From contig JAJXZL010000036.1 of the NCBI GenBank assembly GCA_021780075.1, positions 62,001 to 126,000 of the forward strand: DNA of 64,000 nt, given 5' to 3'. Shown in pieces: positions 1 to 64,000 of this stretch (the first letter of the stretch is position 1; every line of letters starts with the position of its first letter). The notes under the pieces were generated by a model. It made no database searches, was not told where the DNA came from, and saw only the letters and a list, made by a program, of their open reading frames with translations. This DNA is from Acidobacteriota bacterium. Its GTDB lineage: Bacteria; Acidobacteriota; Terriglobia; Terriglobales; Acidobacteriaceae. The position numbers and the translations under genes are program-made.

Positions 1-500
1 TTCGTGGCCGACCCACGAAGCACCCCATCCGTGGAATCCGCCAGAGCGGATTCCCGAGTAAGGCCTGCGAGGGGTGCGAGGCAAAGCCGAACCTCGGCAG
101 TTCAAATCTGCCCGTCCCGACCATTTAATCTCCACTGAAATCCTTCACCCAGTAAAAGTCTTCGTGGCCGATCCACGAAGCACCCCAATCGTGGAATCTG
201 CCAAAGCGGATTCCCGAGTAAGGCCTGCGAGGGGCGCGAGGCAAAGCCGAACCTCGGCAGTTCAAATCTGCCCGTCCCGACCATTTAATCTCCACTGAAA
301 TCTTTCATCTAGTAAAAATCTTCGTGGCCGACCCACGAAGCACCCCAATCGTGGAATCCGCCAGAGCGGATTCCCGAGTAAGGCCTGCGAGGGGTGCGAG
401 GCAAAGCCGAGCATCGGCAGTTCAAATCTGCCCGTCCCGACCATTTAATCTCCACTGAAATCCTTCACCCAGTAAAAGTCTTCGTGGCCGACCCGCGAAG
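1..500. repeat. 160-bp tandem repeat, three units plus a partial fourth
   Basis: The same block starts at 1, 161, 321 and 481, so the period is exactly 160 bp. The fourth unit breaks off about 20 bases in, and the array may continue left of the window. Each unit has two short hairpins: TTCGTGG paired with CCACGAA, and GGAATCCGC (or GGAATCTGC) paired with GCGGATTCC. These are followed by a tRNA-like 3' end and about 37 bases of spacer. Short open frames that cross the array on both strands are typical antisense-tRNA artefacts and are not called as genes. Confidence 0.9.
96..443 (+). other. three tRNA 3'-end fragments (T-arm, acceptor 3' strand, CCA)
   Basis: At 96-123, 256-283 and 416-443 there is GGCAG, the T-loop TTCAAAT, CTGCC, a seven-base acceptor strand CGTCCCG, discriminator A and an encoded CCA. 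The T-stem pairs perfectly. The 5' acceptor partner CGGGACG is not found upstream in any unit, so no complete tRNA is encoded here. A GAGG...CCTC pair just before the T-arm would fit a long variable arm (Leu, Ser or Tyr type), but the isotype cannot be assigned. The intact parent gene may lie left of base 1. Confidence 0.7.
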
Positions 501-560
501 CCCCCGCCCAGTATCCGATCATCCTTGCCTCTAGGCTCAAGCGAGTCGTTTCGCCAAAGG

Positions 561-592
561 AAAAGGGCCAGCCAAATTCGACTGGCCCTTGT
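561..592 (-). terminator. intrinsic terminator after the 659-2263 gene
   Basis: A strong stem AAGGGCCAG / CTGGCCCTT with a 10-base loop is followed on the minus strand by TTTTCC. It lies about 70 bases beyond the stop of the minus-strand secreted-protein gene. Confidence 0.75.
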
Positions 593-658
593 GAATATGT
601 GCCACACAGAGAGAGCTGAGAGTGGCAGCCCGCCACCGGGCGAAGCCACTTCACCCCT

Positions 659-2263
659 CTATTGCGTAACCACCTCGACGCACTCGCTCGCGGTGAGCGT
701 CCCAACAGTCTGGGTGACTGCTTCGTTCTCGTCACCCACCATGGTCGCAGACACTGTGTTGATGTGCTGGATACCATTGCAGCTCACGTCGCAGTCCCTG
801 TCGCTCGAGCAAGTATTGCCCACATTGCTCGACTTGCCGACACTACACGTCCCAGTGGTGCACTTTCCCGCGGTCGAAACGATGGCCGTAGGTGCTGCGC
901 AGAACTGTGCGTCAAACGTGCACTTGTAGTCACTGCCTCCCACGGTCAACGTCGTTGGCAAACCCCCGCAGGTCGTCGCGAGAATTAGAGGGCCAGGAGT
1001 GGGTGCGATGTTCCCAAATGCACTGTCGGTTAATGCCGAAAGAGTCAGATTCTCATCCGCCTTACTCGTGTTTGCGACGTCCACGTTGTATCTCAGGGTC
1101 GCACACACCTCCTGGTTGCTCCCGAAGCCCTTGGTTATCGTCGCCGTGCTCGGCGCATCACTCGAAGTGACCAGAACGCTGTTTGACTGGGTTGGGCCAA
1201 ATAGCGTGCCGCCAGAACCATGCCCCTTTACGGTCAGGATATTCGTCACATTTGCATTCTCGCCTTGGGTTACGATGAAATCACACGATCCAGTACCAGC
1301 CGCCGCAATCGTCATCCCTGGAGAACATGTATTCATGCCAGTCACGGTCCCGGCGGTTCCCGCTGCGCAAGCGGACGCGTACCCGGGGGCAGTGAAAACA
1401 TTGCCGTAAGCGGTATCGCAAATCTGGTCGATGAAGAGGCTGCCGAAGTTCGACGTGTTCGTGATCGCCACGTGATAGGTAACCTCGCCACCCTCCGGAC
1501 CTGCGTCACACGACACCTTTTTTTCTCCTGTGGTAAGAGTTGTATTGCAACTTTTCGCCACCGTCGCTGATGGTTGTTGAACCTCAATCGGCACAGTGAA
1601 CGTACTGTCGCAATTACACTTTGACGGAGCCCCTGGTATAGCTGCCGCCACCCACGGGTAAGAAGGCGAGGGGCTGACGCAAGACAGCGTTCCGCCGGGC
1701 TGCTGCCAGCTCGTGCAGTTCGGCAGGGTCAGTTTGTTGGTGCCCGCTGCCGCTTTGCACAGAACATTGTCGACCTCCACCGTAACGACCTGGTCATTGT
1801 TGGCGGTCGTGATATCGCCGCAGTTGTCCGGCGGCGGATCATTCTCTTCATATTGGGAAGTTCCCAGCTGTACCGTAGCACCCGTTGTGGTCGAGTTATG
1901 GAGGGGCGCAATGATGTTGTCTGCGCAGCTCCCTGTCAACGCGTCCCCCTGGCCGCCGGTCGCGAAATACATACCGATGTTTTCCCGGGCGGAGGCGGTT
2001 GTCGTCACATGAAAGTCGGCGACAAAGCTGAAGGTTGAGCCAGCCTGACAGCTGGTGATGGGAACTCCCGTGATGGATCTTGGATTGGTGGCATACGCGA
2101 TGCGCACATCGTTGGCTGTGCATTGCACGTTCTTGCCATACTCGTCCTTCAGACAATTCTGTGCGAATGCCGCCTGCAAAAGTCCCATTCCAAGGACGCC
2201 AATAAAGACAATGAAGAGAAGAAACCTGCCAAGACAGAGAGGGGAGAATTTCAAGTTTGACAT
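659..2263 (-). CDS. secreted cysteine-rich DUF11-like repeat protein
   Basis: Encodes 534 aa. The N-terminus (residues 1-35) is a signal peptide with a hydrophobic core and an AFA-Q type cleavage site, so the product is exported. The mature part is rich in Ser, Thr, Gly, Asn and paired Cys. At least two segments resemble DUF11/Ig-like surface repeats (TYHVAITNTSNFGSLF near residue 270 and LRYNVDVANTSKADENLTL near 390). A Cys-dense stretch sits near residues 455-500. No enzymatic motif was seen. The start is well supported by AAAGGAG just upstream of the ATG, and a terminator follows the stop. A surface or extracellular structural role is inferred; the exact function is unknown. Confidence 0.75.
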   Translation of the reverse strand: MSNLKFSPLCLGRFLLFIVFIGVLGMGLLQAAFAQNCLKDEYGKNVQCTANDVRIAYATNPRSITGVPITSCQAGSTFSFVADFHVTTTASARENIGMYFATGGQGDALTGSCADNIIAPLHNSTTTGATVQLGTSQYEENDPPPDNCGDITTANNDQVVTVEVDNVLCKAAAGTNKLTLPNCTSWQQPGGTLSCVSPSPSYPWVAAAIPGAPSKCNCDSTFTVPIEVQQPSATVAKSCNTTLTTGEKKVSCDAGPEGGEVTYHVAITNTSNFGSLFIDQICDTAYGNVFTAPGYASACAAGTAGTVTGMNTCSPGMTIAAAGTGSCDFIVTQGENANVTNILTVKGHGSGGTLFGPTQSNSVLVTSSDAPSTATITKGFGSNQEVCATLRYNVDVANTSKADENLTLSALTDSAFGNIAPTPGPLILATTCGGLPTTLTVGGSDYKCTFDAQFCAAPTAIVSTAGKCTTGTCSVGKSSNVGNTCSSDRDCDVSCNGIQHINTVSATMVGDENEAVTQTVGTLTASECVEVVTQ

Positions 2264-2672
2264 AGGACTTTCTCCTTTAGGATCAGATGCTTACCGTGAT
2301 CCAGCGGGCAGGAGGATTCGAAGAGCTTCGAACATGGGGCGACGTGCTCGGGGCGGCGTCAGGTCCGCTCCTCGGCCCCACAGGGGAGGTCGAATCTTTC
2401 CTCACCCTTACGTATCTCGATCTCTACGTAGAACAAGGTATTTAAGCAATCTGTAGATGGATAAACAAGTTACTTGTGGTTACTTCACAAAACCGCGGTG
2501 TTCCCATTCAAAAGCATGATAAACAAGGACTTGCATGCAAAGGTTCCCTGAAGCCATGGATAACTTACCAACACGCGGTTGATTCAAAACCAAAAATGGT
2601 GCTAATGTACGTCTCGCACGCAAGTTGCAGTTTTTCCCTTCCACCGTGCGGCTCGGTTCCAGAGAGGACGTC
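2264..2672. other. intergenic region between divergent genes
   Basis: These 409 bases separate the minus-strand secreted protein from the plus-strand regulator, so promoters for both should lie here. The stretch near 2440-2600 is AT-richer than its surroundings. I could not define a convincing -35/-10 pair, and I see no conserved gene. Confidence 0.4.
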
Positions 2673-3464
2673 ATGAATTCTGGATATGCCGGGATCTTTC
2701 GCTTCGGAGTGTATGAATTCGATCCCATCAGTGGGGATCTTCGAAAGCATGGGCTCTGTGTAAGACTCAGCCCACACGCAACCACCCTCCTTCGTGTGCT
2801 GCTCGAGCCACCTTTAAGAACCCATGCAAGAGATGAACTGCAGAAGCATCTTTGGCCCGGCCAGGTCTTTCTCGACTTTGAACACGGACTCAACAAAATC
2901 GTCCACTCGCTTCGAGAGGCTCTCGGTGATACAGGGACGAATGCACGCTTCATTGAGACCGTCTCAGGGATGGGGTATCGATTCATTCCGGATTGGCTTC
3001 ACGCAGACTCGCTCCCCACAAGCACGCTGTCTGGCCACACAGGCTATTCCATTGCAGTCTTACCCATCCGTGTCACTGGCTCAGGGGCAGAACCTCCGTT
3101 CCTGACCTCGCTGCTGACTTCAGATCTCACAGATGCGTTATCCGGGATTTCAGGTCTTCGCGTATTGGCCCAGGGAACGGTAAGGGGGCACAAGGAGTTG
3201 GACATCAATCCCCAAAATGCAGGACAAAGCATGGGAGTTCGTGCCGTGCTCGCGGGCGAATTGATCCTGTTTGAATCCGAGTTCTCCCTTCGAATGGAAC
3301 TGATCGACGTGTCCGATGGTGCGCAACTTTCTGCAGCCTACGTCGAAGGGCCGCGCAGTGAGCGACAGCACGTCGAGAGAGAGATCGGGGAGGAAATCCT
3401 GCGCCAATTGAGACCTGCTCTGCTCGCACTTCTCGATCCAGCGCTTGATGCTGTCCACAACTAA
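2673..3464 (+). CDS. ToxR/CadC-type winged-helix regulator with TolB-like domain
   Basis: Encodes 263 aa. Residues 10-100 are an OmpR/ToxR-type winged helix: FRFGVYEFDPISGDLRKHG, then the recognition region HGLNKIVHSLREALGD and the wing FIETVSGMGYRFIP. From about residue 125 comes a domain resembling the N-terminal TolB/FlgO-like part of acidobacterial regulators (SIAVLPIRV, LTSDLTDALS, VRAVLAGELI, LIDVSDGAQLSAAYVEG). Family members often continue into TPR repeats. This one stops after the TolB-like part and has no evident transmembrane helix, so it may be a soluble short form. The ATG at 2673 is chosen over an upstream in-frame start because AGAGAGG lies 5 bases before it. The ligand and targets are unknown. 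Confidence 0.75.
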   Translation: MNSGYAGIFRFGVYEFDPISGDLRKHGLCVRLSPHATTLLRVLLEPPLRTHARDELQKHLWPGQVFLDFEHGLNKIVHSLREALGDTGTNARFIETVSGMGYRFIPDWLHADSLPTSTLSGHTGYSIAVLPIRVTGSGAEPPFLTSLLTSDLTDALSGISGLRVLAQGTVRGHKELDINPQNAGQSMGVRAVLAGELILFESEFSLRMELIDVSDGAQLSAAYVEGPRSERQHVEREIGEEILRQLRPALLALLDPALDAVHN

Positions 3465-3538
3465 GACTGGCGGGGGCCCCGGTCCCAGTAAGCTTTCCAA
3501 ACCCATTGGTGGAAATCGTCAGGGAGAACAGAACCCAT

Positions 3539-4069
3539 ATGAACCAACTGGGAAAGACGATGCTGCGTGTGGCGCTGGCGGCGCTGGGCCTGTTGATGGT
3601 GCCGTTGGTGGCATCGCGGATCGTGGACGGATGGAACTGGAACCCGGGAGGTTTCGTGTTCCTGTATGTCCTGTTCTTCGCGGCGGGAATGACGTATGCG
3701 CTGATCGCGAGGAAGATGGGCGTGTGGTCGTACAAGGCGGGCGTTGGTGTGGCGCTGTTTGCCGGGTTCGACCTGGGATGGTTCAACATGGTCCATGTCG
3801 CCGACTCGGGCAATCCGGCCAACCTGGTGTACTACAGCGTGCTCGCAGTGGGAGGCGTTGGGGCCTGGCTGGCGCGGCTGAAGGCGCGAGGGTTGGCCCG
3901 CACTTTGTTCGCGATGGCGGCGACGCTTGCGCTGATTGCCGTGATGCTGCCTTCAGGCGCGCCACCCGACCTCGCGCGAAATATGGTGATCATGCATGCT
4001 GGCGTCGTCGTGTTGTTCACCGCCTCAGGTCTGCTGTTCCGGCACGCGAGTCTGGCGGAATTAAAGTAA
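3539..4069 (+). CDS. small integral membrane protein, function unknown
   Basis: Encodes about 176 aa with roughly five hydrophobic helices (ALAALGLLMVPLV, FVFLYVLFFAAGMTYAL, AGVGVALFAGFDLGW, LVYYSVLAVGGVGAWL, TLFAMAATLALIAVML, plus a C-terminal one). I do not recognise a family or catalytic motif. It follows the ToxR/TolB-like regulator on the same strand with a 74-base gap, so co-transcription is possible. The start is taken at the ATG at 3539, after AGGGAG. TTG at 3506 or GTG at 3509 would add 10-11 residues. Confidence 0.6.
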   Translation: MNQLGKTMLRVALAALGLLMVPLVASRIVDGWNWNPGGFVFLYVLFFAAGMTYALIARKMGVWSYKAGVGVALFAGFDLGWFNMVHVADSGNPANLVYYSVLAVGGVGAWLARLKARGLARTLFAMAATLALIAVMLPSGAPPDLARNMVIMHAGVVVLFTASGLLFRHASLAELK

Positions 4070-4195
4070 GACCGAGGACGAGTGGCCAGCGGCCAGAGGA
4101 AGCAAGGCAGGTTCTCCCACAAAGAATGAGTACCCCAGGCGCCTCGCATTGGGGCATACGGGATCAGCAGGGGGAAACCACAAACCTCCCAGCCA

Positions 4196-4394
4196 CTTCA
4201 AAAATTCCTCCGCCCAATTTGCAGGGTATTTCTCCGCTTAGGCGCACAATGGAAAGTGTGTCGGAAATCCGCAACCGGCCCATGCCGTGCCAGTCGGATC
4301 ACGGCCCCCTGATTCGTGGACGGGTACCCCCCCTACCCCCCCCCACCCCCCCTTTGAAAAGGATTTGCGGTTTTCCACAAAAAGTTTGCAGATC
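4196..4394. repeat. dispersed ~199-bp element, copy 1 (C-tract strand)
   Basis: Nearly identical in reverse complement to 50120-50318. Shared landmarks in order: CGCCCAATTTGCAG, TCTCCGCTTAGGCGCACAAT (the other copy reads TCGGCGCACAAT), AAAGTGTGTCGGAAATCCGC, CCGGCCCATGCCGTGCCAGT, a long C-tract near 4326-4352, then GGATTTGCGGTTTTCCACAA and AGTTTGCAGAT. There is no open frame and no terminal transposase. The minus strand has several long G-runs with G-quadruplex potential. This element fills most of the gap 4070-4497. Confidence 0.8.
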
Positions 4395-4497
4395 ATTTCG
4401 CAGTGCGCCATCCGGTGCGCCGCCGCAGCCCGCAATCATCGCTGCAAACGGGCACACCGCAGCCTTCGCTTGCTATGGATTCGGTTTTGCGCAGATT

Positions 4498-4995
4498 CTA
4501 CGACGGAAACAGAGAGCCCGTGGTGGTTTGCAGGCTCGTCATGCGCGGGCGGCGGCGCGGAGGCTGTGGCTGCGGCGCGGTCAGCATGCCGACAATCTCG
4601 CGCAGCTCAGCGCGGGCGCTGCCAATAGTGGCGGCAACCGTATCGCGGCGTTGAGGCGATTCATTGGAAACAGGCGGAAGTGCCGGTTCCGGGGCCACCT
4701 GGCGCACCTGCACCAGTGCCTGCCGCGCGCCCGCCAGCGTGTAACCCTCGGCGTGAACCAGCCGCTTGATTGCAAGCGCTGTCTCCACGTCGCGCCGCCG
4801 ATAGAGCCGCTGTCCCGTTCCGCTCTTGTTGGGCTTGAGCTGCGGAAACTGCGTCTCCCAGAAGCGGAGCACGTAGGTCTCTACATTGCAGATGCGCGCC
4901 ACATCCCCAATCTTGAAATAGAGGCGATCGGGGATCATCGGCTGGTCGTTCTCGCCATTCCGCGAAACGCGCTTCTGGGAAGATTGTGTGGGCAT
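4498..4995 (-). CDS. MerR-family transcriptional regulator
   Basis: Encodes about 165 aa. Near the N-terminus is a MerR helix-turn-helix (YFKIGDVARICNVETYVLRFW) and wing (SGTGQRLYRRRDVETALAIK), followed by LVHAEGYTLAGARQAL, the start of the dimerisation helix. The C-terminal half is short, Pro/Arg-rich and lacks the Cys ligands of metal-sensing MerR proteins, resembling the short acidobacterial MerR proteins. ATG at 4995 is preferred over an in-frame start at 5034, because a hairpin (5008-5033) sits between them. There is no good Shine-Dalgarno sequence. The effector is unknown. Confidence 0.8.
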   Translation of the reverse strand: MPTQSSQKRVSRNGENDQPMIPDRLYFKIGDVARICNVETYVLRFWETQFPQLKPNKSGTGQRLYRRRDVETALAIKRLVHAEGYTLAGARQALVQVRQVAPEPALPPVSNESPQRRDTVAATIGSARAELREIVGMLTAPQPQPPRRRPRMTSLQTTTGSLFPS

Positions 4996-5007
4996 AGCCA
5001 ATAAGAA

Positions 5008-5033
5008 TGAGCCCCCCATCGATGCGGGGCTCA
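5008..5033 (-). terminator. hairpin between the OYE gene and merR
   Basis: TGAGCCCC (5008-5015) pairs with GGGGCTCA (5026-5033). On the minus strand it is followed by TTCTTATT. It can terminate the upstream flavin-oxidoreductase transcript or attenuate read-through into the MerR gene, whose ATG starts 13 bases further on. A second small hairpin, CGGCGA/TCGCCG, lies at 5095-5111. Confidence 0.55.
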
Positions 5034-5147
5034 CTCCTTAGACGCAGTATAGGCCACTATTTGCACTCTTTGTGTTGCAATATAGGCACTCCCCCGGCGA
5101 TTCTTTCGCCGTGAGTGCAGCGGCGGGCAGATCCACTCCGCCAGTTT

Positions 5148-6260
<1,113 letters not shown>

Positions 6261-6371
6261 ATTGATAGGCCTTGCACACAGTCTGGAATCGAAACGGCTA
6301 TCTGGATAGATGACGGAGAGCGGGAATGGATGCAAGGGTGCCGCGTGGTCGTGCACGTCTTATGCTGAGGT

Positions 6372-6400
6372 CGCGGCGATCCGCTGAGGAAATCGCCGCG
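6372..6400 (-). terminator. possible terminator after yceI
   Basis: CGCGGCGAT (6372-6380) pairs with ATCGCCGCG (6392-6400). It lies 41 bases past the yceI stop on the minus strand. There is no U-tract, so it is only a candidate end of the seven-gene operon. Confidence 0.4.
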
Positions 6401-6440
6401 TCGAATGCTTCACTCGCTCGGGCAAGCGTGCGATCTGCCA

Positions 6441-7019
6441 TCAGCTTGCGGGATTCAGGTGCCCGGTTAACGTCAGATCAATGCCGACCTCTTTCGCCAC
6501 CTTGAGGAATAAAATGCTGGGATCCTTGAGCCCCCACTTCACAAAGGGAACACTGAAGTGCGTCTTGGCTGTGCAGTTGGGGCCGTCGATGTGGATCTGC
6601 ATGGGCACGGTCATGTCATGCGGTGTGCCGTGGAGCGTGAAGACGCCCGTAACCTGAATGGTGGAATCGCCCGAGGCCGCGATCGTACCCTGATAGCTTT
6701 GCGGCACGAAGGAGACGTCAGCAAAGTGCGCGGCGTCCAGCACCTCGGTGGTCATCTTGTGATCGCGGTTCTGGTTGCCCGAGTTGCCGCTGCCTGCCGC
6801 AACAATAATGGAGCCTGAGATTTTCGGCATGCTGCGATCAAAATCGACCATGCCGCTCTGCACATGGAATGTGCCATGCGTGCCGTGATCGGCACCGCCC
6901 AGAAAAAACGCCACCTGGCTTGCATCCGGATTGATAGTGAAGGTCTGGTGCTGGGCAAACGCGCCCGGCGCGAGAACAAGCGGAAGAATGGCAAGAATGG
7001 AATGTGCGATGGTCTTCAT
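6441..7019 (-). CDS. yceI: periplasmic YceI-family polyisoprenoid-binding protein
   Basis: Encodes 192 aa. It has a cleavable signal peptide (ILAILPLVLAPGAFAQ), then a YceI lipocalin-like beta-barrel: FTINPDASQVAFFLGG, DRSMPKISGSIIVAA, FADVSFVPQSY, VTGVFTLHGTPHDMTVPM, SVPFVKWGLKDPSILF. YceI proteins are known to bind long polyisoprenoids (a Thermus homologue was crystallised with one). It is the last gene of a seven-gene operon whose first gene is a polyprenyl synthase, so carrying a product or quinone precursor of that enzyme is a reasonable inference. Its ATG overlaps the preceding TGA (ATGA), and CAGGAG precedes it. Confidence 0.88.
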   Translation of the reverse strand: MKTIAHSILAILPLVLAPGAFAQHQTFTINPDASQVAFFLGGADHGTHGTFHVQSGMVDFDRSMPKISGSIIVAAGSGNSGNQNRDHKMTTEVLDAAHFADVSFVPQSYQGTIAASGDSTIQVTGVFTLHGTPHDMTVPMQIHIDGPNCTAKTHFSVPFVKWGLKDPSILFLKVAKEVGIDLTLTGHLNPAS

Positions 7020-8944
7020 GGTTTGACTCCTGAGGGGATGTGCTGCTCATTACTTGGATGCGGCTTGGCCACGTTCTGTGACAGCCAAAGGCCGATAGAT
7101 GCAACCTGTCTTCCAGTCAGATATTCATGACCCGCCATGTCTGTACCCGGAATGCCGAAGCGGGCAATTTCCTCCAGCCGATTCAGGCGAACCTCCGGCC
7201 TATCCGCCGATGGAAGATAGAAGAACGGCCCCATTGTGAGATCAGTCGGCAGCCTTTTGAAGCTGGCCTGCCACGTTGCGCGCGTCTTTCCGTCGCGGCT
7301 GTGGCAGGTGGCGCAGTAGTGCTGGTAGAGTTGCTTGCCACTGCCGGCGTTTGCACGCGCCACTGCGGCTGCAGAGGGTCGCCAATCTTCCTGCGCCGTG
7401 ATGTGCTCCTGTGCGCCGGGTCCACGCAGGCTCTCAAGATACGCTACCAGATCATCGCCGCGCTGGTCGCGAAACAAAAACGCATACGAGGGCATTGCGG
7501 AGGCTCCGCTCACCTCGGCAGGATTGAAAAAGTGCATCTTGAGCCAAAGCGGCGAGCGGCGCACGCCGACCTCCGCAAGATCAGGACCCTGACGGCGATT
7601 GCCGATGAGCGGCGGCTGCTCGCGATGCAATGCATCCAGGCTCTCCACCGGGCCCCACATCAGTACATCGCGCGTATGGGGGCGCACATATTGGGAGTGG
7701 CAGTTGATGCAGCCCTCGGAGATGTACACGCGGCGACCGCGCTCCACCTGCGAGATCGGTGCGGAGGCATGCGCAGGAGGATGGACCCGCTCGATACCAA
7801 AAGCTGCGAGCAGGATGGCTCCCACAAGTGCAATCTCGCGGGTGCGCGTGCGCAAAAGCTTGAGGAGCCACGGCAGCAGTACAACAGATCCCGCAGCGGC
7901 CACAAATCCGGACGGAACGTGCCCAAGGTTCTGCGCCATGCCGATGCCCAGAGCCGAGGCAATCCAACCGGCAATGGCATAGAGCCAGCCTGCTTGGCGA
8001 CCGCGCTCCGCAATCGATGTCGCCGACGATAGCAGCGAGGGATACGCCACCAGTGCAACCGAGTAGAGCGAGACACCGATGGGATAAAGCATCGACGCAA
8101 GCAATACGCGCGTGGGATCAAGCAGCAGCAGGCAGGCGCAGGCGAGCATAAAAAATGCCGACGACAGAACAAGGGAAAGCCCGCGGCGCCGCAACAGGTA
8201 CGCGCTCCCCAGCGCAGCGCAAAGATGCAGAACACCATTGGTCCACAGATGTGCCGTGCCCTGCCATGTGCCGGCCTTCAATGATGCCGTGTGCTGAATA
8301 ATGAAGAACGCGGCGGAGTCCAGCCATACCAGTGCGGCAAAACCGGCCACGATAAATGCGAACGGAAATGTCGATGCCTTGTCTGCAGCAGGCTCTACAG
8401 GCGACGTTGCAATCGTGCGCGGCGTGATGCCGATGCCCGCCAGGCAGAGAAGGCACGCTGCAATCGCATGCACCAGAGGCTGCGCAGCAAAGAACGCGGG
8501 AACGTTGCACAGCAGATAGCCAACACCTGTTCCAATACCTACTTTGAAGATCTGATTCTTCCCTCCGCACCATTGGCCAAGATGCGTGACCAGCGTGACG
8601 GTAAGCATGCCGAGACCCGCGCCAATCAGCAGCGCCACGGCAATGGCCGTACCGCGGCCAAGCGGGAGGAGTGTAAAAAGAGCTGCTGCGCCAGAGGCCC
8701 CAAGTCCAAGGCGAAGACGCAGAACCGGCGACGGCCACAGCGTGATGCGCGGTGTGAGCAGGCTCAGGAGAATGCCGCCCGCGGCCATGGCGGCCATCAC
8801 AGACTTCAGTTGCGTGCCCGCGATGCCAAGCGCATCGAGGCGGTTGAGAAATGCGAACTGCGCAAAAATCAGGAAATAAATATAGGTAATGGCCACAAGG
8901 CTCGCGCCCTGCCAGCCGGAGTCGCGCAGCTTACCGGTCCACAT
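7016..8944 (-). CDS. MFS-like membrane domain fused to CcoO-like and class-I cytochrome c domains
   Basis: Encodes 642 aa. Residues 1-390 hold about 12 hydrophobic helices in a transporter-like (MFS-like) arrangement. Next is a region closely matching the periplasmic domain of cbb3-oxidase subunit II (CcoO): RRVYISEGCINCHSQYVRPH with heme motif CINCH at 412-416, then RRQGPDLAEVGVRRSPLW and the Met-ligand region SAMPSYAFL. A second cytochrome c domain carries CATCH at 544-548, with GTDMAGHEYLT supplying a candidate distal Met. So it is a predicted diheme, membrane-anchored periplasmic electron carrier. The ATG overlaps the previous gene by 14 bases, and its TGA overlaps yceI. A transporter-CcoO-cytochrome fusion is unusual: normal CcoO has one membrane anchor. 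Confidence 0.8.
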   Translation of the reverse strand: MWTGKLRDSGWQGASLVAITYIYFLIFAQFAFLNRLDALGIAGTQLKSVMAAMAAGGILLSLLTPRITLWPSPVLRLRLGLGASGAAALFTLLPLGRGTAIAVALLIGAGLGMLTVTLVTHLGQWCGGKNQIFKVGIGTGVGYLLCNVPAFFAAQPLVHAIAACLLCLAGIGITPRTIATSPVEPAADKASTFPFAFIVAGFAALVWLDSAAFFIIQHTASLKAGTWQGTAHLWTNGVLHLCAALGSAYLLRRRGLSLVLSSAFFMLACACLLLLDPTRVLLASMLYPIGVSLYSVALVAYPSLLSSATSIAERGRQAGWLYAIAGWIASALGIGMAQNLGHVPSGFVAAAGSVVLLPWLLKLLRTRTREIALVGAILLAAFGIERVHPPAHASAPISQVERGRRVYISEGCINCHSQYVRPHTRDVLMWGPVESLDALHREQPPLIGNRRQGPDLAEVGVRRSPLWLKMHFFNPAEVSGASAMPSYAFLFRDQRGDDLVAYLESLRGPGAQEHITAQEDWRPSAAAVARANAGSGKQLYQHYCATCHSRDGKTRATWQASFKRLPTDLTMGPFFYLPSADRPEVRLNRLEEIARFGIPGTDMAGHEYLTGRQVASIGLWLSQNVAKPHPSNEQHIPSGVKP

Positions 8945-9341
8945 CAGCCAACCATCCCTGGCGCAAACCTACTGCCTGAATCAACACACAAGCACCGTCA
9001 AAGAACGCAATGGTCAGCCAGCCCGAACCAAGAGCTCCAGCAGTGACCCTGGCAAGAATGAAGGCCGCGACAGAACAGCGCACGATGGCCGTGACAATCC
9101 ACAAGGTCTCAAGCCTTGACGCACAGCCGCCGCGCACAACAAGCATTGCGCCGTAGATGTACGACAATCCAACAGCGAAAACAAAGGCTCCAATAAACGA
9201 CAGGAAGGGAAGCGCGTCCGTGGGCACCTGCAGGCCCATCAAGCCAAGCGCCAACGCCGGTTCGACAATCAGGAATGCGCCCGTAAGAGAATCGGAAACG
9301 CCAGCGGCCAACTGATACGTCAGAAGGATGGGATGCTTCAT
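8931..9341 (-). CDS. small four-helix membrane protein of the oxidase-like operon
   Basis: Encodes about 136 aa (MKHPILLTYQLAAGVSDSL...) with about four transmembrane segments: SLTGAFLIVEPALALGLM, ALPFLSFIGAFVFAVGLSYI, LWIVTAIVRCSVAAFILA and WLTIAFFDGACVLIQAVGL. There is no heme-binding or catalytic motif. The ATG at 9341 forms ATGA with the TGA of the oxidase-like subunit upstream, and the 3' end overlaps the cytochrome fusion by 14 bases, so it is translationally tied to both. I infer an accessory or structural subunit of the same membrane complex; I do not recognise the family. Confidence 0.75.
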   Translation of the reverse strand: MKHPILLTYQLAAGVSDSLTGAFLIVEPALALGLMGLQVPTDALPFLSFIGAFVFAVGLSYIYGAMLVVRGGCASRLETLWIVTAIVRCSVAAFILARVTAGALGSGWLTIAFFDGACVLIQAVGLRQGWLADVDR

Positions 9342-10666
9342 GCTGTCTTCTCCTGCACAACGTGTGCTGTCGCAAGCTCGCGTTTGCCGAGCAACGCAGA
9401 CGCATCCACGAGCCACTCCAGTGATGCAGCCAACATGATGACACCGGTAGCCAGCCGAAGGATATAGAGGACGTTGCGCAAGGGGCCGAACGTGATAGTG
9501 AACGCAGGATCGGAACCCTCAAACCAGCCGGACAGCGACATGATCACGACATAAGCGAAGACGCCCCAGTTCCATGCGTGGAAGGAGCGGGTCTGCGTAA
9601 AGATCCATCCATCTTCGCCCAGCAGTTGCACCATGACAAAGATGAGCAGCGCAGAGAGAAATCCGGCCATTGCCGTGAACGAGTGGCCTACAAGACCATC
9701 TGTGAATTTGAAGTAGTCAAGAACGCCGGGCAGAAACAGAACCCACCCGCTGACAAGAAGCCCGCCCCACCACCAGAGAAATGCACTGCGCCAGCGACGC
9801 GTGTTCGCGTGCCACTCAAAGGCTTCGTAGTAGGCGGGCGTAAGCGGGAGCCAGAGAAGCAGGCTGCCAAGACTGAGGAACTGTGCGGGACTATGATGGC
9901 TGGTGTCTCCACGCGCCATCGAAACGCACAACGCTGACTCAGCAACCAGCGCCGCCCAGGACGCGGCAACAGGCCATAAGCTCCCTTTCTTGCGACGCGC
10001 AAGCCCGAAAGGGAGCATGAGGAGAATAGCGACGACAATAAGCGACGACTCCAGTTGGCTTGCGCCAGTGGGTCCGCCCGTGTCCGGATTCACGGCGGGA
10101 TACAAGTTTGGGCTCGACGCAACGTAAATGGCAAACGGAACAGCGAGGAGAATCGCAAGACCGAGCAGCTTCGCAATGCGCGCAGTCCACGCTGCATCCG
10201 CAGTCTTAAATGTGCGGACGAAGGACACGGCGAGCAGAAGCCACAACGCTAGCATGGCGAGCGGAAACGCGATGCGCGCGTAGCCTGACCAGTCAAGAAA
10301 TAACTTGCCGCTGGACTCGCCCGACAACCATGTAAGCGATGCGACCGCAAGCGCTGCGGACCACGCCCACAACACCGGCCTGCACCATGCCGCGGGGGTG
10401 CCGCGATCCGCACCGTAGACCTTGAACAGGAAGCCGAGCATGGGTAGGCTCCCCCATCCGTAGAGCGCCAGGTTCATGTGCACCATGATCCAGCGCCCGT
10501 AGGTCCACTCGCCAAGCCAGCGATTGAGCGCCGGCACAAGCAGAAGGACCGCAAGCAGTACACCGATGCAGTTGCCTATGACGAGCCACAGCAGGCTGTG
10601 CCACGCAGCGTTGGCGATAATTTGCGAATCGTCGCGAGAGCAAACTTCAGCGCTCCTTGGGCTCAT
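9338..10666 (-). CDS. divergent cbb3-oxidase (CcoN)-like heme-copper subunit I
   Basis: Encodes 442 aa with about 12 transmembrane helices. Helix II motif VHMNLALYGWG carries H63, equivalent to a low-spin heme b ligand in CcoN. SHHSPAQFLSLGSLLLWLP has H257-H258, resembling the CcoN CuB pair followed by its AQ...LWxP helix. The helix-X motif TDGLVGHSFTAMAGF keeps one His (H328) where CcoN has H-x-H. The second His is Phe, and I see no counterpart of the helix-VI CuB His (that region reads VNPDTGGPTGAS). The start at 10666 is backed by GGAAGG; it overlaps the ABC ATPase by 20 bases. It may be a reduced or altered oxidase or an electron-transfer subunit; a NorB relative is less likely. Confidence 0.7.
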   Translation of the reverse strand: MSPRSAEVCSRDDSQIIANAAWHSLLWLVIGNCIGVLLAVLLLVPALNRWLGEWTYGRWIMVHMNLALYGWGSLPMLGFLFKVYGADRGTPAAWCRPVLWAWSAALAVASLTWLSGESSGKLFLDWSGYARIAFPLAMLALWLLLAVSFVRTFKTADAAWTARIAKLLGLAILLAVPFAIYVASSPNLYPAVNPDTGGPTGASQLESSLIVVAILLMLPFGLARRKKGSLWPVAASWAALVAESALCVSMARGDTSHHSPAQFLSLGSLLLWLPLTPAYYEAFEWHANTRRWRSAFLWWWGGLLVSGWVLFLPGVLDYFKFTDGLVGHSFTAMAGFLSALLIFVMVQLLGEDGWIFTQTRSFHAWNWGVFAYVVIMSLSGWFEGSDPAFTITFGPLRNVLYILRLATGVIMLAASLEWLVDASALLGKRELATAHVVQEKTA

Positions 10667-11354
10667 GAATCCTTCCATCGTGCATTTCGAGAATGCGATC
10701 ACAGCGCTCGGCCAGGCTGCGGTCATGCGTGGCCATCAACAGCGTCACGCCTTCCGTGGCAGCCAAGTCGAGCAGGAGCTCAAAGACAATGGCGCTGGTT
10801 TGCTCATCCAGCGAACCGGTAGGTTCATCCGCAAGCAGAATCTTCGGCTTGTTCATCAACGCCCTGCAAAGCGCGGTGCGCTGGCGCTCGCCACCGGATA
10901 GTTTTTGAATGCGGTGTCCGAGGCGATGGCTGAGCCCTGTACGCTCAGCGAGTTGGTGCAGTCGTTCCTGCGCATCGCGCCGATCGGTTCCCGCGGCGAC
11001 AGCCGGAATGAGGCAATTCTCCTCGAGCGTCAAGTCGGGAATAAGGTTGTGCAATTGAAAGACAAAGCCCACTTCATGACGCAGCAGGCGCAGCAGATCG
11101 CGCTTGCGGTTCACCTCAAATCCATTCACTGAGACGCGGCCGCGATCGGGCTCATCCAGGCCGCCAAACAAGTGCAGCAACGTGCTCTTGCCGCAGCCCG
11201 ACGGACCACAGAGCGCGATGGTGTGACCCGCGGCCGCTTCAAAACTCACGCCCTTGAGCACGGTGATTGCACCTTCGTCGTAGCTCTTCCACACATCTTC
11301 CGCGCGTAGAACCAGGCGATCGTTGACATTGATTGGCGTGATTGGGGCTGTCAT
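10647..11354 (-). CDS. ABC transporter ATP-binding protein, LolD/MacB type
   Basis: Encodes 235 aa. Walker A is GPSGCGKST, the Q-loop VGFVFQLHNLIPDLT, the signature LSGGERQR, Walker B ILLADEPTGSLDE and the switch His ATHDRSL. The LADEPTGSLD stretch and GGLDEPDRG are typical of the LolD/MacB family that drives extraction or export of hydrophobic substrates from the inner membrane. It is coupled by ATGA overlap to the permease upstream and overlaps the oxidase-like gene downstream. The substrate is unknown; neighbours suggest an isoprenoid, lipid or heme-related cargo (inference). Confidence 0.92.
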   Translation of the reverse strand: MTAPITPINVNDRLVLRAEDVWKSYDEGAITVLKGVSFEAAAGHTIALCGPSGCGKSTLLHLFGGLDEPDRGRVSVNGFEVNRKRDLLRLLRHEVGFVFQLHNLIPDLTLEENCLIPAVAAGTDRRDAQERLHQLAERTGLSHRLGHRIQKLSGGERQRTALCRALMNKPKILLADEPTGSLDEQTSAIVFELLLDLAATEGVTLLMATHDRSLAERCDRILEMHDGRIHEPKER

Positions 11355-12460
11355 TCGAAGCGTAGAGCCTCCACCGCGCGAACGCGCATGGCATACAGGG
11401 CAGGATAGAGCGCGCCGGCTACGCCGGTAAGCAAGGCCAGCAGAATCACGACGAGCATCACCACGGGCCGAATCGATACATCAACATAGCCATCCAGCGC
11501 GGGAATAAGCTTCAATGCAAACAAAGCGCCCGTTCCAAGAGCCAGTCCGGCAAATGCGCCAAGAATTGAAACGAGCGCGGACTCACCGAAAATCATGCCC
11601 GCAATCTGCGCGTTCGAGAATCCGTTGACGCGCAGAATGGCGATCTCGCGGATGCGCGTAAACACAGACATGATCATCGTGTTGGCAACGCCGAGACCAC
11701 CCAGTAAAAGACCGCAACCGCCCACAGCCCATGCGGTGGCCTTGAGTATCTTGAACTGCGAATAGGAACGGGAAAATTCCGCATCTTCCAACCCAATCAA
11801 GTTTGGATATTTTTGGGCGATCATGTTTTTGAATGCCGCCGCATCATCCTTGTTCCGCAGTTTAATGGTCACAACGGATGATCCGTCTTTGTGAAAGAAG
11901 CTCTGCGCGGCATCGATTGGCATAAAGACGCCGCCATCCTCAAATCCATTTCGCGTTTTCAGGATGCCGATGACATGAAAGACTCCATGACCGATCGGCA
12001 CATGGCTGCCAAGCGTCGCGCCCAGAAAGTCCGCCGCACGCGCGCCGAGCACCACGTCATCCGGATGGAGTGCGAAGTCCATGCGATTCCCCGCGACCCA
12101 CGTGGCTTTGCGAATGCGGGCGTCCGCTGCGGTCACGCCGAAGCACGTGATAATCGGGTGGTCCGAGCTGGAGACAATGCCAAACAGAACCGGGTCTGCG
12201 TGCGCCACCATTGGCAAGCGCTCAATCTCGGCAGCAACTGCGGCCGGCACGTTGCTGAAGAACAGGTCAGAGACGTTGCGCTCAAAGACAATGATCTGGC
12301 TGTCGCTCGACAGGATGCCCGAAAACATGCCGACCGCGCCTTGCAGGATGGTTACAACAGTCAGCATGGCGGCCACGCTGAACGCAATTCCCGCGGTACT
12401 GATGAACGTGCGGATGCGATGCCGCTGCAGGTTGGTGAGAATCAGTTTGAGGAAGATCAT
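11351..12460 (-). CDS. FtsX/MacB-type ABC transporter permease
   Basis: Encodes 369 aa. One N-terminal helix follows RHRIRTFISTAGIAFSVAAM. A periplasmic MacB-like core domain occupies about residues 45-240, then three C-terminal helices: GGCGLLLGGLGVANTMIMSVFTR with IREIAILRVNGFS typical of FtsX domains, ESALVSILGAFAGLALG, and VVMLVVILLALLTGVAGALYPALYAMR. It is the partner of the downstream ATPase, with ATGA overlap on both sides (12457-12460 and 11351-11354). Such type VII ABC systems work by mechanotransmission rather than by a transmembrane channel. No MacA-like adaptor is present in the operon. Confidence 0.9.
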   Translation of the reverse strand: MIFLKLILTNLQRHRIRTFISTAGIAFSVAAMLTVVTILQGAVGMFSGILSSDSQIIVFERNVSDLFFSNVPAAVAAEIERLPMVAHADPVLFGIVSSSDHPIITCFGVTAADARIRKATWVAGNRMDFALHPDDVVLGARAADFLGATLGSHVPIGHGVFHVIGILKTRNGFEDGGVFMPIDAAQSFFHKDGSSVVTIKLRNKDDAAAFKNMIAQKYPNLIGLEDAEFSRSYSQFKILKATAWAVGGCGLLLGGLGVANTMIMSVFTRIREIAILRVNGFSNAQIAGMIFGESALVSILGAFAGLALGTGALFALKLIPALDGYVDVSIRPVVMLVVILLALLTGVAGALYPALYAMRVRAVEALRFE

Positions 12461-13428
12461 GCCTGCGCTCGCGGATTCATTTCACAGGCATTCTCTGTAA
12501 CGCGAACGAGTTCAGCCTGCAAGTCAGCGCGCAGTTTCCCAAGGAAGGACAGCGATGGCTTTATGATGAGCAGCCGGCTCAAGGTCAGGTCGCCCATGCG
12601 GATCAGACTGTTGAGCCGCTCTACCGCGCCGCATACGCCAATGGCCGCTGCGATGTTGGGCCGGCCAAGCAGGACGTCCCGAGCGACCGACTTACCCGTT
12701 TCAGAAAAGCACTGCAGCACATCCTTCAGGTCATCCACAATCTGATAGCCAAGGCCCCAGCAGGTGGCGATCCGCTCCAGAAGCTGTATTTCGCGCGCTG
12801 AAGCTCCGGCAAGCATCGCCGGCATAACCAACGTCAGCCGAATAAGGGAGACGGTTTTGCCGTGCGCAATGCGCTCGGTCGTTTCGCGGTTGTGCGGCAG
12901 CTTTGCGTAATGCAGGTCGAGGCTTTGCCCGTTCAGCAGGCCTTCAACGCCCAGGCGCTGTTCCAGATATGCCATTACCTGCAATTGGGTGTCGCGCGCG
13001 CATCCTGAAAGGGCCTGCCAGGTGAGCGCATAGGCGCGATTGATGAGGGCCAACGCTGAGAGAATCGCGCCCGGCTCGCCGAATGCCAGATGTACGCAAG
13101 GTGCCCCACGTCGGTGCGATGCATTGTCCATACACGGCAGATCATCAAATATCAGTGAAGCGGTGTGAAAGTATTCCAGCGCAAAGGCAAGACTGTTTGC
13201 GTGAGTGGCGTCAAGGCCATACGCCGTCGCTACCTGCATAACCAGGCGTGGCCGCACCAGGCTGCCGGGATTCTGAAGCACATGGCGCAAGGCCTCTTCA
13301 AAATGGGAATCAAGATGCGCCGGCAGTGGCAGAAACCCGCGAAAATCCTCTGCCAAAAGCGCAGCATTTGGTTCGTCGAAGCCAGGTTCCGCCGGCACTA
13401 TGTTCCTCACTAACTTTTGATTGTTCAT
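12457..13428 (-). CDS. polyprenyl (geranylgeranyl/farnesyl-type) diphosphate synthase
   Basis: Encodes 323 aa. The first Asp-rich motif is SLIFDDLPCMDNASHRRG and the second is GYQIVDDLKDV; together they bind the Mg-diphosphates of the allylic substrate and IPP. RPRLVM near residue 58 matches the IPP-binding Arg region, and HGKTVSLIR matches the conserved GKT segment. The DDLPCMD form resembles short- to medium-chain synthases (IspA/CrtE type). The chain length cannot be read reliably. It is first in the operon, divergent from the response regulator, and its TGA overlaps the permease ATG. It may supply the prenyl chain for a quinone, heme or lipid handled by the rest of the operon. Confidence 0.85.
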   Translation of the reverse strand: MNNQKLVRNIVPAEPGFDEPNAALLAEDFRGFLPLPAHLDSHFEEALRHVLQNPGSLVRPRLVMQVATAYGLDATHANSLAFALEYFHTASLIFDDLPCMDNASHRRGAPCVHLAFGEPGAILSALALINRAYALTWQALSGCARDTQLQVMAYLEQRLGVEGLLNGQSLDLHYAKLPHNRETTERIAHGKTVSLIRLTLVMPAMLAGASAREIQLLERIATCWGLGYQIVDDLKDVLQCFSETGKSVARDVLLGRPNIAAAIGVCGAVERLNSLIRMGDLTLSRLLIIKPSLSFLGKLRADLQAELVRVTENACEMNPRAQA

Positions 13429-13650
13429 GGAGTTCCGCGCGCGAAATACCGCTAAAGACGTCTGGCCGGCGCGAGCCGCGACGCGTAGATATAAGACGCA
13501 TCAGGGACTTGTTTCGGAAGCACGGTTCCTACTGGTCAAAGATGACAATTTGTTCATATTTCTGGCGCGATTGCGCCACACCAACAATTCCCTTGTTTTC
13601 ACTTGAAGGCGCTGCGGAAAATCGCTCTCCGTATGGACTAATATCCTTGC
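13429..13650. promoter_or_regulatory. divergent promoter region of the oxidase-like operon and two-component genes
   Basis: These 222 bases separate the polyprenyl-synthase start (minus strand) from the response-regulator start (plus strand). The region is AT-richer around 13535-13650. A TAATAT lies a few bases before the response-regulator ATG, but no well-spaced -35 partner is visible. Binding by the adjacent OmpR-type regulator is a reasonable inference from the divergent layout; I did not find an unambiguous repeated site. Confidence 0.5.
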
Positions 13651-14328
13651 ATGCGACTCCTAGTCGTTGAAGACGAACACGATATCAGGGTCTTTCTGCG
13701 GAACTCGCTGACCGAAGCGGGCTTCCAGGTGGATGTGGCGGCGGACGGAAAGGGAGCAGAACGTCTCGCACTGGATGCGCCCTATGATGCACTGATCGTC
13801 GACCTCGGGCTACCAGATATGGACGGCATCAACCTGATTCTGCGGCTGCGCCAGATTGGGCTGGCCGCCCCGGTGCTGATTCTTTCTGCGCGCCGCTCAG
13901 TGGATGACAGAGTGCGAGGGCTTGAACAGGGTGGGGATGACTACCTGACTAAGCCGTTCGCCCTTGCTGAACTTCTGGCTCGGTTGCGCAACCTGATCAA
14001 GCGCAACGCGCCCACGGCCAATGAAGCAACTCGCCTGCGCATGCTTGACCTCGAGCTGGATCTGTTACGACGTGAGGCCACTCGGGCAGGACAGGTTCTG
14101 CAACTCACTCCGCAAGAGTTTGTCCTGCTGGAATACCTTTGCAGAAACGCGGGGCGCGTTGTGACCCGCTCGATGATTCTGGACAAGGTGTGGGGCATGC
14201 GCATCCAGCCAGACACCAACGTCGTCGATGTGCATATTTATCGCCTGCGGGGAAAGGTTGACGGAAGAGGACAGCATCCGCTGATCAAAACCCTGCGAGG
14301 TGTGGGCTATGTCCTCAGAGACCGCTAA
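13651..14328 (+). CDS. OmpR/PhoB-family response regulator
   Basis: Encodes 225 aa. The receiver domain (1-115) has the acidic pocket E7-D8, phospho-acceptor D51 in VDLGLPDMDG, LSAR with the conserved Ser, and the Lys in DDYLTKPFALAEL. The C-terminal winged helix (130-225) has LTPQEFVLLEYLCRNAGRVV, VDVHIYRLRGKVD and LIKTLRGVGYVLR. It is divergent from the seven-gene oxidase-like operon and overlaps the kinase by 20 bases. It probably regulates the operon next door (inference from position). Confidence 0.92.
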   Translation: MRLLVVEDEHDIRVFLRNSLTEAGFQVDVAADGKGAERLALDAPYDALIVDLGLPDMDGINLILRLRQIGLAAPVLILSARRSVDDRVRGLEQGGDDYLTKPFALAELLARLRNLIKRNAPTANEATRLRMLDLELDLLRREATRAGQVLQLTPQEFVLLEYLCRNAGRVVTRSMILDKVWGMRIQPDTNVVDVHIYRLRGKVDGRGQHPLIKTLRGVGYVLRDR

Positions 14329-15730
14329 GCCGGGCATGCGAAGCGCGGCCTGGCGCATATCGCTCTGGGCCACGCTTGCCTTTGCATGCGGCACCATGCT
14401 GGTCTTTGTCTTCCTGCATCGCTTTGTTGCCGATGATATTCAACGACGCAGCGATGCCTGGCTGTCAGGTGAAGTGGAGGTGCTGGGCGATGTCGCCGAG
14501 CAGACGCCCAGAAACGCACTCTATGACCGCGTGGTGGGGGAAATCGCAGAACTGGCGAGCAAGGAAATTCCCAACAAACTGTTGTCGGAAACCAGCTCAA
14601 ACAACTCCGTCTTCTTCCTGCAGACCAGCGGTAACGGCACACCGATCCTGTGGGTCGGAGCGGGCACGGCAGCGCCTTTCCTGCGGGCGATTCAGAAAGC
14701 GGGCGTCCCTGAGAATCGTCCAGCAGACATTCGCGTAGAAGGCTTTACAGTGCCCTTTCGCGTGGCCTCGATTCGCATACAGGATGGAAGTTTGATCTAC
14801 CTTGGCCTTTCGGAACGGGATGAGTTGCGCGTTCTGCGCAAGCTGCGCATCCGCTTCATCCTGTTATGGCCTCTGCTGGTTCTGCTGGGGTTTGCCATTG
14901 TCTTTTTCACAACCCGCCGTATGTTAAATCGAGTGCAGAGGATTACCGAGGCCGCGTCGCACATCGGCCACTCCGACCTGACGGCAAGGGTGCCGTCGAG
15001 TGCGCGCAACGATGAAGTGGGCCACCTGAGCCGCACATTGAATCACATGCTGGATCGCATTGAGAGCTCGATGCATCAGTTGCACACCATCACCGATTCA
15101 CTGGCGCACGACCTGCGCAGTCCGTTGACGGCAATCCGCGGAAAACTGGAGATGTCCCTCTCGGCCCCCACGCATGGCGAGCAGGCTGAAGCGGTCGTCG
15201 CGGCCATTGAGGAACTGGACCGCCTCACGGAATTCCTCAACACATCACTCGACGTGGCCGAGGGTAAGGCGGACGCGCTGCGGCTTTCGCGCAGCGATAT
15301 CCAGCTGGATGAATTGCTCAAGGTCATGATTGATCTCTACGAGCCGTCTATGTCTGAAAAAGATGTGCGCGTCAGCCTGCGCTGCAGCGCCCCTATCCGC
15401 ATCCATGCGGATGCGGCGCTGATACATCGCATGATCGCAAATCTCTTTGATAACGAACTCAAGCACCTGCCCGCTCACTGCACGGTAACTCTACAGCTTG
15501 AGTCCAGAAAAGGTGCGGCATGGCTCACCCTGGAGGATGATGGCCCCGGCTTCGCGCCTGAGGTCATCCCCCATATGTTCGAGCGCCGTGTGAAAGGGCG
15601 GAAGTCAAGCGGGCACGGCCTCGGACTTGCATTCGTCGAGGCAGTTGTACGCGCTCACGGCGGAACCGTCGCCGGATCCAATCGGGAGAGCGGTGGCGCG
15701 CACATTACGCTCTCGCTCCCACTCAGTTAA
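14309..15730 (+). CDS. sensor histidine kinase with HAMP domain
   Basis: Encodes about 473 aa. TM1 is near residues 15-40 (ISLWATLAFACGTMLVFVFLH). A roughly 120-residue periplasmic sensor domain follows, then TM2 (RFILLWPLLVLLGFAIVFFTT), a HAMP linker, HisKA with the phospho-His in SLAHDLRSPLTAIRGKLEMS, and HATPase boxes: N-box NLFDNELKHLP (the usual N-A becomes N-E), G1 DDGPGF, F-box MFERRVKG and G2 GHGLGLAFV. The periplasmic domain has no recognisable fold. The start is uncertain (GTG 14300, ATG 14309 or ATG 14336); 14309 follows GAGG at a sensible spacing. Confidence 0.9.
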   Translation: MSSETAKPGMRSAAWRISLWATLAFACGTMLVFVFLHRFVADDIQRRSDAWLSGEVEVLGDVAEQTPRNALYDRVVGEIAELASKEIPNKLLSETSSNNSVFFLQTSGNGTPILWVGAGTAAPFLRAIQKAGVPENRPADIRVEGFTVPFRVASIRIQDGSLIYLGLSERDELRVLRKLRIRFILLWPLLVLLGFAIVFFTTRRMLNRVQRITEAASHIGHSDLTARVPSSARNDEVGHLSRTLNHMLDRIESSMHQLHTITDSLAHDLRSPLTAIRGKLEMSLSAPTHGEQAEAVVAAIEELDRLTEFLNTSLDVAEGKADALRLSRSDIQLDELLKVMIDLYEPSMSEKDVRVSLRCSAPIRIHADAALIHRMIANLFDNELKHLPAHCTVTLQLESRKGAAWLTLEDDGPGFAPEVIPHMFERRVKGRKSSGHGLGLAFVEAVVRAHGGTVAGSNRESGGAHITLSLPLS

Positions 15731-15892
15731 GAGGGCCATGGCGCAGACACCGCAGAGACGGCACGGGCGCAAAGCAGACAAAGCAACCGATAGAGCGCTC
15801 AAGCGGCGCCAGCCGCCAGGCAGCTTCCGCAGCCGGTTGCTTGTGTGAATTCGCAGGTACCCGTGTAACTTAGAAATTAGAGGAACAAAAGG

Positions 15893-16690
15893 ATGCCGAG
15901 AACCCTCAGAGTGAAGTACTACGTTGAACCCGATGTCGCGGCGCTGGCCTTGCGGGCGGCGCAGTATTTTGTTGAGATGGCCGGAGAATCCGTGGCTGCC
16001 CGCGGCAGGGCGCGCATCGCCATCAGCGGAGGCTCCACGCCCAAGGCTGCCTTTGCGCTTCTGGCCGACCCCAGCCAGCCGTGGCACGCGCGCATGCCGT
16101 GGGACAAGCTCGATCTCTATTGGGTGGATGAGCGCTGTGTCCCCCCTGACCACTCCGAGAGCAACTTCCGCATGACCCGCGAGGCACTGCTGGAACACGT
16201 GCCCCTGCGGCCTGAACAGATTCACCGCATGGAAGGAGAACTGGAGCCGGAGGTCGCCGCCGCGCGTTATGAGTCGGAGCTGCGCAACAGCTTTCGTCTC
16301 GAAGGTGCCGAGTGCCCGTGCTTTGACCTGATAGCCCTGGGCATGGGCGATGACGGCCACACCGCATCGCTCTTTCCGCATACTGAGGCCCTGCATGAAA
16401 TGGGCCGGTTGGTCACGGCGAACCACGTGCCGCAAAAGGATACCTGGCGCATCACGCTGACCTGGCCGGTCATCAACCATGCGCGATCGGTCTTTTTCCT
16501 CATCGGCGGGGCAAACAAGGCGGCAGTTCTGCATGAGGTCTTCACCGGCGCGCGCGATCCAGAGCGCCTTCCCAGTCAACTGATATGGCCCTCAGGCGGT
16601 ATACTCACTCTGATCCTGGATAAGGCCGCTGCTGCGCTTTTGCCCGCAACCAATGCGGAAGGCTGCGGGGTTTTGGAGAGACATAGATGA
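15893..16690 (+). CDS. pgl: 6-phosphogluconolactonase
   Basis: Encodes 265 aa. DevB/Pgl hallmarks are present: ISGGSTPKAAFALLA near the N-terminus, WVDERCVPPDHSESNFRM, FDLIALGMGDDGHTASLFPHT, WRITLTWPVINHA and FLIGGANKA. It hydrolyses 6-phosphogluconolactone in the oxidative pentose phosphate pathway in the cytosol. GAGGA precedes the ATG. The TGA overlaps the glk ATG (ATGA), so the two are translated as a pair. Confidence 0.93.
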   Translation: MPRTLRVKYYVEPDVAALALRAAQYFVEMAGESVAARGRARIAISGGSTPKAAFALLADPSQPWHARMPWDKLDLYWVDERCVPPDHSESNFRMTREALLEHVPLRPEQIHRMEGELEPEVAAARYESELRNSFRLEGAECPCFDLIALGMGDDGHTASLFPHTEALHEMGRLVTANHVPQKDTWRITLTWPVINHARSVFFLIGGANKAAVLHEVFTGARDPERLPSQLIWPSGGILTLILDKAAAALLPATNAEGCGVLERHR

Positions 16691-17706
16691 TTCTGGCAGG
16701 CGACGTAGGCGGCACCAAGGTCCACCTGGCTCTATACAACTTTATTAACGGAAAGCTTGAGATTTCCCGCGATGAGCGGTTTCCCGCCAAGGAATACAGC
16801 GGCCTTGAAGAGATCGTGAAGCTCTTTCTGGGCACGGACAAGGCGACGGCCGCCTGCTTTGGCGTGCCAGGCCCTGTGCGCGACGGCCGCCTGCGCCTGA
16901 CCAACCTGCCCTGGACGCTCGACAGCCGCGAGCTGTCCTCCAGCCTCGACATCCACCACGTCTTTCTGATTAATGATCTTGAAGCGAATGGCTATGGCAT
17001 CGCCGAGCTTGCGCCTGACCAGATCTACACCCTAAGCGAAGGCGACCCTAGCCAGATGGGCAACCGCGCTCTCGTCGCCGCCGGCACCGGCCTCGGGGAG
17101 GCCTTTCTTGCCTGGAACGGCCGCGCGCATCAGCCATTCCCCTCCGAGGGCGGTCACGCCGACTTCGCCCCGCGCAACGAAAACGAAATCGACCTCCTGC
17201 GCTTCCTCAAGCAGAAGTACAACGGCCGCATCAGCTATGAGCGCGTCGTCAGCGGCATGGGCCTCACCAATATCTACGAGTTTCTGCGCGAAGTCCGCGG
17301 CATCGACGAGCCAAACTGGCTGGCCGCGCGCATCGCCGCCGAGGACCCCAACGCCGTCATCACCGAGCTGGCGCTCGCCGCCAAGAGCGAAATCTGCGAG
17401 AAAGCCCTCGACATGTTCGTCTCCATCTACGGCGCCGAGGCCGGCAACCTCGCCCTCAAGATCCTCTCCGTCGGCGGCCTCTACGTCGGCGGCGGCATCG
17501 CCCCGCGCATCCTCGAGAAGCTCAAGGACGGCGTCTTCATGAAGTCGTTCACAGACAAGGGCCGTCTGAGCCAGTTGCTCATCAACACCCCTGTCCGGAT
17601 CATCCTCGAAAGCCGCGCCGCGCTCATGGGCGCCGCCGCCTACGCCGAGGCCCGCGCCGCCGAGCTCAGCGGCATCTCGCCCCGCGCTGCATCCATCAAG
17701 TTCTAA
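16687..17706 (+). CDS. glk: glucokinase (ROK-like/Glk family)
   Basis: Encodes 339 aa. The N-terminal phosphate-binding motif is LAGDVGGTKVHLALYNF. Further motifs are AACFGVPGPVRDGRLRLTNLPW, FLINDLEANGYGIA, LVAAGTGLGEAFL, the active-site region PSEGGHADFAPRNENEI and the C-terminal GGLYVGGGIAPRILEKL. These are those of bacterial Glk (GlcK of the E. coli type), which phosphorylates glucose with ATP. Coupled to pgl, it supplies glucose-6-phosphate to glycolysis and the pentose phosphate pathway. A terminator follows at 17733. Confidence 0.92.
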   Translation: MILAGDVGGTKVHLALYNFINGKLEISRDERFPAKEYSGLEEIVKLFLGTDKATAACFGVPGPVRDGRLRLTNLPWTLDSRELSSSLDIHHVFLINDLEANGYGIAELAPDQIYTLSEGDPSQMGNRALVAAGTGLGEAFLAWNGRAHQPFPSEGGHADFAPRNENEIDLLRFLKQKYNGRISYERVVSGMGLTNIYEFLREVRGIDEPNWLAARIAAEDPNAVITELALAAKSEICEKALDMFVSIYGAEAGNLALKILSVGGLYVGGGIAPRILEKLKDGVFMKSFTDKGRLSQLLINTPVRIILESRAALMGAAAYAEARAAELSGISPRAASIKF

Positions 17707-17732
17707 CAGCGTTTTCTCAACGAAAAGACAGC

Positions 17733-17759
17733 AGGCCAGCCGGATTCGGCTGGCCTTTC
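17733..17759 (+). terminator. intrinsic terminator of pgl-glk
   Basis: AGGCCAGCC (17733-17741) pairs with GGCTGGCCT (17748-17756), loop GGATTC, followed by TTCCTTTC. It lies 27 bases after the glk stop. Confidence 0.85.
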
Positions 17760-17784
17760 CTTTCTCTGAGCAAGATAAAATGCG

Positions 17785-18861
17785 TTACTTTACATAAACA
17801 ACTTGGTCAAGAAAGAACTTTCCGTCTACAGGCTTACCATCCTGCATATAAGGCGTGAAGCTGAGTTGAGACGCTGCGTGCATTGCCTCATCCCCAATTT
17901 CGGCTGACGTCGCAACAATGATCCGCGGATCACGCACACTCCCATTCCTCGCAATAGTGATCTGAAGAAGGGCTTCAGCCTTTTGTCCGGAATGCATCCC
18001 AACTACGGGACGAATAGACGATATATTCGTCTTCATCTTGGGAGGTATGTGTGGATCTTCCGGCCTCAGTTCATGAACAACAACACCTGCAGGATCGGGA
18101 ACCAGCGCCGGGTCCGACGCAGACAATGCATCAATTGTGCTAACCGCGGCTGTGAGAATGCTGCGCTTCCCTTCAGCAACCTGCACCTCACGCGCCAGAA
18201 ATTTACCCTGCATCTTCACCTGGTTATCGAACTCGGTCGCCACCACGCCGAATGAATACTGAGCACGAAGTACATGAAGTATTGGATCAAAACAGTAGAA
18301 TGCAGGAAGTGTTGACAGTCCTCCCTTGAATGAATTTGCCTGTTCGCTCGATACCCCATGATCGTCCACAACGCAAGACAGTTTCAGCGGGCCCGCTTGG
18401 ATCACCGTAGACTTGTACGTCGTCTTTGCCGGAGCTCCAGTGGTCTGATTTTTGTAGGGCGAAAGGGACACCAGCGGCGAAACAAAATCAGAGCGCAATC
18501 CCTCCTCAAATTAGCCGAGCGCATTCCCCATCGCCAGCACCAGGTGCCTGCCGTCAGCCGTGTGCCAGTCCGAATACGTCGCTTTCCTCCGCGTCCACGT
18601 GCTGCGATACACCTGCGGCGAGGCCCACCAGTATTCGTAGGTCCCTTGCTCGCTCGGGTTGCCCTTGTCGTCGTAAAGCTGGTAAGTCGCCTTCAAATGC
18701 CACGGCTTCAGCTCGGGCGAATTGAAGTTATAGAAGGGCTCCGCAGCCGCGAGCAACTTTTGGGGATCATCCGGCAGGCTCTGCGTGGTTCCGGTGGCAG
18801 TCTGGCCTGACGCACCCATCACGGCCGTCAGAAAGAAGGCGGATAACAATAACCATCGCAT
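17785..18861 (-). pseudogene. TonB-C-terminal-like secreted protein with in-frame stop
   Basis: Two same-frame pieces lie end to end. The first (18861 to 18514) has a signal peptide MRWLLLSAFFLTAVMGASGQ and the conserved stretch YDDKGNPSEQGTYEYWW. The second, down to 17785, ends in a TonB-like C-terminus (LLQITIARNGSVRDPRIIVA, QLSFTPYMQDGKPVDGKF). Between them is a single TAA at 18511-18513 and no frameshift: the codons read GGC-TAA-TTT-GAG-GAG. Acidobacterial relatives of this layout run uninterrupted (from memory). The unbroken gene would be about 358 codons. It may be a recent nonsense mutation, a sequencing error or a genuine read-through. Confidence 0.75.
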
Positions 18862-18951
18862 GGTGCAGAAAAGATAACATGGCTGCCCCATGTTTTACCT
18901 GTGCTTTCAGCAGCGGGAAACAAGGCAACAAGCCAGCGCGCAGGAAGCGAT

Positions 18952-20043
18952 TCAGGCAGCGTTGCCTGTCGTAAACCATCGCCTTTGCAGCCGCAGCGCC
19001 ATCTGCACCAGCAGGATGAGCGCAGGCACCTCCACCAGCGGTCCAATCACCGCCGCAAACGCCGCGCCGGAGTTGAGCCCGAAGACAGCGACCGCAACCG
19101 CAATGGCCAGCTCGAAGTTGTTGCTGGCGGCGGTGAAGGAGAGCGTCGCCGACTTCGAGTAGTCCGCGCCAACCTTGCGCCCCATCCAGAAGCTCACAAA
19201 AAACATGGCGACAAAATAGATGAGCAGCGGCACGGCGATGCGCAGCACGTCCAGCGGCAACTGTACAATCAGATTGCCCTTCAAGCTGAACATCACCACA
19301 ATCGTAAACAACAGGGCGGCCAGCGTGAGCGGGCTGATGGCTGGCACAAAGCTCTTCTGATACCACGCACGCCCTTTGGCACGCACCAGCACGAACCTCG
19401 TAATGATGCCCGCCAGGAACGGTATGCCGAGATAAATGAAGACGCTCTCCGCAATCTGGCTCATGCGGATATCCACCACGACGCTGTGAAGCCCGATGAG
19501 CGGGGGCAGCACAGCCAGAAAGAACCACGCATAGACGCTGTAAAAGAGCACCTGAAAGATGCTGTTGAATGCCACCAGCCCGGCGGCATAGTCCGTGTCG
19601 CCTTTGGCCAGCTCGTTCCACACAATCACCATGGCGATGCAGCGCGCGAGGCCGATGAGGATGAGGCCGGTTCTGTACTCCGGGTAGTTGCGCAGAAATA
19701 TGACCGCAAGCGCAAACATCAACAGCGGGCCGATCACCCAGTTCTGCACCAGCGAGAGGCCGAGCACCTTGCGGTTGCGAAAGACCTCGCCCAGCCGCTC
19801 ATATTGCACCTTCGCCAACGGCGGATACATCATCAGAATCAGCCCGACAGCAATCGGAATGTTCGTGGTGCCGCTCTGGAAACGCTGAATGAACGCGGGG
19901 ACCGCGGGCACAAAGCGGCCCAGCGCAACGCCCACCGCCATGGCGAGAAAGATCCAGAGCGTGAGATAGCGGTCGATAAACGAAAGCCGGGAAGCGCGTC
20001 CCGGCAAGGGGGTTGGGCAGCAGATCTCTGCTTCAGGTTGCAT
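18952..20043 (-). CDS. acr3: ACR3-family arsenite efflux permease
   Basis: Encodes 363 aa with about ten transmembrane helices. ACR3 signatures: [17 protein letters not shown], the [19 protein letters not shown] segment, [20 protein letters not shown] with the conserved Cys of the transport site, and the [18 protein letters not shown] helix. It exports As(III) by antiport. SD GGAGAGG lies before the ATG. It is the third gene of arsM-arsC-acr3, 24 bases after arsC, and completes the detoxification route of reduction then efflux. Confidence 0.93.
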
Positions 20044-20067
20044 TCTGCCTCTCCTGTCTCGAAGTGC

Positions 20068-20589
20068 TTACAGCGGTTCCTGCCCAATGGTGCGCATGCT
20101 CTGCTCGATTGCCATTCTGTCCAGCGACTCAAGCGGCAGGCTCAGAAAGAGTTGCACTCGAGTGCGGATCTGCTGCAAGGTTCGCGCAAATGCTTCGCGT
20201 TTTTCCGCATCACTTCCTTCAACGGCCGCCGGGTCAGGAAATCCCCAGTGAGCTGTAACCGGATGCCCTGGCCACACGGGGCACACTTCGCCCGCCGCGT
20301 TGTCGCACACCGTCACCACAAAATCCATCTGCGGCGCGCCCGGCGCGGCGAACTCGTCCCAGCTTTTGCTGCGCAGTTGCTCCGCCGCGTAGCCAAGTGC
20401 CCGCACCTGTTCAATGGCAAATGGATTTACGCGCCCGCTCGGATGGCTTCCGGCGCTGTACGCCTTGAAACGGTCCGCGCCGAGCGTGTTGAACAGCGCC
20501 TCACCCATGATGCTGCGCGCCGAGTTGCCGGTGCACAGCACGAGGATGTTATACGGTCCTTGCGATGAGACCACGTTGCGCTGCTCCAT
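20068..20589 (-). CDS. arsC: arsenate reductase, low-molecular-weight phosphatase type
   Basis: Encodes 173 aa. The P-loop CTGNSARS (CX5R) is the nucleophile site. YSAGSHPSGRVNP, SKSWDEF, DFVVTVCDNAAGEVCPVWPG with the relay Cys pair, and HWGFPDPAA are those of the thioredoxin-coupled ArsC (Staphylococcus/Bacillus) branch. It reduces As(V) to As(III). Start at 20589: its ATG shares bases with the TGA of arsM (TGATG). Confidence 0.93.
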   Translation of the reverse strand: MEQRNVVSSQGPYNILVLCTGNSARSIMGEALFNTLGADRFKAYSAGSHPSGRVNPFAIEQVRALGYAAEQLRSKSWDEFAAPGAPQMDFVVTVCDNAAGEVCPVWPGHPVTAHWGFPDPAAVEGSDAEKREAFARTLQQIRTRVQLFLSLPLESLDRMAIEQSMRTIGQEPL

Positions 20590-21425
20590 CAGTTGCAGTT
20601 GCACTTCGTACCGCAGCACGGTGCGGCCGGCTTGGTTGCGCGCACGAAGGCGCTCATCAGCTTGCCCTCGGCCAGCGGAGCGATGGCGTCCACATCCACG
20701 CCTGCATCCTGCAGAAAAGTACGCGCGTCTTCCACACTGTACACGCGCGTCGGCTCGACGGCAATGCCAGAGAAGCCCGCCTTCTCCAGCTTGGCCATGT
20801 ACTCCGTCTCTTCCAACGCGCCTGCAATGCAACCTACCCACAGCTCCATACTGCGGCGCACCTCCGCGGGGACTTCTCCGCGCGCAACCACATCGGAGAC
20901 GGCAAAGCGTCCACCTGGCCTGAGCACGCGGAATGCCTCGCGCAGCACACGATCCTTGTCCGCGGAAAGATTGATAACGCAGTTTGAGATCACCACATCC
21001 ACGGATGCATCGGCGAGTGGAATGTGCTCGATTTCGCCCTTGAGGAATTCGACGTTCTCCACCTCGGCCTGCCGTTGATTTTCACGGGCCAGGGCCAGCA
21101 TGTCGTCGGTCATATCCAGCCCGTAGGCTTTGCCGGTCGGCCCCACCCGCCTGGCCGAAAGCAGCACATCGATGCCGCCGCCCGAACCCAGATCCAGCAC
21201 CGTCTCACCCGGCTTCAGCTCAATCAATGCCGTAGGATTGCCGCAGCCCAGCGACGCCAGCACTGCGGTTACCGGCAGGCCGCTCTTCTCGGCCTCGTCG
21301 TACAAATTGGTGGTGATTGGGTCGCAGCAGCTGAACGCCGGATTGCAACACGCAGCGGCGCTGTTCTCTTTCACATGCCGCGCGGCAGCGCCGTATTTTT
21401 CCTGAACCAGTATTTTTGTGTCCAT
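20589..21425 (-). CDS. arsM: arsenite S-adenosylmethionine methyltransferase
   Basis: Encodes 278 aa. Class I methyltransferase core: VLDLGSGGGIDVLLSARRVG (SAM-binding motif I), GLDMTDDMLALA and VISNCVINLSADKDRVL (motif with the conserved As-binding Cys). Further Cys occur in the N-terminal CCNP and CCDP and in the C-terminal CCGTKCNC tail, compatible with As(III) coordination. It methylates arsenite. The ATG at 21425 has GAGGAACTC upstream. First gene of the ars operon, divergent from arsR. Confidence 0.92.
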   Translation of the reverse strand: MDTKILVQEKYGAAARHVKENSAAACCNPAFSCCDPITTNLYDEAEKSGLPVTAVLASLGCGNPTALIELKPGETVLDLGSGGGIDVLLSARRVGPTGKAYGLDMTDDMLALARENQRQAEVENVEFLKGEIEHIPLADASVDVVISNCVINLSADKDRVLREAFRVLRPGGRFAVSDVVARGEVPAEVRRSMELWVGCIAGALEETEYMAKLEKAGFSGIAVEPTRVYSVEDARTFLQDAGVDVDAIAPLAEGKLMSAFVRATKPAAPCCGTKCNCN

Positions 21426-21434
21426 CAAGAGTTC

Positions 21435-21479
21435 CTCATATTCGTCTAAGCAAATATATTGTCCGCGCTCATATTTGTC
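21435..21479. promoter_or_regulatory. candidate ArsR operator: direct repeats
   Basis: CTCATATTCGTC (21435-21446) and CTCATATTTGTC (21468-21479) are direct repeats 33 bp apart, about three helical turns. One overlaps the -35 box, the other lies just downstream of the -10 box. That placement suits ArsR repression; whether ArsR binds them is inference. Confidence 0.5.
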
Positions 21480-21481
21480 AA
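21453..21481 (-). promoter_or_regulatory. sigma-70 promoter of arsM-arsC-acr3
   Basis: On the minus strand: -35 TTGACA (21476-21481), a 17-base spacer, then -10 TATATT (21453-21458). The predicted start of transcription is near 21446, giving a leader of about 20 bases with an SD before arsM. Confidence 0.8.
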
Positions 21482-21526
21482 TCCGTATACAATATCCACG
21501 TGGTCCAAAGATCCCAATCCACCGTC

Positions 21527-21910
21527 ATGGCAACGCTCTTCGCGGCACTGGCCGACACCACCCGGCTGCGCCTTCTGAATCTGATGGCTGGCCGTGAGGT
21601 GTGCGTCTGCTACTTTGTTGATGTTCTGCGACAGAGCCAGCCGAAGATTTCGCGCCACCTCGCCTACCTGCGCAGGGCCGGCATCGTTGTTTCGCGGCGT
21701 GAGGGCAAGTGGATGCACTACCGCATCTGCACGCCTGTCGAGGTTGGCGCGGCCTCAATTCTCACCGCTGCGCTGACTTCACTGCGTGATGACAAGCAGA
21801 TGCAGGCTGATCTGACTCGGCTTGACCGTGCCTGCTGTACGCCGCAGCGCTTGGTGATGCCCCAGGGAGCTCCGCGCCCGGCCCTGCTCCCTTCACTGCG
21901 CGAATCCTAG
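21527..21910 (+). CDS. arsR: ArsR/SmtB-family arsenic-responsive repressor
   Basis: Encodes about 127 aa. A winged-helix domain starts LFAALADTTRLRLLNLMAG, then the inducer-binding CVCYF (CxC) motif, the recognition helix QSQPKISRHLAYLRRAGIV and the wing SRREGKWMHYRI. The metal-site Cys pair suggests release of DNA upon As(III) binding. The start is ambiguous: ATG at 21527 gives the usual family N-terminus, GTG at 21500 would add nine residues, and neither has an SD. Divergent from arsM with a shared control region. Confidence 0.88.
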   Translation: MATLFAALADTTRLRLLNLMAGREVCVCYFVDVLRQSQPKISRHLAYLRRAGIVVSRREGKWMHYRICTPVEVGAASILTAALTSLRDDKQMQADLTRLDRACCTPQRLVMPQGAPRPALLPSLRES

Positions 21911-22008
21911 ATCCATCCTTGACCCGCACCCGCGCAATTCAGATACGCTAGAGCGAGCCGCATGGCGCTCAAGGAAGATGCGCGCCGTTCGCGGAAGGCT
22001 GAGGTTGC

Positions 22009-22281
22009 ATGAAGCGCTGGCTGCAACGGGTGGTTGTGGTAATCGTGGCGTGCTTTGTCGCCGTCTATGTGGGCGATTGGGCTGTCTTCCGGCTACGCGG
22101 TTCGCCCATCTTGAAGATCACCGTCAATCGCTATCTGACCGTTCCGCTCAAAGGCAACAAGCAGGAGTTCGACTATCTTGGCTCGGTAGAGGTGCCCTGC
22201 GCCATCGCGCTGTTCCCGCAAGGCGTGCTGAACCCCTGCTGGCAGGTACGGCGCAATGCCAACCAGAACGTCGAGTTGTAG
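22009..22281 (+). CDS. small membrane-anchored protein, unknown
   Basis: Encodes 90 aa. One N-terminal hydrophobic helix (VVVVIVACFVAVYVGDWAVF) is followed by a roughly 60-residue exposed part with two Cys (VPCAIALFPQG, NPCWQVRRN). GAGG lies upstream of the ATG. I do not recognise the family; it resembles the small conserved hypotheticals of acidobacteria. It stands alone between arsR and the next small gene. Confidence 0.6.
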   Translation: MKRWLQRVVVVIVACFVAVYVGDWAVFRLRGSPILKITVNRYLTVPLKGNKQEFDYLGSVEVPCAIALFPQGVLNPCWQVRRNANQNVEL

Positions 22282-22404
22282 CTTCCCTTCCCGGCTGGAG
22301 CCGATGCCATGGTGCTGCCTCACACAACCGAGTGACGCCGCTCACTTTCCACGCGCCTGTCGTTGAGTACTATCGGTAAATCTTTCGCGCCGGAGGTATG
22401 GAGG

Positions 22405-22599
22405 ATGTACAGTCGCACCCAGAATGACAACGGTACCTTCAATACGCGCTGCCTGTATTGCTTTATGACGGTGGCTTCGGCAGTGGAAACTCCAGAGCAA
22501 CTGGAAGTGGAGGAGGCAGAGCACCTCTGTCCAGAGAAAGCGCTTGCCCACATGCTCGCGCACGACAGGGTTATCGATGCGCTAGCCCATCGGGGCTGA
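22405..22599 (+). CDS. small zinc-ribbon-like conserved protein
   Basis: Encodes 64 aa beginning MYSRTQNDNGTFNTRCLYCF. CLYC plus CPEKALAHML near residue 48, and the YCFMTVASAVETPEQLEVEE core, recall a short family of acidobacterial hypotheticals (recognition from memory). Two or three Cys could hold a metal but no complete four-ligand site is visible. The GGAGG at spacing 8 before ATG 22405 decides the start. A large palindrome follows the stop. Confidence 0.6.
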   Translation: MYSRTQNDNGTFNTRCLYCFMTVASAVETPEQLEVEEAEHLCPEKALAHMLAHDRVIDALAHRG

Positions 22600-22607
22600 G
22601 GTTGCTT

Positions 22608-22650
22608 GCCCGTCCTCAGCAGGCGCAGCCTGCGCCTGCTGAGGACGGGC
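22608..22650. repeat. 43-base near-perfect palindrome
   Basis: The 21-base arm at 22608-22628 is exactly the reverse complement of 22630-22650, with one base between. It follows the stop of the small zinc-ribbon gene by 8 bases. It may work as a terminator hairpin but lacks a U-tract. Confidence 0.75.
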
Positions 22651-22840
22651 CTGGTCGTGGGCAATTTTCCTGCAAAGTTACTCGTCTGAGGCCTTGTTCG
22701 GCCTGCAGGTCTTGTCAAACTTGGCCTTGCCCTCCTCTTTTTACCCATACTCATGTTTCGGTCGAGCATTTCCGGCCGTCCGTGGACACCGATGTCGTCG
22801 GGCATGAGCTTTGCAGCGACGCACAGCTCCCGCAGCTCGT

Positions 22841-23659
22841 CTATTGCAGCCGGGCGACATCCCGAAACTGGTGCGCGACTGCTTCCAGGAATGTCTCGAT
22901 GCTGGCTCCGGCAGGGGGTTCGAGCCCCGATTTTGCCTGCAGAGCATCTGCAATCCGCTGCGCCAGTGCCTGGCGGACGGGCAAGGGCAGGTCGAGCCGG
23001 CGCGCAAAAAATCCCTCAAGCACCTCAAGATCAGAAGGCGACAGTCTGGCCAGACCGGCCGCGTCAAGCGAAAGAGCCGAGTGCGGCTCGGGCAGGGGAG
23101 CGATCTGGGAGAAGGCCGCGGCGGTAAAGGTCCGCGTGCCCATCTCGCCCCACAGCGGAGCCTCTTGTACGCGATCGCGCACAACCAGGGTGCCCGCCGC
23201 CAGATCGCCCAGCCGCTGGTGATGACGGGTCGAAAATACGGCAATGACCCCGACCGCGTAGAAAAAGGGAATCTGATCGATGTAGCGGATGAAGTTGCGC
23301 GCCATGGATTCAAGAAGGCCGATGGCACGCCCGGAGCGCTGGATGACGCGGATTCCCGCGATGCGCTTGCCCGGAGTACGACCGCCCCAGAACGCCTCAA
23401 AAAGGGTGAAGTAGCCCCAGTTAAGCAAAAAGGAAATCAGCACGTAAACGGCCGTAATCCATTGTGCTGAAAGCCTTGAAAATGCACCGATGCCGGGACG
23501 AAGAATCCAGAGGATCAGCGAGAGCGCTGCCATGGCAACCAGCCAGATAAGGGTATCGATCAGCAAGGCAACAAAGCGGCTGCCGATGCCCGCAATCGGC
23601 ATCTCAATCGATACCAGTTCCGGGGTTTCGATGCTAAGCTGATCTGCATTCGAGGCCAT
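22841..23659 (-). CDS. RDD-family membrane protein
   Basis: Encodes about 272 aa. The RDD domain shows SIEMPIAGIGSRFVALLIDT (R and D), two to three helices, the GRTPGKRIAGIRVIQRSG segment and RHHQRLGDLAAGTLVVRD. The roughly 100-residue cytoplasmic tail is Leu/Ala-rich. RDD proteins are linked to ion exchange or to membrane-protein partners. It diverges from a SpoIIM-family gene whose ATG physically overlaps its own ATG (CATG at 23657-23660). ATG 23659 is chosen (GAGAG, spacing about 10); ATG 23668 is possible. Confidence 0.85.
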   Translation of the reverse strand: MASNADQLSIETPELVSIEMPIAGIGSRFVALLIDTLIWLVAMAALSLILWILRPGIGAFSRLSAQWITAVYVLISFLLNWGYFTLFEAFWGGRTPGKRIAGIRVIQRSGRAIGLLESMARNFIRYIDQIPFFYAVGVIAVFSTRHHQRLGDLAAGTLVVRDRVQEAPLWGEMGTRTFTAAAFSQIAPLPEPHSALSLDAAGLARLSPSDLEVLEGFFARRLDLPLPVRQALAQRIADALQAKSGLEPPAGASIETFLEAVAHQFRDVARLQ

Positions 23660-24626
23660 GTCGCACATTCTCTCAAATCAATGGCTGCAGAAGCGACGGC
23701 CCCATTGGGACAGGCTGGCGACGCTGCTTGCACAATCGGACCAGAGCGGTCTTCGCCATCTCTCCCGCGTCGAACTGCAGGAGCTGGCGCTGCTCTACCG
23801 CCAGGTGGCCGCAGACCTCTCCGCGCTGCGCCAGGACGCCACTGCGCGCATCCATGCCGAATACGTGAATCACTTGCTGGCTCGCGCCCACCACATCATC
23901 TATTCTGAACGGAGAACAAGTCCCATCTCTCTTTTGCGCTTTCTTCGCGATGAGTACCCGGCCATTTTTCAGCGCCAATTGCCCTACGTACTGGCCTCAC
24001 TGCTGGTTTCAGTGGCCTGGGGCCTGCTGGGCGCGGTTCTCACCAGCGCCAAGCCGGAATTCATGCGCCATTTCATAGGGCCGGCCATGATCGCCACCAT
24101 GGAGCGTCACGAGATGTGGACGCGCTCCGTGGTCAGTATGGCCCCCATGGCTTCAAGCCACATCATGACCAACAACCTCACGGTGAGCTTTGTAACCTTT
24201 GCCGGCGGCATCGTCTTTGGCCTTGGCACATTCTTCTATCTCTACGTGAACGGCATGATGCTGGGCGTGATTGGCGCGGCCTGTCACCAGTACGGCATGT
24301 CGCTCGCGCTCTGGAGCTTTGTCGCCCCGCATGGTTCGCTGGAGCTGCCCTCAATCCTCATTGCCGGCGCAGCGGGCTTTCGGTTGGGCCACGCCATGCT
24401 CTTCCCCGGCGCTCTGTGTTGGCGGGAGTCAGTAGCCCGCGGCGGCATGGAAGCCACGCGCCTGGTGTCTGGCATCATACCTCTGCTGGTTATTGCCGGC
24501 TGTCTTGAGGGCTTCTTTTCCCCTTCCCATGCGCCCGTGTGGCTCAAGTTCACTGTCGGCAGCCTGCTCTTCACACTGCTGCTCGTATGGCTCTTCCACC
24601 CCGTAAAGCAAGCAGCGAGCGACTGA
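23658..24626 (+). CDS. SpoIIM-family (stage II sporulation protein M-like) membrane protein
   Basis: Encodes 322 aa. A cytoplasmic N-terminal part of about 110 residues (LYRQVAADLSALRQD, HHIIYSE) is followed by about six helices, with the family's MTNNLTVSFVTFAGGIVFGLG and YVNGMMLGVIGAAC and ending ALWSFVAPHGSLELPSILIA. Sporulation itself is not expected here; in non-sporulating phyla the family pairs with RDD proteins. CGAGG before the ATG. The next gene starts 10 bases after its stop. Confidence 0.88.
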   Translation: MSHILSNQWLQKRRPHWDRLATLLAQSDQSGLRHLSRVELQELALLYRQVAADLSALRQDATARIHAEYVNHLLARAHHIIYSERRTSPISLLRFLRDEYPAIFQRQLPYVLASLLVSVAWGLLGAVLTSAKPEFMRHFIGPAMIATMERHEMWTRSVVSMAPMASSHIMTNNLTVSFVTFAGGIVFGLGTFFYLYVNGMMLGVIGAACHQYGMSLALWSFVAPHGSLELPSILIAGAAGFRLGHAMLFPGALCWRESVARGGMEATRLVSGIIPLLVIAGCLEGFFSPSHAPVWLKFTVGSLLFTLLLVWLFHPVKQAASD

Positions 24627-24635
24627 GGCCCGGCA

Positions 24636-25526
24636 ATGAATCCTCACTCCTTCTTCCAACCGGAACTTGTCATCGCGGCGCTGCTGATCCTGGCGCCCAT
24701 GCTGGGCGCAGCCTTCTTTCCCCAGCGCTTCAGGCAGCTGGCGCAAGCGCTGCCGCGGCCTGCGCGCCTTGCTTGCCCGGCACTGCTGAGCGTGCCCTAT
24801 GCGATGGTCGCATCTTCCTTCGGTATCTTTCGTTGGGGATGGATGGCGCTCTACGCATTGCTGCCGATTGCCATTGCGTTGCTCATGATCCAGGCAGCGA
24901 GCGTCGATCCGGAACAGCGCGGCAACTGGCGCGATCTCCTGCTCCTCCTCGTGCTCGGCCTGGCTGTCGATCTGCGATGGCTTGAGCCGGCATGGCCCAC
25001 GGGTCTGGCTGCGCTGGGCAAGATGCTGCTGCTCGATGCGGGCATCTTCGGATTTCTTGCAGTGCGACAGCTCGATGGTGTTGGATTCGACCTGCGCCTG
25101 CGCTTGCGCGATGTGGGCGTGGGGCTGCGCGAATTCTTCTTCTACGCGCCGATTGCCATTCCGCTCGGGCTAAGCCTCGGCTTTCTGCACATGCACGCAT
25201 CGCTGCCCCAGCCGCTGCGCGCTGCCGGCGCATTCCTTTTCACGTTTGTGTTCATCGCCATTCCCGAGGAACTGTTCTTTCGTGGGTGGATGCAGAATCT
25301 GCTTGAGCGGCGCATAGGGCGCGCTCCGGCGCTGCTGCTCACAGCGCTCCTCTTCGGGCTGTCGCATTGGAACAAGCGCACCGCGGGCTTCAACTGGCAA
25401 TATGTCCTGTTGGCCGCGCTGGCTGGCCTCTTCTATGGCAGGGCTTGGCGTGCCCAGCGCCGCGTGGCGGCTTCTGCCATGACACATGCAACGGTCGATA
25501 CGCTGTGGTCGCTCTGGCTCAGGTGA
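24636..25526 (+). CDS. CPBP-family intramembrane protease
   Basis: Encodes 296 aa with about eight hydrophobic helices. The three CPBP (Abi/Rce1) motifs are intact: EELFFRGW (EExxxR), FGLSHWN and HATVDTLW. So it is a plausible glutamate-type intramembrane protease. It is co-directional with spoIIM (gap 9). Its 3' end overlaps the opposing CPBP gene by 94 bases. Confidence 0.88.
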   Translation: MNPHSFFQPELVIAALLILAPMLGAAFFPQRFRQLAQALPRPARLACPALLSVPYAMVASSFGIFRWGWMALYALLPIAIALLMIQAASVDPEQRGNWRDLLLLLVLGLAVDLRWLEPAWPTGLAALGKMLLLDAGIFGFLAVRQLDGVGFDLRLRLRDVGVGLREFFFYAPIAIPLGLSLGFLHMHASLPQPLRAAGAFLFTFVFIAIPEELFFRGWMQNLLERRIGRAPALLLTALLFGLSHWNKRTAGFNWQYVLLAALAGLFYGRAWRAQRRVAASAMTHATVDTLWSLWLR

Positions 25527-26221
25527 AGATGCCGTGGGGCGCGATACATCTCATAGCCAAGACCAACGCGCATGTTGCGTACCACCGGCGCTGGAACCGT
25601 AATCGCGATGCAGATGCCAAAGATCGCGTGCGCCATGGCCAAAGGGTAGATCGTGCGGCAGCGGAGAAACACAAGGCAGGAGATCAGGCCCCACACAAGC
25701 GTCAGCGGTGCCAGTATCGGATTGGGCAGATGCGCTGCTGCAAACATGCCTGCTGCCGCGGATGCTTGCGCGATGCGCCCCGGCAGGAGACGCTGCAGAC
25801 GCAGCAGAAAGTAGCCCTGCAGTAGCAACTGCTGCATCAAGGACCAGACAGCGTAACCCGAGAAGGACAGAGCCCACTGCATGGGCCCATGCGGCTCATG
25901 AAGCGTGTGCAGCCGCACCGCAAGAGCAATCGCGCACGTTGCGATCACCAGCGCTGCGCCCAACACCCACAGCGACCGCCGAAATCCGGCGATGCCAAAA
26001 CCCATCGCCTTCCATCCCGCAAACGAAATGCAAGTGGACAACACAACCCACGCAATCGCAGTCCAATAGAACCAGCGCTGCGCGGGCCGCGGCGTCCAGA
26101 TGACGAGCAGGATGAGACCATAGCAGACGAGGATCTCAACCAGGGCGCGGCCTCGGCGCGCGAATGGACGCTGGGCATCAATGCCCCTGAGCGCTGGGCC
26201 GACATCCTGCTTGGAAAGCAT
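25433..26221 (-). CDS. CPBP-like membrane protein with altered catalytic motif
   Basis: Encodes 262 aa. Hydrophobic helices and the layout match CPBP proteins, but motif 1 reads QQLLLQGYF where the family has EExxxRG. Both acidic residues and the Arg are replaced by Gln. Motif 2 (FAAAHLPNP) and motif 3 (AMAHAIFG) keep their His. Loss of the catalytic Glu suggests a pseudo-enzyme or a changed mechanism. The last ~30 residues lie in the overlap with the convergent CPBP gene, so the tail may be a read-through extension. Both genes of the convergent pair are likely real. Confidence 0.75.
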   Translation of the reverse strand: MLSKQDVGPALRGIDAQRPFARRGRALVEILVCYGLILLVIWTPRPAQRWFYWTAIAWVVLSTCISFAGWKAMGFGIAGFRRSLWVLGAALVIATCAIALAVRLHTLHEPHGPMQWALSFSGYAVWSLMQQLLLQGYFLLRLQRLLPGRIAQASAAAGMFAAAHLPNPILAPLTLVWGLISCLVFLRCRTIYPLAMAHAIFGICIAITVPAPVVRNMRVGLGYEMYRAPRHLHLSQSDHSVSTVACVMAEAATRRWARQALP

Positions 26222-26245
26222 CTTCTACCGCCGCACTAAAGTGAC

Positions 26246-26277
26246 GTTGCGGAGCATCGCGTCCGACGCCCCGCAAC
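26246..26277 (-). terminator. hairpin after the HGSNAT-like gene
   Basis: GTTGCGG (26246-26252) pairs with CCGCAAC (26271-26277), with outer TGAC/GTCA adding to the stem. It lies between two minus-strand genes. No U-tract. Confidence 0.4.
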
Positions 26278-26318
26278 CTGTCACTCAGTAGACCGTGCCA
26301 CCCCCTCCCACGTCACCC

Positions 26319-27503
26319 TTACACCTTCACAAAAATCTTCTTGCGGTAAAGGATCCACACGGGAATGAGGCAGACCGCCGTATACGAGACCGCGTAGGCA
26401 AACGCGGCCCAGCCCGGGTCGGGGATGTGCGCAAAGATATGGTGGAACAAATAGGGCTGGATCGACTCAAGGTGCTCGTTGGAAGTAAACGTGAGCCCGC
26501 CCGAAGCAGTAAAGCGAATAGCCCCCAGCGTGCTGCTGAACAGCTCACTGAACATGTAGGCCGCAATCGCGTTGGATCCGAACACCAGCCAGGGCCAGGT
26601 CCAGCCCTTGCGCCAGCCCTGTTTCTCCACCGCCCAGAAAGCCAGCGTAAGCAGGCAAAGCGAATAGCCGCCCGCCACCAGCACAAATGAGCTGGTCCAC
26701 ATGTTCTTGTTCAGCGGAAACCAGAGCGACCACAGATAGCCCAGCGTCAGGCACATCACAGCCCCCGCGGCCAGCCCCTGCGCCTTGGCAGAGATCGCCT
26801 TGCCGCTGCGCAGCCAGAGCCCGGTCAGCACGCCCAGCAGCGCCGTCCCGATCGCGGGCAAATTGCTCAGCAGGCCTTCAGGGTCGCGCACATTGTGCAG
26901 CGGCGGATCCAGATAAAGGTGATAGGGAAGGATCTGTCGATCAATCCATGAAACCAGGTTCTGCGTCATGTCCATGAAAGGAATATCCCGCCCCGGCATG
27001 CCCGCGCCCGGTACGGAAACCCACCGCAACAGCACCCAATAACCCACCAGGGCGGCCACCAGCGCCGCAACTTTGGTCCAGACGCGCTTGTCCCACAGGT
27101 AGAACAGGCCCACCGCCAGGTAGCAGACAGCGATCCGCTGCAGAACGCCGTAGAAACGCATGTGCACAAGCTCAAAGAACGGGAAACTGTTGACAATAAC
27201 GCCCAGCAGAAAGAGAATCACCGCCCGCTGCAGCGTATGCCAGGCCAGTTTTTTGCGTGTGTCGCCGCGAGCCAGGCGCGCCTCAGTTGCGAAAACAACC
27301 GATACTCCCACAACAAACACAAAAGTAGGAAAAACAAGGTCGGTCGGAGTCAGCCCGTTCCACTGTGCGTGATTCATGAAGTGCCATGAACCGGGACCTC
27401 CGTTGTTGTTCACCATGATCATGAATGCGATCGTGATACCCCGGGCGACATCCAGAGAAAGCAGCCTCCGAATAGGTTCGGGTGCAAGAGAAGGATTGGA
27501 CAT
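26319..27503 (-). CDS. DUF5009/heparan-glucosaminide acetyltransferase-like membrane protein
   Basis: Encodes about 394 aa with roughly ten to eleven helices. Typical of the bacterial HGSNAT-like (YeiB/DUF1624-like) family: RLLSLDVARGITIAFMIMVN, NHAQWNGLTPTDLVFPTFVF, MRFYGVLQRIAVCYL and NAIAAYMFSELFS. Such proteins are thought to move acyl groups across the membrane to sugars or glycoconjugates; the acceptor here is unknown. Start at ATG 27503, for which GGAGAAATC is the SD. Confidence 0.85.
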   Translation of the reverse strand: MSNPSLAPEPIRRLLSLDVARGITIAFMIMVNNNGGPGSWHFMNHAQWNGLTPTDLVFPTFVFVVGVSVVFATEARLARGDTRKKLAWHTLQRAVILFLLGVIVNSFPFFELVHMRFYGVLQRIAVCYLAVGLFYLWDKRVWTKVAALVAALVGYWVLLRWVSVPGAGMPGRDIPFMDMTQNLVSWIDRQILPYHLYLDPPLHNVRDPEGLLSNLPAIGTALLGVLTGLWLRSGKAISAKAQGLAAGAVMCLTLGYLWSLWFPLNKNMWTSSFVLVAGGYSLCLLTLAFWAVEKQGWRKGWTWPWLVFGSNAIAAYMFSELFSSTLGAIRFTASGGLTFTSNEHLESIQPYLFHHIFAHIPDPGWAAFAYAVSYTAVCLIPVWILYRKKIFVKV

Positions 27504-27636
27504 GTTTGCAGATTTCTCCATTGCGCATGACGTGCTGGTTGCTCCCTACCCTACGCTGTCGGGGCATCGTTCGCCAAGCTCATATTGGCTTTGCCTATAT
27601 CCTTCAGGCGGCGCGCCATTGCCGCAAACGCAAAGA

Positions 27637-27661
27637 AGCCCGGGCATCGATAGCCCGGGCT
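27637..27661 (-). terminator. intrinsic terminator of the S53 protease gene
   Basis: AGCCCGGGC (27637-27645) pairs with GCCCGGGCT (27653-27661). On the minus strand it is followed by TCTTTGCGTTT. It starts 25 bases after the protease stop. Confidence 0.8.
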
Positions 27662-27685
27662 CTTCGCCGCCTTTCGTATTGCGGT

Positions 27686-29989
27686 CTATTGCACGGTCAG
27701 TGCAACGGAGGTTGTCTTCGTCACGCCTCCGCCGCTGCCCGTGACGGTGATGGTGTAACTGCCTTTGGCGGCGTTGCGGTTCGCCTTGACGGTCATTGTC
27801 GAGCTGCCGGAACCACCGCTGATCGACGTGGGGCTGAAGCTGATGGAAACGCCCTTACCCGCACCAGAGGCAGACAAACTGATCGACGAACTGAATCCGC
27901 CGCTGGCCGCCGCGCTGAGGATCGAAGTACCAGAGCTACCCCGCGAGACAGTAAGCGACGAAGGCGACGCGCTGAGGGTGAAGCTGGCCGTCGTCCCTGT
28001 CACCGACACGGTCAACGTCGTGGTTTCTACCGTCGTGCCGGAAGCTCCCGTCACCGTAATCGTGTAGTTGCCTGAAGCCGTGCCGGTCGGAACGGTAAAC
28101 GACATTGTCGACGAGGACGTTCCCGAGCTGGAAAGCGAAGACGGGTTGAAGGTCGGAGTGGGCCAGCCCGAGGGAGCCGTCGCGCTGAGCGCTATGCCTG
28201 CGCTGAGCGTGCCGCTTACCGTCGCGGAAATCGTCGCGCTGCCACCGGCTCCGGCAGTCACTGAAACCGAGGTGGGCGAGGCAGCCAGGCTGAAGCTCGC
28301 GGACTGGGTCGTACTGGCCAATGCGGCAATCAGGCCGGCATTCGGGCTTCCCCAGCCGGTCACCAGATCGTATCCCGTCACAGCCGTGTAGCTGCCCGAG
28401 GTCCCGCTGGTGACGTCGTGGAAATCCGTATCATAGTAGCTTGACGTCACATTCTGCGCGTAGATGGTGGGATTGATAAAGCCAGTCGTAGGCTGACTGT
28501 TGGCTGCAAGCTGTTGATTTACCAGCGCGATATAGCCAGCCCACATGGGCGCGGCAAAGCTCGTGCCGCCATACTGGTTGGCCGTGCATCCTGCCTGGTC
28601 AGCACACACATAGAAGGTGAAGTTTGCATTGGCCGCCACATCAGGACCGTTGCGCAGTGTTGTCGAGCCCTGGTTGCTGGAGTTGATGACTCCGCTAAGT
28701 TGCTGCCATGAGGGAATCCCAATTCCGTCCGGGCTGATGCCGCCGCCGCTGTCTACCCATGCCGTTTCCGACTTCCACGGGCCGCCAGCGCTTTGCGTGA
28801 TCAGGTCTGTGCCCCCGACAGATACCACATACGCATCGTCGGCCGGCCAAGCGGAGCTGTTGCCGCTCGCTGTCCACGTCGAATAGTCGCCAGAGGCTGC
28901 AAAAAAGTTCTGCCCCTGCGAGGCCATCTTCTCAAAGTAGGGATCGAGCGTCGTTGGGTCGGCAGGCGTCCAGCCCCACGAGCAGCCAATCACTGTCGGC
29001 AACGGACTATGCGACGTCATCGCGCTGATGATGGCCGTATCCGTGGACCCAACATACATCACCAGGCTGCTCAGCCCGGGAGCCATGCCCAGGGCCTGCG
29101 TCATGTCCAGGGTTTGTTCCGTGTCATCGCAGTGTCCCGGCCTGTACGTGCAGGTCGTGCTCGTGCCATCCGTCGAAAGCAGCGTGATCTGAACCGAGTT
29201 CGTCTGGCCTGTGTTGTTGTAGTAGGTGGTCAGGTCCGCCAGGTCCGTCCCGTAGTACTCAAGCAGACCAAGGTTTTGTCCTGCGCCGGTCAGCGTGCCG
29301 TTACCGTAGTACGCCGCGCGCATGTCGCTGCCAAGGAACGAAGCCGAAGGGCCCGATCCCGTCGTCGCATGGTTCACCACCTGGTCCGGAGAGATTCCGT
29401 GCGCTGCCGCGTACTCCTGCTTGCTCTCATACAGCGGCTTGGGAATGGAATAGTTGTCCAGCCCCGAAATGTGCCACAGGTTGATGGGCAGGTCCATGGT
29501 CGGCTCTACGTCAGGCGAGTAGAAAGTGCGGCTCTCCGTGGGATGCTGGTAGGTGCGCATATTCACGTGGAACGCTGTTTCAACTGCGGCAACCGTGCCT
29601 CGTACCTGCACGTCCATGCCGTCGCGCGTGCCGCCCACCACCTGAAAACCATAGGTCCTGGCAAAGCGGACCACGGTCTCGTAATCCTGTTCCGTGGGGC
29701 CATAGAGGGCCGTAAACTCCGGCACAGTCAGAAAATGGCGGTAATTCGGACTCGCCGGATCATAAAGCTGTTTGAGAAAGCTCTCCAGGCCCGCGCGATT
29801 GCGCAGCGGGAGCACGATATCCAGTTGCAACACCTGGTTGGATGGCAGCCGGCCCGTGGCCTGCGCCTTACCCGTGCGGACCACGTCCCGCACATGGTGC
29901 GTCATGACGGACTGCGCCTGGCAAACTGTGGTTGCTCCCAGCAGAACAGCGGCCGCAGCTATGGCAAAGTTCTTCAATGCTCTGATCAC
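27686..29989 (-). CDS. secreted pro-kumamolisin-like peptidase S53 (sedolisin)
   Basis: Encodes 767 aa, signal peptide 1-25. The activation pro-domain spans about 40-190 (Pro-kumamolisin: FLKQLYDPASPNYRHFLT, EFTALYGPTEQDYETV). The catalytic domain (210-560) has E291 and D295 in TEQTLD, D368 in AASGDYS, and the Ser in YGGTSFAAPMW (S477), plus the Ca-site region GYDLVTGWG. The C-terminal part (570-767) is two Ser/Thr/Gly-rich Ig-like domains, each ending in YTITVTG. Sedolisins are acid-active serine-carboxyl proteases, fitting an acidophilic extracellular scavenging role. Start is GTG with AAGGAG five bases before. Confidence 0.93.
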   Translation of the reverse strand: MIRALKNFAIAAAAVLLGATTVCQAQSVMTHHVRDVVRTGKAQATGRLPSNQVLQLDIVLPLRNRAGLESFLKQLYDPASPNYRHFLTVPEFTALYGPTEQDYETVVRFARTYGFQVVGGTRDGMDVQVRGTVAAVETAFHVNMRTYQHPTESRTFYSPDVEPTMDLPINLWHISGLDNYSIPKPLYESKQEYAAAHGISPDQVVNHATTGSGPSASFLGSDMRAAYYGNGTLTGAGQNLGLLEYYGTDLADLTTYYNNTGQTNSVQITLLSTDGTSTTCTYRPGHCDDTEQTLDMTQALGMAPGLSSLVMYVGSTDTAIISAMTSHSPLPTVIGCSWGWTPADPTTLDPYFEKMASQGQNFFAASGDYSTWTASGNSSAWPADDAYVVSVGGTDLITQSAGGPWKSETAWVDSGGGISPDGIGIPSWQQLSGVINSSNQGSTTLRNGPDVAANANFTFYVCADQAGCTANQYGGTSFAAPMWAGYIALVNQQLAANSQPTTGFINPTIYAQNVTSSYYDTDFHDVTSGTSGSYTAVTGYDLVTGWGSPNAGLIAALASTTQSASFSLAASPTSVSVTAGAGGSATISATVSGTLSAGIALSATAPSGWPTPTFNPSSLSSSGTSSSTMSFTVPTGTASGNYTITVTGASGTTVETTTLTVSVTGTTASFTLSASPSSLTVSRGSSGTSILSAAASGGFSSSISLSASGAGKGVSISFSPTSISGGSGSSTMTVKANRNAAKGSYTITVTGSGGGVTKTTSVALTVQ

Positions 29990-30248
29990 ACAAGCTCCTT
30001 AATGTGGAACGCCAGAACTCTATTTCCTTACCTGCGCATGTCCCGGTGTGAAAGCATTCTCAGGCAGAAGTGAGCACTATGTCCATGAAAATCCCCCGCA
30101 TCGAGGCCGTCTGAACGTTACTTGCGGGAGTGACCCGATGGGCATTGCGCCCAGGGTCCTGAAGGGGCATACCCTACCCGCTATTCATTTTTGTGAATTA
30201 AAGAAAGTTTGCAGATCATTCCGCAGCGCATTCCCGCAAGCCTTCGCC
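29990..30248. repeat. intergenic region with a partial dispersed repeat
   Basis: A stretch near 30208-30235 (AAGTTTGCAGATCATTCCGC) matches 4382-4401 next to dispersed-element copy 1 (one mismatch) and then diverges. The rest holds no gene that I can support. Confidence 0.5.
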
Positions 30249-32951
30249 TCACTGCCCCTGCAGCCCGCAGAGCGGCTCCGCTGACGCGCTCTTCCCATTG
30301 AGATCAAAGCACATCGCACCATCCACATCGGTCGAGTAGGTATGTATCTTCGCCGTCTGCAACTCGCCCAGCACTTCCTCGCGCGGATGTCCGTAGCGGT
30401 TGTATAGTCCGCAGGAGATTACCGCCCACTGCGGCGCCACGCGCGCCAGAAACTCCGGCAGCGTTGAAGTGACGCTGCCGTGATGTCCTACCTTGAGCAG
30501 CGTGCTCTTTAGCCCCGTCTCGCCCAGCATGGCCTGCTCAACAGGCGCCTCCGCGTCGCCCTCCAGCAGAACCGAAGTCGCGCCATACGTCGCGTGCAGC
30601 ACCAGTGAGTCGTTGTTACCGGGCTCCACGCCTGGCTTATAGTCGCGCATGGGCGCCAGCACGCTCACCTGCGTGTCGCCCAGCGTCAGCGCATCGCCTG
30701 CGCGTAGTGAGCGCAGACGTGCATGCAGTTGCGCGGCCTCATCCAGCAGCGCCGTGTATGCCGTCACACGTGGATTGTTACCCACCCACAGCTCATCGGG
30801 ATGGAAGTTCCGCAGCACAGCTGGCAGCCCGCCCAGGTGGTCAGAGTGTGCATGGCTCAATGCCACCACATCCAGATGCCGGATGCCGCGCGACCACAAC
30901 GCTGGCGAGACAACCTCTTCGCCAATGTCGAAATCCTGCGGAGCCTGCCGGGGGCCCCCGCCAAAGCCGCCGCCATCCACCAGCATTGTCTTGCCGTCCG
31001 GCGTGATCAGCAGCAGCGAGTCGCCCTGACCCACGTCAATGGCTTCCACCAACAGCGCGTTGCGCGGGTGGTCAACCGGTCGCGGCGCGACGGCAGCTAG
31101 CGCGCCGAGCAGCAGCGCAGCCCAAGCGGCGCGGCGCTGCCAGCGGCCCATGCGTGCCAGCACGATGGCCGCGGCCAGCATCACACAGAAGACCGCCGAC
31201 TGCCGCATCCCCGGCGCCGGAATGCGCAAATCGCCCAGGGCAAGCGAGCCGAACAGGCGCACCAGCGCCACTCCAATGTGCAGCAACAAAGCGGCGACCA
31301 TGCCCGGCGCCACAGCGGCCGCAGGCCACACAAGCAGCGCAAGTAGCGTGAACAGTGCCGCCGGCAGCAGCACCACGAGCAGCGGCAGGATGAGCAGATT
31401 CACCGGCAGCGCAAAGATGGTGATGCGGTGAAAGTAGACAGCCATGGGCAGCGTCATGCCCAGTTCCACAATGCAGGAGACAACCAGCAACTCAACACAG
31501 CGCAGCGTAAATCGCGCTGCCCACGGCATCGCGCGCCAGGCGATTCTGGCGGAAGCAGTCTGCTGCATCCGCTCGGCAATCATGCGCAGAATTATGCGGA
31601 ACTGCGCGAGGCGTGGATCAAGCTTGACGTCCATTGCAGAGAGCCGCAAATCGCGCGTCGCGGTCAGGTAAGGATGGATCGTGCGCTGCAAAAGCGGTGC
31701 GGCCACGCCCGCAATCGCAATCACTGCCAGTAGCGTCATCTGCAGACTGGAGTCGAAGAGGCTGCGCGGGCTCACCACCAGCATGCAGAGCGCGGCAAAG
31801 CCGACTACGTTGAGCGGGCTGCGTTCGCGGTAGACCAGCCGCCCCAGCAGATAGAGCGCAATCATCCACAACGAGCGCTGCACCGGCGTTGCAAAGCCCG
31901 TGAACAGCGCATAGGCGATCGTGGCCGCAATGGTAGCCAGCGTGGCTGGCACGTGCGGCAGGCGCAGGCGGCGCGCAATCCACAGCAGGCAGCCGGCCAC
32001 AATGGCGAGGTGAAATCCGGATACCACAAGCACGTGAAACGAGCCGGTGCGCTCAAAGCCTTCACGCAGCGAATGCGTAAGGTAGGTGCGGTCGCCGGTG
32101 GTCATGGCGGCCAGCATGATGGTGTCGTCCGGCTCAAGGCGCAGTGCGGCGGGCAGCCGGTGCATGGCCGCAGGCAGGGCAAGCAGGCGTGATCCTGCGG
32201 CATGCTGAATCGTTGCGAGCCGGCATGCGAGAAACCTGCCAGGCGCCACTCCAAGCCGCTCGACGCGTTCAATGCTCACAGTTGCAGTGGAGGTGATCCC
32301 GCGGTCCAGCAGATAATCTGCACGGTTCCACGCGCCGGGATCGCGATACGCCTCAGGCGGAAGCAGGCGGACAACAGCACGAATCCGCTCGCCGCACTGG
32401 AATGGCTGCAGCTTGTGCTGGTTTTGCGGCCAGCGCACGGTGAGCCGCACGTGGCCCTCGACCGGGGCCTGTGCATCGGCCTCGTCGGTAACAACCTCGA
32501 TGCTTGCGACACGCAGATCAATGCGCTGCGAAGGGGGCTCGCCAGCAGGCTCGTCGATGCTCTGCACTGTCTCACTGCGTATTGGCTCGGTATCCGTGAC
32601 TGTGCCTTCCACGGTGCGCAACAGGCCGTCAGACAGTGCGGCCAGGGCCGGCGCAGGCGCAGGCTGCGGCTGCATCTCTGCGCACCACGCGCCGAGCAGA
32701 ATCCACAGCACCGCAATCGGCAGCCATACGATGCGCTGCGCCTTCAATGCGGCAATGCAGCACAGCAGAGCCACGGGAGCCAGCGCGACAAGCACCAGGC
32801 CGGGCCGCAGCCACGCGGTCTGCGTGAGGGCAATGCCACCTGCAAACAGCCACGCAGCATGAAAAAGCGGCACAGCATTCTGCTGGAGGCTCATGCCCGC
32901 CGATGCAGGAGGTGACACAGAGGGCCCGGTGGTCGTCGATTGCGATTGCAT
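30249..32951 (-). CDS. comEC: ComEC/Rec2-family DNA-uptake channel protein
   Basis: Encodes about 900 aa. The N-terminal DUF4131-like membrane part is followed by the competence channel domain (residues ~280-560; FHVLVVSGFHLAIVAG and GFATPVQRSLWM are conserved). The C-terminal metallo-beta-lactamase-like domain (after ~640) has DVGQGDSLLL, DGGGF, ALSHAHSDHLGGLPA, NNDSLVL and KVGHHGS. In competent bacteria ComEC imports single-stranded DNA across the inner membrane. It is the last gene of the nadC-birA-coaX-unknown-rlmD-comEC run. Start at 32951: an upstream in-frame ATG overlaps rlmD. Confidence 0.92.
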   Translation of the reverse strand: MQSQSTTTGPSVSPPASAGMSLQQNAVPLFHAAWLFAGGIALTQTAWLRPGLVLVALAPVALLCCIAALKAQRIVWLPIAVLWILLGAWCAEMQPQPAPAPALAALSDGLLRTVEGTVTDTEPIRSETVQSIDEPAGEPPSQRIDLRVASIEVVTDEADAQAPVEGHVRLTVRWPQNQHKLQPFQCGERIRAVVRLLPPEAYRDPGAWNRADYLLDRGITSTATVSIERVERLGVAPGRFLACRLATIQHAAGSRLLALPAAMHRLPAALRLEPDDTIMLAAMTTGDRTYLTHSLREGFERTGSFHVLVVSGFHLAIVAGCLLWIARRLRLPHVPATLATIAATIAYALFTGFATPVQRSLWMIALYLLGRLVYRERSPLNVVGFAALCMLVVSPRSLFDSSLQMTLLAVIAIAGVAAPLLQRTIHPYLTATRDLRLSAMDVKLDPRLAQFRIILRMIAERMQQTASARIAWRAMPWAARFTLRCVELLVVSCIVELGMTLPMAVYFHRITIFALPVNLLILPLLVVLLPAALFTLLALLVWPAAAVAPGMVAALLLHIGVALVRLFGSLALGDLRIPAPGMRQSAVFCVMLAAAIVLARMGRWQRRAAWAALLLGALAAVAPRPVDHPRNALLVEAIDVGQGDSLLLITPDGKTMLVDGGGFGGGPRQAPQDFDIGEEVVSPALWSRGIRHLDVVALSHAHSDHLGGLPAVLRNFHPDELWVGNNPRVTAYTALLDEAAQLHARLRSLRAGDALTLGDTQVSVLAPMRDYKPGVEPGNNDSLVLHATYGATSVLLEGDAEAPVEQAMLGETGLKSTLLKVGHHGSVTSTLPEFLARVAPQWAVISCGLYNRYGHPREEVLGELQTAKIHTYSTDVDGAMCFDLNGKSASAEPLCGLQGQ

Positions 32952-32985
32952 TGCGTGTGAAGAGGCTCTATGCGCCTCAAGCCTA

Positions 32986-34269
32986 TCAGGCGAGCCGTAA
33001 ATGGACCACTGTCTCCAGATGAAAAGTCTGCGGAAACAGATCGGCAAGGGTTAGGGATGCGATTGCGTAGCCCGAAGCAATGAGCGCGCGCAGATCTCGT
33101 GCCAGTGTTGCCGGGTCACAGGAAACATAGACGAGCGCGGGCGCCTGAATTGCTGCCAGCAGCGCGGTACTCTCCGCGCCGAGGCCGGTGCGTGGCGGGT
33201 CCACGACAATCAGGTCAGGTCTCGCGGCTTTGTTGTGGCGTCGCAGGAATGCGAGGGTTTCCGCGCGCACGGCAGCGCCATTTGTACCGCTCAGATTTGC
33301 GTCAAGCGATGCCGTCGCGGCAGGCGAGGACTCGACCGCAACCACGCGGGCAAAACCGGCCGTGAGCCGCCGGGCAAAGAGTCCCACGCCGGCAAATAGA
33401 TCCCAGGCCAACGCGCCGCTTTGGTTTCCCGTCACGCATTCCACGAGCATATCCACAAGCCAGCGGTTCACCTGGAAAAATGCACCGTGATCCACGCGAT
33501 AGTCGAAACCGGCTGCGCGATAGGCGAGAGAAGCATCTCCCCAGCGCGCAAGCGTCCGCGCCGGCTGGCCCGCGCCGCCCTCGACAACAAGCTCGGATCC
33601 CTTCAGCGCGGGGATGCGCCCTGCAATGCCGCGCGTAAACTCGTCGAAGTTGAGCTTCGCAGGGTGATTGACAAACAAGCTCGCCAACAGTGCGGTCTCG
33701 CCAGTATTGCAAAAGAGCGCCAGCTCTGTGGGGCGCAGCGCAGGCGCAAACTGCCGCGCAGCCTCCGCCACCGCCTGAGCTCCCTGCAGCAGCAGAGGAG
33801 CGGCGATGAGGCACTCGCTCACGGGAATCACCGCGTGCGAGCGGCGACCACGGTAGCCAGCGTTCCCTGCCGCATCAAAAGCCAGCCGGATACGATTGCG
33901 ATAGCTCCACGGTTCTGCTGCCAGCACGTTGATTTCATCCGGCGTATGCACTCCGCCGCGCTCCAGCGTCTCGCGCAGAATGGCCTGCTTGAGTTTGAGC
34001 TGCGTGTCATATTCCGCGTACTGATAGTGGCAGCCGCCGCATGCGCCAAAGTGCCTGCATGCGGGCGCAATGCGCTCAGCAGCGGCCACAACAACCTCTT
34101 CGCACTCCGCAGTCGCATAGCCACGCTTCTCGTCCACAATGCGCACGCGCACCTGCTCTCCCGGCAGCGTGAGAGGCACAAACACGGCCTTGCCCTCAAT
34201 GCGGGCCAGAAACGCGCCGCCATAGACGGGCTTTTCAATCTGCACGAGCGTGGTTGCGGGTGCGGTCAT
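32986..34269 (-). CDS. rlmD: TrmA/RumA-family 23S rRNA (uracil-5)-methyltransferase
   Basis: Encodes 427 aa. N-terminal TRAM domain (VQIEKPVYGGAFLARIEG), the [4Fe-4S] Cys cluster CRHFGACGGCHYQ, the SAM-binding AWDLFAGVGLFARRL, VVDPPRTGLG, and the catalytic VSCDPATLARD ending in TFHLETVVHLRL. It methylates C5 of uridine in rRNA. RlmD (U1939) and the related RlmC cannot be separated from sequence alone. It shares an ATGA overlap with the gene upstream. Confidence 0.88.
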   Translation of the reverse strand: MTAPATTLVQIEKPVYGGAFLARIEGKAVFVPLTLPGEQVRVRIVDEKRGYATAECEEVVVAAAERIAPACRHFGACGGCHYQYAEYDTQLKLKQAILRETLERGGVHTPDEINVLAAEPWSYRNRIRLAFDAAGNAGYRGRRSHAVIPVSECLIAAPLLLQGAQAVAEAARQFAPALRPTELALFCNTGETALLASLFVNHPAKLNFDEFTRGIAGRIPALKGSELVVEGGAGQPARTLARWGDASLAYRAAGFDYRVDHGAFFQVNRWLVDMLVECVTGNQSGALAWDLFAGVGLFARRLTAGFARVVAVESSPAATASLDANLSGTNGAAVRAETLAFLRRHNKAARPDLIVVDPPRTGLGAESTALLAAIQAPALVYVSCDPATLARDLRALIASGYAIASLTLADLFPQTFHLETVVHLRLA

Positions 34270-34976
34270 TGCTGGCTCATATAGAAGAGGCTGAGGCGCG
34301 GCAGGCCATAGTGTACGAGCAATTGCTTCTGTACAAACTGGTGCTCCACCTGGCGCAGTTGCACTGCGCCCATGCGGCTCCGATACGGTGCGAGCTCGCG
34401 CTCCGCATGCTCCTTGAGCGCCACCATCAGGCTCTCAGGCGCGGCGGCGGTAAGCGTTGCAAACAATTTCTCTTCGAGCACGGTGAGCGTGCGCTCCAGC
34501 GCTTCAAGATTGTGAGCTGGCGCGCTGTCCGGCAGCGCGGCGCGCACTTCAACGGCCAGTTCGCGCAGGCGTGCAGCGGTCGCCGCGCACGCTTCAGGTG
34601 CAATGGCCGCGGAGTCCAGCGCTGCTGCGGCAGCTTCAAGGTGAGCGGCCACGCGCTCATGCTCAAAACCCGATGCGCGGTCCTCGTTGCTTGCGGAAGC
34701 AGTTCCTGTCGATGCTTCGCGCAGCTCCTCCGCTGCTTGCAGCACCGCCTGGGCGCACCACGCCAGTCCATTGATGCGCCGCATGCCGCCGCGCTTCTGC
34801 CGCGCCTCGTACTTGTCAAAGGCCGCGTCGATGCCCCGCAGTGCAGCTTCCAGCGGGATGCCCGCCTCGCGCCACGTTTCAATCAGCGCCCAGTCAAGCG
34901 TAGAGAGCAGCAGCAGCGCTCCTCGCCGCTGCTGGAAGCGTTCTTCGATTTCTGTAAAGTAGTTAAAGTAATTCAC
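34266..34976 (-). CDS. conserved hypothetical protein in the coaX-rlmD operon
   Basis: Encodes 236 aa, soluble, Ala/Leu/Glu-rich and mostly helical. No transmembrane segment or known motif. The N-terminus MNYFNYFTEIEERFQQRRG and YEARQKRGGMRRINGLAW look conserved-type, and the middle is low in complexity. It lies 9 bases after coaX and overlaps rlmD by ATGA, so it is co-expressed with a tight housekeeping cluster. Function unknown. Confidence 0.75.
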   Translation of the reverse strand: MNYFNYFTEIEERFQQRRGALLLLSTLDWALIETWREAGIPLEAALRGIDAAFDKYEARQKRGGMRRINGLAWCAQAVLQAAEELREASTGTASASNEDRASGFEHERVAAHLEAAAAALDSAAIAPEACAATAARLRELAVEVRAALPDSAPAHNLEALERTLTVLEEKLFATLTAAAPESLMVALKEHAERELAPYRSRMGAVQLRQVEHQFVQKQLLVHYGLPRLSLFYMSQQ

Positions 34977-34985
34977 GGCGCGCGC

Positions 34986-35789
34986 CTATTGTGCGCGGCC
35001 GCGTGGGCGTGCCGTGCGGTTGCGCTCAAACAGAATGCGCAGTCCATCGAGCGTGAGCATGTCGTCAATCTCGTCAATGAAGCGCGAGTCGGTTGAAATC
35101 TGCCGCGCCAGGCCGCCTGTGGCAATCACGCGCGGCTGCGCGCCCAGTTCGGCCATCATGCGCTCCAGAATGCCGTCCACCAATCCGATATAGCCGTAGT
35201 AGAGCCCGCTTTGCAGATGCGTGACCGTGTTTGTGCCGATCACCTTGGCGGGCCGCCGGATGTCGATGCGGCCCAGCCGCGCGGCGCGCGAAAAAAGCGC
35301 ATCGGCGCTGATGCCCAGCCCCGGCGCAATCGCTCCGCCCATATACTCGCCCTTGGCTGAAACCACGTCAAACGTGGTTGCCGTGCCAAAGTCCACAATG
35401 ATGCATGGGCCTCCGTAGCGCTCAAAGGCGGCGATGGCGTTCACCAGCCGGTCAGCGCCGAGCTCCGTCGGGTTATCCACCAGCACCGGCATTCCGGTCT
35501 TGATGCCCGGCTCCACAAACAGAGGCTGCACGTGAAAATAGTTCTCGCACATCTGCCGCAGCGTGGACTCCACCGGCGGCACCACGGACGAAATGATGAT
35601 GTGCGTCACCTGATTCGGCGACATGCCATTCATCTCAAATAGATTCACGAGGAACACGCCGTATTCGTCCACGGTCTGCGCGCGGTGCGTCGTGATGCGC
35701 CAGTTCGCGGTCAGTTCCATGGGCTCCACGTCAAGCCGGTAGAGTCCCACCACCGTATTTGTATTGCCCACATCAAGAGCAAGCAGCAT
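34986..35789 (-). CDS. coaX: type III pantothenate kinase
   Basis: Encodes 267 aa. MLLALDVGNTNTVVGLY is the phosphate-1 loop. GADRLVNAIAAF, IIVDFGTATTFDVVS, GGAIAPGLGISADALF and ATGGLA are the other actin-fold motifs of CoaX. It performs the first step of CoA synthesis, needs a monovalent cation and is not inhibited by CoA. It lies 6 bases from birA. Confidence 0.95.
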   Translation of the reverse strand: MLLALDVGNTNTVVGLYRLDVEPMELTANWRITTHRAQTVDEYGVFLVNLFEMNGMSPNQVTHIIISSVVPPVESTLRQMCENYFHVQPLFVEPGIKTGMPVLVDNPTELGADRLVNAIAAFERYGGPCIIVDFGTATTFDVVSAKGEYMGGAIAPGLGISADALFSRAARLGRIDIRRPAKVIGTNTVTHLQSGLYYGYIGLVDGILERMMAELGAQPRVIATGGLARQISTDSRFIDEIDDMLTLDGLRILFERNRTARPRGRAQ

Positions 35790-35795
35790 TGTGTC

Positions 35796-36581
35796 TCAGC
35801 CTATCTTCGCGGCGCGAATGCCGCCTGTCTGCACGGTGACGCGTCCATCGGCGGTATCGACCCGCAAAAATCCGTGCTCATCCAGTCCAGCCGTAACGCC
35901 CGTACAAGCCTGCGGACCATGCACTTGCACGTTCCGTCCGCGCAGCCAGGTTGAGGCCCGCTCAAGCCGCGCCGATATTGCTTCATCGGCCGCCGGATGG
36001 AGCAGTCCCAGCGTCTCATGCTCCAGCGATTTTAGCAGGGCGATGAGCAGCGCCTGGCGGCTGATATGCCGGCGCGCTTCCATATCCAGCGAAGTTGCGG
36101 CCGTCGCCAGCTCAGGGTCAAAGCTGCGCTGATGCACGTTGATGCCGATACCCACCACGGCGAAAGCCACCGCGCCGCCTTCGATCTTTGACTCCGCAAG
36201 GATGCCGCCGCATTTGCGCTCGCCGATCAGCAGATCGTTAGGCCAACGCAGGTCCGTCGCCAGCCCGCTTGCGGTATGTATCGCATCCGCCGCTGCCAAT
36301 CCTGCGGCCAGCGGCAACAGCGGCAGACGCACGGCAGGCAACGCGGGCCGCAACAGCACACTCACATACAGTCCCTCGCCTGCCGCCGAGTGCCAGCCAT
36401 GGTCGCCGCGCCCGCGCCCGGCCCGCTGCTCATCGGCAAAATAGACGGAGCCGTCCGGAGCCCCGGCGCGCGCTGCCTCAAGAGCATCCGTATTCGTGGA
36501 GCCGGTTAGCGCGGAGAAATGCAGCTTGCCCGCGAAGTTGCTGCCCGCGAACGCAGCCTCCAGCGCTGCAAGGTCATACAT
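35796..36581 (-). CDS. birA: biotin-[acetyl-CoA-carboxylase] ligase
   Basis: Encodes 261 aa. STNTDAL, ADEQRAGRGRGDHGWHSA (the GRGRRG-type loop binding biotinoyl-AMP), RWPNDLLIGERKCGGIL and FAVVGIGINVHQ are diagnostic, with an SH3-like C-terminus. There is no N-terminal helix-turn-helix, so it is a monofunctional ligase (class I), unlike the E. coli repressor. It sits in the nadC-birA-coaX run with gaps of 3 and 6 bases. Confidence 0.93.
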   Translation of the reverse strand: MYDLAALEAAFAGSNFAGKLHFSALTGSTNTDALEAARAGAPDGSVYFADEQRAGRGRGDHGWHSAAGEGLYVSVLLRPALPAVRLPLLPLAAGLAAADAIHTASGLATDLRWPNDLLIGERKCGGILAESKIEGGAVAFAVVGIGINVHQRSFDPELATAATSLDMEARRHISRQALLIALLKSLEHETLGLLHPAADEAISARLERASTWLRGRNVQVHGPQACTGVTAGLDEHGFLRVDTADGRVTVQTGGIRAAKIG

Positions 36582-36584
36582 CGC

Positions 36585-37475
36585 CTAGCCCGGCTCCGCA
36601 GTGATGGTCATGGAAATGTCCGCAGCCTTGGCCGAATGCGTCAGCGCGCCCACGCTGATGAAATCCACGCCTGTCTCGGCATAGGCGCGAATGTTTTCGA
36701 GCACAATGCCGCCTGAAGCTTCAATCGGAATCCATCGTTTCTCGATGCGAATGCGGTCCACGGCGTCCTTCACCTGTGCGGGCGCCATGTTGTCCAGCAG
36801 AATGGCCTCGGCTCCGCATTCCAGCGCCTCTTCCAACTCCTGCTGGCTGCGCACCTCCACCTGTACCCGCTGGCCCTGCTGCCGCCGCTCCAGCGCATGC
36901 GTGAGTGCGGTGCGCAATCCGCCGCCCAGTGCGATGTGGTTGTTCTTGATCAGGATGCCCGAGGCCAGATCGAGCCGGTGATTGGTTCCCCCGCCGCACA
37001 GCACGGCATACTTCTCCAGCGCGCGCAGGCCGGGAACAGTTTTGCGCGTGTCGAGCACATGCGCCTTCGTGCCCTGAATCGCATCCACATATGTGCGCGT
37101 CAGCGTAGCGATGCCGCTCAGGTGCTGCATCAGATTCAGGATGACGCGCTCGCAACTCAGCAGCACGCGCGCGTTGTGGCGAATCACGGCCAAAACCTGG
37201 CCCGCGTGCACGCGCACGCCGTCAAAAATCTCGGGGTGACTCACCACATCAAAGCGCCTGTGAGCGCCGGGAGCCGGATCAAGCCGGGCAAAGATCTCAA
37301 AAAAGCGTGGCACCGCGCCCAGCCCGGCGACCACCATCTCCTGCCGCGCGATGATGGAAGCTGAAGCGCGCAGGCCCGGGTCGATAGTCAGGTTGGTCGT
37401 GGCGTCGCTGGTGGCCTTGTCTTCCACCAAGGCCTGCTCCAGCAATGCGTCAATGCGGTGGCTTTTCCAGTCCAT
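36585..37475 (-). CDS. nadC: nicotinate-nucleotide pyrophosphorylase (carboxylating)
   Basis: Encodes about 296 aa. DKATSDATTNLTI, HLSGIATLTRTYVDA, LDTRKTVPGLRALEKYAV, GGGTNHRLDLASGILIKNNH, QVEVRSQQELEEAL and ILLDNMAP are the family's active-site segments. It converts quinolinate and PRPP to nicotinate mononucleotide in NAD synthesis. The start at 37475 has AAAGGA upstream. A longer ORF start at 37520 would overlap the valS stop and is rejected. Confidence 0.95.
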   Translation of the reverse strand: MDWKSHRIDALLEQALVEDKATSDATTNLTIDPGLRASASIIARQEMVVAGLGAVPRFFEIFARLDPAPGAHRRFDVVSHPEIFDGVRVHAGQVLAVIRHNARVLLSCERVILNLMQHLSGIATLTRTYVDAIQGTKAHVLDTRKTVPGLRALEKYAVLCGGGTNHRLDLASGILIKNNHIALGGGLRTALTHALERRQQGQRVQVEVRSQQELEEALECGAEAILLDNMAPAQVKDAVDRIRIEKRWIPIEASGGIVLENIRAYAETGVDFISVGALTHSAKAADISMTITAEPG

Positions 37476-37520
37476 GTGTTTTCCTTTGGAAAACAGTTGA
37501 CAGCGTACAGCGGTCAGCAA

Positions 37521-40337
<2,817 letters not shown>

Positions 40338-40474
40338 GGGGGTGTCAGCGAGCCCCCCGGAGTTTGCGTCAAACCTCCCATTTCAAGAGGGTTTCGTGCT
40401 AGGGGACCACTCCTCACTTTACCAGATGTGGTTTCCGCGGTAGCGCCGGCAAGACTGGCGCGCCGGATTCCCAC

Positions 40475-40517
40475 AAAACAAGAGTCCGCACCGGGGGGGG
40501 TGCGGACTCTTGTTTTT
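40475..40517. terminator. bidirectional terminator after the bamD-like gene
   Basis: CAAGAGTCCGCACC (40479-40492) pairs with GGTGCGGACTCTTG (40499-40512). It is flanked by AAAA before and TTTTT after, so it can stop transcription from either strand. It lies 18 bases past the bamD-like stop. Confidence 0.9.
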
Positions 40518-40534
40518 GCAAAGATGGCTACAGC

Positions 40535-42031
40535 TTAGAACGGATTCAGCTTGCCGAGGCCTTTTTTCTTTTTCTTCTTGCTTGAGGATTCATCGCTCAA
40601 GTCTGCCTTGGGGGCCTTCTTCTTCTTGCCTGTGGTTGCCACCTGGGCTGGAGCGGAGCCGGGCTTGATTTCATTCACCTGGTCGGGCGCTTCGGCCGGC
40701 TTTTCTGCTGTAGGCAGCGTTGTGTTGGTGGGGCCGACGGGCTTCACAACAGCGTTGGGGTCGGTAGCGGCCGCGGCGCCTGGCGCACTCACAATTGAAA
40801 CACCAACGCCGGTTCCGCCTGCCGGTGCCTGCATCTGCACCGGCGCTTCTGAGGGCTGGTCGCTGCGTGGCGGCTCGTTGGCTCCGGTGGGCTTTGCGGC
40901 AGCTACGGGCTGCGCGGGCCGGCCCTCGTTCACGGCGCTTTGGAAGAGCGCGATGTTCTGCTTGGTAATATCCGGCGCCAGGGTCCGCTTGGGGTCACCG
41001 AGGCTCGGCTCGCCCACGTGCACAGCTTCAACTACGGACGGGCCGTGCTGGATCAGGCCCAGAGTCCTGTCGGTAAAACGCAAGGGCTGGCGGCTGCGCT
41101 CTTCTGCGTCGCTCTCGGCAATTGCCGCCTGGGTCGGCTCGGGAATGGGACGGTTCATGGCGACCAGACGATCGCGGGCATCCTCTACGCGGGGCGCCAT
41201 GGGATAGCGGGTGATGACCTTGTTGTAGGCCGCTGCTGCGCGATCGTTGTAGAGCGAACGCAGCCGTTCACGGACCGCGCCAGGCAGGCCAGGAGCCATC
41301 TCAACTGAGTGTGCTTCGCCTGCATAAGCGTCGCCAATACCGAGCAGTGCCATATCGCTCTTGGAGTAGAGCGGGTACGTATCAACAACAGTCTCCAGGC
41401 GGGCAATGGCGGCTACAAAGTTCTCGCGGCTCTGGTAGTAGAGGCCGATCTGCGTTTCGCGTTCGGCAAGAACCTCCTGCACGTCGCGCAGCCGCTGCTT
41501 GGCGCGGGGGATAAGAGATGAGTCCGGGAACTGGTTGATCATGTTCCTGTACTCTTCTTCGGCGCGCTGGGCATTGGTGTAGTCGCGGTCCGGCTTCTCC
41601 ATCTGCTGGTAGTAGATGTCGCCGACCTTCATCTGCGCCTCAGCGGCCTCGGGGGCTTGGGGAAAGAAGGTGATGAAGTCCTTGTACTCGGCTTCGGCCT
41701 GCGTCAATGCCGCAGCTCCACCCTCCTTGAACCAGGTGTCACCCACTGCCAGCTTGGCGCGCATCCGGTACTCGGAATCGGGATAGGTGTTGAGCAGCGT
41801 CTGCAGGGTAAGCCGCGCTACGTCGAACCGGCCCTTCTTCATCGAGACCATGGCCTTGTCAAACAGCACCTTGTCGGGCTGCTTGGAGTTCACGTTGGCC
41901 AGCGGATTCGCGCTCAGGTCCTGATTTTTCTTATGCTTGGGCGGCTTCTTCTCGCGAGCCTGGGCTGAAATTCCACCCAGCACCAGTACCGCCAGCGCAG
42001 CAACAGCAAACTTCTTTGACAACCGGTTCAT
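40535..42031 (-). CDS. BamD-like TPR outer-membrane assembly factor
   Basis: Encodes 498 aa. Sec signal MNRLSKKFAVAALAVLVLGG. Four to five TPR-like repeats at about 55-280 (FDKAMVSMKKGRFDVARL, LNTYPDSEYRMRAKLAVGDT, RNMINQFPDSSLIPRAKQRL) match YfiO/BamD, which pairs with BamA to fold outer-membrane proteins. The remaining ~200 residues are an Ala/Pro-rich linker and a Lys-rich tail (KKKKKKGLGKLNPF). I see no lipobox Cys, so it is not an obvious lipoprotein. A terminator follows. Confidence 0.85.
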   Translation of the reverse strand: MNRLSKKFAVAALAVLVLGGISAQAREKKPPKHKKNQDLSANPLANVNSKQPDKVLFDKAMVSMKKGRFDVARLTLQTLLNTYPDSEYRMRAKLAVGDTWFKEGGAAALTQAEAEYKDFITFFPQAPEAAEAQMKVGDIYYQQMEKPDRDYTNAQRAEEEYRNMINQFPDSSLIPRAKQRLRDVQEVLAERETQIGLYYQSRENFVAAIARLETVVDTYPLYSKSDMALLGIGDAYAGEAHSVEMAPGLPGAVRERLRSLYNDRAAAAYNKVITRYPMAPRVEDARDRLVAMNRPIPEPTQAAIAESDAEERSRQPLRFTDRTLGLIQHGPSVVEAVHVGEPSLGDPKRTLAPDITKQNIALFQSAVNEGRPAQPVAAAKPTGANEPPRSDQPSEAPVQMQAPAGGTGVGVSIVSAPGAAAATDPNAVVKPVGPTNTTLPTAEKPAEAPDQVNEIKPGSAPAQVATTGKKKKAPKADLSDESSSKKKKKKGLGKLNPF

Positions 42032-42099
42032 ACCACCTCATTACGGCTGCAGCCCGTCGACAGGCCACACACCTTCCCCTTGCTCATTCTATAAGAAAC

Positions 42100-42768
42100 C
42101 TACTCGCCCGCACCCTTTCGAGCAGCAGCGAGCAAGGCACGCGCATCCCGCTCGGGATGTCCGTCGCCAAAGACGGCGTTTCCAGCTACCAGCAGGTCCG
42201 CACCGGCTTGGACGATGGCAGCTACCGTGTCGTGAGCCACGCCACCATCCACTTCGATTCTAAATGCCAGACCCAGTTCCTGGCGCAACTGAACCAGCCG
42301 CCGGATCTTGTCCAGCGAAAAGGGGATAAAGCTCTGCCCGCCAAAGCCGGGATTCACGCTCATGATGAGCACGTGGTGAACCATGGGCAGGATGTCTGTA
42401 ATCAGGTTGACTCGGGTGGCCGGATTCAGCACCACGCCTGGCTTCATGCCGTGGTGGGCAATCAACTCCAGCGAACGGTGCAGGTGGCGGGATGCCTCGT
42501 AATGCACGCTCAACCAGTTGGCCCCGGCATCGGCAAACGCAGGAATGTACTCGTCGGGGTTTTCGATCATCAGGTGGCAGTCGAGGGGCAGGCGGGTGGC
42601 CTTGCGCAGGCTCTTCACCACGGGCGGACCCAGGGTGATGTTGGGCACAAAATGACCGTCCATGACATCCACGTGGATGACCGTGCCGCCGCCGCGTTCG
42701 GCCGCGGCAACTTCATCGGCCAGATGGGCAAAATCAGCGGAAAGTATAGAGGGCAGCAGCTCGATCAT
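42100..42768 (-). CDS. rpe: ribulose-phosphate 3-epimerase
   Basis: Encodes 222 aa. IELLPSILSADFAHLADEV, HVDVMDGHFVPNITLGPP, LDCHLMIENPDEYI, HYEASRHLHR and MSVNPGFGGQSFIPFSLDKI match the TIM barrel. His and Asp metal ligands occur in HVDVMDGH, and EVDGGV is present. It interconverts ribulose-5-P and xylulose-5-P in the pentose phosphate pathway. Confidence 0.96.
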   Translation of the reverse strand: MIELLPSILSADFAHLADEVAAAERGGGTVIHVDVMDGHFVPNITLGPPVVKSLRKATRLPLDCHLMIENPDEYIPAFADAGANWLSVHYEASRHLHRSLELIAHHGMKPGVVLNPATRVNLITDILPMVHHVLIMSVNPGFGGQSFIPFSLDKIRRLVQLRQELGLAFRIEVDGGVAHDTVAAIVQAGADLLVAGNAVFGDGHPERDARALLAAARKGAGE

Positions 42769-42816
42769 GGCGTTTGGCGCGGGCGTTTGCCCGCCCGGAC
42801 AGTGTAACAGCGCGGA

Positions 42817-44094
42817 TTACTTCTCGGCTGCACTCATCGCCTTTGCCGCCACGCGCCCCGCTCCGCGCAGCATGGCCTTCAGGGGCCAGCCGCCGCCTGC
42901 GTCAGGGAAGAATATTTCGCCTGTGCGGCGTGCCTCGGGGCGGTAGTACCAGCGTTTGAGCAGTGCTAAATGGCCTTGGCGGAGGGTCGAAGACGGCGCT
43001 TCATGCGGTTCCGCGAGCGAAGCCAGAGCCGCCTCCAGGCGAGCCTCGAGTACGCCCCGCGCCAGTTTGGCAGGCGCTTCCGGCGCGGACCCGGCGGGAC
43101 CTGCATCCGGGCCGGCCGTTTCTGGAATTGGCTCAACGGCCACGGGATGAGCAAACAGAGAACTGGAGCCGGACTGCTCGTTCTGGATTCTCATCCCAAG
43201 CGTGGAGAAACCGGCCGGCCCGCGCAGCCGTCCATTTTCAAATAGAAAAACGGCCACTTCGTCCAGGTTGGCTGAGGTTTGCAGGATGACTGCGCGGAGC
43301 CGGCTCATGGGGCGGACCAGTTCCGGGGCTAGCCCCGCTACGCCCTCGACGCGCTGCACCTGCGCATGAATCGTGGCAGCGCTCTCAAATTCCAGGTTGG
43401 CCGAAGCCTCGTCGCGCTGGACCCGCAGTTGCACCAGTCGGCTCTCGCCGCGCGTGGCCAGAAACGCCTCCACCGCCGCGGCCTCCTCGGCGTAGCGGGC
43501 GTCTGTGCAGCCCTGGTAGCAAGGGGCGAGGCACATCTTCATCTCGGAGTAGACGCAGCCGGGGTGGCTTGGATTGGGGGCGAGATCGTCTGAGCAGCGG
43601 CGCAGGAGGAAGAGCTTGAGGGCTTCGTCCACGTAGCGCTCCGCCGCCGCGCGCGACGGGAACGGCCCGTAGGCCCAGTCGGCCTCACGCTGGCTGGGCC
43701 GATGCGTTACGACGATGCGCGGGTAAGGATTGCTGCCCAGAAAGCGGACAAAGGCTGGAGCGCGCAGGTGCATGCGCTCCAATGCCTTTGCGCCATAGAC
43801 CTCTTCCAAGAGAGAAAACTGCGTGAGCAGGGACTCGAACTCGGAGCCGGTGAGCTGGAAGTCGATGCGGCGGACGCGCCCGGCAAGTTGCAGGCGGCGC
43901 GGGTGCCGGACTGAGGGCTGCAAGAGCCGCTCCAAACGCCCGCGCAGGTTGGGCGTGTGGCCAGTGTAGGGCTCCAGATGCGCCTCTGCGCCGTAAAGGG
44001 CAAAGACCGCTGGGCTTTCAGGCAGCCTGGCCAGGGCGGCCCTGGGCTCGGTGGGATCAAAGGCCAGCGATTGCATCTCGTTTGGCACGGCCAT
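42817..44094 (-). CDS. UvrC-like protein lacking the C-terminal nuclease domain
   Basis: Encodes 425 aa. The N-terminal GIY-YIG-like domain is degenerate: FALYGAEAHLEPYTGHTPNL has ALY and YTG for GIY and YIG. A UvrC-like middle (EFESLLTQFSLLEEVYG, YPRIVVTHR, FGPFPSRA-type, CSDDLAPNPSHPGCVYSEMKMCLAPC) is followed by a UVR motif near 225-250. It ends about where the RNase-H-like endonuclease domain would begin. A repair or accessory role is likely but unproven. Confidence 0.8.
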   Translation of the reverse strand: MAVPNEMQSLAFDPTEPRAALARLPESPAVFALYGAEAHLEPYTGHTPNLRGRLERLLQPSVRHPRRLQLAGRVRRIDFQLTGSEFESLLTQFSLLEEVYGAKALERMHLRAPAFVRFLGSNPYPRIVVTHRPSQREADWAYGPFPSRAAAERYVDEALKLFLLRRCSDDLAPNPSHPGCVYSEMKMCLAPCYQGCTDARYAEEAAAVEAFLATRGESRLVQLRVQRDEASANLEFESAATIHAQVQRVEGVAGLAPELVRPMSRLRAVILQTSANLDEVAVFLFENGRLRGPAGFSTLGMRIQNEQSGSSSLFAHPVAVEPIPETAGPDAGPAGSAPEAPAKLARGVLEARLEAALASLAEPHEAPSSTLRQGHLALLKRWYYRPEARRTGEIFFPDAGGGWPLKAMLRGAGRVAAKAMSAAEK

Positions 44095-44101
44095 CCCCGC
44101 T

Positions 44102-45499
44102 TCAAGCTCCCGCGATCGTCATGCCGTCGATGCGCAGCGTGGGCGACGCCACCGAGCCGCGAAACACCAGGTCATTGCCGATGGCGGTTACATTGTTGAG
44201 CATCTCGGCCAGGTTCCCGGCGACGGTGATTTCCTCGACGGCGTGGGTCAACTTGCCGCTGTCGATCCACAGGCCCGTCGCGCCGCGGGAGTAGTCGCCC
44301 GTGACCACGTTGACGCCGAAGCCCATGAGGCTGGTGACGTAGAGGCCCGCGGGGATTGCGGCGATGATTTCGTCCGGGGTTAGCGTGCCGGGCTCAAGAT
44401 ACAGGTTGCCGCATCCGATGCCCGGTGTTCCGGCCAGTCCGCGCGCGGCGTTGTGGGTGGACTGCATGCCCAGCTTGCGCGCCGTGTACGTGTTCAGCAG
44501 GTAGTTGCGCAGGACGCCATTCTCCACCACAACGGTACGCCGCGAAGGCAGCCCCTCGCCATCGAAGGGCGAGGTACCAAAGCCTCCCACGCCGGTGGGT
44601 AGCATCATGATGTTGTCGTCGATGATCGTCAGGCTGGACGCGGCGATTTGCTCGCCGAGCTTCCCGGCGAGGAACGAAGCATGGCGCCAAATGGCGTCGC
44701 CCGAGGCCGCCTCAAAGACCGAGCCGATGAGCGACCGAGCCACTTCTGGAGCAAACACGATGGGCACCCGCTGTGTGGGAACGCGGCGCGCACCAAGGCG
44801 GCGAAGTGTACGTCGGGCTGCTTCCTGGCCGATGGATTCCGGCGTTGCAAGGTCTGCAAGCCGCCGCGCGCTGGACCACCAGCCGTCGCGCTGCATGTGG
44901 CCGTTGGCGTCCACTGCAAGCGGCGCTGCCGATACTCCGGCATAGCTGGTGCGATAGCCGCCCACAAAGCCGCGCGAGTTGGCCAGCACCTTGCGCCCCG
45001 TTGCCGCGTCAAAACTGCCACCATCCGAGTTGGTGATGCGCGGGTCCGCGGCCAGGGCAGCGGCCTCGGCACGGCGCGCCCACTCGATGCGCTCCGCCCC
45101 GGGCAGGGAGTACACATCCTCGTAATAAAGGTGCAGGTCGCCGCCGACGCTGCCGAACTCGTTTGTTTCCGGCAGTCCCGTGAAAGGGTCCTCCTCGGTG
45201 ACCTTGGCCAGCGCCATCGCGCCTTCAACCAGTTGGCGGATTCCCTCGGCCGTCAGGTCGCTGGTGGAGGCGGAGGCTGACCGCTTGCCCATGAACACCC
45301 GCAGTCCGAGGCCGCGCGAGCCTGACTCCTTCAGGGTTTCCACCTGGCCCATGCGCACGCTGACGGAGAACTCGTCGCCCTCTTGCACCACCGCCTCGGC
45401 ATCGCTTGCTCCTGCTTTCATTGCCTGCGCCACTACGTCGGCGGCCATAGATTCAAGATCCAGATCGATCATGTCGGGTTGTGCCGTTGCTTCGGGCAT
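44102..45499 (-). CDS. pmbA: TldE/PmbA-family metalloprotease partner subunit
   Basis: Encodes 465 aa. U62-type fold: SVRMGQVETLKESGSRGLGLRVF, NSDGGSF, PIVFAPEVARSLIGSVF, GTSPFDGEGLPSRRTVVVENG, LRNYLLNTYTARKLGMQST and GFGVNVVTGDYSRGATGLWI. PmbA (TldE) lacks the zinc-protease His motif and acts with TldD, here upstream. The pair processes ribosomally made peptides. It lies 119 bases after tldD. Confidence 0.93.
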   Translation of the reverse strand: MPEATAQPDMIDLDLESMAADVVAQAMKAGASDAEAVVQEGDEFSVSVRMGQVETLKESGSRGLGLRVFMGKRSASASTSDLTAEGIRQLVEGAMALAKVTEEDPFTGLPETNEFGSVGGDLHLYYEDVYSLPGAERIEWARRAEAAALAADPRITNSDGGSFDAATGRKVLANSRGFVGGYRTSYAGVSAAPLAVDANGHMQRDGWWSSARRLADLATPESIGQEAARRTLRRLGARRVPTQRVPIVFAPEVARSLIGSVFEAASGDAIWRHASFLAGKLGEQIAASSLTIIDDNIMMLPTGVGGFGTSPFDGEGLPSRRTVVVENGVLRNYLLNTYTARKLGMQSTHNAARGLAGTPGIGCGNLYLEPGTLTPDEIIAAIPAGLYVTSLMGFGVNVVTGDYSRGATGLWIDSGKLTHAVEEITVAGNLAEMLNNVTAIGNDLVFRGSVASPTLRIDGMTIAGA

Positions 45500-45618
45500 G
45501 GGTCAACAGTAACAAACCACCGTGTCCGCCTGCACCAGCGTGGCGGCATGGCGCGCAGCAGAGGGCGTTAAAGTGTCTGGGGTGTACCGGAAGCAGCGAA
45601 CTCCGCGGGCTGAACGGC

Positions 45619-47073
45619 TTATTTTCCCGTTCCGCCCACGGTCATCTTGTCGAGCTTGATGGTGGGCATGCCCACGCCGACGGGCACACTTTGGCCATCT
45701 TTGCCGCAGGTGCCGATGCCCTCGTCCAGCTTCAGGTCATTGCCGACCTTGGAGACGTATTTCAGCGCCTCGGGGCCATTGCCGATGAGCGTGGCGTCGC
45801 GGACAGGAGCGGTGATCTTGCCGTCCTCAATCAGGTACGCCTCTGAGGCGGAGAAGACGAATTTGCCGTTGGTGATGTCCACCTGGCCGCCGCCGAAGTT
45901 CACGGCGTACAGGCCGCGTTTGACCGAGCGCAGAATGTCCTCGGGCGCGTCTTCGCCGCTGAGCATGTAGGTGTTGGTCATGCGCGGCATGGGGATGCAC
46001 TGGTAGCTCTCGCGGCGGCCGGAGCCGGTGTTGGCTGCGCCGGTGAGGCGGGCGGAGAGCTTGTCCGTGAGGTAGCCGCGCAGGATGCCGTTTTCGATGA
46101 GCACGGTTTCCTGCGTGCTGGAGCCCTCGTCGTCCACATTCAGCGAGCCGCGGCGGCCGGCCATGGTGCCATTGTCCACCACCGTGACCTTGGAACTGGC
46201 GACGGATTGGCCGATGAGTCCGGCAAAGGCCGATGTTTTCTTGCGGTTGAAGTCGGCTTCGAGACCGTGGCCTACTGCCTCATGCAGCAGGATGCCGGGC
46301 CAGCCGGGGCCGAGGATGACTTGCATCTCACCTGCGGGCGCGGGCACGGCGCCGAGTTGCAGAATCGCGCCGCGGGCCGCTTCTTGCGCCAGGTGCTCTG
46401 GGCTTTTTGAGCCTGTGAATTGTTCCAGGCCCGCACGTCCGCCGCCTCCTGCCGAGCCGCGCGTCGTGATGGCGTCCTGTTTGGCGATGACGTAGACATT
46501 CAACCGGCACAGGGGCTGCGTATCGCTGGCGAAGGCGCCGTCCGAGGCGGCGATGAGGATGCGGCGCAGTTCCTCGCTGTATCCGGCGCGGACCTGCACG
46601 ATGCGAGGGTCGAAGGCGCGGGCTGCGCGGTCGGCGCGCAGAATGAGCTCCAGCCGCGCGGCCAGATCGAGGTCAAAGCCGCCGAGAGGAACAGGATAGA
46701 GGTTGGCGGATGGCGTCTCGATGAATCCCTGTACGGGCTGTTTGGCGGGTCCGGAGGCGATCAGCGCGGCGGTGCGCGCGGCATGCAGCAGGCGCTCAGG
46801 GCTCAGATTGTCCGTGTAGGCGTAACCGGTGCGCTCGCCGGAGAGCACGCGGATACCGCAGCCGGCGCTGGTTCCCTGGCTCGCGGATTTGACGATCTGC
46901 TCGTCCACGCCCAGCGAGGTGGCCATAACCGATTCAAAATAGAGGTCGGCGTAATCGCCGCCAGCCGAGAGTGCTTCGCCCAGGCAGCGCTCCAGCAGCC
47001 GCTCGGTTATTCCGAACTTCTCAAAGAAGTAGCGCTTGTGATGCAGGACTGGGGAAGCAGTCGGATTAGTCAT
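45619..47073 (-). CDS. tldD: TldD-family zinc metalloprotease subunit
   Basis: Encodes 484 aa. Catalytic motif HEAVGHGLEADFN (HExxxH) provides Zn ligands. GTMAGRRGSLNVDDEGSSTQ, ILRGYLTDKLSARLTG, SYQCIPMPRMTNTYM and NFGGGQVDITNGKFVFS are conserved. GGAG precedes the ATG at 47073. It pairs with pmbA downstream. Confidence 0.94.
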   Translation of the reverse strand: MTNPTASPVLHHKRYFFEKFGITERLLERCLGEALSAGGDYADLYFESVMATSLGVDEQIVKSASQGTSAGCGIRVLSGERTGYAYTDNLSPERLLHAARTAALIASGPAKQPVQGFIETPSANLYPVPLGGFDLDLAARLELILRADRAARAFDPRIVQVRAGYSEELRRILIAASDGAFASDTQPLCRLNVYVIAKQDAITTRGSAGGGGRAGLEQFTGSKSPEHLAQEAARGAILQLGAVPAPAGEMQVILGPGWPGILLHEAVGHGLEADFNRKKTSAFAGLIGQSVASSKVTVVDNGTMAGRRGSLNVDDEGSSTQETVLIENGILRGYLTDKLSARLTGAANTGSGRRESYQCIPMPRMTNTYMLSGEDAPEDILRSVKRGLYAVNFGGGQVDITNGKFVFSASEAYLIEDGKITAPVRDATLIGNGPEALKYVSKVGNDLKLDEGIGTCGKDGQSVPVGVGMPTIKLDKMTVGGTGK

Positions 47074-47194
47074 CGTAACTCCAGTTTACGCCTGTTGACG
47101 CCTGCTGCGCCGCTGCCGGAGCTCCCCGTGGCTGCCTTGGTGCACGCGCTTTCGTACCCTACCTTTCTGCGCGCTATCGTGCTACATTCTGGCC

Positions 47195-47368
47195 ATGAAG
47201 AAGTTTGCCGCCGCCCTTGTCTTGTGCACTGCGCTTGCCATGCCCGCGTTTGCCGCAAAGCACAAACTTCCGCATCATCCTAAAGCGCAACACCCGCCCA
47301 TCCATCACTCCGCCCACCGCGCTCCGCGTCATTTTCATCTCTGGCCTCACCACAAAAAGCACGCTTAG
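47195..47368 (+). CDS. exported His-rich mini-protein (57 aa)
   Basis: A short gene that a length cut-off would miss. Residues 1-21 form a signal peptide (MKKFAAALVLCTALAMPAFA, Ala-Ala cleavage). The mature 36 residues contain 12 His and several Lys (KHKLPHHPKAQHPPIHHSAH...), ending HHKKHA. That composition suggests periplasmic metal binding or buffering (inference). It is divergent from tldD with about 120 bases between, and no strong SD is seen. Codons fit the genome. Confidence 0.6.
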   Translation: MKKFAAALVLCTALAMPAFAAKHKLPHHPKAQHPPIHHSAHRAPRHFHLWPHHKKHA

Positions 47369-47470
47369 CCGCAGCGCCGGCTGCTGGTTGAGCTGCGTGA
47401 CTGTGGCCGGTCGCGCTTGATTGCGGCTGCGGCAAGCCAAAGCTGCGACACTTAAATCCGGGGATTGACC

Positions 47471-48001
47471 ATGTCCGATACAGACAAGCTTCGTTATCCG
47501 ATTGGCCGTTTTGCGCCACCTCCAACCTCCACGCCAGAGCTGCGTGCCGCGCACATCCAGACGCTGCGCCTGCTGCCCGAGCGCCTGAAGGCAGCCGTAG
47601 CAGGGCTCGACAACGCTCAGCTCGGCACCCCCTACCGAGAGGGCGGCTGGACGGTGCGGCAAGTGGTGCATCATGTGGCAGACAGCCATATCAATGCCTA
47701 TGTGCGCTTCAAGCTGGCTCTTACCGAGGACTGGCCCACGATCAAGCCTTACGACGAAGCCGCATGGGCAGGGCTTTCCGACAGCAAGCTCCCCGTTGCC
47801 GATTCGCTTGCACTGATTGCAGCGCTGCATGCGCGCTGGACCGCGCTGCTGGAGTCGCTTTCAGCCGGAGATTTTGAACATGGCTACAACCATCCGCAGA
47901 TGGGACGCCAGGATCTGGCCACGGTTCTCGCGATTTACGAGTGGCACTCGCGCCACCATACGGCGCACATTGTCGCACTGCGCGCGCGGCAATCCTGGTA
48001 G
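47471..48001 (+). CDS. DinB/YfiT-like putative metal-dependent hydrolase
   Basis: Encodes 176 aa. LRYPIGRFAPPPTSTPELR at the start, LPERLKAAVAGL, GGWTVRQVVHHVADSHINAY (metal-site His) and YEWHSRHHTAHI near the C-terminus match the YfiT branch of the DinB superfamily, a four-helix bundle with three His metal ligands. Relatives include bacillithiol S-transferases; no bacillithiol is expected to be certain here. It is 9 bases upstream of the next gene. Confidence 0.88.
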   Translation: MSDTDKLRYPIGRFAPPPTSTPELRAAHIQTLRLLPERLKAAVAGLDNAQLGTPYREGGWTVRQVVHHVADSHINAYVRFKLALTEDWPTIKPYDEAAWAGLSDSKLPVADSLALIAALHARWTALLESLSAGDFEHGYNHPQMGRQDLATVLAIYEWHSRHHTAHIVALRARQSW

Positions 48002-48010
48002 GGAGCACGC

Positions 48011-49603
48011 ATGAGTCCGGCCGATTCCGCCGCATCCGCCGGACTCCTCGCGCAAAGCATTGAAGAGTATCTGGCCGAGCACCCGGCAGCCGCCGTGCTT
48101 GAGGACGGCAGGGTGCTGTTTGACATGCGCATCGCCCGCTATGCGGTGAGCGAGTCGCATGGGCGCTGCCTGCTGCAACTGTGGAGCGAGGAGCGCAACC
48201 TGATGCGCACGGTGGTGGAGGTGCAGCAGCGCACGCATTGCCTGCGCCTGTTGACCCGCCGCCTGGGCGCGGCCAAGCCGCAAGCGCTGGAACTGGTGCC
48301 CACCAGCGATCGCCGCACACCCACGGCGCGCGACGCCGCACGGCGCAACTATCAGCGATTGCTGGAACGCGTGCTGACACGCACCTTTATCGGTTCAAAG
48401 GTGGACGGGATGCGTTCGGCGATGGACCTGGAGCATAGCTTTGGGCCCGCTTATACGCGCGGGCGACTGCTGCGCGGCACGGCGGCAGAGGCGGTTATCG
48501 GCGTTGGCGAAGCGGAGTCCGGGGCCACGGTGGACGGCATTCTTACGCTGGGCATTCTGTGGCTCGACTACTGCCGCCAGCATGGCGATGGGCGACGCCA
48601 CTTTGGCGGGCTCAAGGTGATTGTGCCCGCCGGCGCATGGCGCACGGCAGCGGAGCGGATGGCATGGCTGAACCACGCCGCCGCCGACTTTCAGCTTTTC
48701 ACGCTGGACGAGCGCAGCGAAGAACTCGCCCCGGTTGATTTTCGCGATACAGGCAATCTTGAGTCTCGGCTGGTGCATGCCTTTTCTGGCGATGCCGCCA
48801 TTGAGCGCTGCCGGGCAGGCATCGACCGGCTACTCGAGTTGACGCCGCCAGCGGCGAGAGAGCGCATCGAAATCAGGCCGCGTTCAGCCGCTGAGGTGGC
48901 GCTGCTGCTGCACGGACTTGAGTTTGCGCGCGTGCGCCATGGTGCGGCGGCGCACTCGTTTGCCCGCGAGGAGGAAATCACTTTTGGCGCGGGGGCCAAT
49001 GCAACTCCGCTGACCGGGGAGAACGAGGCGCTGTGTCGCGAGCTGTTCGCGCGGCTCTTCCTCAGTCGCCACGCCGACGGCATGCGCACGGATGCGCTTT
49101 TTCGATTGCAGCCGGAGCGATGGCTGGAATCACGGCTGCGCTGCGACATCACTGAGCTGCTTCCCAGCTTGCGCGGCGACCTGATATATACGCAGGTGCC
49201 CGCGCTTTCGTCGGGCGACCGGGGCATGCTGGACCTGCTCACGCTCGATCGCAACGGACGCCTGACGGTGATGGAGATCAAGGCGGATGAAGACCTGCAC
49301 CTGCCCCTGCAGGCGCTGGACTACTGGATTCGCGTACGCGCTCTGAATGAAGACCGCAAGCCCGCCGCTGGCAATAGCAGGCCGCTTTCAGCCTTCGAAA
49401 GCCAGGGGTACTTTGCCGGCGCGGAGGTTTCTCCGCTTACGCCGCGCCTGCTGCTGGTCGCTCCGGCACTGCGGATTCATCCCGCCAACGAGCAGGTGCT
49501 GCGCTACTTCTCACCGCAGGTAGAGTGGGAACTGATTGCACTGAGCGAGCATTGGCGGCGGGAACTGAGGGTCGTATTCCGGAAGCGCAACGGGGACCGG
49601 TAG
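48011..49603 (+). CDS. large conserved protein with C-terminal PD-(D/E)XK-like nuclease domain
   Basis: Encodes 530 aa, no signal peptide. The N-terminal 370 residues are unrecognised, with LLQLWSEERNLMRTVVEV and GTAAEAVIGVGEAESGATVD. The C-terminal ~150 residues carry GMLDLLTL, then TVMEIKADEDLHLPLQALDYW, i.e. D...ExK followed by QxxxY, the pattern of PD-(D/E)XK nucleases. It follows the YfiT-like gene with 9 bases between. A nucleic-acid role is likely; the substrate is unknown. Confidence 0.7.
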   Translation: MSPADSAASAGLLAQSIEEYLAEHPAAAVLEDGRVLFDMRIARYAVSESHGRCLLQLWSEERNLMRTVVEVQQRTHCLRLLTRRLGAAKPQALELVPTSDRRTPTARDAARRNYQRLLERVLTRTFIGSKVDGMRSAMDLEHSFGPAYTRGRLLRGTAAEAVIGVGEAESGATVDGILTLGILWLDYCRQHGDGRRHFGGLKVIVPAGAWRTAAERMAWLNHAAADFQLFTLDERSEELAPVDFRDTGNLESRLVHAFSGDAAIERCRAGIDRLLELTPPAARERIEIRPRSAAEVALLLHGLEFARVRHGAAAHSFAREEEITFGAGANATPLTGENEALCRELFARLFLSRHADGMRTDALFRLQPERWLESRLRCDITELLPSLRGDLIYTQVPALSSGDRGMLDLLTLDRNGRLTVMEIKADEDLHLPLQALDYWIRVRALNEDRKPAAGNSRPLSAFESQGYFAGAEVSPLTPRLLLVAPALRIHPANEQVLRYFSPQVEWELIALSEHWRRELRVVFRKRNGDR

Positions 49604-49804
49604 CGCCGGAGTACCGGTTGCAGCGCCGGGTGTCGCGCCGGTGATCGGGATTACATCTTCTGATGAAGAGTTGCCTTAGAATCGGACATTCCTAGGCGAC
49701 CGGGGGCATGTGCTGATTCTGATTACTTTGGTATTTGGCATAAGACTCAAGTATCCGAAGATTTTTGCCGATCAACTCCCCAGTTTTGCCGAGGGGAGAG
49801 CAGC

Positions 49805-50059
49805 ATGGTCAGCCGCGTTTTAGACGACAGGGAAGTTGGTGCACCTTCTTCTGGAAGGCAGCCAGCCTGCGATGCTGGACTTGTTCGACCGGCCACAGAG
49901 CAACAGGCGCAGGCGGATGCCGGGCGTGCAGATCACCAGTCGGAGCTGGTTTCTCGTGGCCTTGGGTTAGTGCGGGGCATTCGCATTGCGCTGGCGATTG
50001 AGGCTGCCGCGGGGCTTTGCCTCTATGGACTCTGGTGCCTCTGGCATTTCTTGCGCTAG
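49805..50059 (+). CDS. small protein with one C-terminal transmembrane helix
   Basis: Encodes 84 aa. A hydrophilic first half (Gln/Ala/Asp-rich) is followed by IRIALAIEAAAGLCLYGLWCLW as a single helix. GGGAGAG precedes the ATG at good spacing. No homologue recognised. It lies directly before the accessory island. Moderate confidence that it is translated. Confidence 0.5.
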   Translation: MVSRVLDDREVGAPSSGRQPACDAGLVRPATEQQAQADAGRADHQSELVSRGLGLVRGIRIALAIEAAAGLCLYGLWCLWHFLR

Positions 50060-50119
50060 GCAAGCTGGATGCTGAAGGCGCGCGGCGCGTGCGGCGGACG
50101 TTTCACAGGTCTCCTCAAT

Positions 50120-50318
50120 CATCTGCAAACTTTTTGTGGAAAACCGCAAATCCTTCTCAAAGGGGGGTGGGGGGGTAGGGGGTACCCTTCCACGGATCAG
50201 GGGTTCGTGATCCGACTGGCACGGCATGGGCCGGTTGCGGATTTCCGACACACTTTCCATTGTGCGCCGAAGCGGAGAAATACTCTGCAAATTGGGCGCA
50301 GGATTTTTTGAGGGGCTG
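50120..50318. repeat. dispersed ~199-bp element, copy 2 (G-tract strand, inverted to copy 1)
   Basis: Reverse complement of 4196-4394 with few differences. It begins ATCTGCAAAC, carries G-runs at about 50160-50183 (several runs of 5-7 G, G-quadruplex potential) and ends CAAATTGGGCG. Length matches copy 1. No coding capacity and no terminal target duplication that I can define by eye. Confidence 0.8.
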
Positions 50319-50390
50319 GGTGAGGTCTGCCGGATGCTCATCCGATTCTGTGGCTGGGAGAGAAAAGAGGGGATGGTGAAGGTGGATTCC

Positions 50391-50415
50391 CAGGTGCCCA
50401 AAAGCGAGGCACCTG
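50391..50415. repeat. REP-like palindrome left of the transposase remnant
   Basis: CAGGTGCC (50391-50398) pairs with GGCACCTG (50408-50415), 9-base loop. It sits about 60 bases from the transposase remnant and shares the GGTGCC theme of nearby REP-like stems. Confidence 0.6.
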
Positions 50416-50476
50416 GGGCAACCATCTTCAGTGGTGGGACCCACTTTGTAATCCCGGCACCTGGGCCAGCCCCCAG

Positions 50477-50554
50477 CGGCTGCCTGCGAAAGCAACTGAA
50501 GGTGATGAAGTGAAATGCACCGGCTTTCTGGTAACGGACGAGTTTGCCCTTCAT
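50477..50554 (-). pseudogene. remnant of a REP-associated tyrosine transposase (RAYT)
   Basis: A start ATG at 50554 opens a frame reading KLVRYQKAGAFHFITFSCF, which is the usual N-terminus of RAYT (IS200/IS605-like Y1) transposases. Similarity stops after 26 residues (FRRQP) and the frame continues into repeat sequence with no HUH motif. It is a truncated, inactive gene end. Confidence 0.75.
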
Positions 50555-50583
50555 GAAGAAGAACGAGTGTACGTGGTTCCCAC

Positions 50584-50610
50584 CCTTTCGGCCAACCGCA
50601 GGCCGAAAGG
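50584..50610. repeat. REP-like palindrome right of the transposase remnant
   Basis: CCTTTCGGCC (50584-50593) pairs with GGCCGAAAGG (50601-50610), 7-base loop. Imperfect pairing extends outwards (GGTTCCCA with TGGGGCACC). This is the form of REP elements mobilised by RAYT. Confidence 0.75.
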
Positions 50611-50729
50611 ATGGGGCACCCGCCTCGGCATCGCGCTTTCCCGTCCGGTCACGAGCTTACCGCCAACACCCGCTCATCGCAAAAAACGCGATGAACGGGG
50701 CACAGCTTCTTCCATCTCTGTGCATCGAT

Positions 50730-51095
50730 TCACGGCTCTTGACCGGGCCACCTGCCAAAGGCCTCCATGGTGTCAGCCGCTGCGCCACTCATCGAACCGA
50801 AAGGTGTGCGAGCGAAAAAGGAACTGTTACTTACACTCTTGAAGAACCCGAAGGCAGCAAACTTCCCTCCTACTTCGAGGGCGTTATCCAATTGACTCTC
50901 TTTGGGAGTCAAGCCCCAGCCGGGAATCATTTGTAATGGACTCAGAGCTTTATAGAGCTTCCCGTCCGGCGTCTTGTTGATCTTATCCAGACAATCATGG
51001 TACTGCTGAATCTGCGTCTGGACGTTATTTGGGGCTACAACGAATACGCATGTAGCGCACCCTGTCATAGACACATCGAGGTTCATCGTAGCCAT
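50730..51095 (-). CDS. variable cassette 3: putative toxin C-terminal module
   Basis: Encodes 121 aa. After a short N-terminus comes VFVVAPNNV, the junction motif shared with the other two cassettes, then a unique body (QQYHDCLDKINKTPDG, LSPLQMIPGWGL). The rest is hydrophobic/Gly-rich. No known toxin domain recognised. The DNA GTTATTTGGGGC at 51024-51035 is the shared junction. It lies directly after the membrane protein 51108-51602. A displaced C-terminal fragment of a large polymorphic toxin is inferred. No downstream immunity gene is visible. Confidence 0.55.
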   Translation of the reverse strand: MATMNLDVSMTGCATCVFVVAPNNVQTQIQQYHDCLDKINKTPDGKLYKALSPLQMIPGWGLTPKESQLDNALEVGGKFAAFGFFKSVSNSSFFARTPFGSMSGAAADTMEAFGRWPGQEP

Positions 51096-51107
51096 ACCGG
51101 TTCGAGC

Positions 51108-51602
51108 CTACATCTTTTTCTTGTTCGGCAAAACCAACCTCAGAAACGATCCAAGAGGATTTGAGAGAGCTTCGATGAAAGAACTGGGAAACAGGTTTGC
51201 CGGACGGAAGGCCCAATGAACAGCGATGTAAACCGTGTTCTGCAGGAGAAAACTCGTCAAGATTAGAGGCACAGCCTTTTCTTCGAGAGCCCGATCCCCG
51301 AGCTTTCCCGCAACAAGGAACACTCCAAAACAGACGATGAAATTCAAGGTAGCGAGACTGAACAACGTCTTCCCTAGCCTGATCCGTCCCGGCGAGAGAG
51401 AGAACAATGGCTCCCACGGAGGACGCATATGAGGTTGAAACGTGAACGTTGCTGCACAACAATGAAGAATAAAGAACGCCAAATACCAATTGAAGCTAGG
51501 TAAGGCCGGGTAACCTAGCACCACCAAAGCAAACCAAGCAGCGCAGCAGAGAGCACCTAAACAGCCATACCAGAATCCAAATAGCTGAATCAGTTTTCTC
51601 AT
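51108..51602 (-). CDS. small membrane protein, putative immunity protein of cassette 2
   Basis: Encodes 164 aa with four to five helices (FGFWYGCLGALCCAAWFALVVLG, WYLAFFILHCCAATF, LFSLATLNFIVCFGVFLVAG) and a Lys-rich C-terminus. Its ATG overlaps the TGA of cassette 2 (ATGA at 51599-51602), so they are translated together, as toxin/immunity pairs often are. Family not recognised; the immunity role is inferred from position only. Confidence 0.6.
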   Translation of the reverse strand: MRKLIQLFGFWYGCLGALCCAAWFALVVLGYPALPSFNWYLAFFILHCCAATFTFQPHMRPPWEPLFSLSPGRIRLGKTLFSLATLNFIVCFGVFLVAGKLGDRALEEKAVPLILTSFLLQNTVYIAVHWAFRPANLFPSSFIEALSNPLGSFLRLVLPNKKKM

Positions 51603-51946
51603 TTGGCGTTCCTGCATGCAACGGCATCATTGATAGCCGAAGCGGCGTTAACCAAATTTGCAACCGTTCCTGCTGTCCCCGCAGCCTTTGCGACGTCATC
51701 AAGCACAGCACCGCTGCCAATATTCTTCGCGGACTGCATAATAGTGTTGTAGGTAGACGCTAATGCGTTTGCACCCCAGAACATACCCTGAGCAGTTCCC
51801 ATTCCAGTGAATGGATTGCTAAATGTCACAATGCTCTTCCCCGACAAATAGTTCTGGACGAAATTGACGTTCCCTCCTGCTACGGTGAAGGCCAATTTCG
51901 CAGCGTTGTAACCAGGAATAAAACCGAGCCCATAGTTGATGGCCAC
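51599..51946 (-). CDS. variable cassette 2: putative toxin C-terminal module, no good start
   Basis: The called frame starts at GTG 51946 and gives 115 aa, but the same frame is open upstream to about 52039 and includes LAPNNS at the shared junction (DNA 51983-51999). No ATG, GTG or TTG occurs before LAPNN. The body is Gly/Ala-rich and hydrophobic (GYNAAKLAFTVAGGNV, FSNPFTGMGTAQGM). So it looks like a C-terminal fragment separated from its parent gene, possibly translated by coupling with the membrane protein that ends inside it. Its stop overlaps the next gene. Confidence 0.55.
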   Translation of the reverse strand: MAINYGLGFIPGYNAAKLAFTVAGGNVNFVQNYLSGKSIVTFSNPFTGMGTAQGMFWGANALASTYNTIMQSAKNIGSGAVLDDVAKAAGTAGTVANLVNAASAINDAVACRNAK

Positions 51947-51983
51947 GTCGGCGACGCAGGCTGCTTGTGCTTTTGTGATGCTG

Positions 51984-52445
51984 TTATTTGGGGCAAGTGC
52001 CGCCCTCCCCGGCTGCTCTTGAGGAAATGCGAGTAAGCGTCATGTGATACAAAGCGAAATAGCCGATAGGCACGCATAACAACAACGACACGACGAGGCC
52101 ACCGAAAGCGTACTTCGGATCCATGAAGCCGAGTTTAACACCGGAGTAGATCACTGCAACCACCACAGCAACGCCCCAAAGGGCCACGCTCACGCCCCAT
52201 TCACGCGCTAGTCGTTTGGGCGATGGGTTCTGCTTCTCCCGCTGCCACAACCACCAAACAAGTGGGATAAAAATTGCTGCAGGCATAGCACAAGCCAGAT
52301 ATGGGCCTGCAAGCTCAGCCGCTGTCTTCTTGAGAGCTAACCCAAATAAAAGGAACGGCCCGAGTTCCAACACAAGATAAGTGCTGAGGCCCCAGAATAG
52401 CCAAACCCAAATGCTGTCCTGCGATCTCGAGATCGACAGTTTCAT
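51984..52445 (-). CDS. small membrane protein, putative immunity protein of cassette 1
   Basis: Encodes 153 aa with four helices (WVWLFWGLSTYLVLELGPFLLFG, YLACAMPAAIFIPLVWW, VSVALWGVAVVVAVIYSG, FGGLVVSLLLCVPIGYFALYH). It lies 9 bases after cassette 1. Its own stop (TAA) is formed within the junction GCCCCAAATAAC, i.e. the cassette-2 junction overlaps its 3' end in another frame. No known family. Confidence 0.6.
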   Translation of the reverse strand: MKLSISRSQDSIWVWLFWGLSTYLVLELGPFLLFGLALKKTAAELAGPYLACAMPAAIFIPLVWWLWQREKQNPSPKRLAREWGVSVALWGVAVVVAVIYSGVKLGFMDPKYAFGGLVVSLLLCVPIGYFALYHMTLTRISSRAAGEGGTCPK

Positions 52446-52454
52446 TCTCAGCTC

Positions 52455-53021
52455 CTACTCCGTCTCCGTGCAGGTAATGGCCTGCTTAATACCTGGGATC
52501 ATCTCCCCTGTCGCTACCTTATAAGCGCCGTAACCCATTACTGTGGCGCTGCCCGCGAGGCTACCTCCAGCGAAAAGGCCTGCTGGGCATGTCACAAACA
52601 CCCCGGGTTCGGGTGCGCACGTGGCCCCAACAATGAAGAATGAGCCATAATACCCAAGCGCAGCCAGGTTAGCCATTCCCGTCGCAGTGATATATCCATC
52701 GGCTGCCTTTATCACCCCACCTATGCGAGTCGTTGCTTTGCAAGGTTTCTTCTGGGGTTGTGGTTGGTTATTTGGGGCAAGTGTGTTTTGGGCCAGCAGG
52801 ACCGGCCCAGTGCCGGTGCCGCTTTCGAGTGCCCAATAGGAGAATCCGATTCTACCGGGCACCCCCACCTCATTCGCGGCAGCATTTGTCAAGACGTTGC
52901 CATTCTGGTCGGTCCAGCCTCCCGTGGTTAGAGAGTCTGTGTACTTACCGTCCTTGTATGTTTCACCAAGGTTATTGTGGTTGAACTCATTGGCGCTTAC
53001 ACATGGACTTGTGCTCCTCAT
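52455..53021 (-). CDS. variable cassette 1: putative toxin C-terminal module
   Basis: Encodes 188 aa. The first 70 residues (NNLGETYKDGKYTDSLTTGG, VLLAQNTLAPNN) are likely the tail of the conserved parent protein, followed by the shared LAPNN junction, then a variable part with Cys and hydrophobic Gly/Ala segments (YYGSFFIVGATC, GLFAGGSLAGSATVMGYGAY). No recognised enzymatic motif. It is 9 bases upstream of a membrane protein. REP palindromes lie just before its start. Confidence 0.55.
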   Translation of the reverse strand: MRSTSPCVSANEFNHNNLGETYKDGKYTDSLTTGGWTDQNGNVLTNAAANEVGVPGRIGFSYWALESGTGTGPVLLAQNTLAPNNQPQPQKKPCKATTRIGGVIKAADGYITATGMANLAALGYYGSFFIVGATCAPEPGVFVTCPAGLFAGGSLAGSATVMGYGAYKVATGEMIPGIKQAITCTETE

Positions 53022-53031
53022 CGTACATCTT

Positions 53032-53090
53032 CCCCGGTCCCCAACCGCGAGGGACCGGGGCCACCCGCCACTCGTGTTCTGTGGCGGGGC
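53032..53090. repeat. pair of REP-like palindromes upstream of the cassettes
   Basis: CCCCGGTCCC (53032-53041) pairs with GGGACCGGGG (53051-53060), with loop CAACCGCGA. Just after it, CCACCCGCCAC pairs with GTGGCGGGG (53061-53090, one bulge). Same style as the REP stems at 50391 and 50584, so REPs border both sides of the cassette array. Confidence 0.65.
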
Positions 53091-53123
53091 GAGAAGACGG
53101 GATGAGAGGGCCGGCCTCGACTG

Positions 53124-53912
53124 TTACTTCGCGTGAGCAATAGATCCGTCGGCCTGGATGACGAAAAGCATTTTGCCATTGGCTCCGAGGTACTCCGGCA
53201 CAGCTGGTCGTCTGGAAAGCACGAAGAATACGTCGCTGTCTTCCGGGACTTCGCTTAGTACGTGAACGTGATATCCAGCAGCGATTTTTGCCACATTGGG
53301 ATTGTGGGTGTCGAAGTCGAGTACGGCCTGATGCATGCGGTGATCTTCCACTATCTTTTCGCCGTTGGGCGAGACGGTGTAGCGCTCGTCGCCACCGAGT
53401 GGATAGACGCCGTCTTTGGTCTGTGCTGGCAGCACATAGACGTAAAGCAGGCCGTTGGGTGCGGGTAGGACTGCAACGTTGTACGGGCGATTCTCGCCAC
53501 GAAAGTCTTTAAGCGCAAGATCGATTGCCTTGGCGGCAGAGAGGAAGAAGCCGTTGTCCTGCTGCGGTACGGCGAAATGCTGCACGGAGAAATCTTCAAG
53601 CGTCTTGCCTTCCGAGGCCACGTAAGTGATCAGGAATGCATCGCGTGTGTCATTCAAGTGACCGTATGCAACAATCCATCCTTCGCTGGTTTTCTGCGCG
53701 ATGTAGCGGCGGACTTCTCCGTCCTTAGGATGCTGCGCCTGCACTGCGTCAGAAGAGTGCCATGCGGCTTGGTCATAGGCATACAGCTCGCGGCCGCGTT
53801 CGGTAATCTGCTGCAATTCCGCGTCCGATATCTTCGGAGGTTTCTTAGACATCGCGGGCGTGGCGCAAAGGACAACAAGCGCGGCGACTGCAGCAAATCT
53901 TCGGTACGACAT
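53124..53912 (-). CDS. exported protein of unknown function
   Basis: Encodes about 262 aa with signal peptide YRRFAAVAALVVLCATPAMS. It is soluble and mixed alpha/beta. GRELYAYDQAAWHSSDAV, GWIVAYGHLNDTRDAFLITY and DERYTVSPNGEKIVEDHRMH look like conserved-core segments, but I do not recognise the family. The start at 53912 has AAAGGAG; an upstream in-frame start is weaker. It lies between the cassette island and the OPT transporter. Confidence 0.7.
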   Translation of the reverse strand: MSYRRFAAVAALVVLCATPAMSKKPPKISDAELQQITERGRELYAYDQAAWHSSDAVQAQHPKDGEVRRYIAQKTSEGWIVAYGHLNDTRDAFLITYVASEGKTLEDFSVQHFAVPQQDNGFFLSAAKAIDLALKDFRGENRPYNVAVLPAPNGLLYVYVLPAQTKDGVYPLGGDERYTVSPNGEKIVEDHRMHQAVLDFDTHNPNVAKIAAGYHVHVLSEVPEDSDVFFVLSRRPAVPEYLGANGKMLFVIQADGSIAHAK

Positions 53913-53942
53913 GGCAGCTCCTTTTGACAGCATCTCGACAAT

Positions 53943-56120
53943 CTACTTTTTGAGTGGTTTTTTGGCGAAGTAGTAGAGCGAGTAGGCGAGCATGGCGAAG
54001 GCGAGGACGGAGACCCACGAGTGATCGAGGAAGGTGTGGGGGAAGTTGAGGATGTCGCCTTTGTCGAAGGTGGTTTCGTAGCCCTTGAGGGCGACGCCGA
54101 GGAGGCCGACGATGCCGCCGGCGGCGATGAGTCCTGAGGCGTAGAGGGAGCCGGGAGAGATTTCGCTATCGGTGGCGGCTTCGCCGGATTTTTTGGCGGC
54201 CTGATCGATGAACCAGCGGACCATGCCTCCGACGAAGATGGCGAGGGTGGTGCCGATGGAGAGGTAGGCTCCGACGGCGAAGGAGAGCGAGCGGATGCCG
54301 AGCAGCTCAACGGCGATGACGAGAAAGACGCCGAGCATGACGAGTCCCCAGGGGAGCTTGCGGCTGAGGATGCCATTGATGACGGTGGCCATGAGGCGGG
54401 CCTGCGGGGCGGCGGCCTTTTCGCTGCCGATGCCCTGGATCCACTGCACCTCAATCTGCCCGGTGGCGGGCGAGTAGAGGTATTTGCCGTCGGCCAGCTC
54501 GGGCGAGCCGAGGGCGTTGAGGACGACGTACTCGCTCTTGTGGCGGAGGGTTGAGGCGTTGTTGGGGCCGAGGACGGGAAACTGGTCGGGGAGGTGGCGG
54601 GTGTCGTTTTGGACGGCGACGCCGGGATGCGGTGCGGTGAGGCTCCAGGGCTTGGCGATGGCGCGGAACTCCTGAAGGCCGGTGTTCATGAGGTTGAGGG
54701 TGAAGCCGATGGCGATGGTGGAGACGACGACGCCGATCATGAGGGCGATCTGCTGGAGGCGCGGGGTGGAGCCGACGATGTAGCCGGTCTTGAGGTCCTG
54801 CGAGGTGTCGCCTGCGTTGGCCGCGGCGATGCAGACGACGCCGCCGATGGTGATGGCGAGCGCGCCGAAGGCGGGGCTGGTCCAACCCTTGACGAGGAAG
54901 ATGGCAGACGTGGCCATGAGGGTGGCGATGGTCATGCCGGAGATGGGATTGGCGGAGCTGCCGATGAGGCCGACGATGCGCGAGCTGACGGTGACGAAGA
55001 GGAATCCGAAGAGGACGACGAGGAGCGAAGCAGCGAGGTTGGCTGCCCAGCCGACGTAGGCGCCGGGCACGGGCTTGAACTGGAGAAAGAAGAACATGAA
55101 GGCGACGAGGAGGATGGAGCCGAGGACGACGACGCGCATGGAGAGGTCGTTCTCAGTGCGCAGGGGCTGGGCGCTGGCGGCAGTGCGGGAACGGATGTTT
55201 TTGAAGCCGGAGGTGAGCGCGCCCAGGATGGTGGGGAGCGTTTTGATGAGCGTGATGAGGCCCGCGGCGGCGACGGCTCCGGCGCCCATGGGGCGGATGT
55301 AGGTGGCCCAGAGATCGCTGGGGCCCATCTGCGCAATGGGAACTGTGCCGGGGTAGATGGGGTGCGGGAGTTCCTTGCCGAAGAAGTAGATGAGCGGCAT
55401 GAGGACGAGCCAGGAGAAGACGCCTCCAGCGAAGATGACGCCGGCGACTTTGGGGCCGATGATGTAGCCGACGCCGAGGTATTCCGGTGTGGCGTCGGCC
55501 TTGATGGAGGCGCCTTTGAGGATGTGCGCGGGGCCGAAGTCGGGCTGGTACTCGGGCGTAGCGGGCCAGGCTTTGAAGATGTTTTCGTTCTGGAAGAGGG
55601 TGTAGAGCGCGCCGAGGCCGAGACCGAAGAAGACGCGGCTGGCAAGGCCGCCACCGCGCTCGCCGGCCATAAGGACGTCAGCGCAGGCGGTGCCCTCAGG
55701 GTACGTCAGGTTGCCGTGCTCCTCGACGATGAGCTGGCGGCGGAGGGGAATCATGAAGAGCACGCCCAGCCAGCCACCGATGAGGGCGAGAAGGAAGATG
55801 CGGGAGTACTCGAGATCGAAGCCGAGGAAGATGAGCGCGGGCAGGGTGAAGATGACTCCGGCGGCGATGGACTGGCCTGCGTTGCCGGTGGTCTGGACGA
55901 TGTTGTTTTCAAGGATGGAGGCGCGGCCGAGGACACGCAGAATGCTGATGGAGAGCACCGCGATGGGAATGGAGGCGGCGACGGTGAGCCCGGCGCGCAG
56001 GCCGACGTAGACGGTGACGGCGCCGAAGATGATGCCGAAAAGCGAGCCGAGCAAAATGGCGCGGAGGGTGAACTCGGGGCGGGTCTCGGACGGCGGAACA
56101 AAAGGCTGAAAGTCGGGCAT
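53943..56120 (-). CDS. OPT-family oligopeptide transporter
   Basis: Encodes 725 aa with about 15 helices. LRAILLGSLFGIIFGAVTVYVGLRAGLTV, SIPIAVLSISILR, NIVQTTGNAGQSIAAGVIFTLPALIFLG, LIVEEHGNLTYPEGTACADVL (conserved OPT helix) and GYIVGSTPRLQQ are typical. It is a proton-coupled importer of peptides or metal-chelates; the substrate is unknown. ATG at 56120 with GGAGGC before it; the N-terminal 30 residues of the longer frame are rejected. Confidence 0.93.
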   Translation of the reverse strand: MPDFQPFVPPSETRPEFTLRAILLGSLFGIIFGAVTVYVGLRAGLTVAASIPIAVLSISILRVLGRASILENNIVQTTGNAGQSIAAGVIFTLPALIFLGFDLEYSRIFLLALIGGWLGVLFMIPLRRQLIVEEHGNLTYPEGTACADVLMAGERGGGLASRVFFGLGLGALYTLFQNENIFKAWPATPEYQPDFGPAHILKGASIKADATPEYLGVGYIIGPKVAGVIFAGGVFSWLVLMPLIYFFGKELPHPIYPGTVPIAQMGPSDLWATYIRPMGAGAVAAAGLITLIKTLPTILGALTSGFKNIRSRTAASAQPLRTENDLSMRVVVLGSILLVAFMFFFLQFKPVPGAYVGWAANLAASLLVVLFGFLFVTVSSRIVGLIGSSANPISGMTIATLMATSAIFLVKGWTSPAFGALAITIGGVVCIAAANAGDTSQDLKTGYIVGSTPRLQQIALMIGVVVSTIAIGFTLNLMNTGLQEFRAIAKPWSLTAPHPGVAVQNDTRHLPDQFPVLGPNNASTLRHKSEYVVLNALGSPELADGKYLYSPATGQIEVQWIQGIGSEKAAAPQARLMATVINGILSRKLPWGLVMLGVFLVIAVELLGIRSLSFAVGAYLSIGTTLAIFVGGMVRWFIDQAAKKSGEAATDSEISPGSLYASGLIAAGGIVGLLGVALKGYETTFDKGDILNFPHTFLDHSWVSVLAFAMLAYSLYYFAKKPLKK

Positions 56121-56421
56121 GAAAAGCCTCCAAAGCAACAGGAACAACCTGCGATGCAGCAATGACCCTGAAATGGGGAGTGTAGCAGCGCCGACGGCAG
56201 GCGTCACAGGGGCATTGTTGAAATGCCGCCGAGAGCACCTGTGCGCTGTACGCGCTGGTACTTCCTTTCCGTAGTGGCATAGCGGGCGGCAATTCTCTGC
56301 ACAATGGGCCAGGGATTTTTAGCGGGATTCCGGGTCTCAGAAGCGAGACTGGGGCGCCATTTTCGTGGCGGTCATATCTGCCGCCCGGCTCCCTGCGGAC
56401 GCGGCGATTTGCCTATTGCAT

Positions 56422-59400
56422 TTAGAAGCGCAGGTGCAGGCCGAACTGGAGCTGACGCTGGCGGTAGAAGTTGGTGGCGTTGATGTTGAGGGGATGTCCG
56501 AACTCGGTCTGACCGGGCTTGATGCCGGTGAGGAAGTTGAGCGTGGGGAGCCGCTGGGTGCGCGTGCCGGACTGGATGGTGTAACCGACGGTTTCAAGCT
56601 CAGTGACGTTCTGGTGATTGAGCAGGTTGAAGCTCTCGGCCAGCAGGTCCAACTGGGTGGTGCGGCTCAGCTTGAAGTGCCTGCCCATGCGCATGTCCGC
56701 CTTCCAGGCGGCGGGGTAGCGGAAGCTGTTGCGGCCGATGCCGTAGAGGCGATTGTCTCCGCCATAGCCGTTGATGCCGGGGGCGAGGCCGACGATTGCG
56801 GTGCCGGAAGTGGTGTATTCGCGGGGCAGCGAGCCCTCGGTGCGCATGGTGAAAGGCATGCCGCTGTGGAAGTAGGCGATGGCGGAGAGCATCCAGCCAT
56901 TGCCGAGGCGGCCAGCCCAGTCGCGCAGATGCCAGCGGGGTTCCCAGACGAGGGCAGTGGATGCGGAGTGGCGCACATCGAGGTTGCTTGTGCCGTACTC
57001 CTGGCGGAAATTGGCGGGGTCGAGGACGCTGCTGCCCGTGACCCAGGCGCTCTCATTGGGATTCCAGTCTGTGGCGTGCGCGTAGGTGTAGTGCGCGCGC
57101 AGTGCGATCCCGTAACGGCCGTAGCGAACGAGGCGCAACATGGCCGCTCGATAGGTGGAGTTGGCACGGCTGGCGACCTGGACAATCTGCTGGTAGTTGG
57201 GATTGAGGCGGCCGCCAAGGCCGGTGGGCGATGTGGCGGAGGGCCATGAGGCGTAGAAGGGCACCGTAATCTGCGAGGTCTTGATGGGGCCTTTGCCACT
57301 GCCATCAACGACGGCATAGGTGATGGTTTGCGGATTGACGGCAGGGTCGATGTTGGCGTCGTAGGTGATGGGCAGGCGGCGACCGAGGCTGACGACCGCG
57401 CTGGCGGCGAGCATCACGCGGCCGGGCAGGTCTTCTTCCAGCGTGGCGACGGCCTGGTGGACTTCGCCGTTGCGAAAGGTGGGTGCGAACTGCACCGCTC
57501 CGGGCATGACGACGTTGCCGGGCTGGCCTGCGAGGACGTAAGGAAATGGCGGTGCGCCGCCGGCGTAAAGATTGTCAGTCGGGCGCATGAAGAAGTAGAG
57601 GTCGCCCTTGAGCGAGCCGGTCTGGGTGAGCGCGGTCTCAAGCGTGGCGTTGGGTGTGCGGCCGTAGTACATGCCGTAGCCGAGGCGTAGGACGGGCCAG
57701 AGGTGCTCGCCGCGGCCCCAGGCGAGGCTGGCGCGCGGGCCCCATTCGTTGCCGAGCGTGGGCAGGCGCTGCGTGAGGGGCAGGTCAGGATTGCGGAGGG
57801 CGGCGAGCGGGGGCGGCAACTGCTCGCGCTGCCAGCGCATGGCGAGGGAGAGCGCAAGGTCTTTACGCGGCTGCCACTGCGCGGTGACGTAGCTGGCCCA
57901 GTCGCTGGTGCTGAGCCACCAGTTGGTGGGGCCCATGAGCTGCGAGTAGTAGGTGTAGCAGGGCAGATAGCCGAGACCGTGCAGCGTGCCGCTGGAGTCG
58001 CGCCAGACGCGGCCGGTTTCGTCGCAGTTGTGCTGATTGAAGGGATTGAGCTGGCCGCTGATGCCGAAGGCGGCAAAGGACAAGGCGTCGGAGACGAAGT
58101 TCTCCACGCTGGAGTAGTAGTACTTGCCGGTCTGGTTGCGGAGGAGGCTGGTTGCGTCGGTGTTGTGGCGCACGTCAAGGCCGGCCTTGAGCAGGAACGG
58201 GCCACGCACCCAGTCCAACTGTTCCTGCGCCTCGTAGAGATGCTCGTCAGGATAGTTGCCCTTGCCGAACCACGTGGGGTTGCCGATGGTGAAGCCGTAG
58301 CGCGCATCGACGATCATCTGGGGCAGCTGACCCCAGACGTTGATGTTGAGCGACTGCTCGTAGGTGGAGGGCTGGCTGGCTGGCTCGCTTTGGACCTGAT
58401 GGCCCACGGAGCCCTGCGTTGTGGCCAGCAAATTTGGCGTGAGGAACGCCTCCCATCGGGCCAGAACCCACTCTTCTGTGGCGCGCGTGGCACCGTAGCT
58501 GTGGGTGCCGTACATCTCCGAGGTGCGCGTAAGGCCACCGCCGGGGGCATTCCAATGCGCGCCGTTGCCCTCCAGCGTGAGGCGATGCCGTTCGGCGGCC
58601 TGCCAGTCGAGGCGGGCGAAGCCGGTCCACTGGGCGGAGGTGCGCGGGGCGGGACCGAGCAGGCCGTCGAGCGTCCCGAGCATTCCGGAGTAGGCGGCAA
58701 GGCCCTCGGAGACGGGATTGACGCTGCTGAGGCCAAGGCGCGCGCTGAGCACCTGCATCTGGTCATTGGAAGGCTGCGCGAAGAAATGGTCGGGATGGCG
58801 AACGGTGGAGACACCCGGATCGTTGCGCTGGTAGCCGTCGAGCGCGGCAAACCAGAAGAGCTTGCCACGGCGGAAGCTGCCGCCCGCGCCCGCGCCGAAC
58901 GAGAGCTCATGATCGCTGGGGGTGTAACTGAGCGGCGTAAAGACAGGCACGGCGGTCGACGTGGCGGGAGCGGTCTGCTGAATCCATTGGGTGAAGGGAT
59001 TCTGCGCGCCCCAGAGGTTGCTGCGGTTGAAGAGGAATGCCTGGCCGTGCAGCGCGTTGGAGCCGCGCTCGGTCTGGACGTTGGCGCGGCGGGCGGCGGA
59101 GCGATCGCCTTCAGCATCTGCACCGCCGGCAACCGACTGCACAGCGCGGATGGCGGCCTCACTGGCGCTGGGGCCGATGAGCATGGCTCCGCGGGAGCGC
59201 ATGCGGCCCACACCGCGTCCGCCAAAGGCGAGGCGGATGCTGGCGTTGTCCACGGTGATGGATGAGGGCTGCTCGCCGCCGCGCGGGGAGGACTCGACGG
59301 GGCCGTGCGCCGAAGAGGCGGCAGGAGGCGCATCGAGCACGAAGCTCTCCCAGTTGCGGCCGGACAAGGGCAGCGCCTGCAACTGCGCTGCAGTCGCGTT

Positions 59401-59658
59401 GGTGCTCAACGCAGAGGAGCCCGCGCCGACTGCCGCGATCTGGAGTTGAGGGTGTGCAGGCTGAATCGTCTGCCCGGACAAAGGAAGGGCGAGCATTGGC
59501 TCGGACGGCAGAGAGATAGCGAGCACCAGCGGCGATGGATCAATGCGATGCGATGCGGTTGCAAGGGTGCCGGCAGGCGGGCTCGACACCGACTGGGCGA
59601 AACCTGCCGCGCCCGCACTGACAATCGTCAGCAGGGCGGCAGGCAACAGCGACTTCAT
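56422..59658 (-). CDS. Oar-like TonB-dependent outer-membrane receptor
   Basis: Encodes 1078 aa. Signal peptide (MKSLLPAALLTIVSAGAAGFA, ends near residue 22). A plug-like stretch has LPLSGRNWESFVLD and TVDNASIRLAFGGRGVGRMRSRG. From about residue 190 the sequence is a long beta-barrel in the Oar family (GSNALHGQAFLFNRSNLWGA, FWFAALDGYQRND, RLDWQAAERHRLTLEGN) ending in the aromatic LQFGLHLRF. It lacks the N-terminal carboxypeptidase-regulatory domain that most acidobacterial Oar proteins have, so it may be a shortened type. Ligand unknown. Confidence 0.88.
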   Translation of the reverse strand: MKSLLPAALLTIVSAGAAGFAQSVSSPPAGTLATASHRIDPSPLVLAISLPSEPMLALPLSGQTIQPAHPQLQIAAVGAGSSALSTNATAAQLQALPLSGRNWESFVLDAPPAASSAHGPVESSPRGGEQPSSITVDNASIRLAFGGRGVGRMRSRGAMLIGPSASEAAIRAVQSVAGGADAEGDRSAARRANVQTERGSNALHGQAFLFNRSNLWGAQNPFTQWIQQTAPATSTAVPVFTPLSYTPSDHELSFGAGAGGSFRRGKLFWFAALDGYQRNDPGVSTVRHPDHFFAQPSNDQMQVLSARLGLSSVNPVSEGLAAYSGMLGTLDGLLGPAPRTSAQWTGFARLDWQAAERHRLTLEGNGAHWNAPGGGLTRTSEMYGTHSYGATRATEEWVLARWEAFLTPNLLATTQGSVGHQVQSEPASQPSTYEQSLNINVWGQLPQMIVDARYGFTIGNPTWFGKGNYPDEHLYEAQEQLDWVRGPFLLKAGLDVRHNTDATSLLRNQTGKYYYSSVENFVSDALSFAAFGISGQLNPFNQHNCDETGRVWRDSSGTLHGLGYLPCYTYYSQLMGPTNWWLSTSDWASYVTAQWQPRKDLALSLAMRWQREQLPPPLAALRNPDLPLTQRLPTLGNEWGPRASLAWGRGEHLWPVLRLGYGMYYGRTPNATLETALTQTGSLKGDLYFFMRPTDNLYAGGAPPFPYVLAGQPGNVVMPGAVQFAPTFRNGEVHQAVATLEEDLPGRVMLAASAVVSLGRRLPITYDANIDPAVNPQTITYAVVDGSGKGPIKTSQITVPFYASWPSATSPTGLGGRLNPNYQQIVQVASRANSTYRAAMLRLVRYGRYGIALRAHYTYAHATDWNPNESAWVTGSSVLDPANFRQEYGTSNLDVRHSASTALVWEPRWHLRDWAGRLGNGWMLSAIAYFHSGMPFTMRTEGSLPREYTTSGTAIVGLAPGINGYGGDNRLYGIGRNSFRYPAAWKADMRMGRHFKLSRTTQLDLLAESFNLLNHQNVTELETVGYTIQSGTRTQRLPTLNFLTGIKPGQTEFGHPLNINATNFYRQRQLQFGLHLRF

Positions 59659-59989
59659 CCAAGTACATCCCGCCATCGTGGAACCAACTTGCGGAAAATC
59701 CTGGGAAAACACACCTTCTGCGCGGCCCACTCTGCGGCGGGTCCGGTTTGAACAGGGCTGGACGGAACGGCGAGCGACGCAAGTCGCCCATCCGCAAACA
59801 TATCCGCCTGCTCTTGCAGTGGAGTCGGATACGATTCTACGGCATGGCGGCGGGGAGATTAGAGGATCCCAAGCAAGTTCTTGTCGGAGGATGCAAGTGT
59901 TCGAGTGGGGGAGTATCTCGTGGGCTGCCTTCGGCTTGTGCTCGCTGCTAGAATCCGCACGAACCACCCAAGGAGCGAAGACACGAACG

Positions 59990-60616
59990 ATGAGCGATGC
60001 AGCAGGCAGGTTCAGCCGGAGAAGTGACGAAAACTTGCTCCAACTTTGGAGGGGCAGAGATGGATTGGACGATGAACTTATCGAACCGCTTCGCGATGAG
60101 ATCGAGAAACGGGGTCTTTCAAAAGAGATTGAGAAGATGGACGGTGAGGCCCCCAGCAAAGATATCTATGGTGAACTGCCTACGGCCCCCCAAACCTATC
60201 TCAACGCCTCTGTTGCTGTGTGGTGGTTGAGGGAACTTTGGTTGCGGTATCGTACTAAAGACGGCATCCAGGTAAGCGCCGCGATCGAGTCAATTCAGCG
60301 AACACGCTCCGGCTTTGGAGGTGTTGCCAGAGCAGAAATTGTGTACTCCTATGAGTTTCTGGGCCAACAATTTTCCGGCAGAGTTGTGCGCGACTTCTCA
60401 TTCGACGTGGCCAGAGCTGACGGTCTTATCTACGATCATCAGGTCAACGAAAAACTTCCAATCCTAATCAGTCGAGACAATCCGGCAATTTCGTATTTCC
60501 CTTCCGGACTTGGTGCTTTTGATCCGATTGCTCTTGGGTTTCGGGCGCTGTTGTCCTGGGCAATCGTGATTGCACTTCTGCGATTCGCTCTTATGGCGGT
60601 TCTACCTCAGAGATAG
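59990..60616 (+). CDS. DUF3592-like protein with C-terminal transmembrane helix
   Basis: Encodes 208 aa. A central beta-rich region (ARAEIVYSYEFLGQQFSGRV, ISRDNPAISYFPSG) resembles DUF3592. One C-terminal helix (ALLSWAIVIALLRFALMAVL). The charged N-terminus has SDENLLQLWRGRDGLDDELIE, as seen in acidobacterial relatives. AAGGAG is 14 bases upstream of ATG 59990; a longer frame is possible. Function unknown. Confidence 0.65.
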   Translation: MSDAAGRFSRRSDENLLQLWRGRDGLDDELIEPLRDEIEKRGLSKEIEKMDGEAPSKDIYGELPTAPQTYLNASVAVWWLRELWLRYRTKDGIQVSAAIESIQRTRSGFGGVARAEIVYSYEFLGQQFSGRVVRDFSFDVARADGLIYDHQVNEKLPILISRDNPAISYFPSGLGAFDPIALGFRALLSWAIVIALLRFALMAVLPQR

Positions 60617-60863
60617 CGATTCGTAAGGTACGGCCCGTGCGTATCCTTGCAGGGAAGTTGGGCTCCATGCGGTTCCTATTTTCGAGGACAAATCCCGGCG
60701 ACAAGACGTGCATTTGATATGCGGTCGGTCCCGAACATACTTCGAGAGTCTGGCCCGTGCGGTGATTTGCCGGGCTATTCGGTACACTGAAGAGACGCGG
60801 AGTTGCAGGCAGAGCGGCAGGGGAAGCCCCGGCTGCGGAAACCGCTCACGCGCTGGTTGGTGC

Positions 60864-61883
60864 ATGTTTATTGATGAGGCAAGAATTCGGGTGAAGGCCG
60901 GGGACGGCGGCAACGGCTGCATGGCCTTCCGGCGGGAGAAGTTTGTGCCGCGCGGGGGCCCTTCGGGCGGCGATGGCGGGCGCGGCGGCGACGTGATCAT
61001 GGAGTCGTCTCAGCGGCACAACACGCTGATCCACTTCCGCTATAACCCGGAGCACAAGGCGCAGCGCGGCGAGCACGGCATGGGCTCGAACTGCACGGGG
61101 CAGGACGGCAGCTCGATTGTGCTGCACGTTCCGGTGGGCACGGCGCTCTATGACATGGAGACGGGCGAGCTGGTGCACGACTTCCAACACCCCGACGAGC
61201 GGGTGGTGGTGGCCAAGGGCGGGCGCGGGGGACGCGGCAACCAGCACTTTGCCACGCCGACGCACCAGGCTCCGCGCGAGCACGAGATGGGCCGGGCGGG
61301 CGAGGAGCGCAGCTTTCGCCTCGAACTGAAGCTGTTGGCCGATGTGGGGCTGGTCGGCTTTCCGAATGCGGGCAAGTCCACGCTGATTTCGCGCATCTCC
61401 GCGGCGAAGCCGAAGATTGCGGATTATCCTTTCACGACGCTGGAGCCGAACCTGGGCGTGGTGACGGTGGGCGAGGAGCCGGACCAGGAGTCCTATGTGG
61501 TCGCGGACATGCCGGGGCTGATTGAGGGCGCGCACGAGGGCTCAGGGCTGGGCGTGCAGTTCCTGCGCCACATCGAACGCACGCGGCTGCTGGTGCACCT
61601 GGTGGATGTGTCCGATGCCTCGGGCCGGCCGGACGCGGTGGAAGACTTCAAGGTCATCAACAACGAGTTGGCGGGCTTTGGCCACGGGCTCGATGAGAAG
61701 CCGATGATTGTGGTGGCGACAAAGATGGACGCAGCCAACCCGGAGAAGCTGAAGAAGCTGCAGGCGCATGCCAAGCGCAGAAAGCTGGAGTTCCACGCGA
61801 TCTCGGCTGTGACTGGCCAGGGGATTGAGGAACTGAAGTGGGCGATGGCGAAGCGGCTGCGGGAGACGGATAGCGGGGAGTAG
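60864..61883 (+). CDS. obgE: Obg GTPase (ribosome-associated)
   Basis: Encodes 339 aa. Obg fold at the N-terminus: [36 protein letters not shown], glycine-rich repeats to about 160. The GTPase part has [15 protein letters not shown] (G1), the [16 protein letters not shown] segment (G3), and [10 protein letters not shown] (G4). No long C-terminal extension. Obg proteins assist 50S assembly and growth control. Start at 60864 fixed by the highly conserved N-terminus. Confidence 0.96.
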
Positions 61884-61902
61884 GCCGGCATGGGCGCGAT
61901 GC

Positions 61903-62187
61903 CTACGCTGCGCGGAAGAATTTCTGAATCTTGGGCCGTTTGCGCTGCGCGGCCTGCCACAGGTCATACTGCTGCTGCAAGTCAAGCCACATACTCGGCT
62001 CGGTTCCGAAAGCATCGGATAGCCGCAGTGCCATTGCCGCTGTAAACGACGCCCGGCCATTCAGCAGTCGCGAGAGCGTAGACCGGGCAACGCGCAGCCT
62101 CTTTGCCGCTTCGCCAACCGTAACGTTGCCTAGATACTCCCGCAGAATCTCGCCGGGATGCGCCGGATTGTGCATTGTCATTGCCAT
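61903..62187 (-). CDS. higA: HigA-type antitoxin (XRE helix-turn-helix)
   Basis: Encodes 94 aa. HPGEILREYLGNVTVGEAAKRL and VARSTLSRLLNGRASFTAAMA are the HigA/VapI-type helix-turn-helix, then FGTEPSMWLDLQQQYDLW. Start at ATG 62187: AGGAG is positioned right for it. It lies 18 bases after higB, the toxin-first order usual for HigBA. Confidence 0.93.
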   Translation of the reverse strand: MAMTMHNPAHPGEILREYLGNVTVGEAAKRLRVARSTLSRLLNGRASFTAAMALRLSDAFGTEPSMWLDLQQQYDLWQAAQRKRPKIQKFFRAA

Positions 62188-62205
62188 CGGAGTTCTCCTC
62201 TGCAT

Positions 62206-62484
62206 CTAGTGGTAGTCCTGGTAATCCACGAGGATTGCGTTCTCATTTTCGAACGTGAACGTCATGCGCCAATTTCCGTTCACCTTGATGGACCAATGGT
62301 TTGCAAGTGCTCCTTTGAGCGGGTGCAGATCCCATCCGGGAACGTTCATGCGATTCGCGTTCTTGGCGGTATTCAGCAGGGTCAATTGTCTGCGCAGCCT
62401 GGTCTCATGCGCGGGCTGAATACCGGCCTTGCTACCGGTCAGAAAGAACTTCTGCAGACCGGCGTGCCGGAACGACTGAATCAT
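62206..62484 (-). CDS. higB: HigB-type RelE-superfamily toxin
   Basis: Encodes 92 aa. SFRHAGLQKFFLTGSKAGI, LLNTAKNANRMNVPGWDLHP and LKGALANHWSIKVNGNWRMTFTF, ending DYQDYH, match the plasmid-maintenance-toxin/HigB branch, a ribosome-dependent mRNA interferase. Key basic residues and the C-terminal DYH are present. It is the first gene of the pair. Confidence 0.93.
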   Translation of the reverse strand: MIQSFRHAGLQKFFLTGSKAGIQPAHETRLRRQLTLLNTAKNANRMNVPGWDLHPLKGALANHWSIKVNGNWRMTFTFENENAILVDYQDYH

Positions 62485-62490
62485 GTTCGC

Positions 62491-62519
62491 ACTGTAGCGC
62501 GTAGCGCTTCACGCGTCAA
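62491..62519 (-). promoter_or_regulatory. higBA promoter with embedded palindrome
   Basis: On the minus strand: -35 TTGACG (62514-62519), 17-base spacer, -10 TACAGT (62491-62496). The predicted start falls at about the A of the higB ATG (62484), i.e. a leaderless or very short leader. AGCGC-GTA-GCGCT (62496-62508), a palindrome, sits between the boxes and suits a HigA operator. Confidence 0.65.
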
Positions 62520-62560
62520 GGAGTCTGGTCCGGGATCTCGTGACTGATGCTGTTCCGTTC

Positions 62561-63997
62561 CTACAGCATTGCGCGCTCTTTTACTTGCAGGTACTGGTTG
62601 AGCACCGTCGAGGTGAGGGCTTCGGGGTGGAGGTCGAGGGTGAGCGCGCCCTGCTCGTGCATGCGGGCGAGGAGAAGTTCGCGGCGGGTGGCCATCTCCT
62701 GCGCGGCGGTTGCGCGAAACATCTGCTCGACGGTGCGGGGCGCCGTGTCGGCCAGGGCTTCCACTTCAGGCTGGGCCATGGCGACGAAGAGCAGGACATG
62801 ACGGCGGAGGAGTTGCGCGGCGCCATCCAAGACCTCGGGACGCATGGCCGACTCGGCCAGATCCGTAATCCACAACATGAGCGAGCGGCGCGGCTGCAGG
62901 CGGTTGAGCATGGTGGTGGCGCGCAGGTGGTCTGCCTCTGCGGACTCAGTGCGCACCTGGGCGAGGGCCTCGATGAGTTGCCGCAGATGGGCTGAGCCGC
63001 GTCCGGGCAGCAGGCGCTGCTGAATTCCCTGGCCGTAGGCAAGCAAGCCGACACGGTCGCCGGAGTAGAGCGCGAGCTGGGCGAGAGCGACGGCGGTGGT
63101 GCATGCGTGGTCCAGCTTGGAGTGGACCTGGGCAGGCTTTGCAGACGCGGATCTGACCACATCCGGGCCACTTAAGAAACGGCCCTCAGGGGCTAAAGCC
63201 CCGGATGACTGCACCTGATCTTTGTACGGGCTAAAGCCCGTACCCTTCACCGCAGATGCGCGTTGAGCAGGCGGGGCGGCGGCGACACGGGAGCGCATGA
63301 GGCGTCCGCAGTCGAGCACGATCCAGACGGGCTGGCTGCGCTCGGTCTGGTACTGGCGGGTGATGGGGCTGCCACGACGGGCGGTGGCGGTCCAGCAGAT
63401 GTCGCGCAGGTCGTCGCCGGGGCGGTACTCGCGCAGGCTTTCGAAGTCGCGGCCCAGGCCGCGCTGCTGCGCGCGGCGCAGTTGCAGGTCAATCTGCCGG
63501 CTGCGGGCAAGGAATATCTGCTGCTTTTCGCTGGTGCGCAATGCGGGGTAGGCGCGCACCGTCTGCGCGAGCGGCGCTTTGGCCCAGCGCTCAACGAGTC
63601 CGAGGGGCGAGCGGTAGCGGATGTAGAGTGCACCGGCCTGCCAGTCGCCGCGCTCCTGCGGCTGCATTCGGTAACGGATGGAGGCGGGAACGTTGGGGAA
63701 AGCGGTGAGGCGCAGTGGGGGTACTTCAACGGCAAGCTGTGGAGGCAGATCGTCCTGAATGCGGCAGTCGGCGATGACGCCGCTGAGGTTTTCAAGGGTC
63801 AGCTCGATTTCGGTTTCGCTGTCGAGCGCGGGCGCATTGGACCAGGAGCGGGCGGCGGTGAGCATCGCCGGGGCGGGTAGACGGCGGCCGTCGAGGAAAG
63901 CGGCGAACAGGACGAGCGCATCCCAGGCCAGCATGGCATAACTCATCTGCTCAAACCAGAAGCCGGGGATAAGCAACAGAAAGCCTGCGAGCAGCAA
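62561..63997 (-). CDS. DUF58-domain protein, N-terminus beyond the window
   Basis: Encodes at least 478 aa; the frame is open to the window edge, so the true start is outside. Two N-terminal hydrophobic segments, then a beta-rich domain, QQRGLGRDFESLREYRPGDD and LRDICWTATARRGSPITRQY (DUF58 signature), and a vWA-like C-terminal part with PVWIVLDCGRLM. It usually works with MoxR ATPases. Around residues 248-275 it holds a non-conserved insertion, which at DNA level is a REP element. Confidence 0.85.
   Translation of the reverse strand: MLLAGFLLLIPGFWFEQMSYAMLAWDALVLFAAFLDGRRLPAPAMLTAARSWSNAPALDSETEIELTLENLSGVIADCRIQDDLPPQLAVEVPPLRLTAFPNVPASIRYRMQPQERGDWQAGALYIRYRSPLGLVERWAKAPLAQTVRAYPALRTSEKQQIFLARSRQIDLQLRRAQQRGLGRDFESLREYRPGDDLRDICWTATARRGSPITRQYQTERSQPVWIVLDCGRLMRSRVAAAPPAQRASAVKGTGFSPYKDQVQSSGALAPEGRFLSGPDVVRSASAKPAQVHSKLDHACTTAVALAQLALYSGDRVGLLAYGQGIQQRLLPGRGSAHLRQLIEALAQVRTESAEADHLRATTMLNRLQPRRSLMLWITDLAESAMRPEVLDGAAQLLRRHVLLFVAMAQPEVEALADTAPRTVEQMFRATAAQEMATRRELLLARMHEQGALTLDLHPEALTSTVLNQYLQVKERAML
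63163..63250. repeat. REP-type element inserted in frame in the DUF58 gene
   Basis: Contains GGGGCTAAAGCCCC (63189-63202) and GTACGGGCTAAAGCCCGTAC (63224-63243), both palindromic with the same GGGCTAAAGCCC core. The reading frame stays open across it. The core looks like a family of interspersed repeats in acidobacterial genomes (from memory). Confidence 0.75.
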
Positions 63998-64000
63998 TGC

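Follow-up and report, generated by a model that had tools for sequence, protein, structure and literature searches.

The 199-bp repeat that occurs twice in the analyzed DNA is one subfamily, with three members, of a larger diverged family whose matches are restricted, among the genomes searched, to one Acidobacteriota genus. As judged from sequence comparisons, this family is a unit dispersed between genes and associated with a small gene; the unit is absent from Rfam, and the gene family A to which it is linked is absent from Pfam and NCBIfam. Our reading, to which we give a probability of about 0.5, is that these repeats would be multicopy small transcription units, most of them stripped of their gene, that were spread or homogenised by recombination. 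The analysis established the architecture of the elements, their link with small genes, the retention of their boxes at shared sites and the sequence shared with a third copy located on contig C13. A search of titles and abstract openings, mostly of papers outside subscription, found no publication describing this repeat.

The window (the whole analyzed stretch of 64,000 nucleotides, C33:62001-126000 in a genome of 3.88 Mb and 53 contigs) carries two copies, delimited by genome search and HMM. Copy 1 extends from 4196 to 4400 on the + strand (left 4198-4260 and right 4329-4401 according to the HMM). Its left module (4198-4260, +) includes the box TTTGCAGGGTATTTC at 4218-4232 and CACAAT at 4245-4250; its C-tracts (4327-4352, +) are G-rich on the − strand, and the right module located 3′ of them (4360-4401, +) includes the box TTTGCAGATCATTTC at 4385-4399. 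Copy 2 (50116-50314, − strand) has its left module at 50249-50312 (−, HMM E-value of 1.8e-17) and part of its C-tracts with the right module at 50116-50182 (−), a region that shows G-tracts when read on the + strand. A preliminary description of this DNA had presented the two copies as near-identical and inverted. They are indeed inverted, but their arms are complementary at 91% (4198-4347 with 50162-50311) and 93% (4339-4397 with 50117-50175), so that “near-identical” holds only in the sense of about 92% identity. The partial copy placed near 30208 is real: it is a decayed right module (30202-30224, +) that retains the right end only, and the relative G122 has a full element at the same place. 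The proposed G-quadruplex potential is borne out by G4-type patterns on the − strand of copy 1 and on the + strand of copy 2, which carry the only double C- or G-tracts of the window. No called gene overlaps either copy, in agreement with the claimed absence of an open frame; however, gene-bearing relatives of these copies exist. A single left-module-like match, weak and doubtful, lies at 56280-56322 on the − strand (E-values of 1.4e-4 to 1.5e-4). Positions 1-505 of the window consist of a tandem repeat with a 160-bp period and three overlapping 185-nt copies, the others being 94-96% identical to the reference.

The repeat had also been described as dispersed, a view that fewer than three copies in the genome would have refuted, and the genome-wide search gives many more than three; nothing in these comparisons pointed to a known IS. 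With a 205-bp query, 39 places were matched at E ≤ 0.001 and full-length copies numbered three, at 100, 94 and 92% identity; most of the other places match it as two separate parts. The end motif TTTGCAGATCATTTC was found at 67 sites with up to two mismatches (19 exact) and at none in a control read backwards, a count far above chance. The modules were defined by the alignment of 35 left and 20 right parts and by the reading of loci. The left module comprises an A-rich stretch, TTTGCAGATnATTTCCCC, about eight free bases and GCACAATGGAAA (short form TTTGCAGATnATTTCCCC-n8-GCACAAT). The middle of the elements varies in both length and sequence and, since another repeat is present in many middles, apparently serves as a site where other repeats settle. 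C-tracts of the form CCCCCCTACCCCCC and similar separate this middle from the right module, which contains TTTTCCACAgAAAGTTTGCAGATnATTTC and ends with TTTTCCACARAAAGTTTGCAGATnATTTCG; in many G122 copies, GTGAAAC is found at a fixed distance 3′ of this end. By eye, a repeat of type TGTCAGGnATGTnCCCGGTCCGTAC directly precedes the C-tracts at L071, L074 and L065 and in several elements of G000, G115 and G122. Sequence models detected 60 left and 58 right matches in this genome at E ≤ 0.1. A right module lies downstream, on the same strand and no more than 700 bp away (gaps of 35-430), for 43 of the 53 best of the 60 left matches. No pairing with a different order or orientation was seen, and the 43 pairings take up 40 of the 46 best of the 58 right matches. 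Therefore, the genome harbors about forty two-module elements besides single modules.

The ends of both window copies carry direct repeats of one box, and neither copy contains an inverted repeat of 10 nt or more. No consensus fold and no shared base pairs were found for the left and right modules. The folding energies of 47 elements from G000 and G122, compared to shuffles, gave mean z-scores of −0.43 (C strand) and −1.05 (G strand). A structured RNA was thus rejected, the modules having no consensus fold and the 47-element set being similar to shuffles on the C strand. Copy 2 folds better than shuffles (z = −3.22), as do L002, L003, L006, L013 and, most of all, L159. Rfam gave no match at gathering score in the 64-kb window and, for 20 element loci, five matches at E ≤ 0.5, none of which overlaps an element when coordinates are compared. 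A short reading frame starting from the ATG after CACAA was also considered and discarded, as it is not conserved among copies (by eye).

The left module was found in 22 of 41 genomes, which correspond to 22 of the 25 members of the own genus and none of the 16 others. The right module was found in five of 150 genomes of the order, all belonging to the genus (five of the 16 genus members drawn). At E ≤ 1e-4, left-module matches number 46 in the own genome, at least 65 in G022 and 0-20 in the other relatives; since the scans of more than 40 genomes used stricter filters and a capped number of candidates, the numbers in relatives are minimum values. A pattern scan of named genomes returned 13 stretches; two Acidobacteriota MAGs account for 12 of them and a MAG labelled just “bacterium” for the other. 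In G022, another conserved 3′ part comes after the left module; this species-specific build with terminal G-tracts was recognized by eye in 17 of 20 loci (L121-L140). It contains two similar stretches ending with ATCTAATTTTT, then G-tracts on the left-module strand. An Acido-Lenti-1 RNA (RF01687) above gathering score lies about 300 bp from an element of G022 (L123:1220-1265), and a weaker match, at L161:701-746, is located about 190 bp from an element.

In several members of the genus, the left module precedes small genes. Those of family A encode proteins of mostly 105-180 aa and were found in 18 of 41 genomes, in the genus only and once in the own genome; those of family B, with zinc-finger-like cysteines, were found in 16 of 60 genomes, also in the genus only, and none in the own genome. 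None of 28 family A proteins matches any Pfam family at E ≤ 0.1 or NCBIfam; PDB gave no match at E ≤ 1 and PHROG only weak ones (E-values of 0.07-0.14). One query of phage and plasmid records found no relative of family A, and a search of IMG/VR reaching close relatives gave no confirmed one. Family B is perhaps a distant relative of family A, as weakly suggested by profile comparison (E-value of 5.9e-4, probability of 29%) and HMM (E-value of 1.7e-4); the family A HMM was built without L215 and L223.

Of 30 family A genes, 19 are preceded by the left module or its core and 11 are not; for family B, the corresponding numbers are 19 and eight of 27 genes, three of 30 loci having been dropped for not re-matching. 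C-tracts are present within 150 nt past the stop codon of 16 of the 30 family A genes and one of the 27 family B genes, compared to none of 45 window genes and two of 89 control genes; G-tracts follow the stop codon of one of the 30 family A genes. According to the HMM, the right module follows the family A gene at three of 30 loci. The sole family A gene found in the own genome (C6:34716-35042, −; 112 aa) is flanked by a left module (C6:35105-35156) on one side and by C-tracts with a right module (C6:34604-34675) on the other. Therefore, the same pair of ends occurs with and without a gene. At L194, a ribosome site and a start codon are found within about 35 bases past CACAAT. In G115, nine of 20 short elements retain a ribosome site of the GGAG type together with a start resembling those of family A, which reads MTEPIP... 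or MIEAIP... compared to, for example, MIEAIQPAT in family A; ten elements matched this pattern, L179 being excluded for its opposite strand. No family A gene was found in G022, whose genome is 65% complete. From the forms found at C6, in G115 and in G022, we infer that gene loss or replacement between retained signals seems to have occurred more than once.

Five family A genes, from four relatives, sit after a tyrosine recombinase gene (L204, L208, L209, L216 and L218; the integrase profile PF00589 was run on L218 alone), and no left module was found before these recombinase genes. The N-terminal part of the recombinase is encoded in another frame, with a slippery heptamer C CCA AAA at the junction in four of the five loci, a candidate for a programmed −1 frameshift.

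The placement of the elements among genes was analyzed with a simple codon-usage script for gene calling, on 42 distinct elements of the own genome (from 50 loci, the rest being duplicates or giving no match). None of the 42 lies inside a called gene, and one right-hand gene overlaps the end of an element by 15 bp. Of the 28 left neighbor genes that were called (14 were not), 23 point to the element (p = 0.0009). On the right side, 22 genes are convergent, 19 are co-oriented and one is uncalled; 14 of the 19 co-oriented genes start 75-133 bp past the element.

Some of these elements occupy sites that are shared with a related species. A flanking gene is common to nine of 20 G122 element loci and an own element locus (75-97% protein identity). 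Seven pairs were measured, L022/L148 (G122 locus cut by a contig end) and L003/L150 being excluded. In these pairs, the left and right boxes are 90 and 75% identical, compared to 38% for the middles and 52% for the upstream flanks; non-matching pairs gave 88 and 76% for the boxes and 40 and 52% for middles and flanks. For L010/L144, a wrong G122 left box was taken (distance of 790), so that its values for the left box (1.0) and the middle (0.05) are unsound; leaving this pair out gives means of about 0.88 for the left box and about 0.44 for the middle. These values suggest that the boxes are under selection at the shared sites. Selection keeping a consensus would be the simplest reading of the box identity, with repeated gene conversion as the alternative: since the boxes of unrelated elements are equally alike, gene conversion could mimic selection.

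The two window copies can be related to the third full-length copy. The C13 copy has a right-hand neighbor gene in common with the G122 element locus L153 (89% identity), and therefore probably predates the other two. Copy 2 and the C13 locus share 365 bp at 96.2% and 143 bp at 99.3% identity (window 50117-50616, −), a segment that includes a REP-like hairpin, a RAYT start and copy 2; about 1190 bp located between the shared parts at C13, including the remaining RAYT-like frame, are missing from copy 2. The RAYT-like reading frame of C13 is longer than the window fragment, but is broken by a stop. The window fragment (RAYT N-terminal part, 50471-50554, −), recognized by the amino-acid motif FHFITFSCFRRQPL alone, lies beside copy 2 because it came with the segment shared with C13, and is, on these alignments, a passenger outside the element. 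A RAYT motif or start was found near two of the 50 own loci (L002 and L003), both within this one copied segment. By eye, the hairpin beside the RAYT fragment is a sequence separate from the element, and REP-like hairpins adjoin several copies. Copy 1 shares 213 bp at 93% identity with C13 (window 4188-4400). The stretches that copies 1 and 2 share with C13 have their right limit at the same box and different left limits. Both window copies appear to be recent derivatives of the C13 copy or close kin; the direction in which the sequence was copied and the mechanism are presumed.

The gene beside copy 2 (48011-49603) has a G122 counterpart that also adjoins an element (L150), and copy 2 may thus have replaced, through gene conversion, an element that was already there. 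For the site of copy 1, the loci of 29 relatives contain no good box or tract, with only two box matches at three mismatches. No counterpart of copy 1 was found in G122, whose contig is collinear with the window from 49.6 to 22.0 kb, save one moved gene, and ends short of copy 1. Over the stretch covered by this contig, no inversion between the two window copies was seen. As gene order differs at this site, there is no clean empty site. No target-site duplication was seen at the compared loci, which do not keep synteny on both sides. The OPT transporter gene of the window (53943-56207) shows 92% DNA identity to G122, compared to 70-79% for neighboring stretches; in G122, it adjoins the element that is decayed at 30202-30224 in the window. 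This different placement indicates that the segment was moved or exchanged.

We propose that the left module is most likely a promoter, made of the box TTTGCAG, 20-21 nt and CACAAT, because CACAAT is followed at L194 by a ribosome site and a start codon. The gene-bearing unit would consist of the left module, a family A gene, often C-tracts and, in a few loci, the right module; the own genome retains one unit with its gene and about forty without. In the gene-less units, transcription from the left module would produce a short C-rich RNA crossing the C-tract, and the C-tract with the right module could be a transcript end or a processing signal. Rho can load onto C-rich RNA that lacks structure, and RNA polymerase can be halted by a G4 on the template strand. 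Selection would hold the boxes at their sites, and the copies would be spread and homogenised by recombining with one another, through gene conversion or segmental copying. The spacing of 20-21 nt, which is long for a sigma-70 promoter, counts against the promoter when compared to the sigma-70 consensus. Several observations also count against transcription units: (i) genes lacking the left module, the C-tract (14 of the 30 genes of family A and 26 of the 27 of family B) or the right module, (ii) the lack of a shared RNA structure and (iii) the different 3′ part of G022.

It is rather unlikely, in our opinion, that these repeats are instead non-autonomous (MITE-like) mobile elements, i.e. internally deleted versions of the gene-bearing form whose movement in trans would rely on their end boxes, these 15-bp direct repeats perhaps being the target of a tyrosine recombinase. 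The strongly species-dependent copy number, the direct repeats of one box at the element ends and the common right box at which the window copies terminate would fit such elements, but the left boundaries of these copies differ. The five family A genes behind a tyrosine recombinase gene point in the same direction; however, no left module precedes the recombinase genes and family A has no transposase match. Likewise, copy 1 is without a counterpart in the loci of 29 relatives and in G122, but neither a target-site duplication nor a clean empty site was found, gene order being different there. The flanking genes shared by nine of the 20 G122 element loci with own element loci also argue against mobility.

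More doubtful still is a DNA-level or terminator signal producing no RNA of its own, in which the boxes would bind a chromosome or transcription factor and the G4-capable tract would stop the transcription of the neighbor gene. The absence of own elements from called genes, the 23 of 28 left genes directed toward them, the C-tracts past family A stop codons and the G4-type patterns without RNA structure are all consistent with it. However, the left module precedes small genes in relatives, and the order of the two boxes is the same in gene-bearing and gene-less forms, which counts against this explanation since a terminator alone needs no two-box order. Finally, a REP-type repeat mobilised by RAYT transposases, as initially suggested from the RAYT start beside copy 2, is very improbable, even with the longer stop-broken frame at C13: the copies have no palindrome, the modules have no consensus fold, and a single shared segment explains the association.

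Whatever their origin, the elements are a high-copy intergenic repeat tied to a gene-bearing form, and their boxes persist at shared sites where the intergenic DNA around them can no longer be recognized as similar. If they are transcribed, a major soil phylum would possess a multicopy regulon of RNAs or small proteins that has no entry in Rfam or Pfam. If they are mobile, they would link direct-repeat boxes to a tyrosine-recombinase operon. Either reading would place G4-capable tracts at the end of a small transcription unit.

Some known systems resemble these elements in part. Like REPs and BIMEs, they are intergenic, dispersed and present in tens of copies; however, their boxes are direct and not inverted, they reach about 200 bp, and their link with RAYT is limited to one copied segment. 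RAYT-type transposases of Acidobacteria have already been published (PMC3733652). Like MITEs, the elements are short and multicopy, with ends common to a longer gene-bearing form. In contrast to MITEs, they have no terminal inverted repeats and no target-site duplication was seen, their inner gene encodes no recognized transposase, and their boxes are kept at shared sites. CIN1 loci (cuckoo RNAs) have a C-rich motif, gene-less copies and hairpins with C-rich loops. In Alphaproteobacteria, these loci are described (PMC10253847) as a small DUF1127 gene with its own promoter, co-transcribed with CcsR sRNAs. The likeness to the CIN1/CcsR loci would be a small-protein gene with a promoter tied to short RNAs, which is here predicted from sequence. 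However, family A lacks DUF1127 or any Pfam match (0 of 28 proteins), the elements have no shared hairpins and belong to a different phylum, and their right module carries a second copy of the left box. Membership in CIN1 was rejected on the protein family and on the hairpins. A tentative and, as a whole, rather unlikely scenario is that a small orphan-gene cassette with some relatives in tyrosine-recombinase operons lost its gene in several species of the genus and became dozens of dispersed promoter and C-tract units making C-rich regulatory RNAs, and that these units would be convergent with the cuckoo RNAs.
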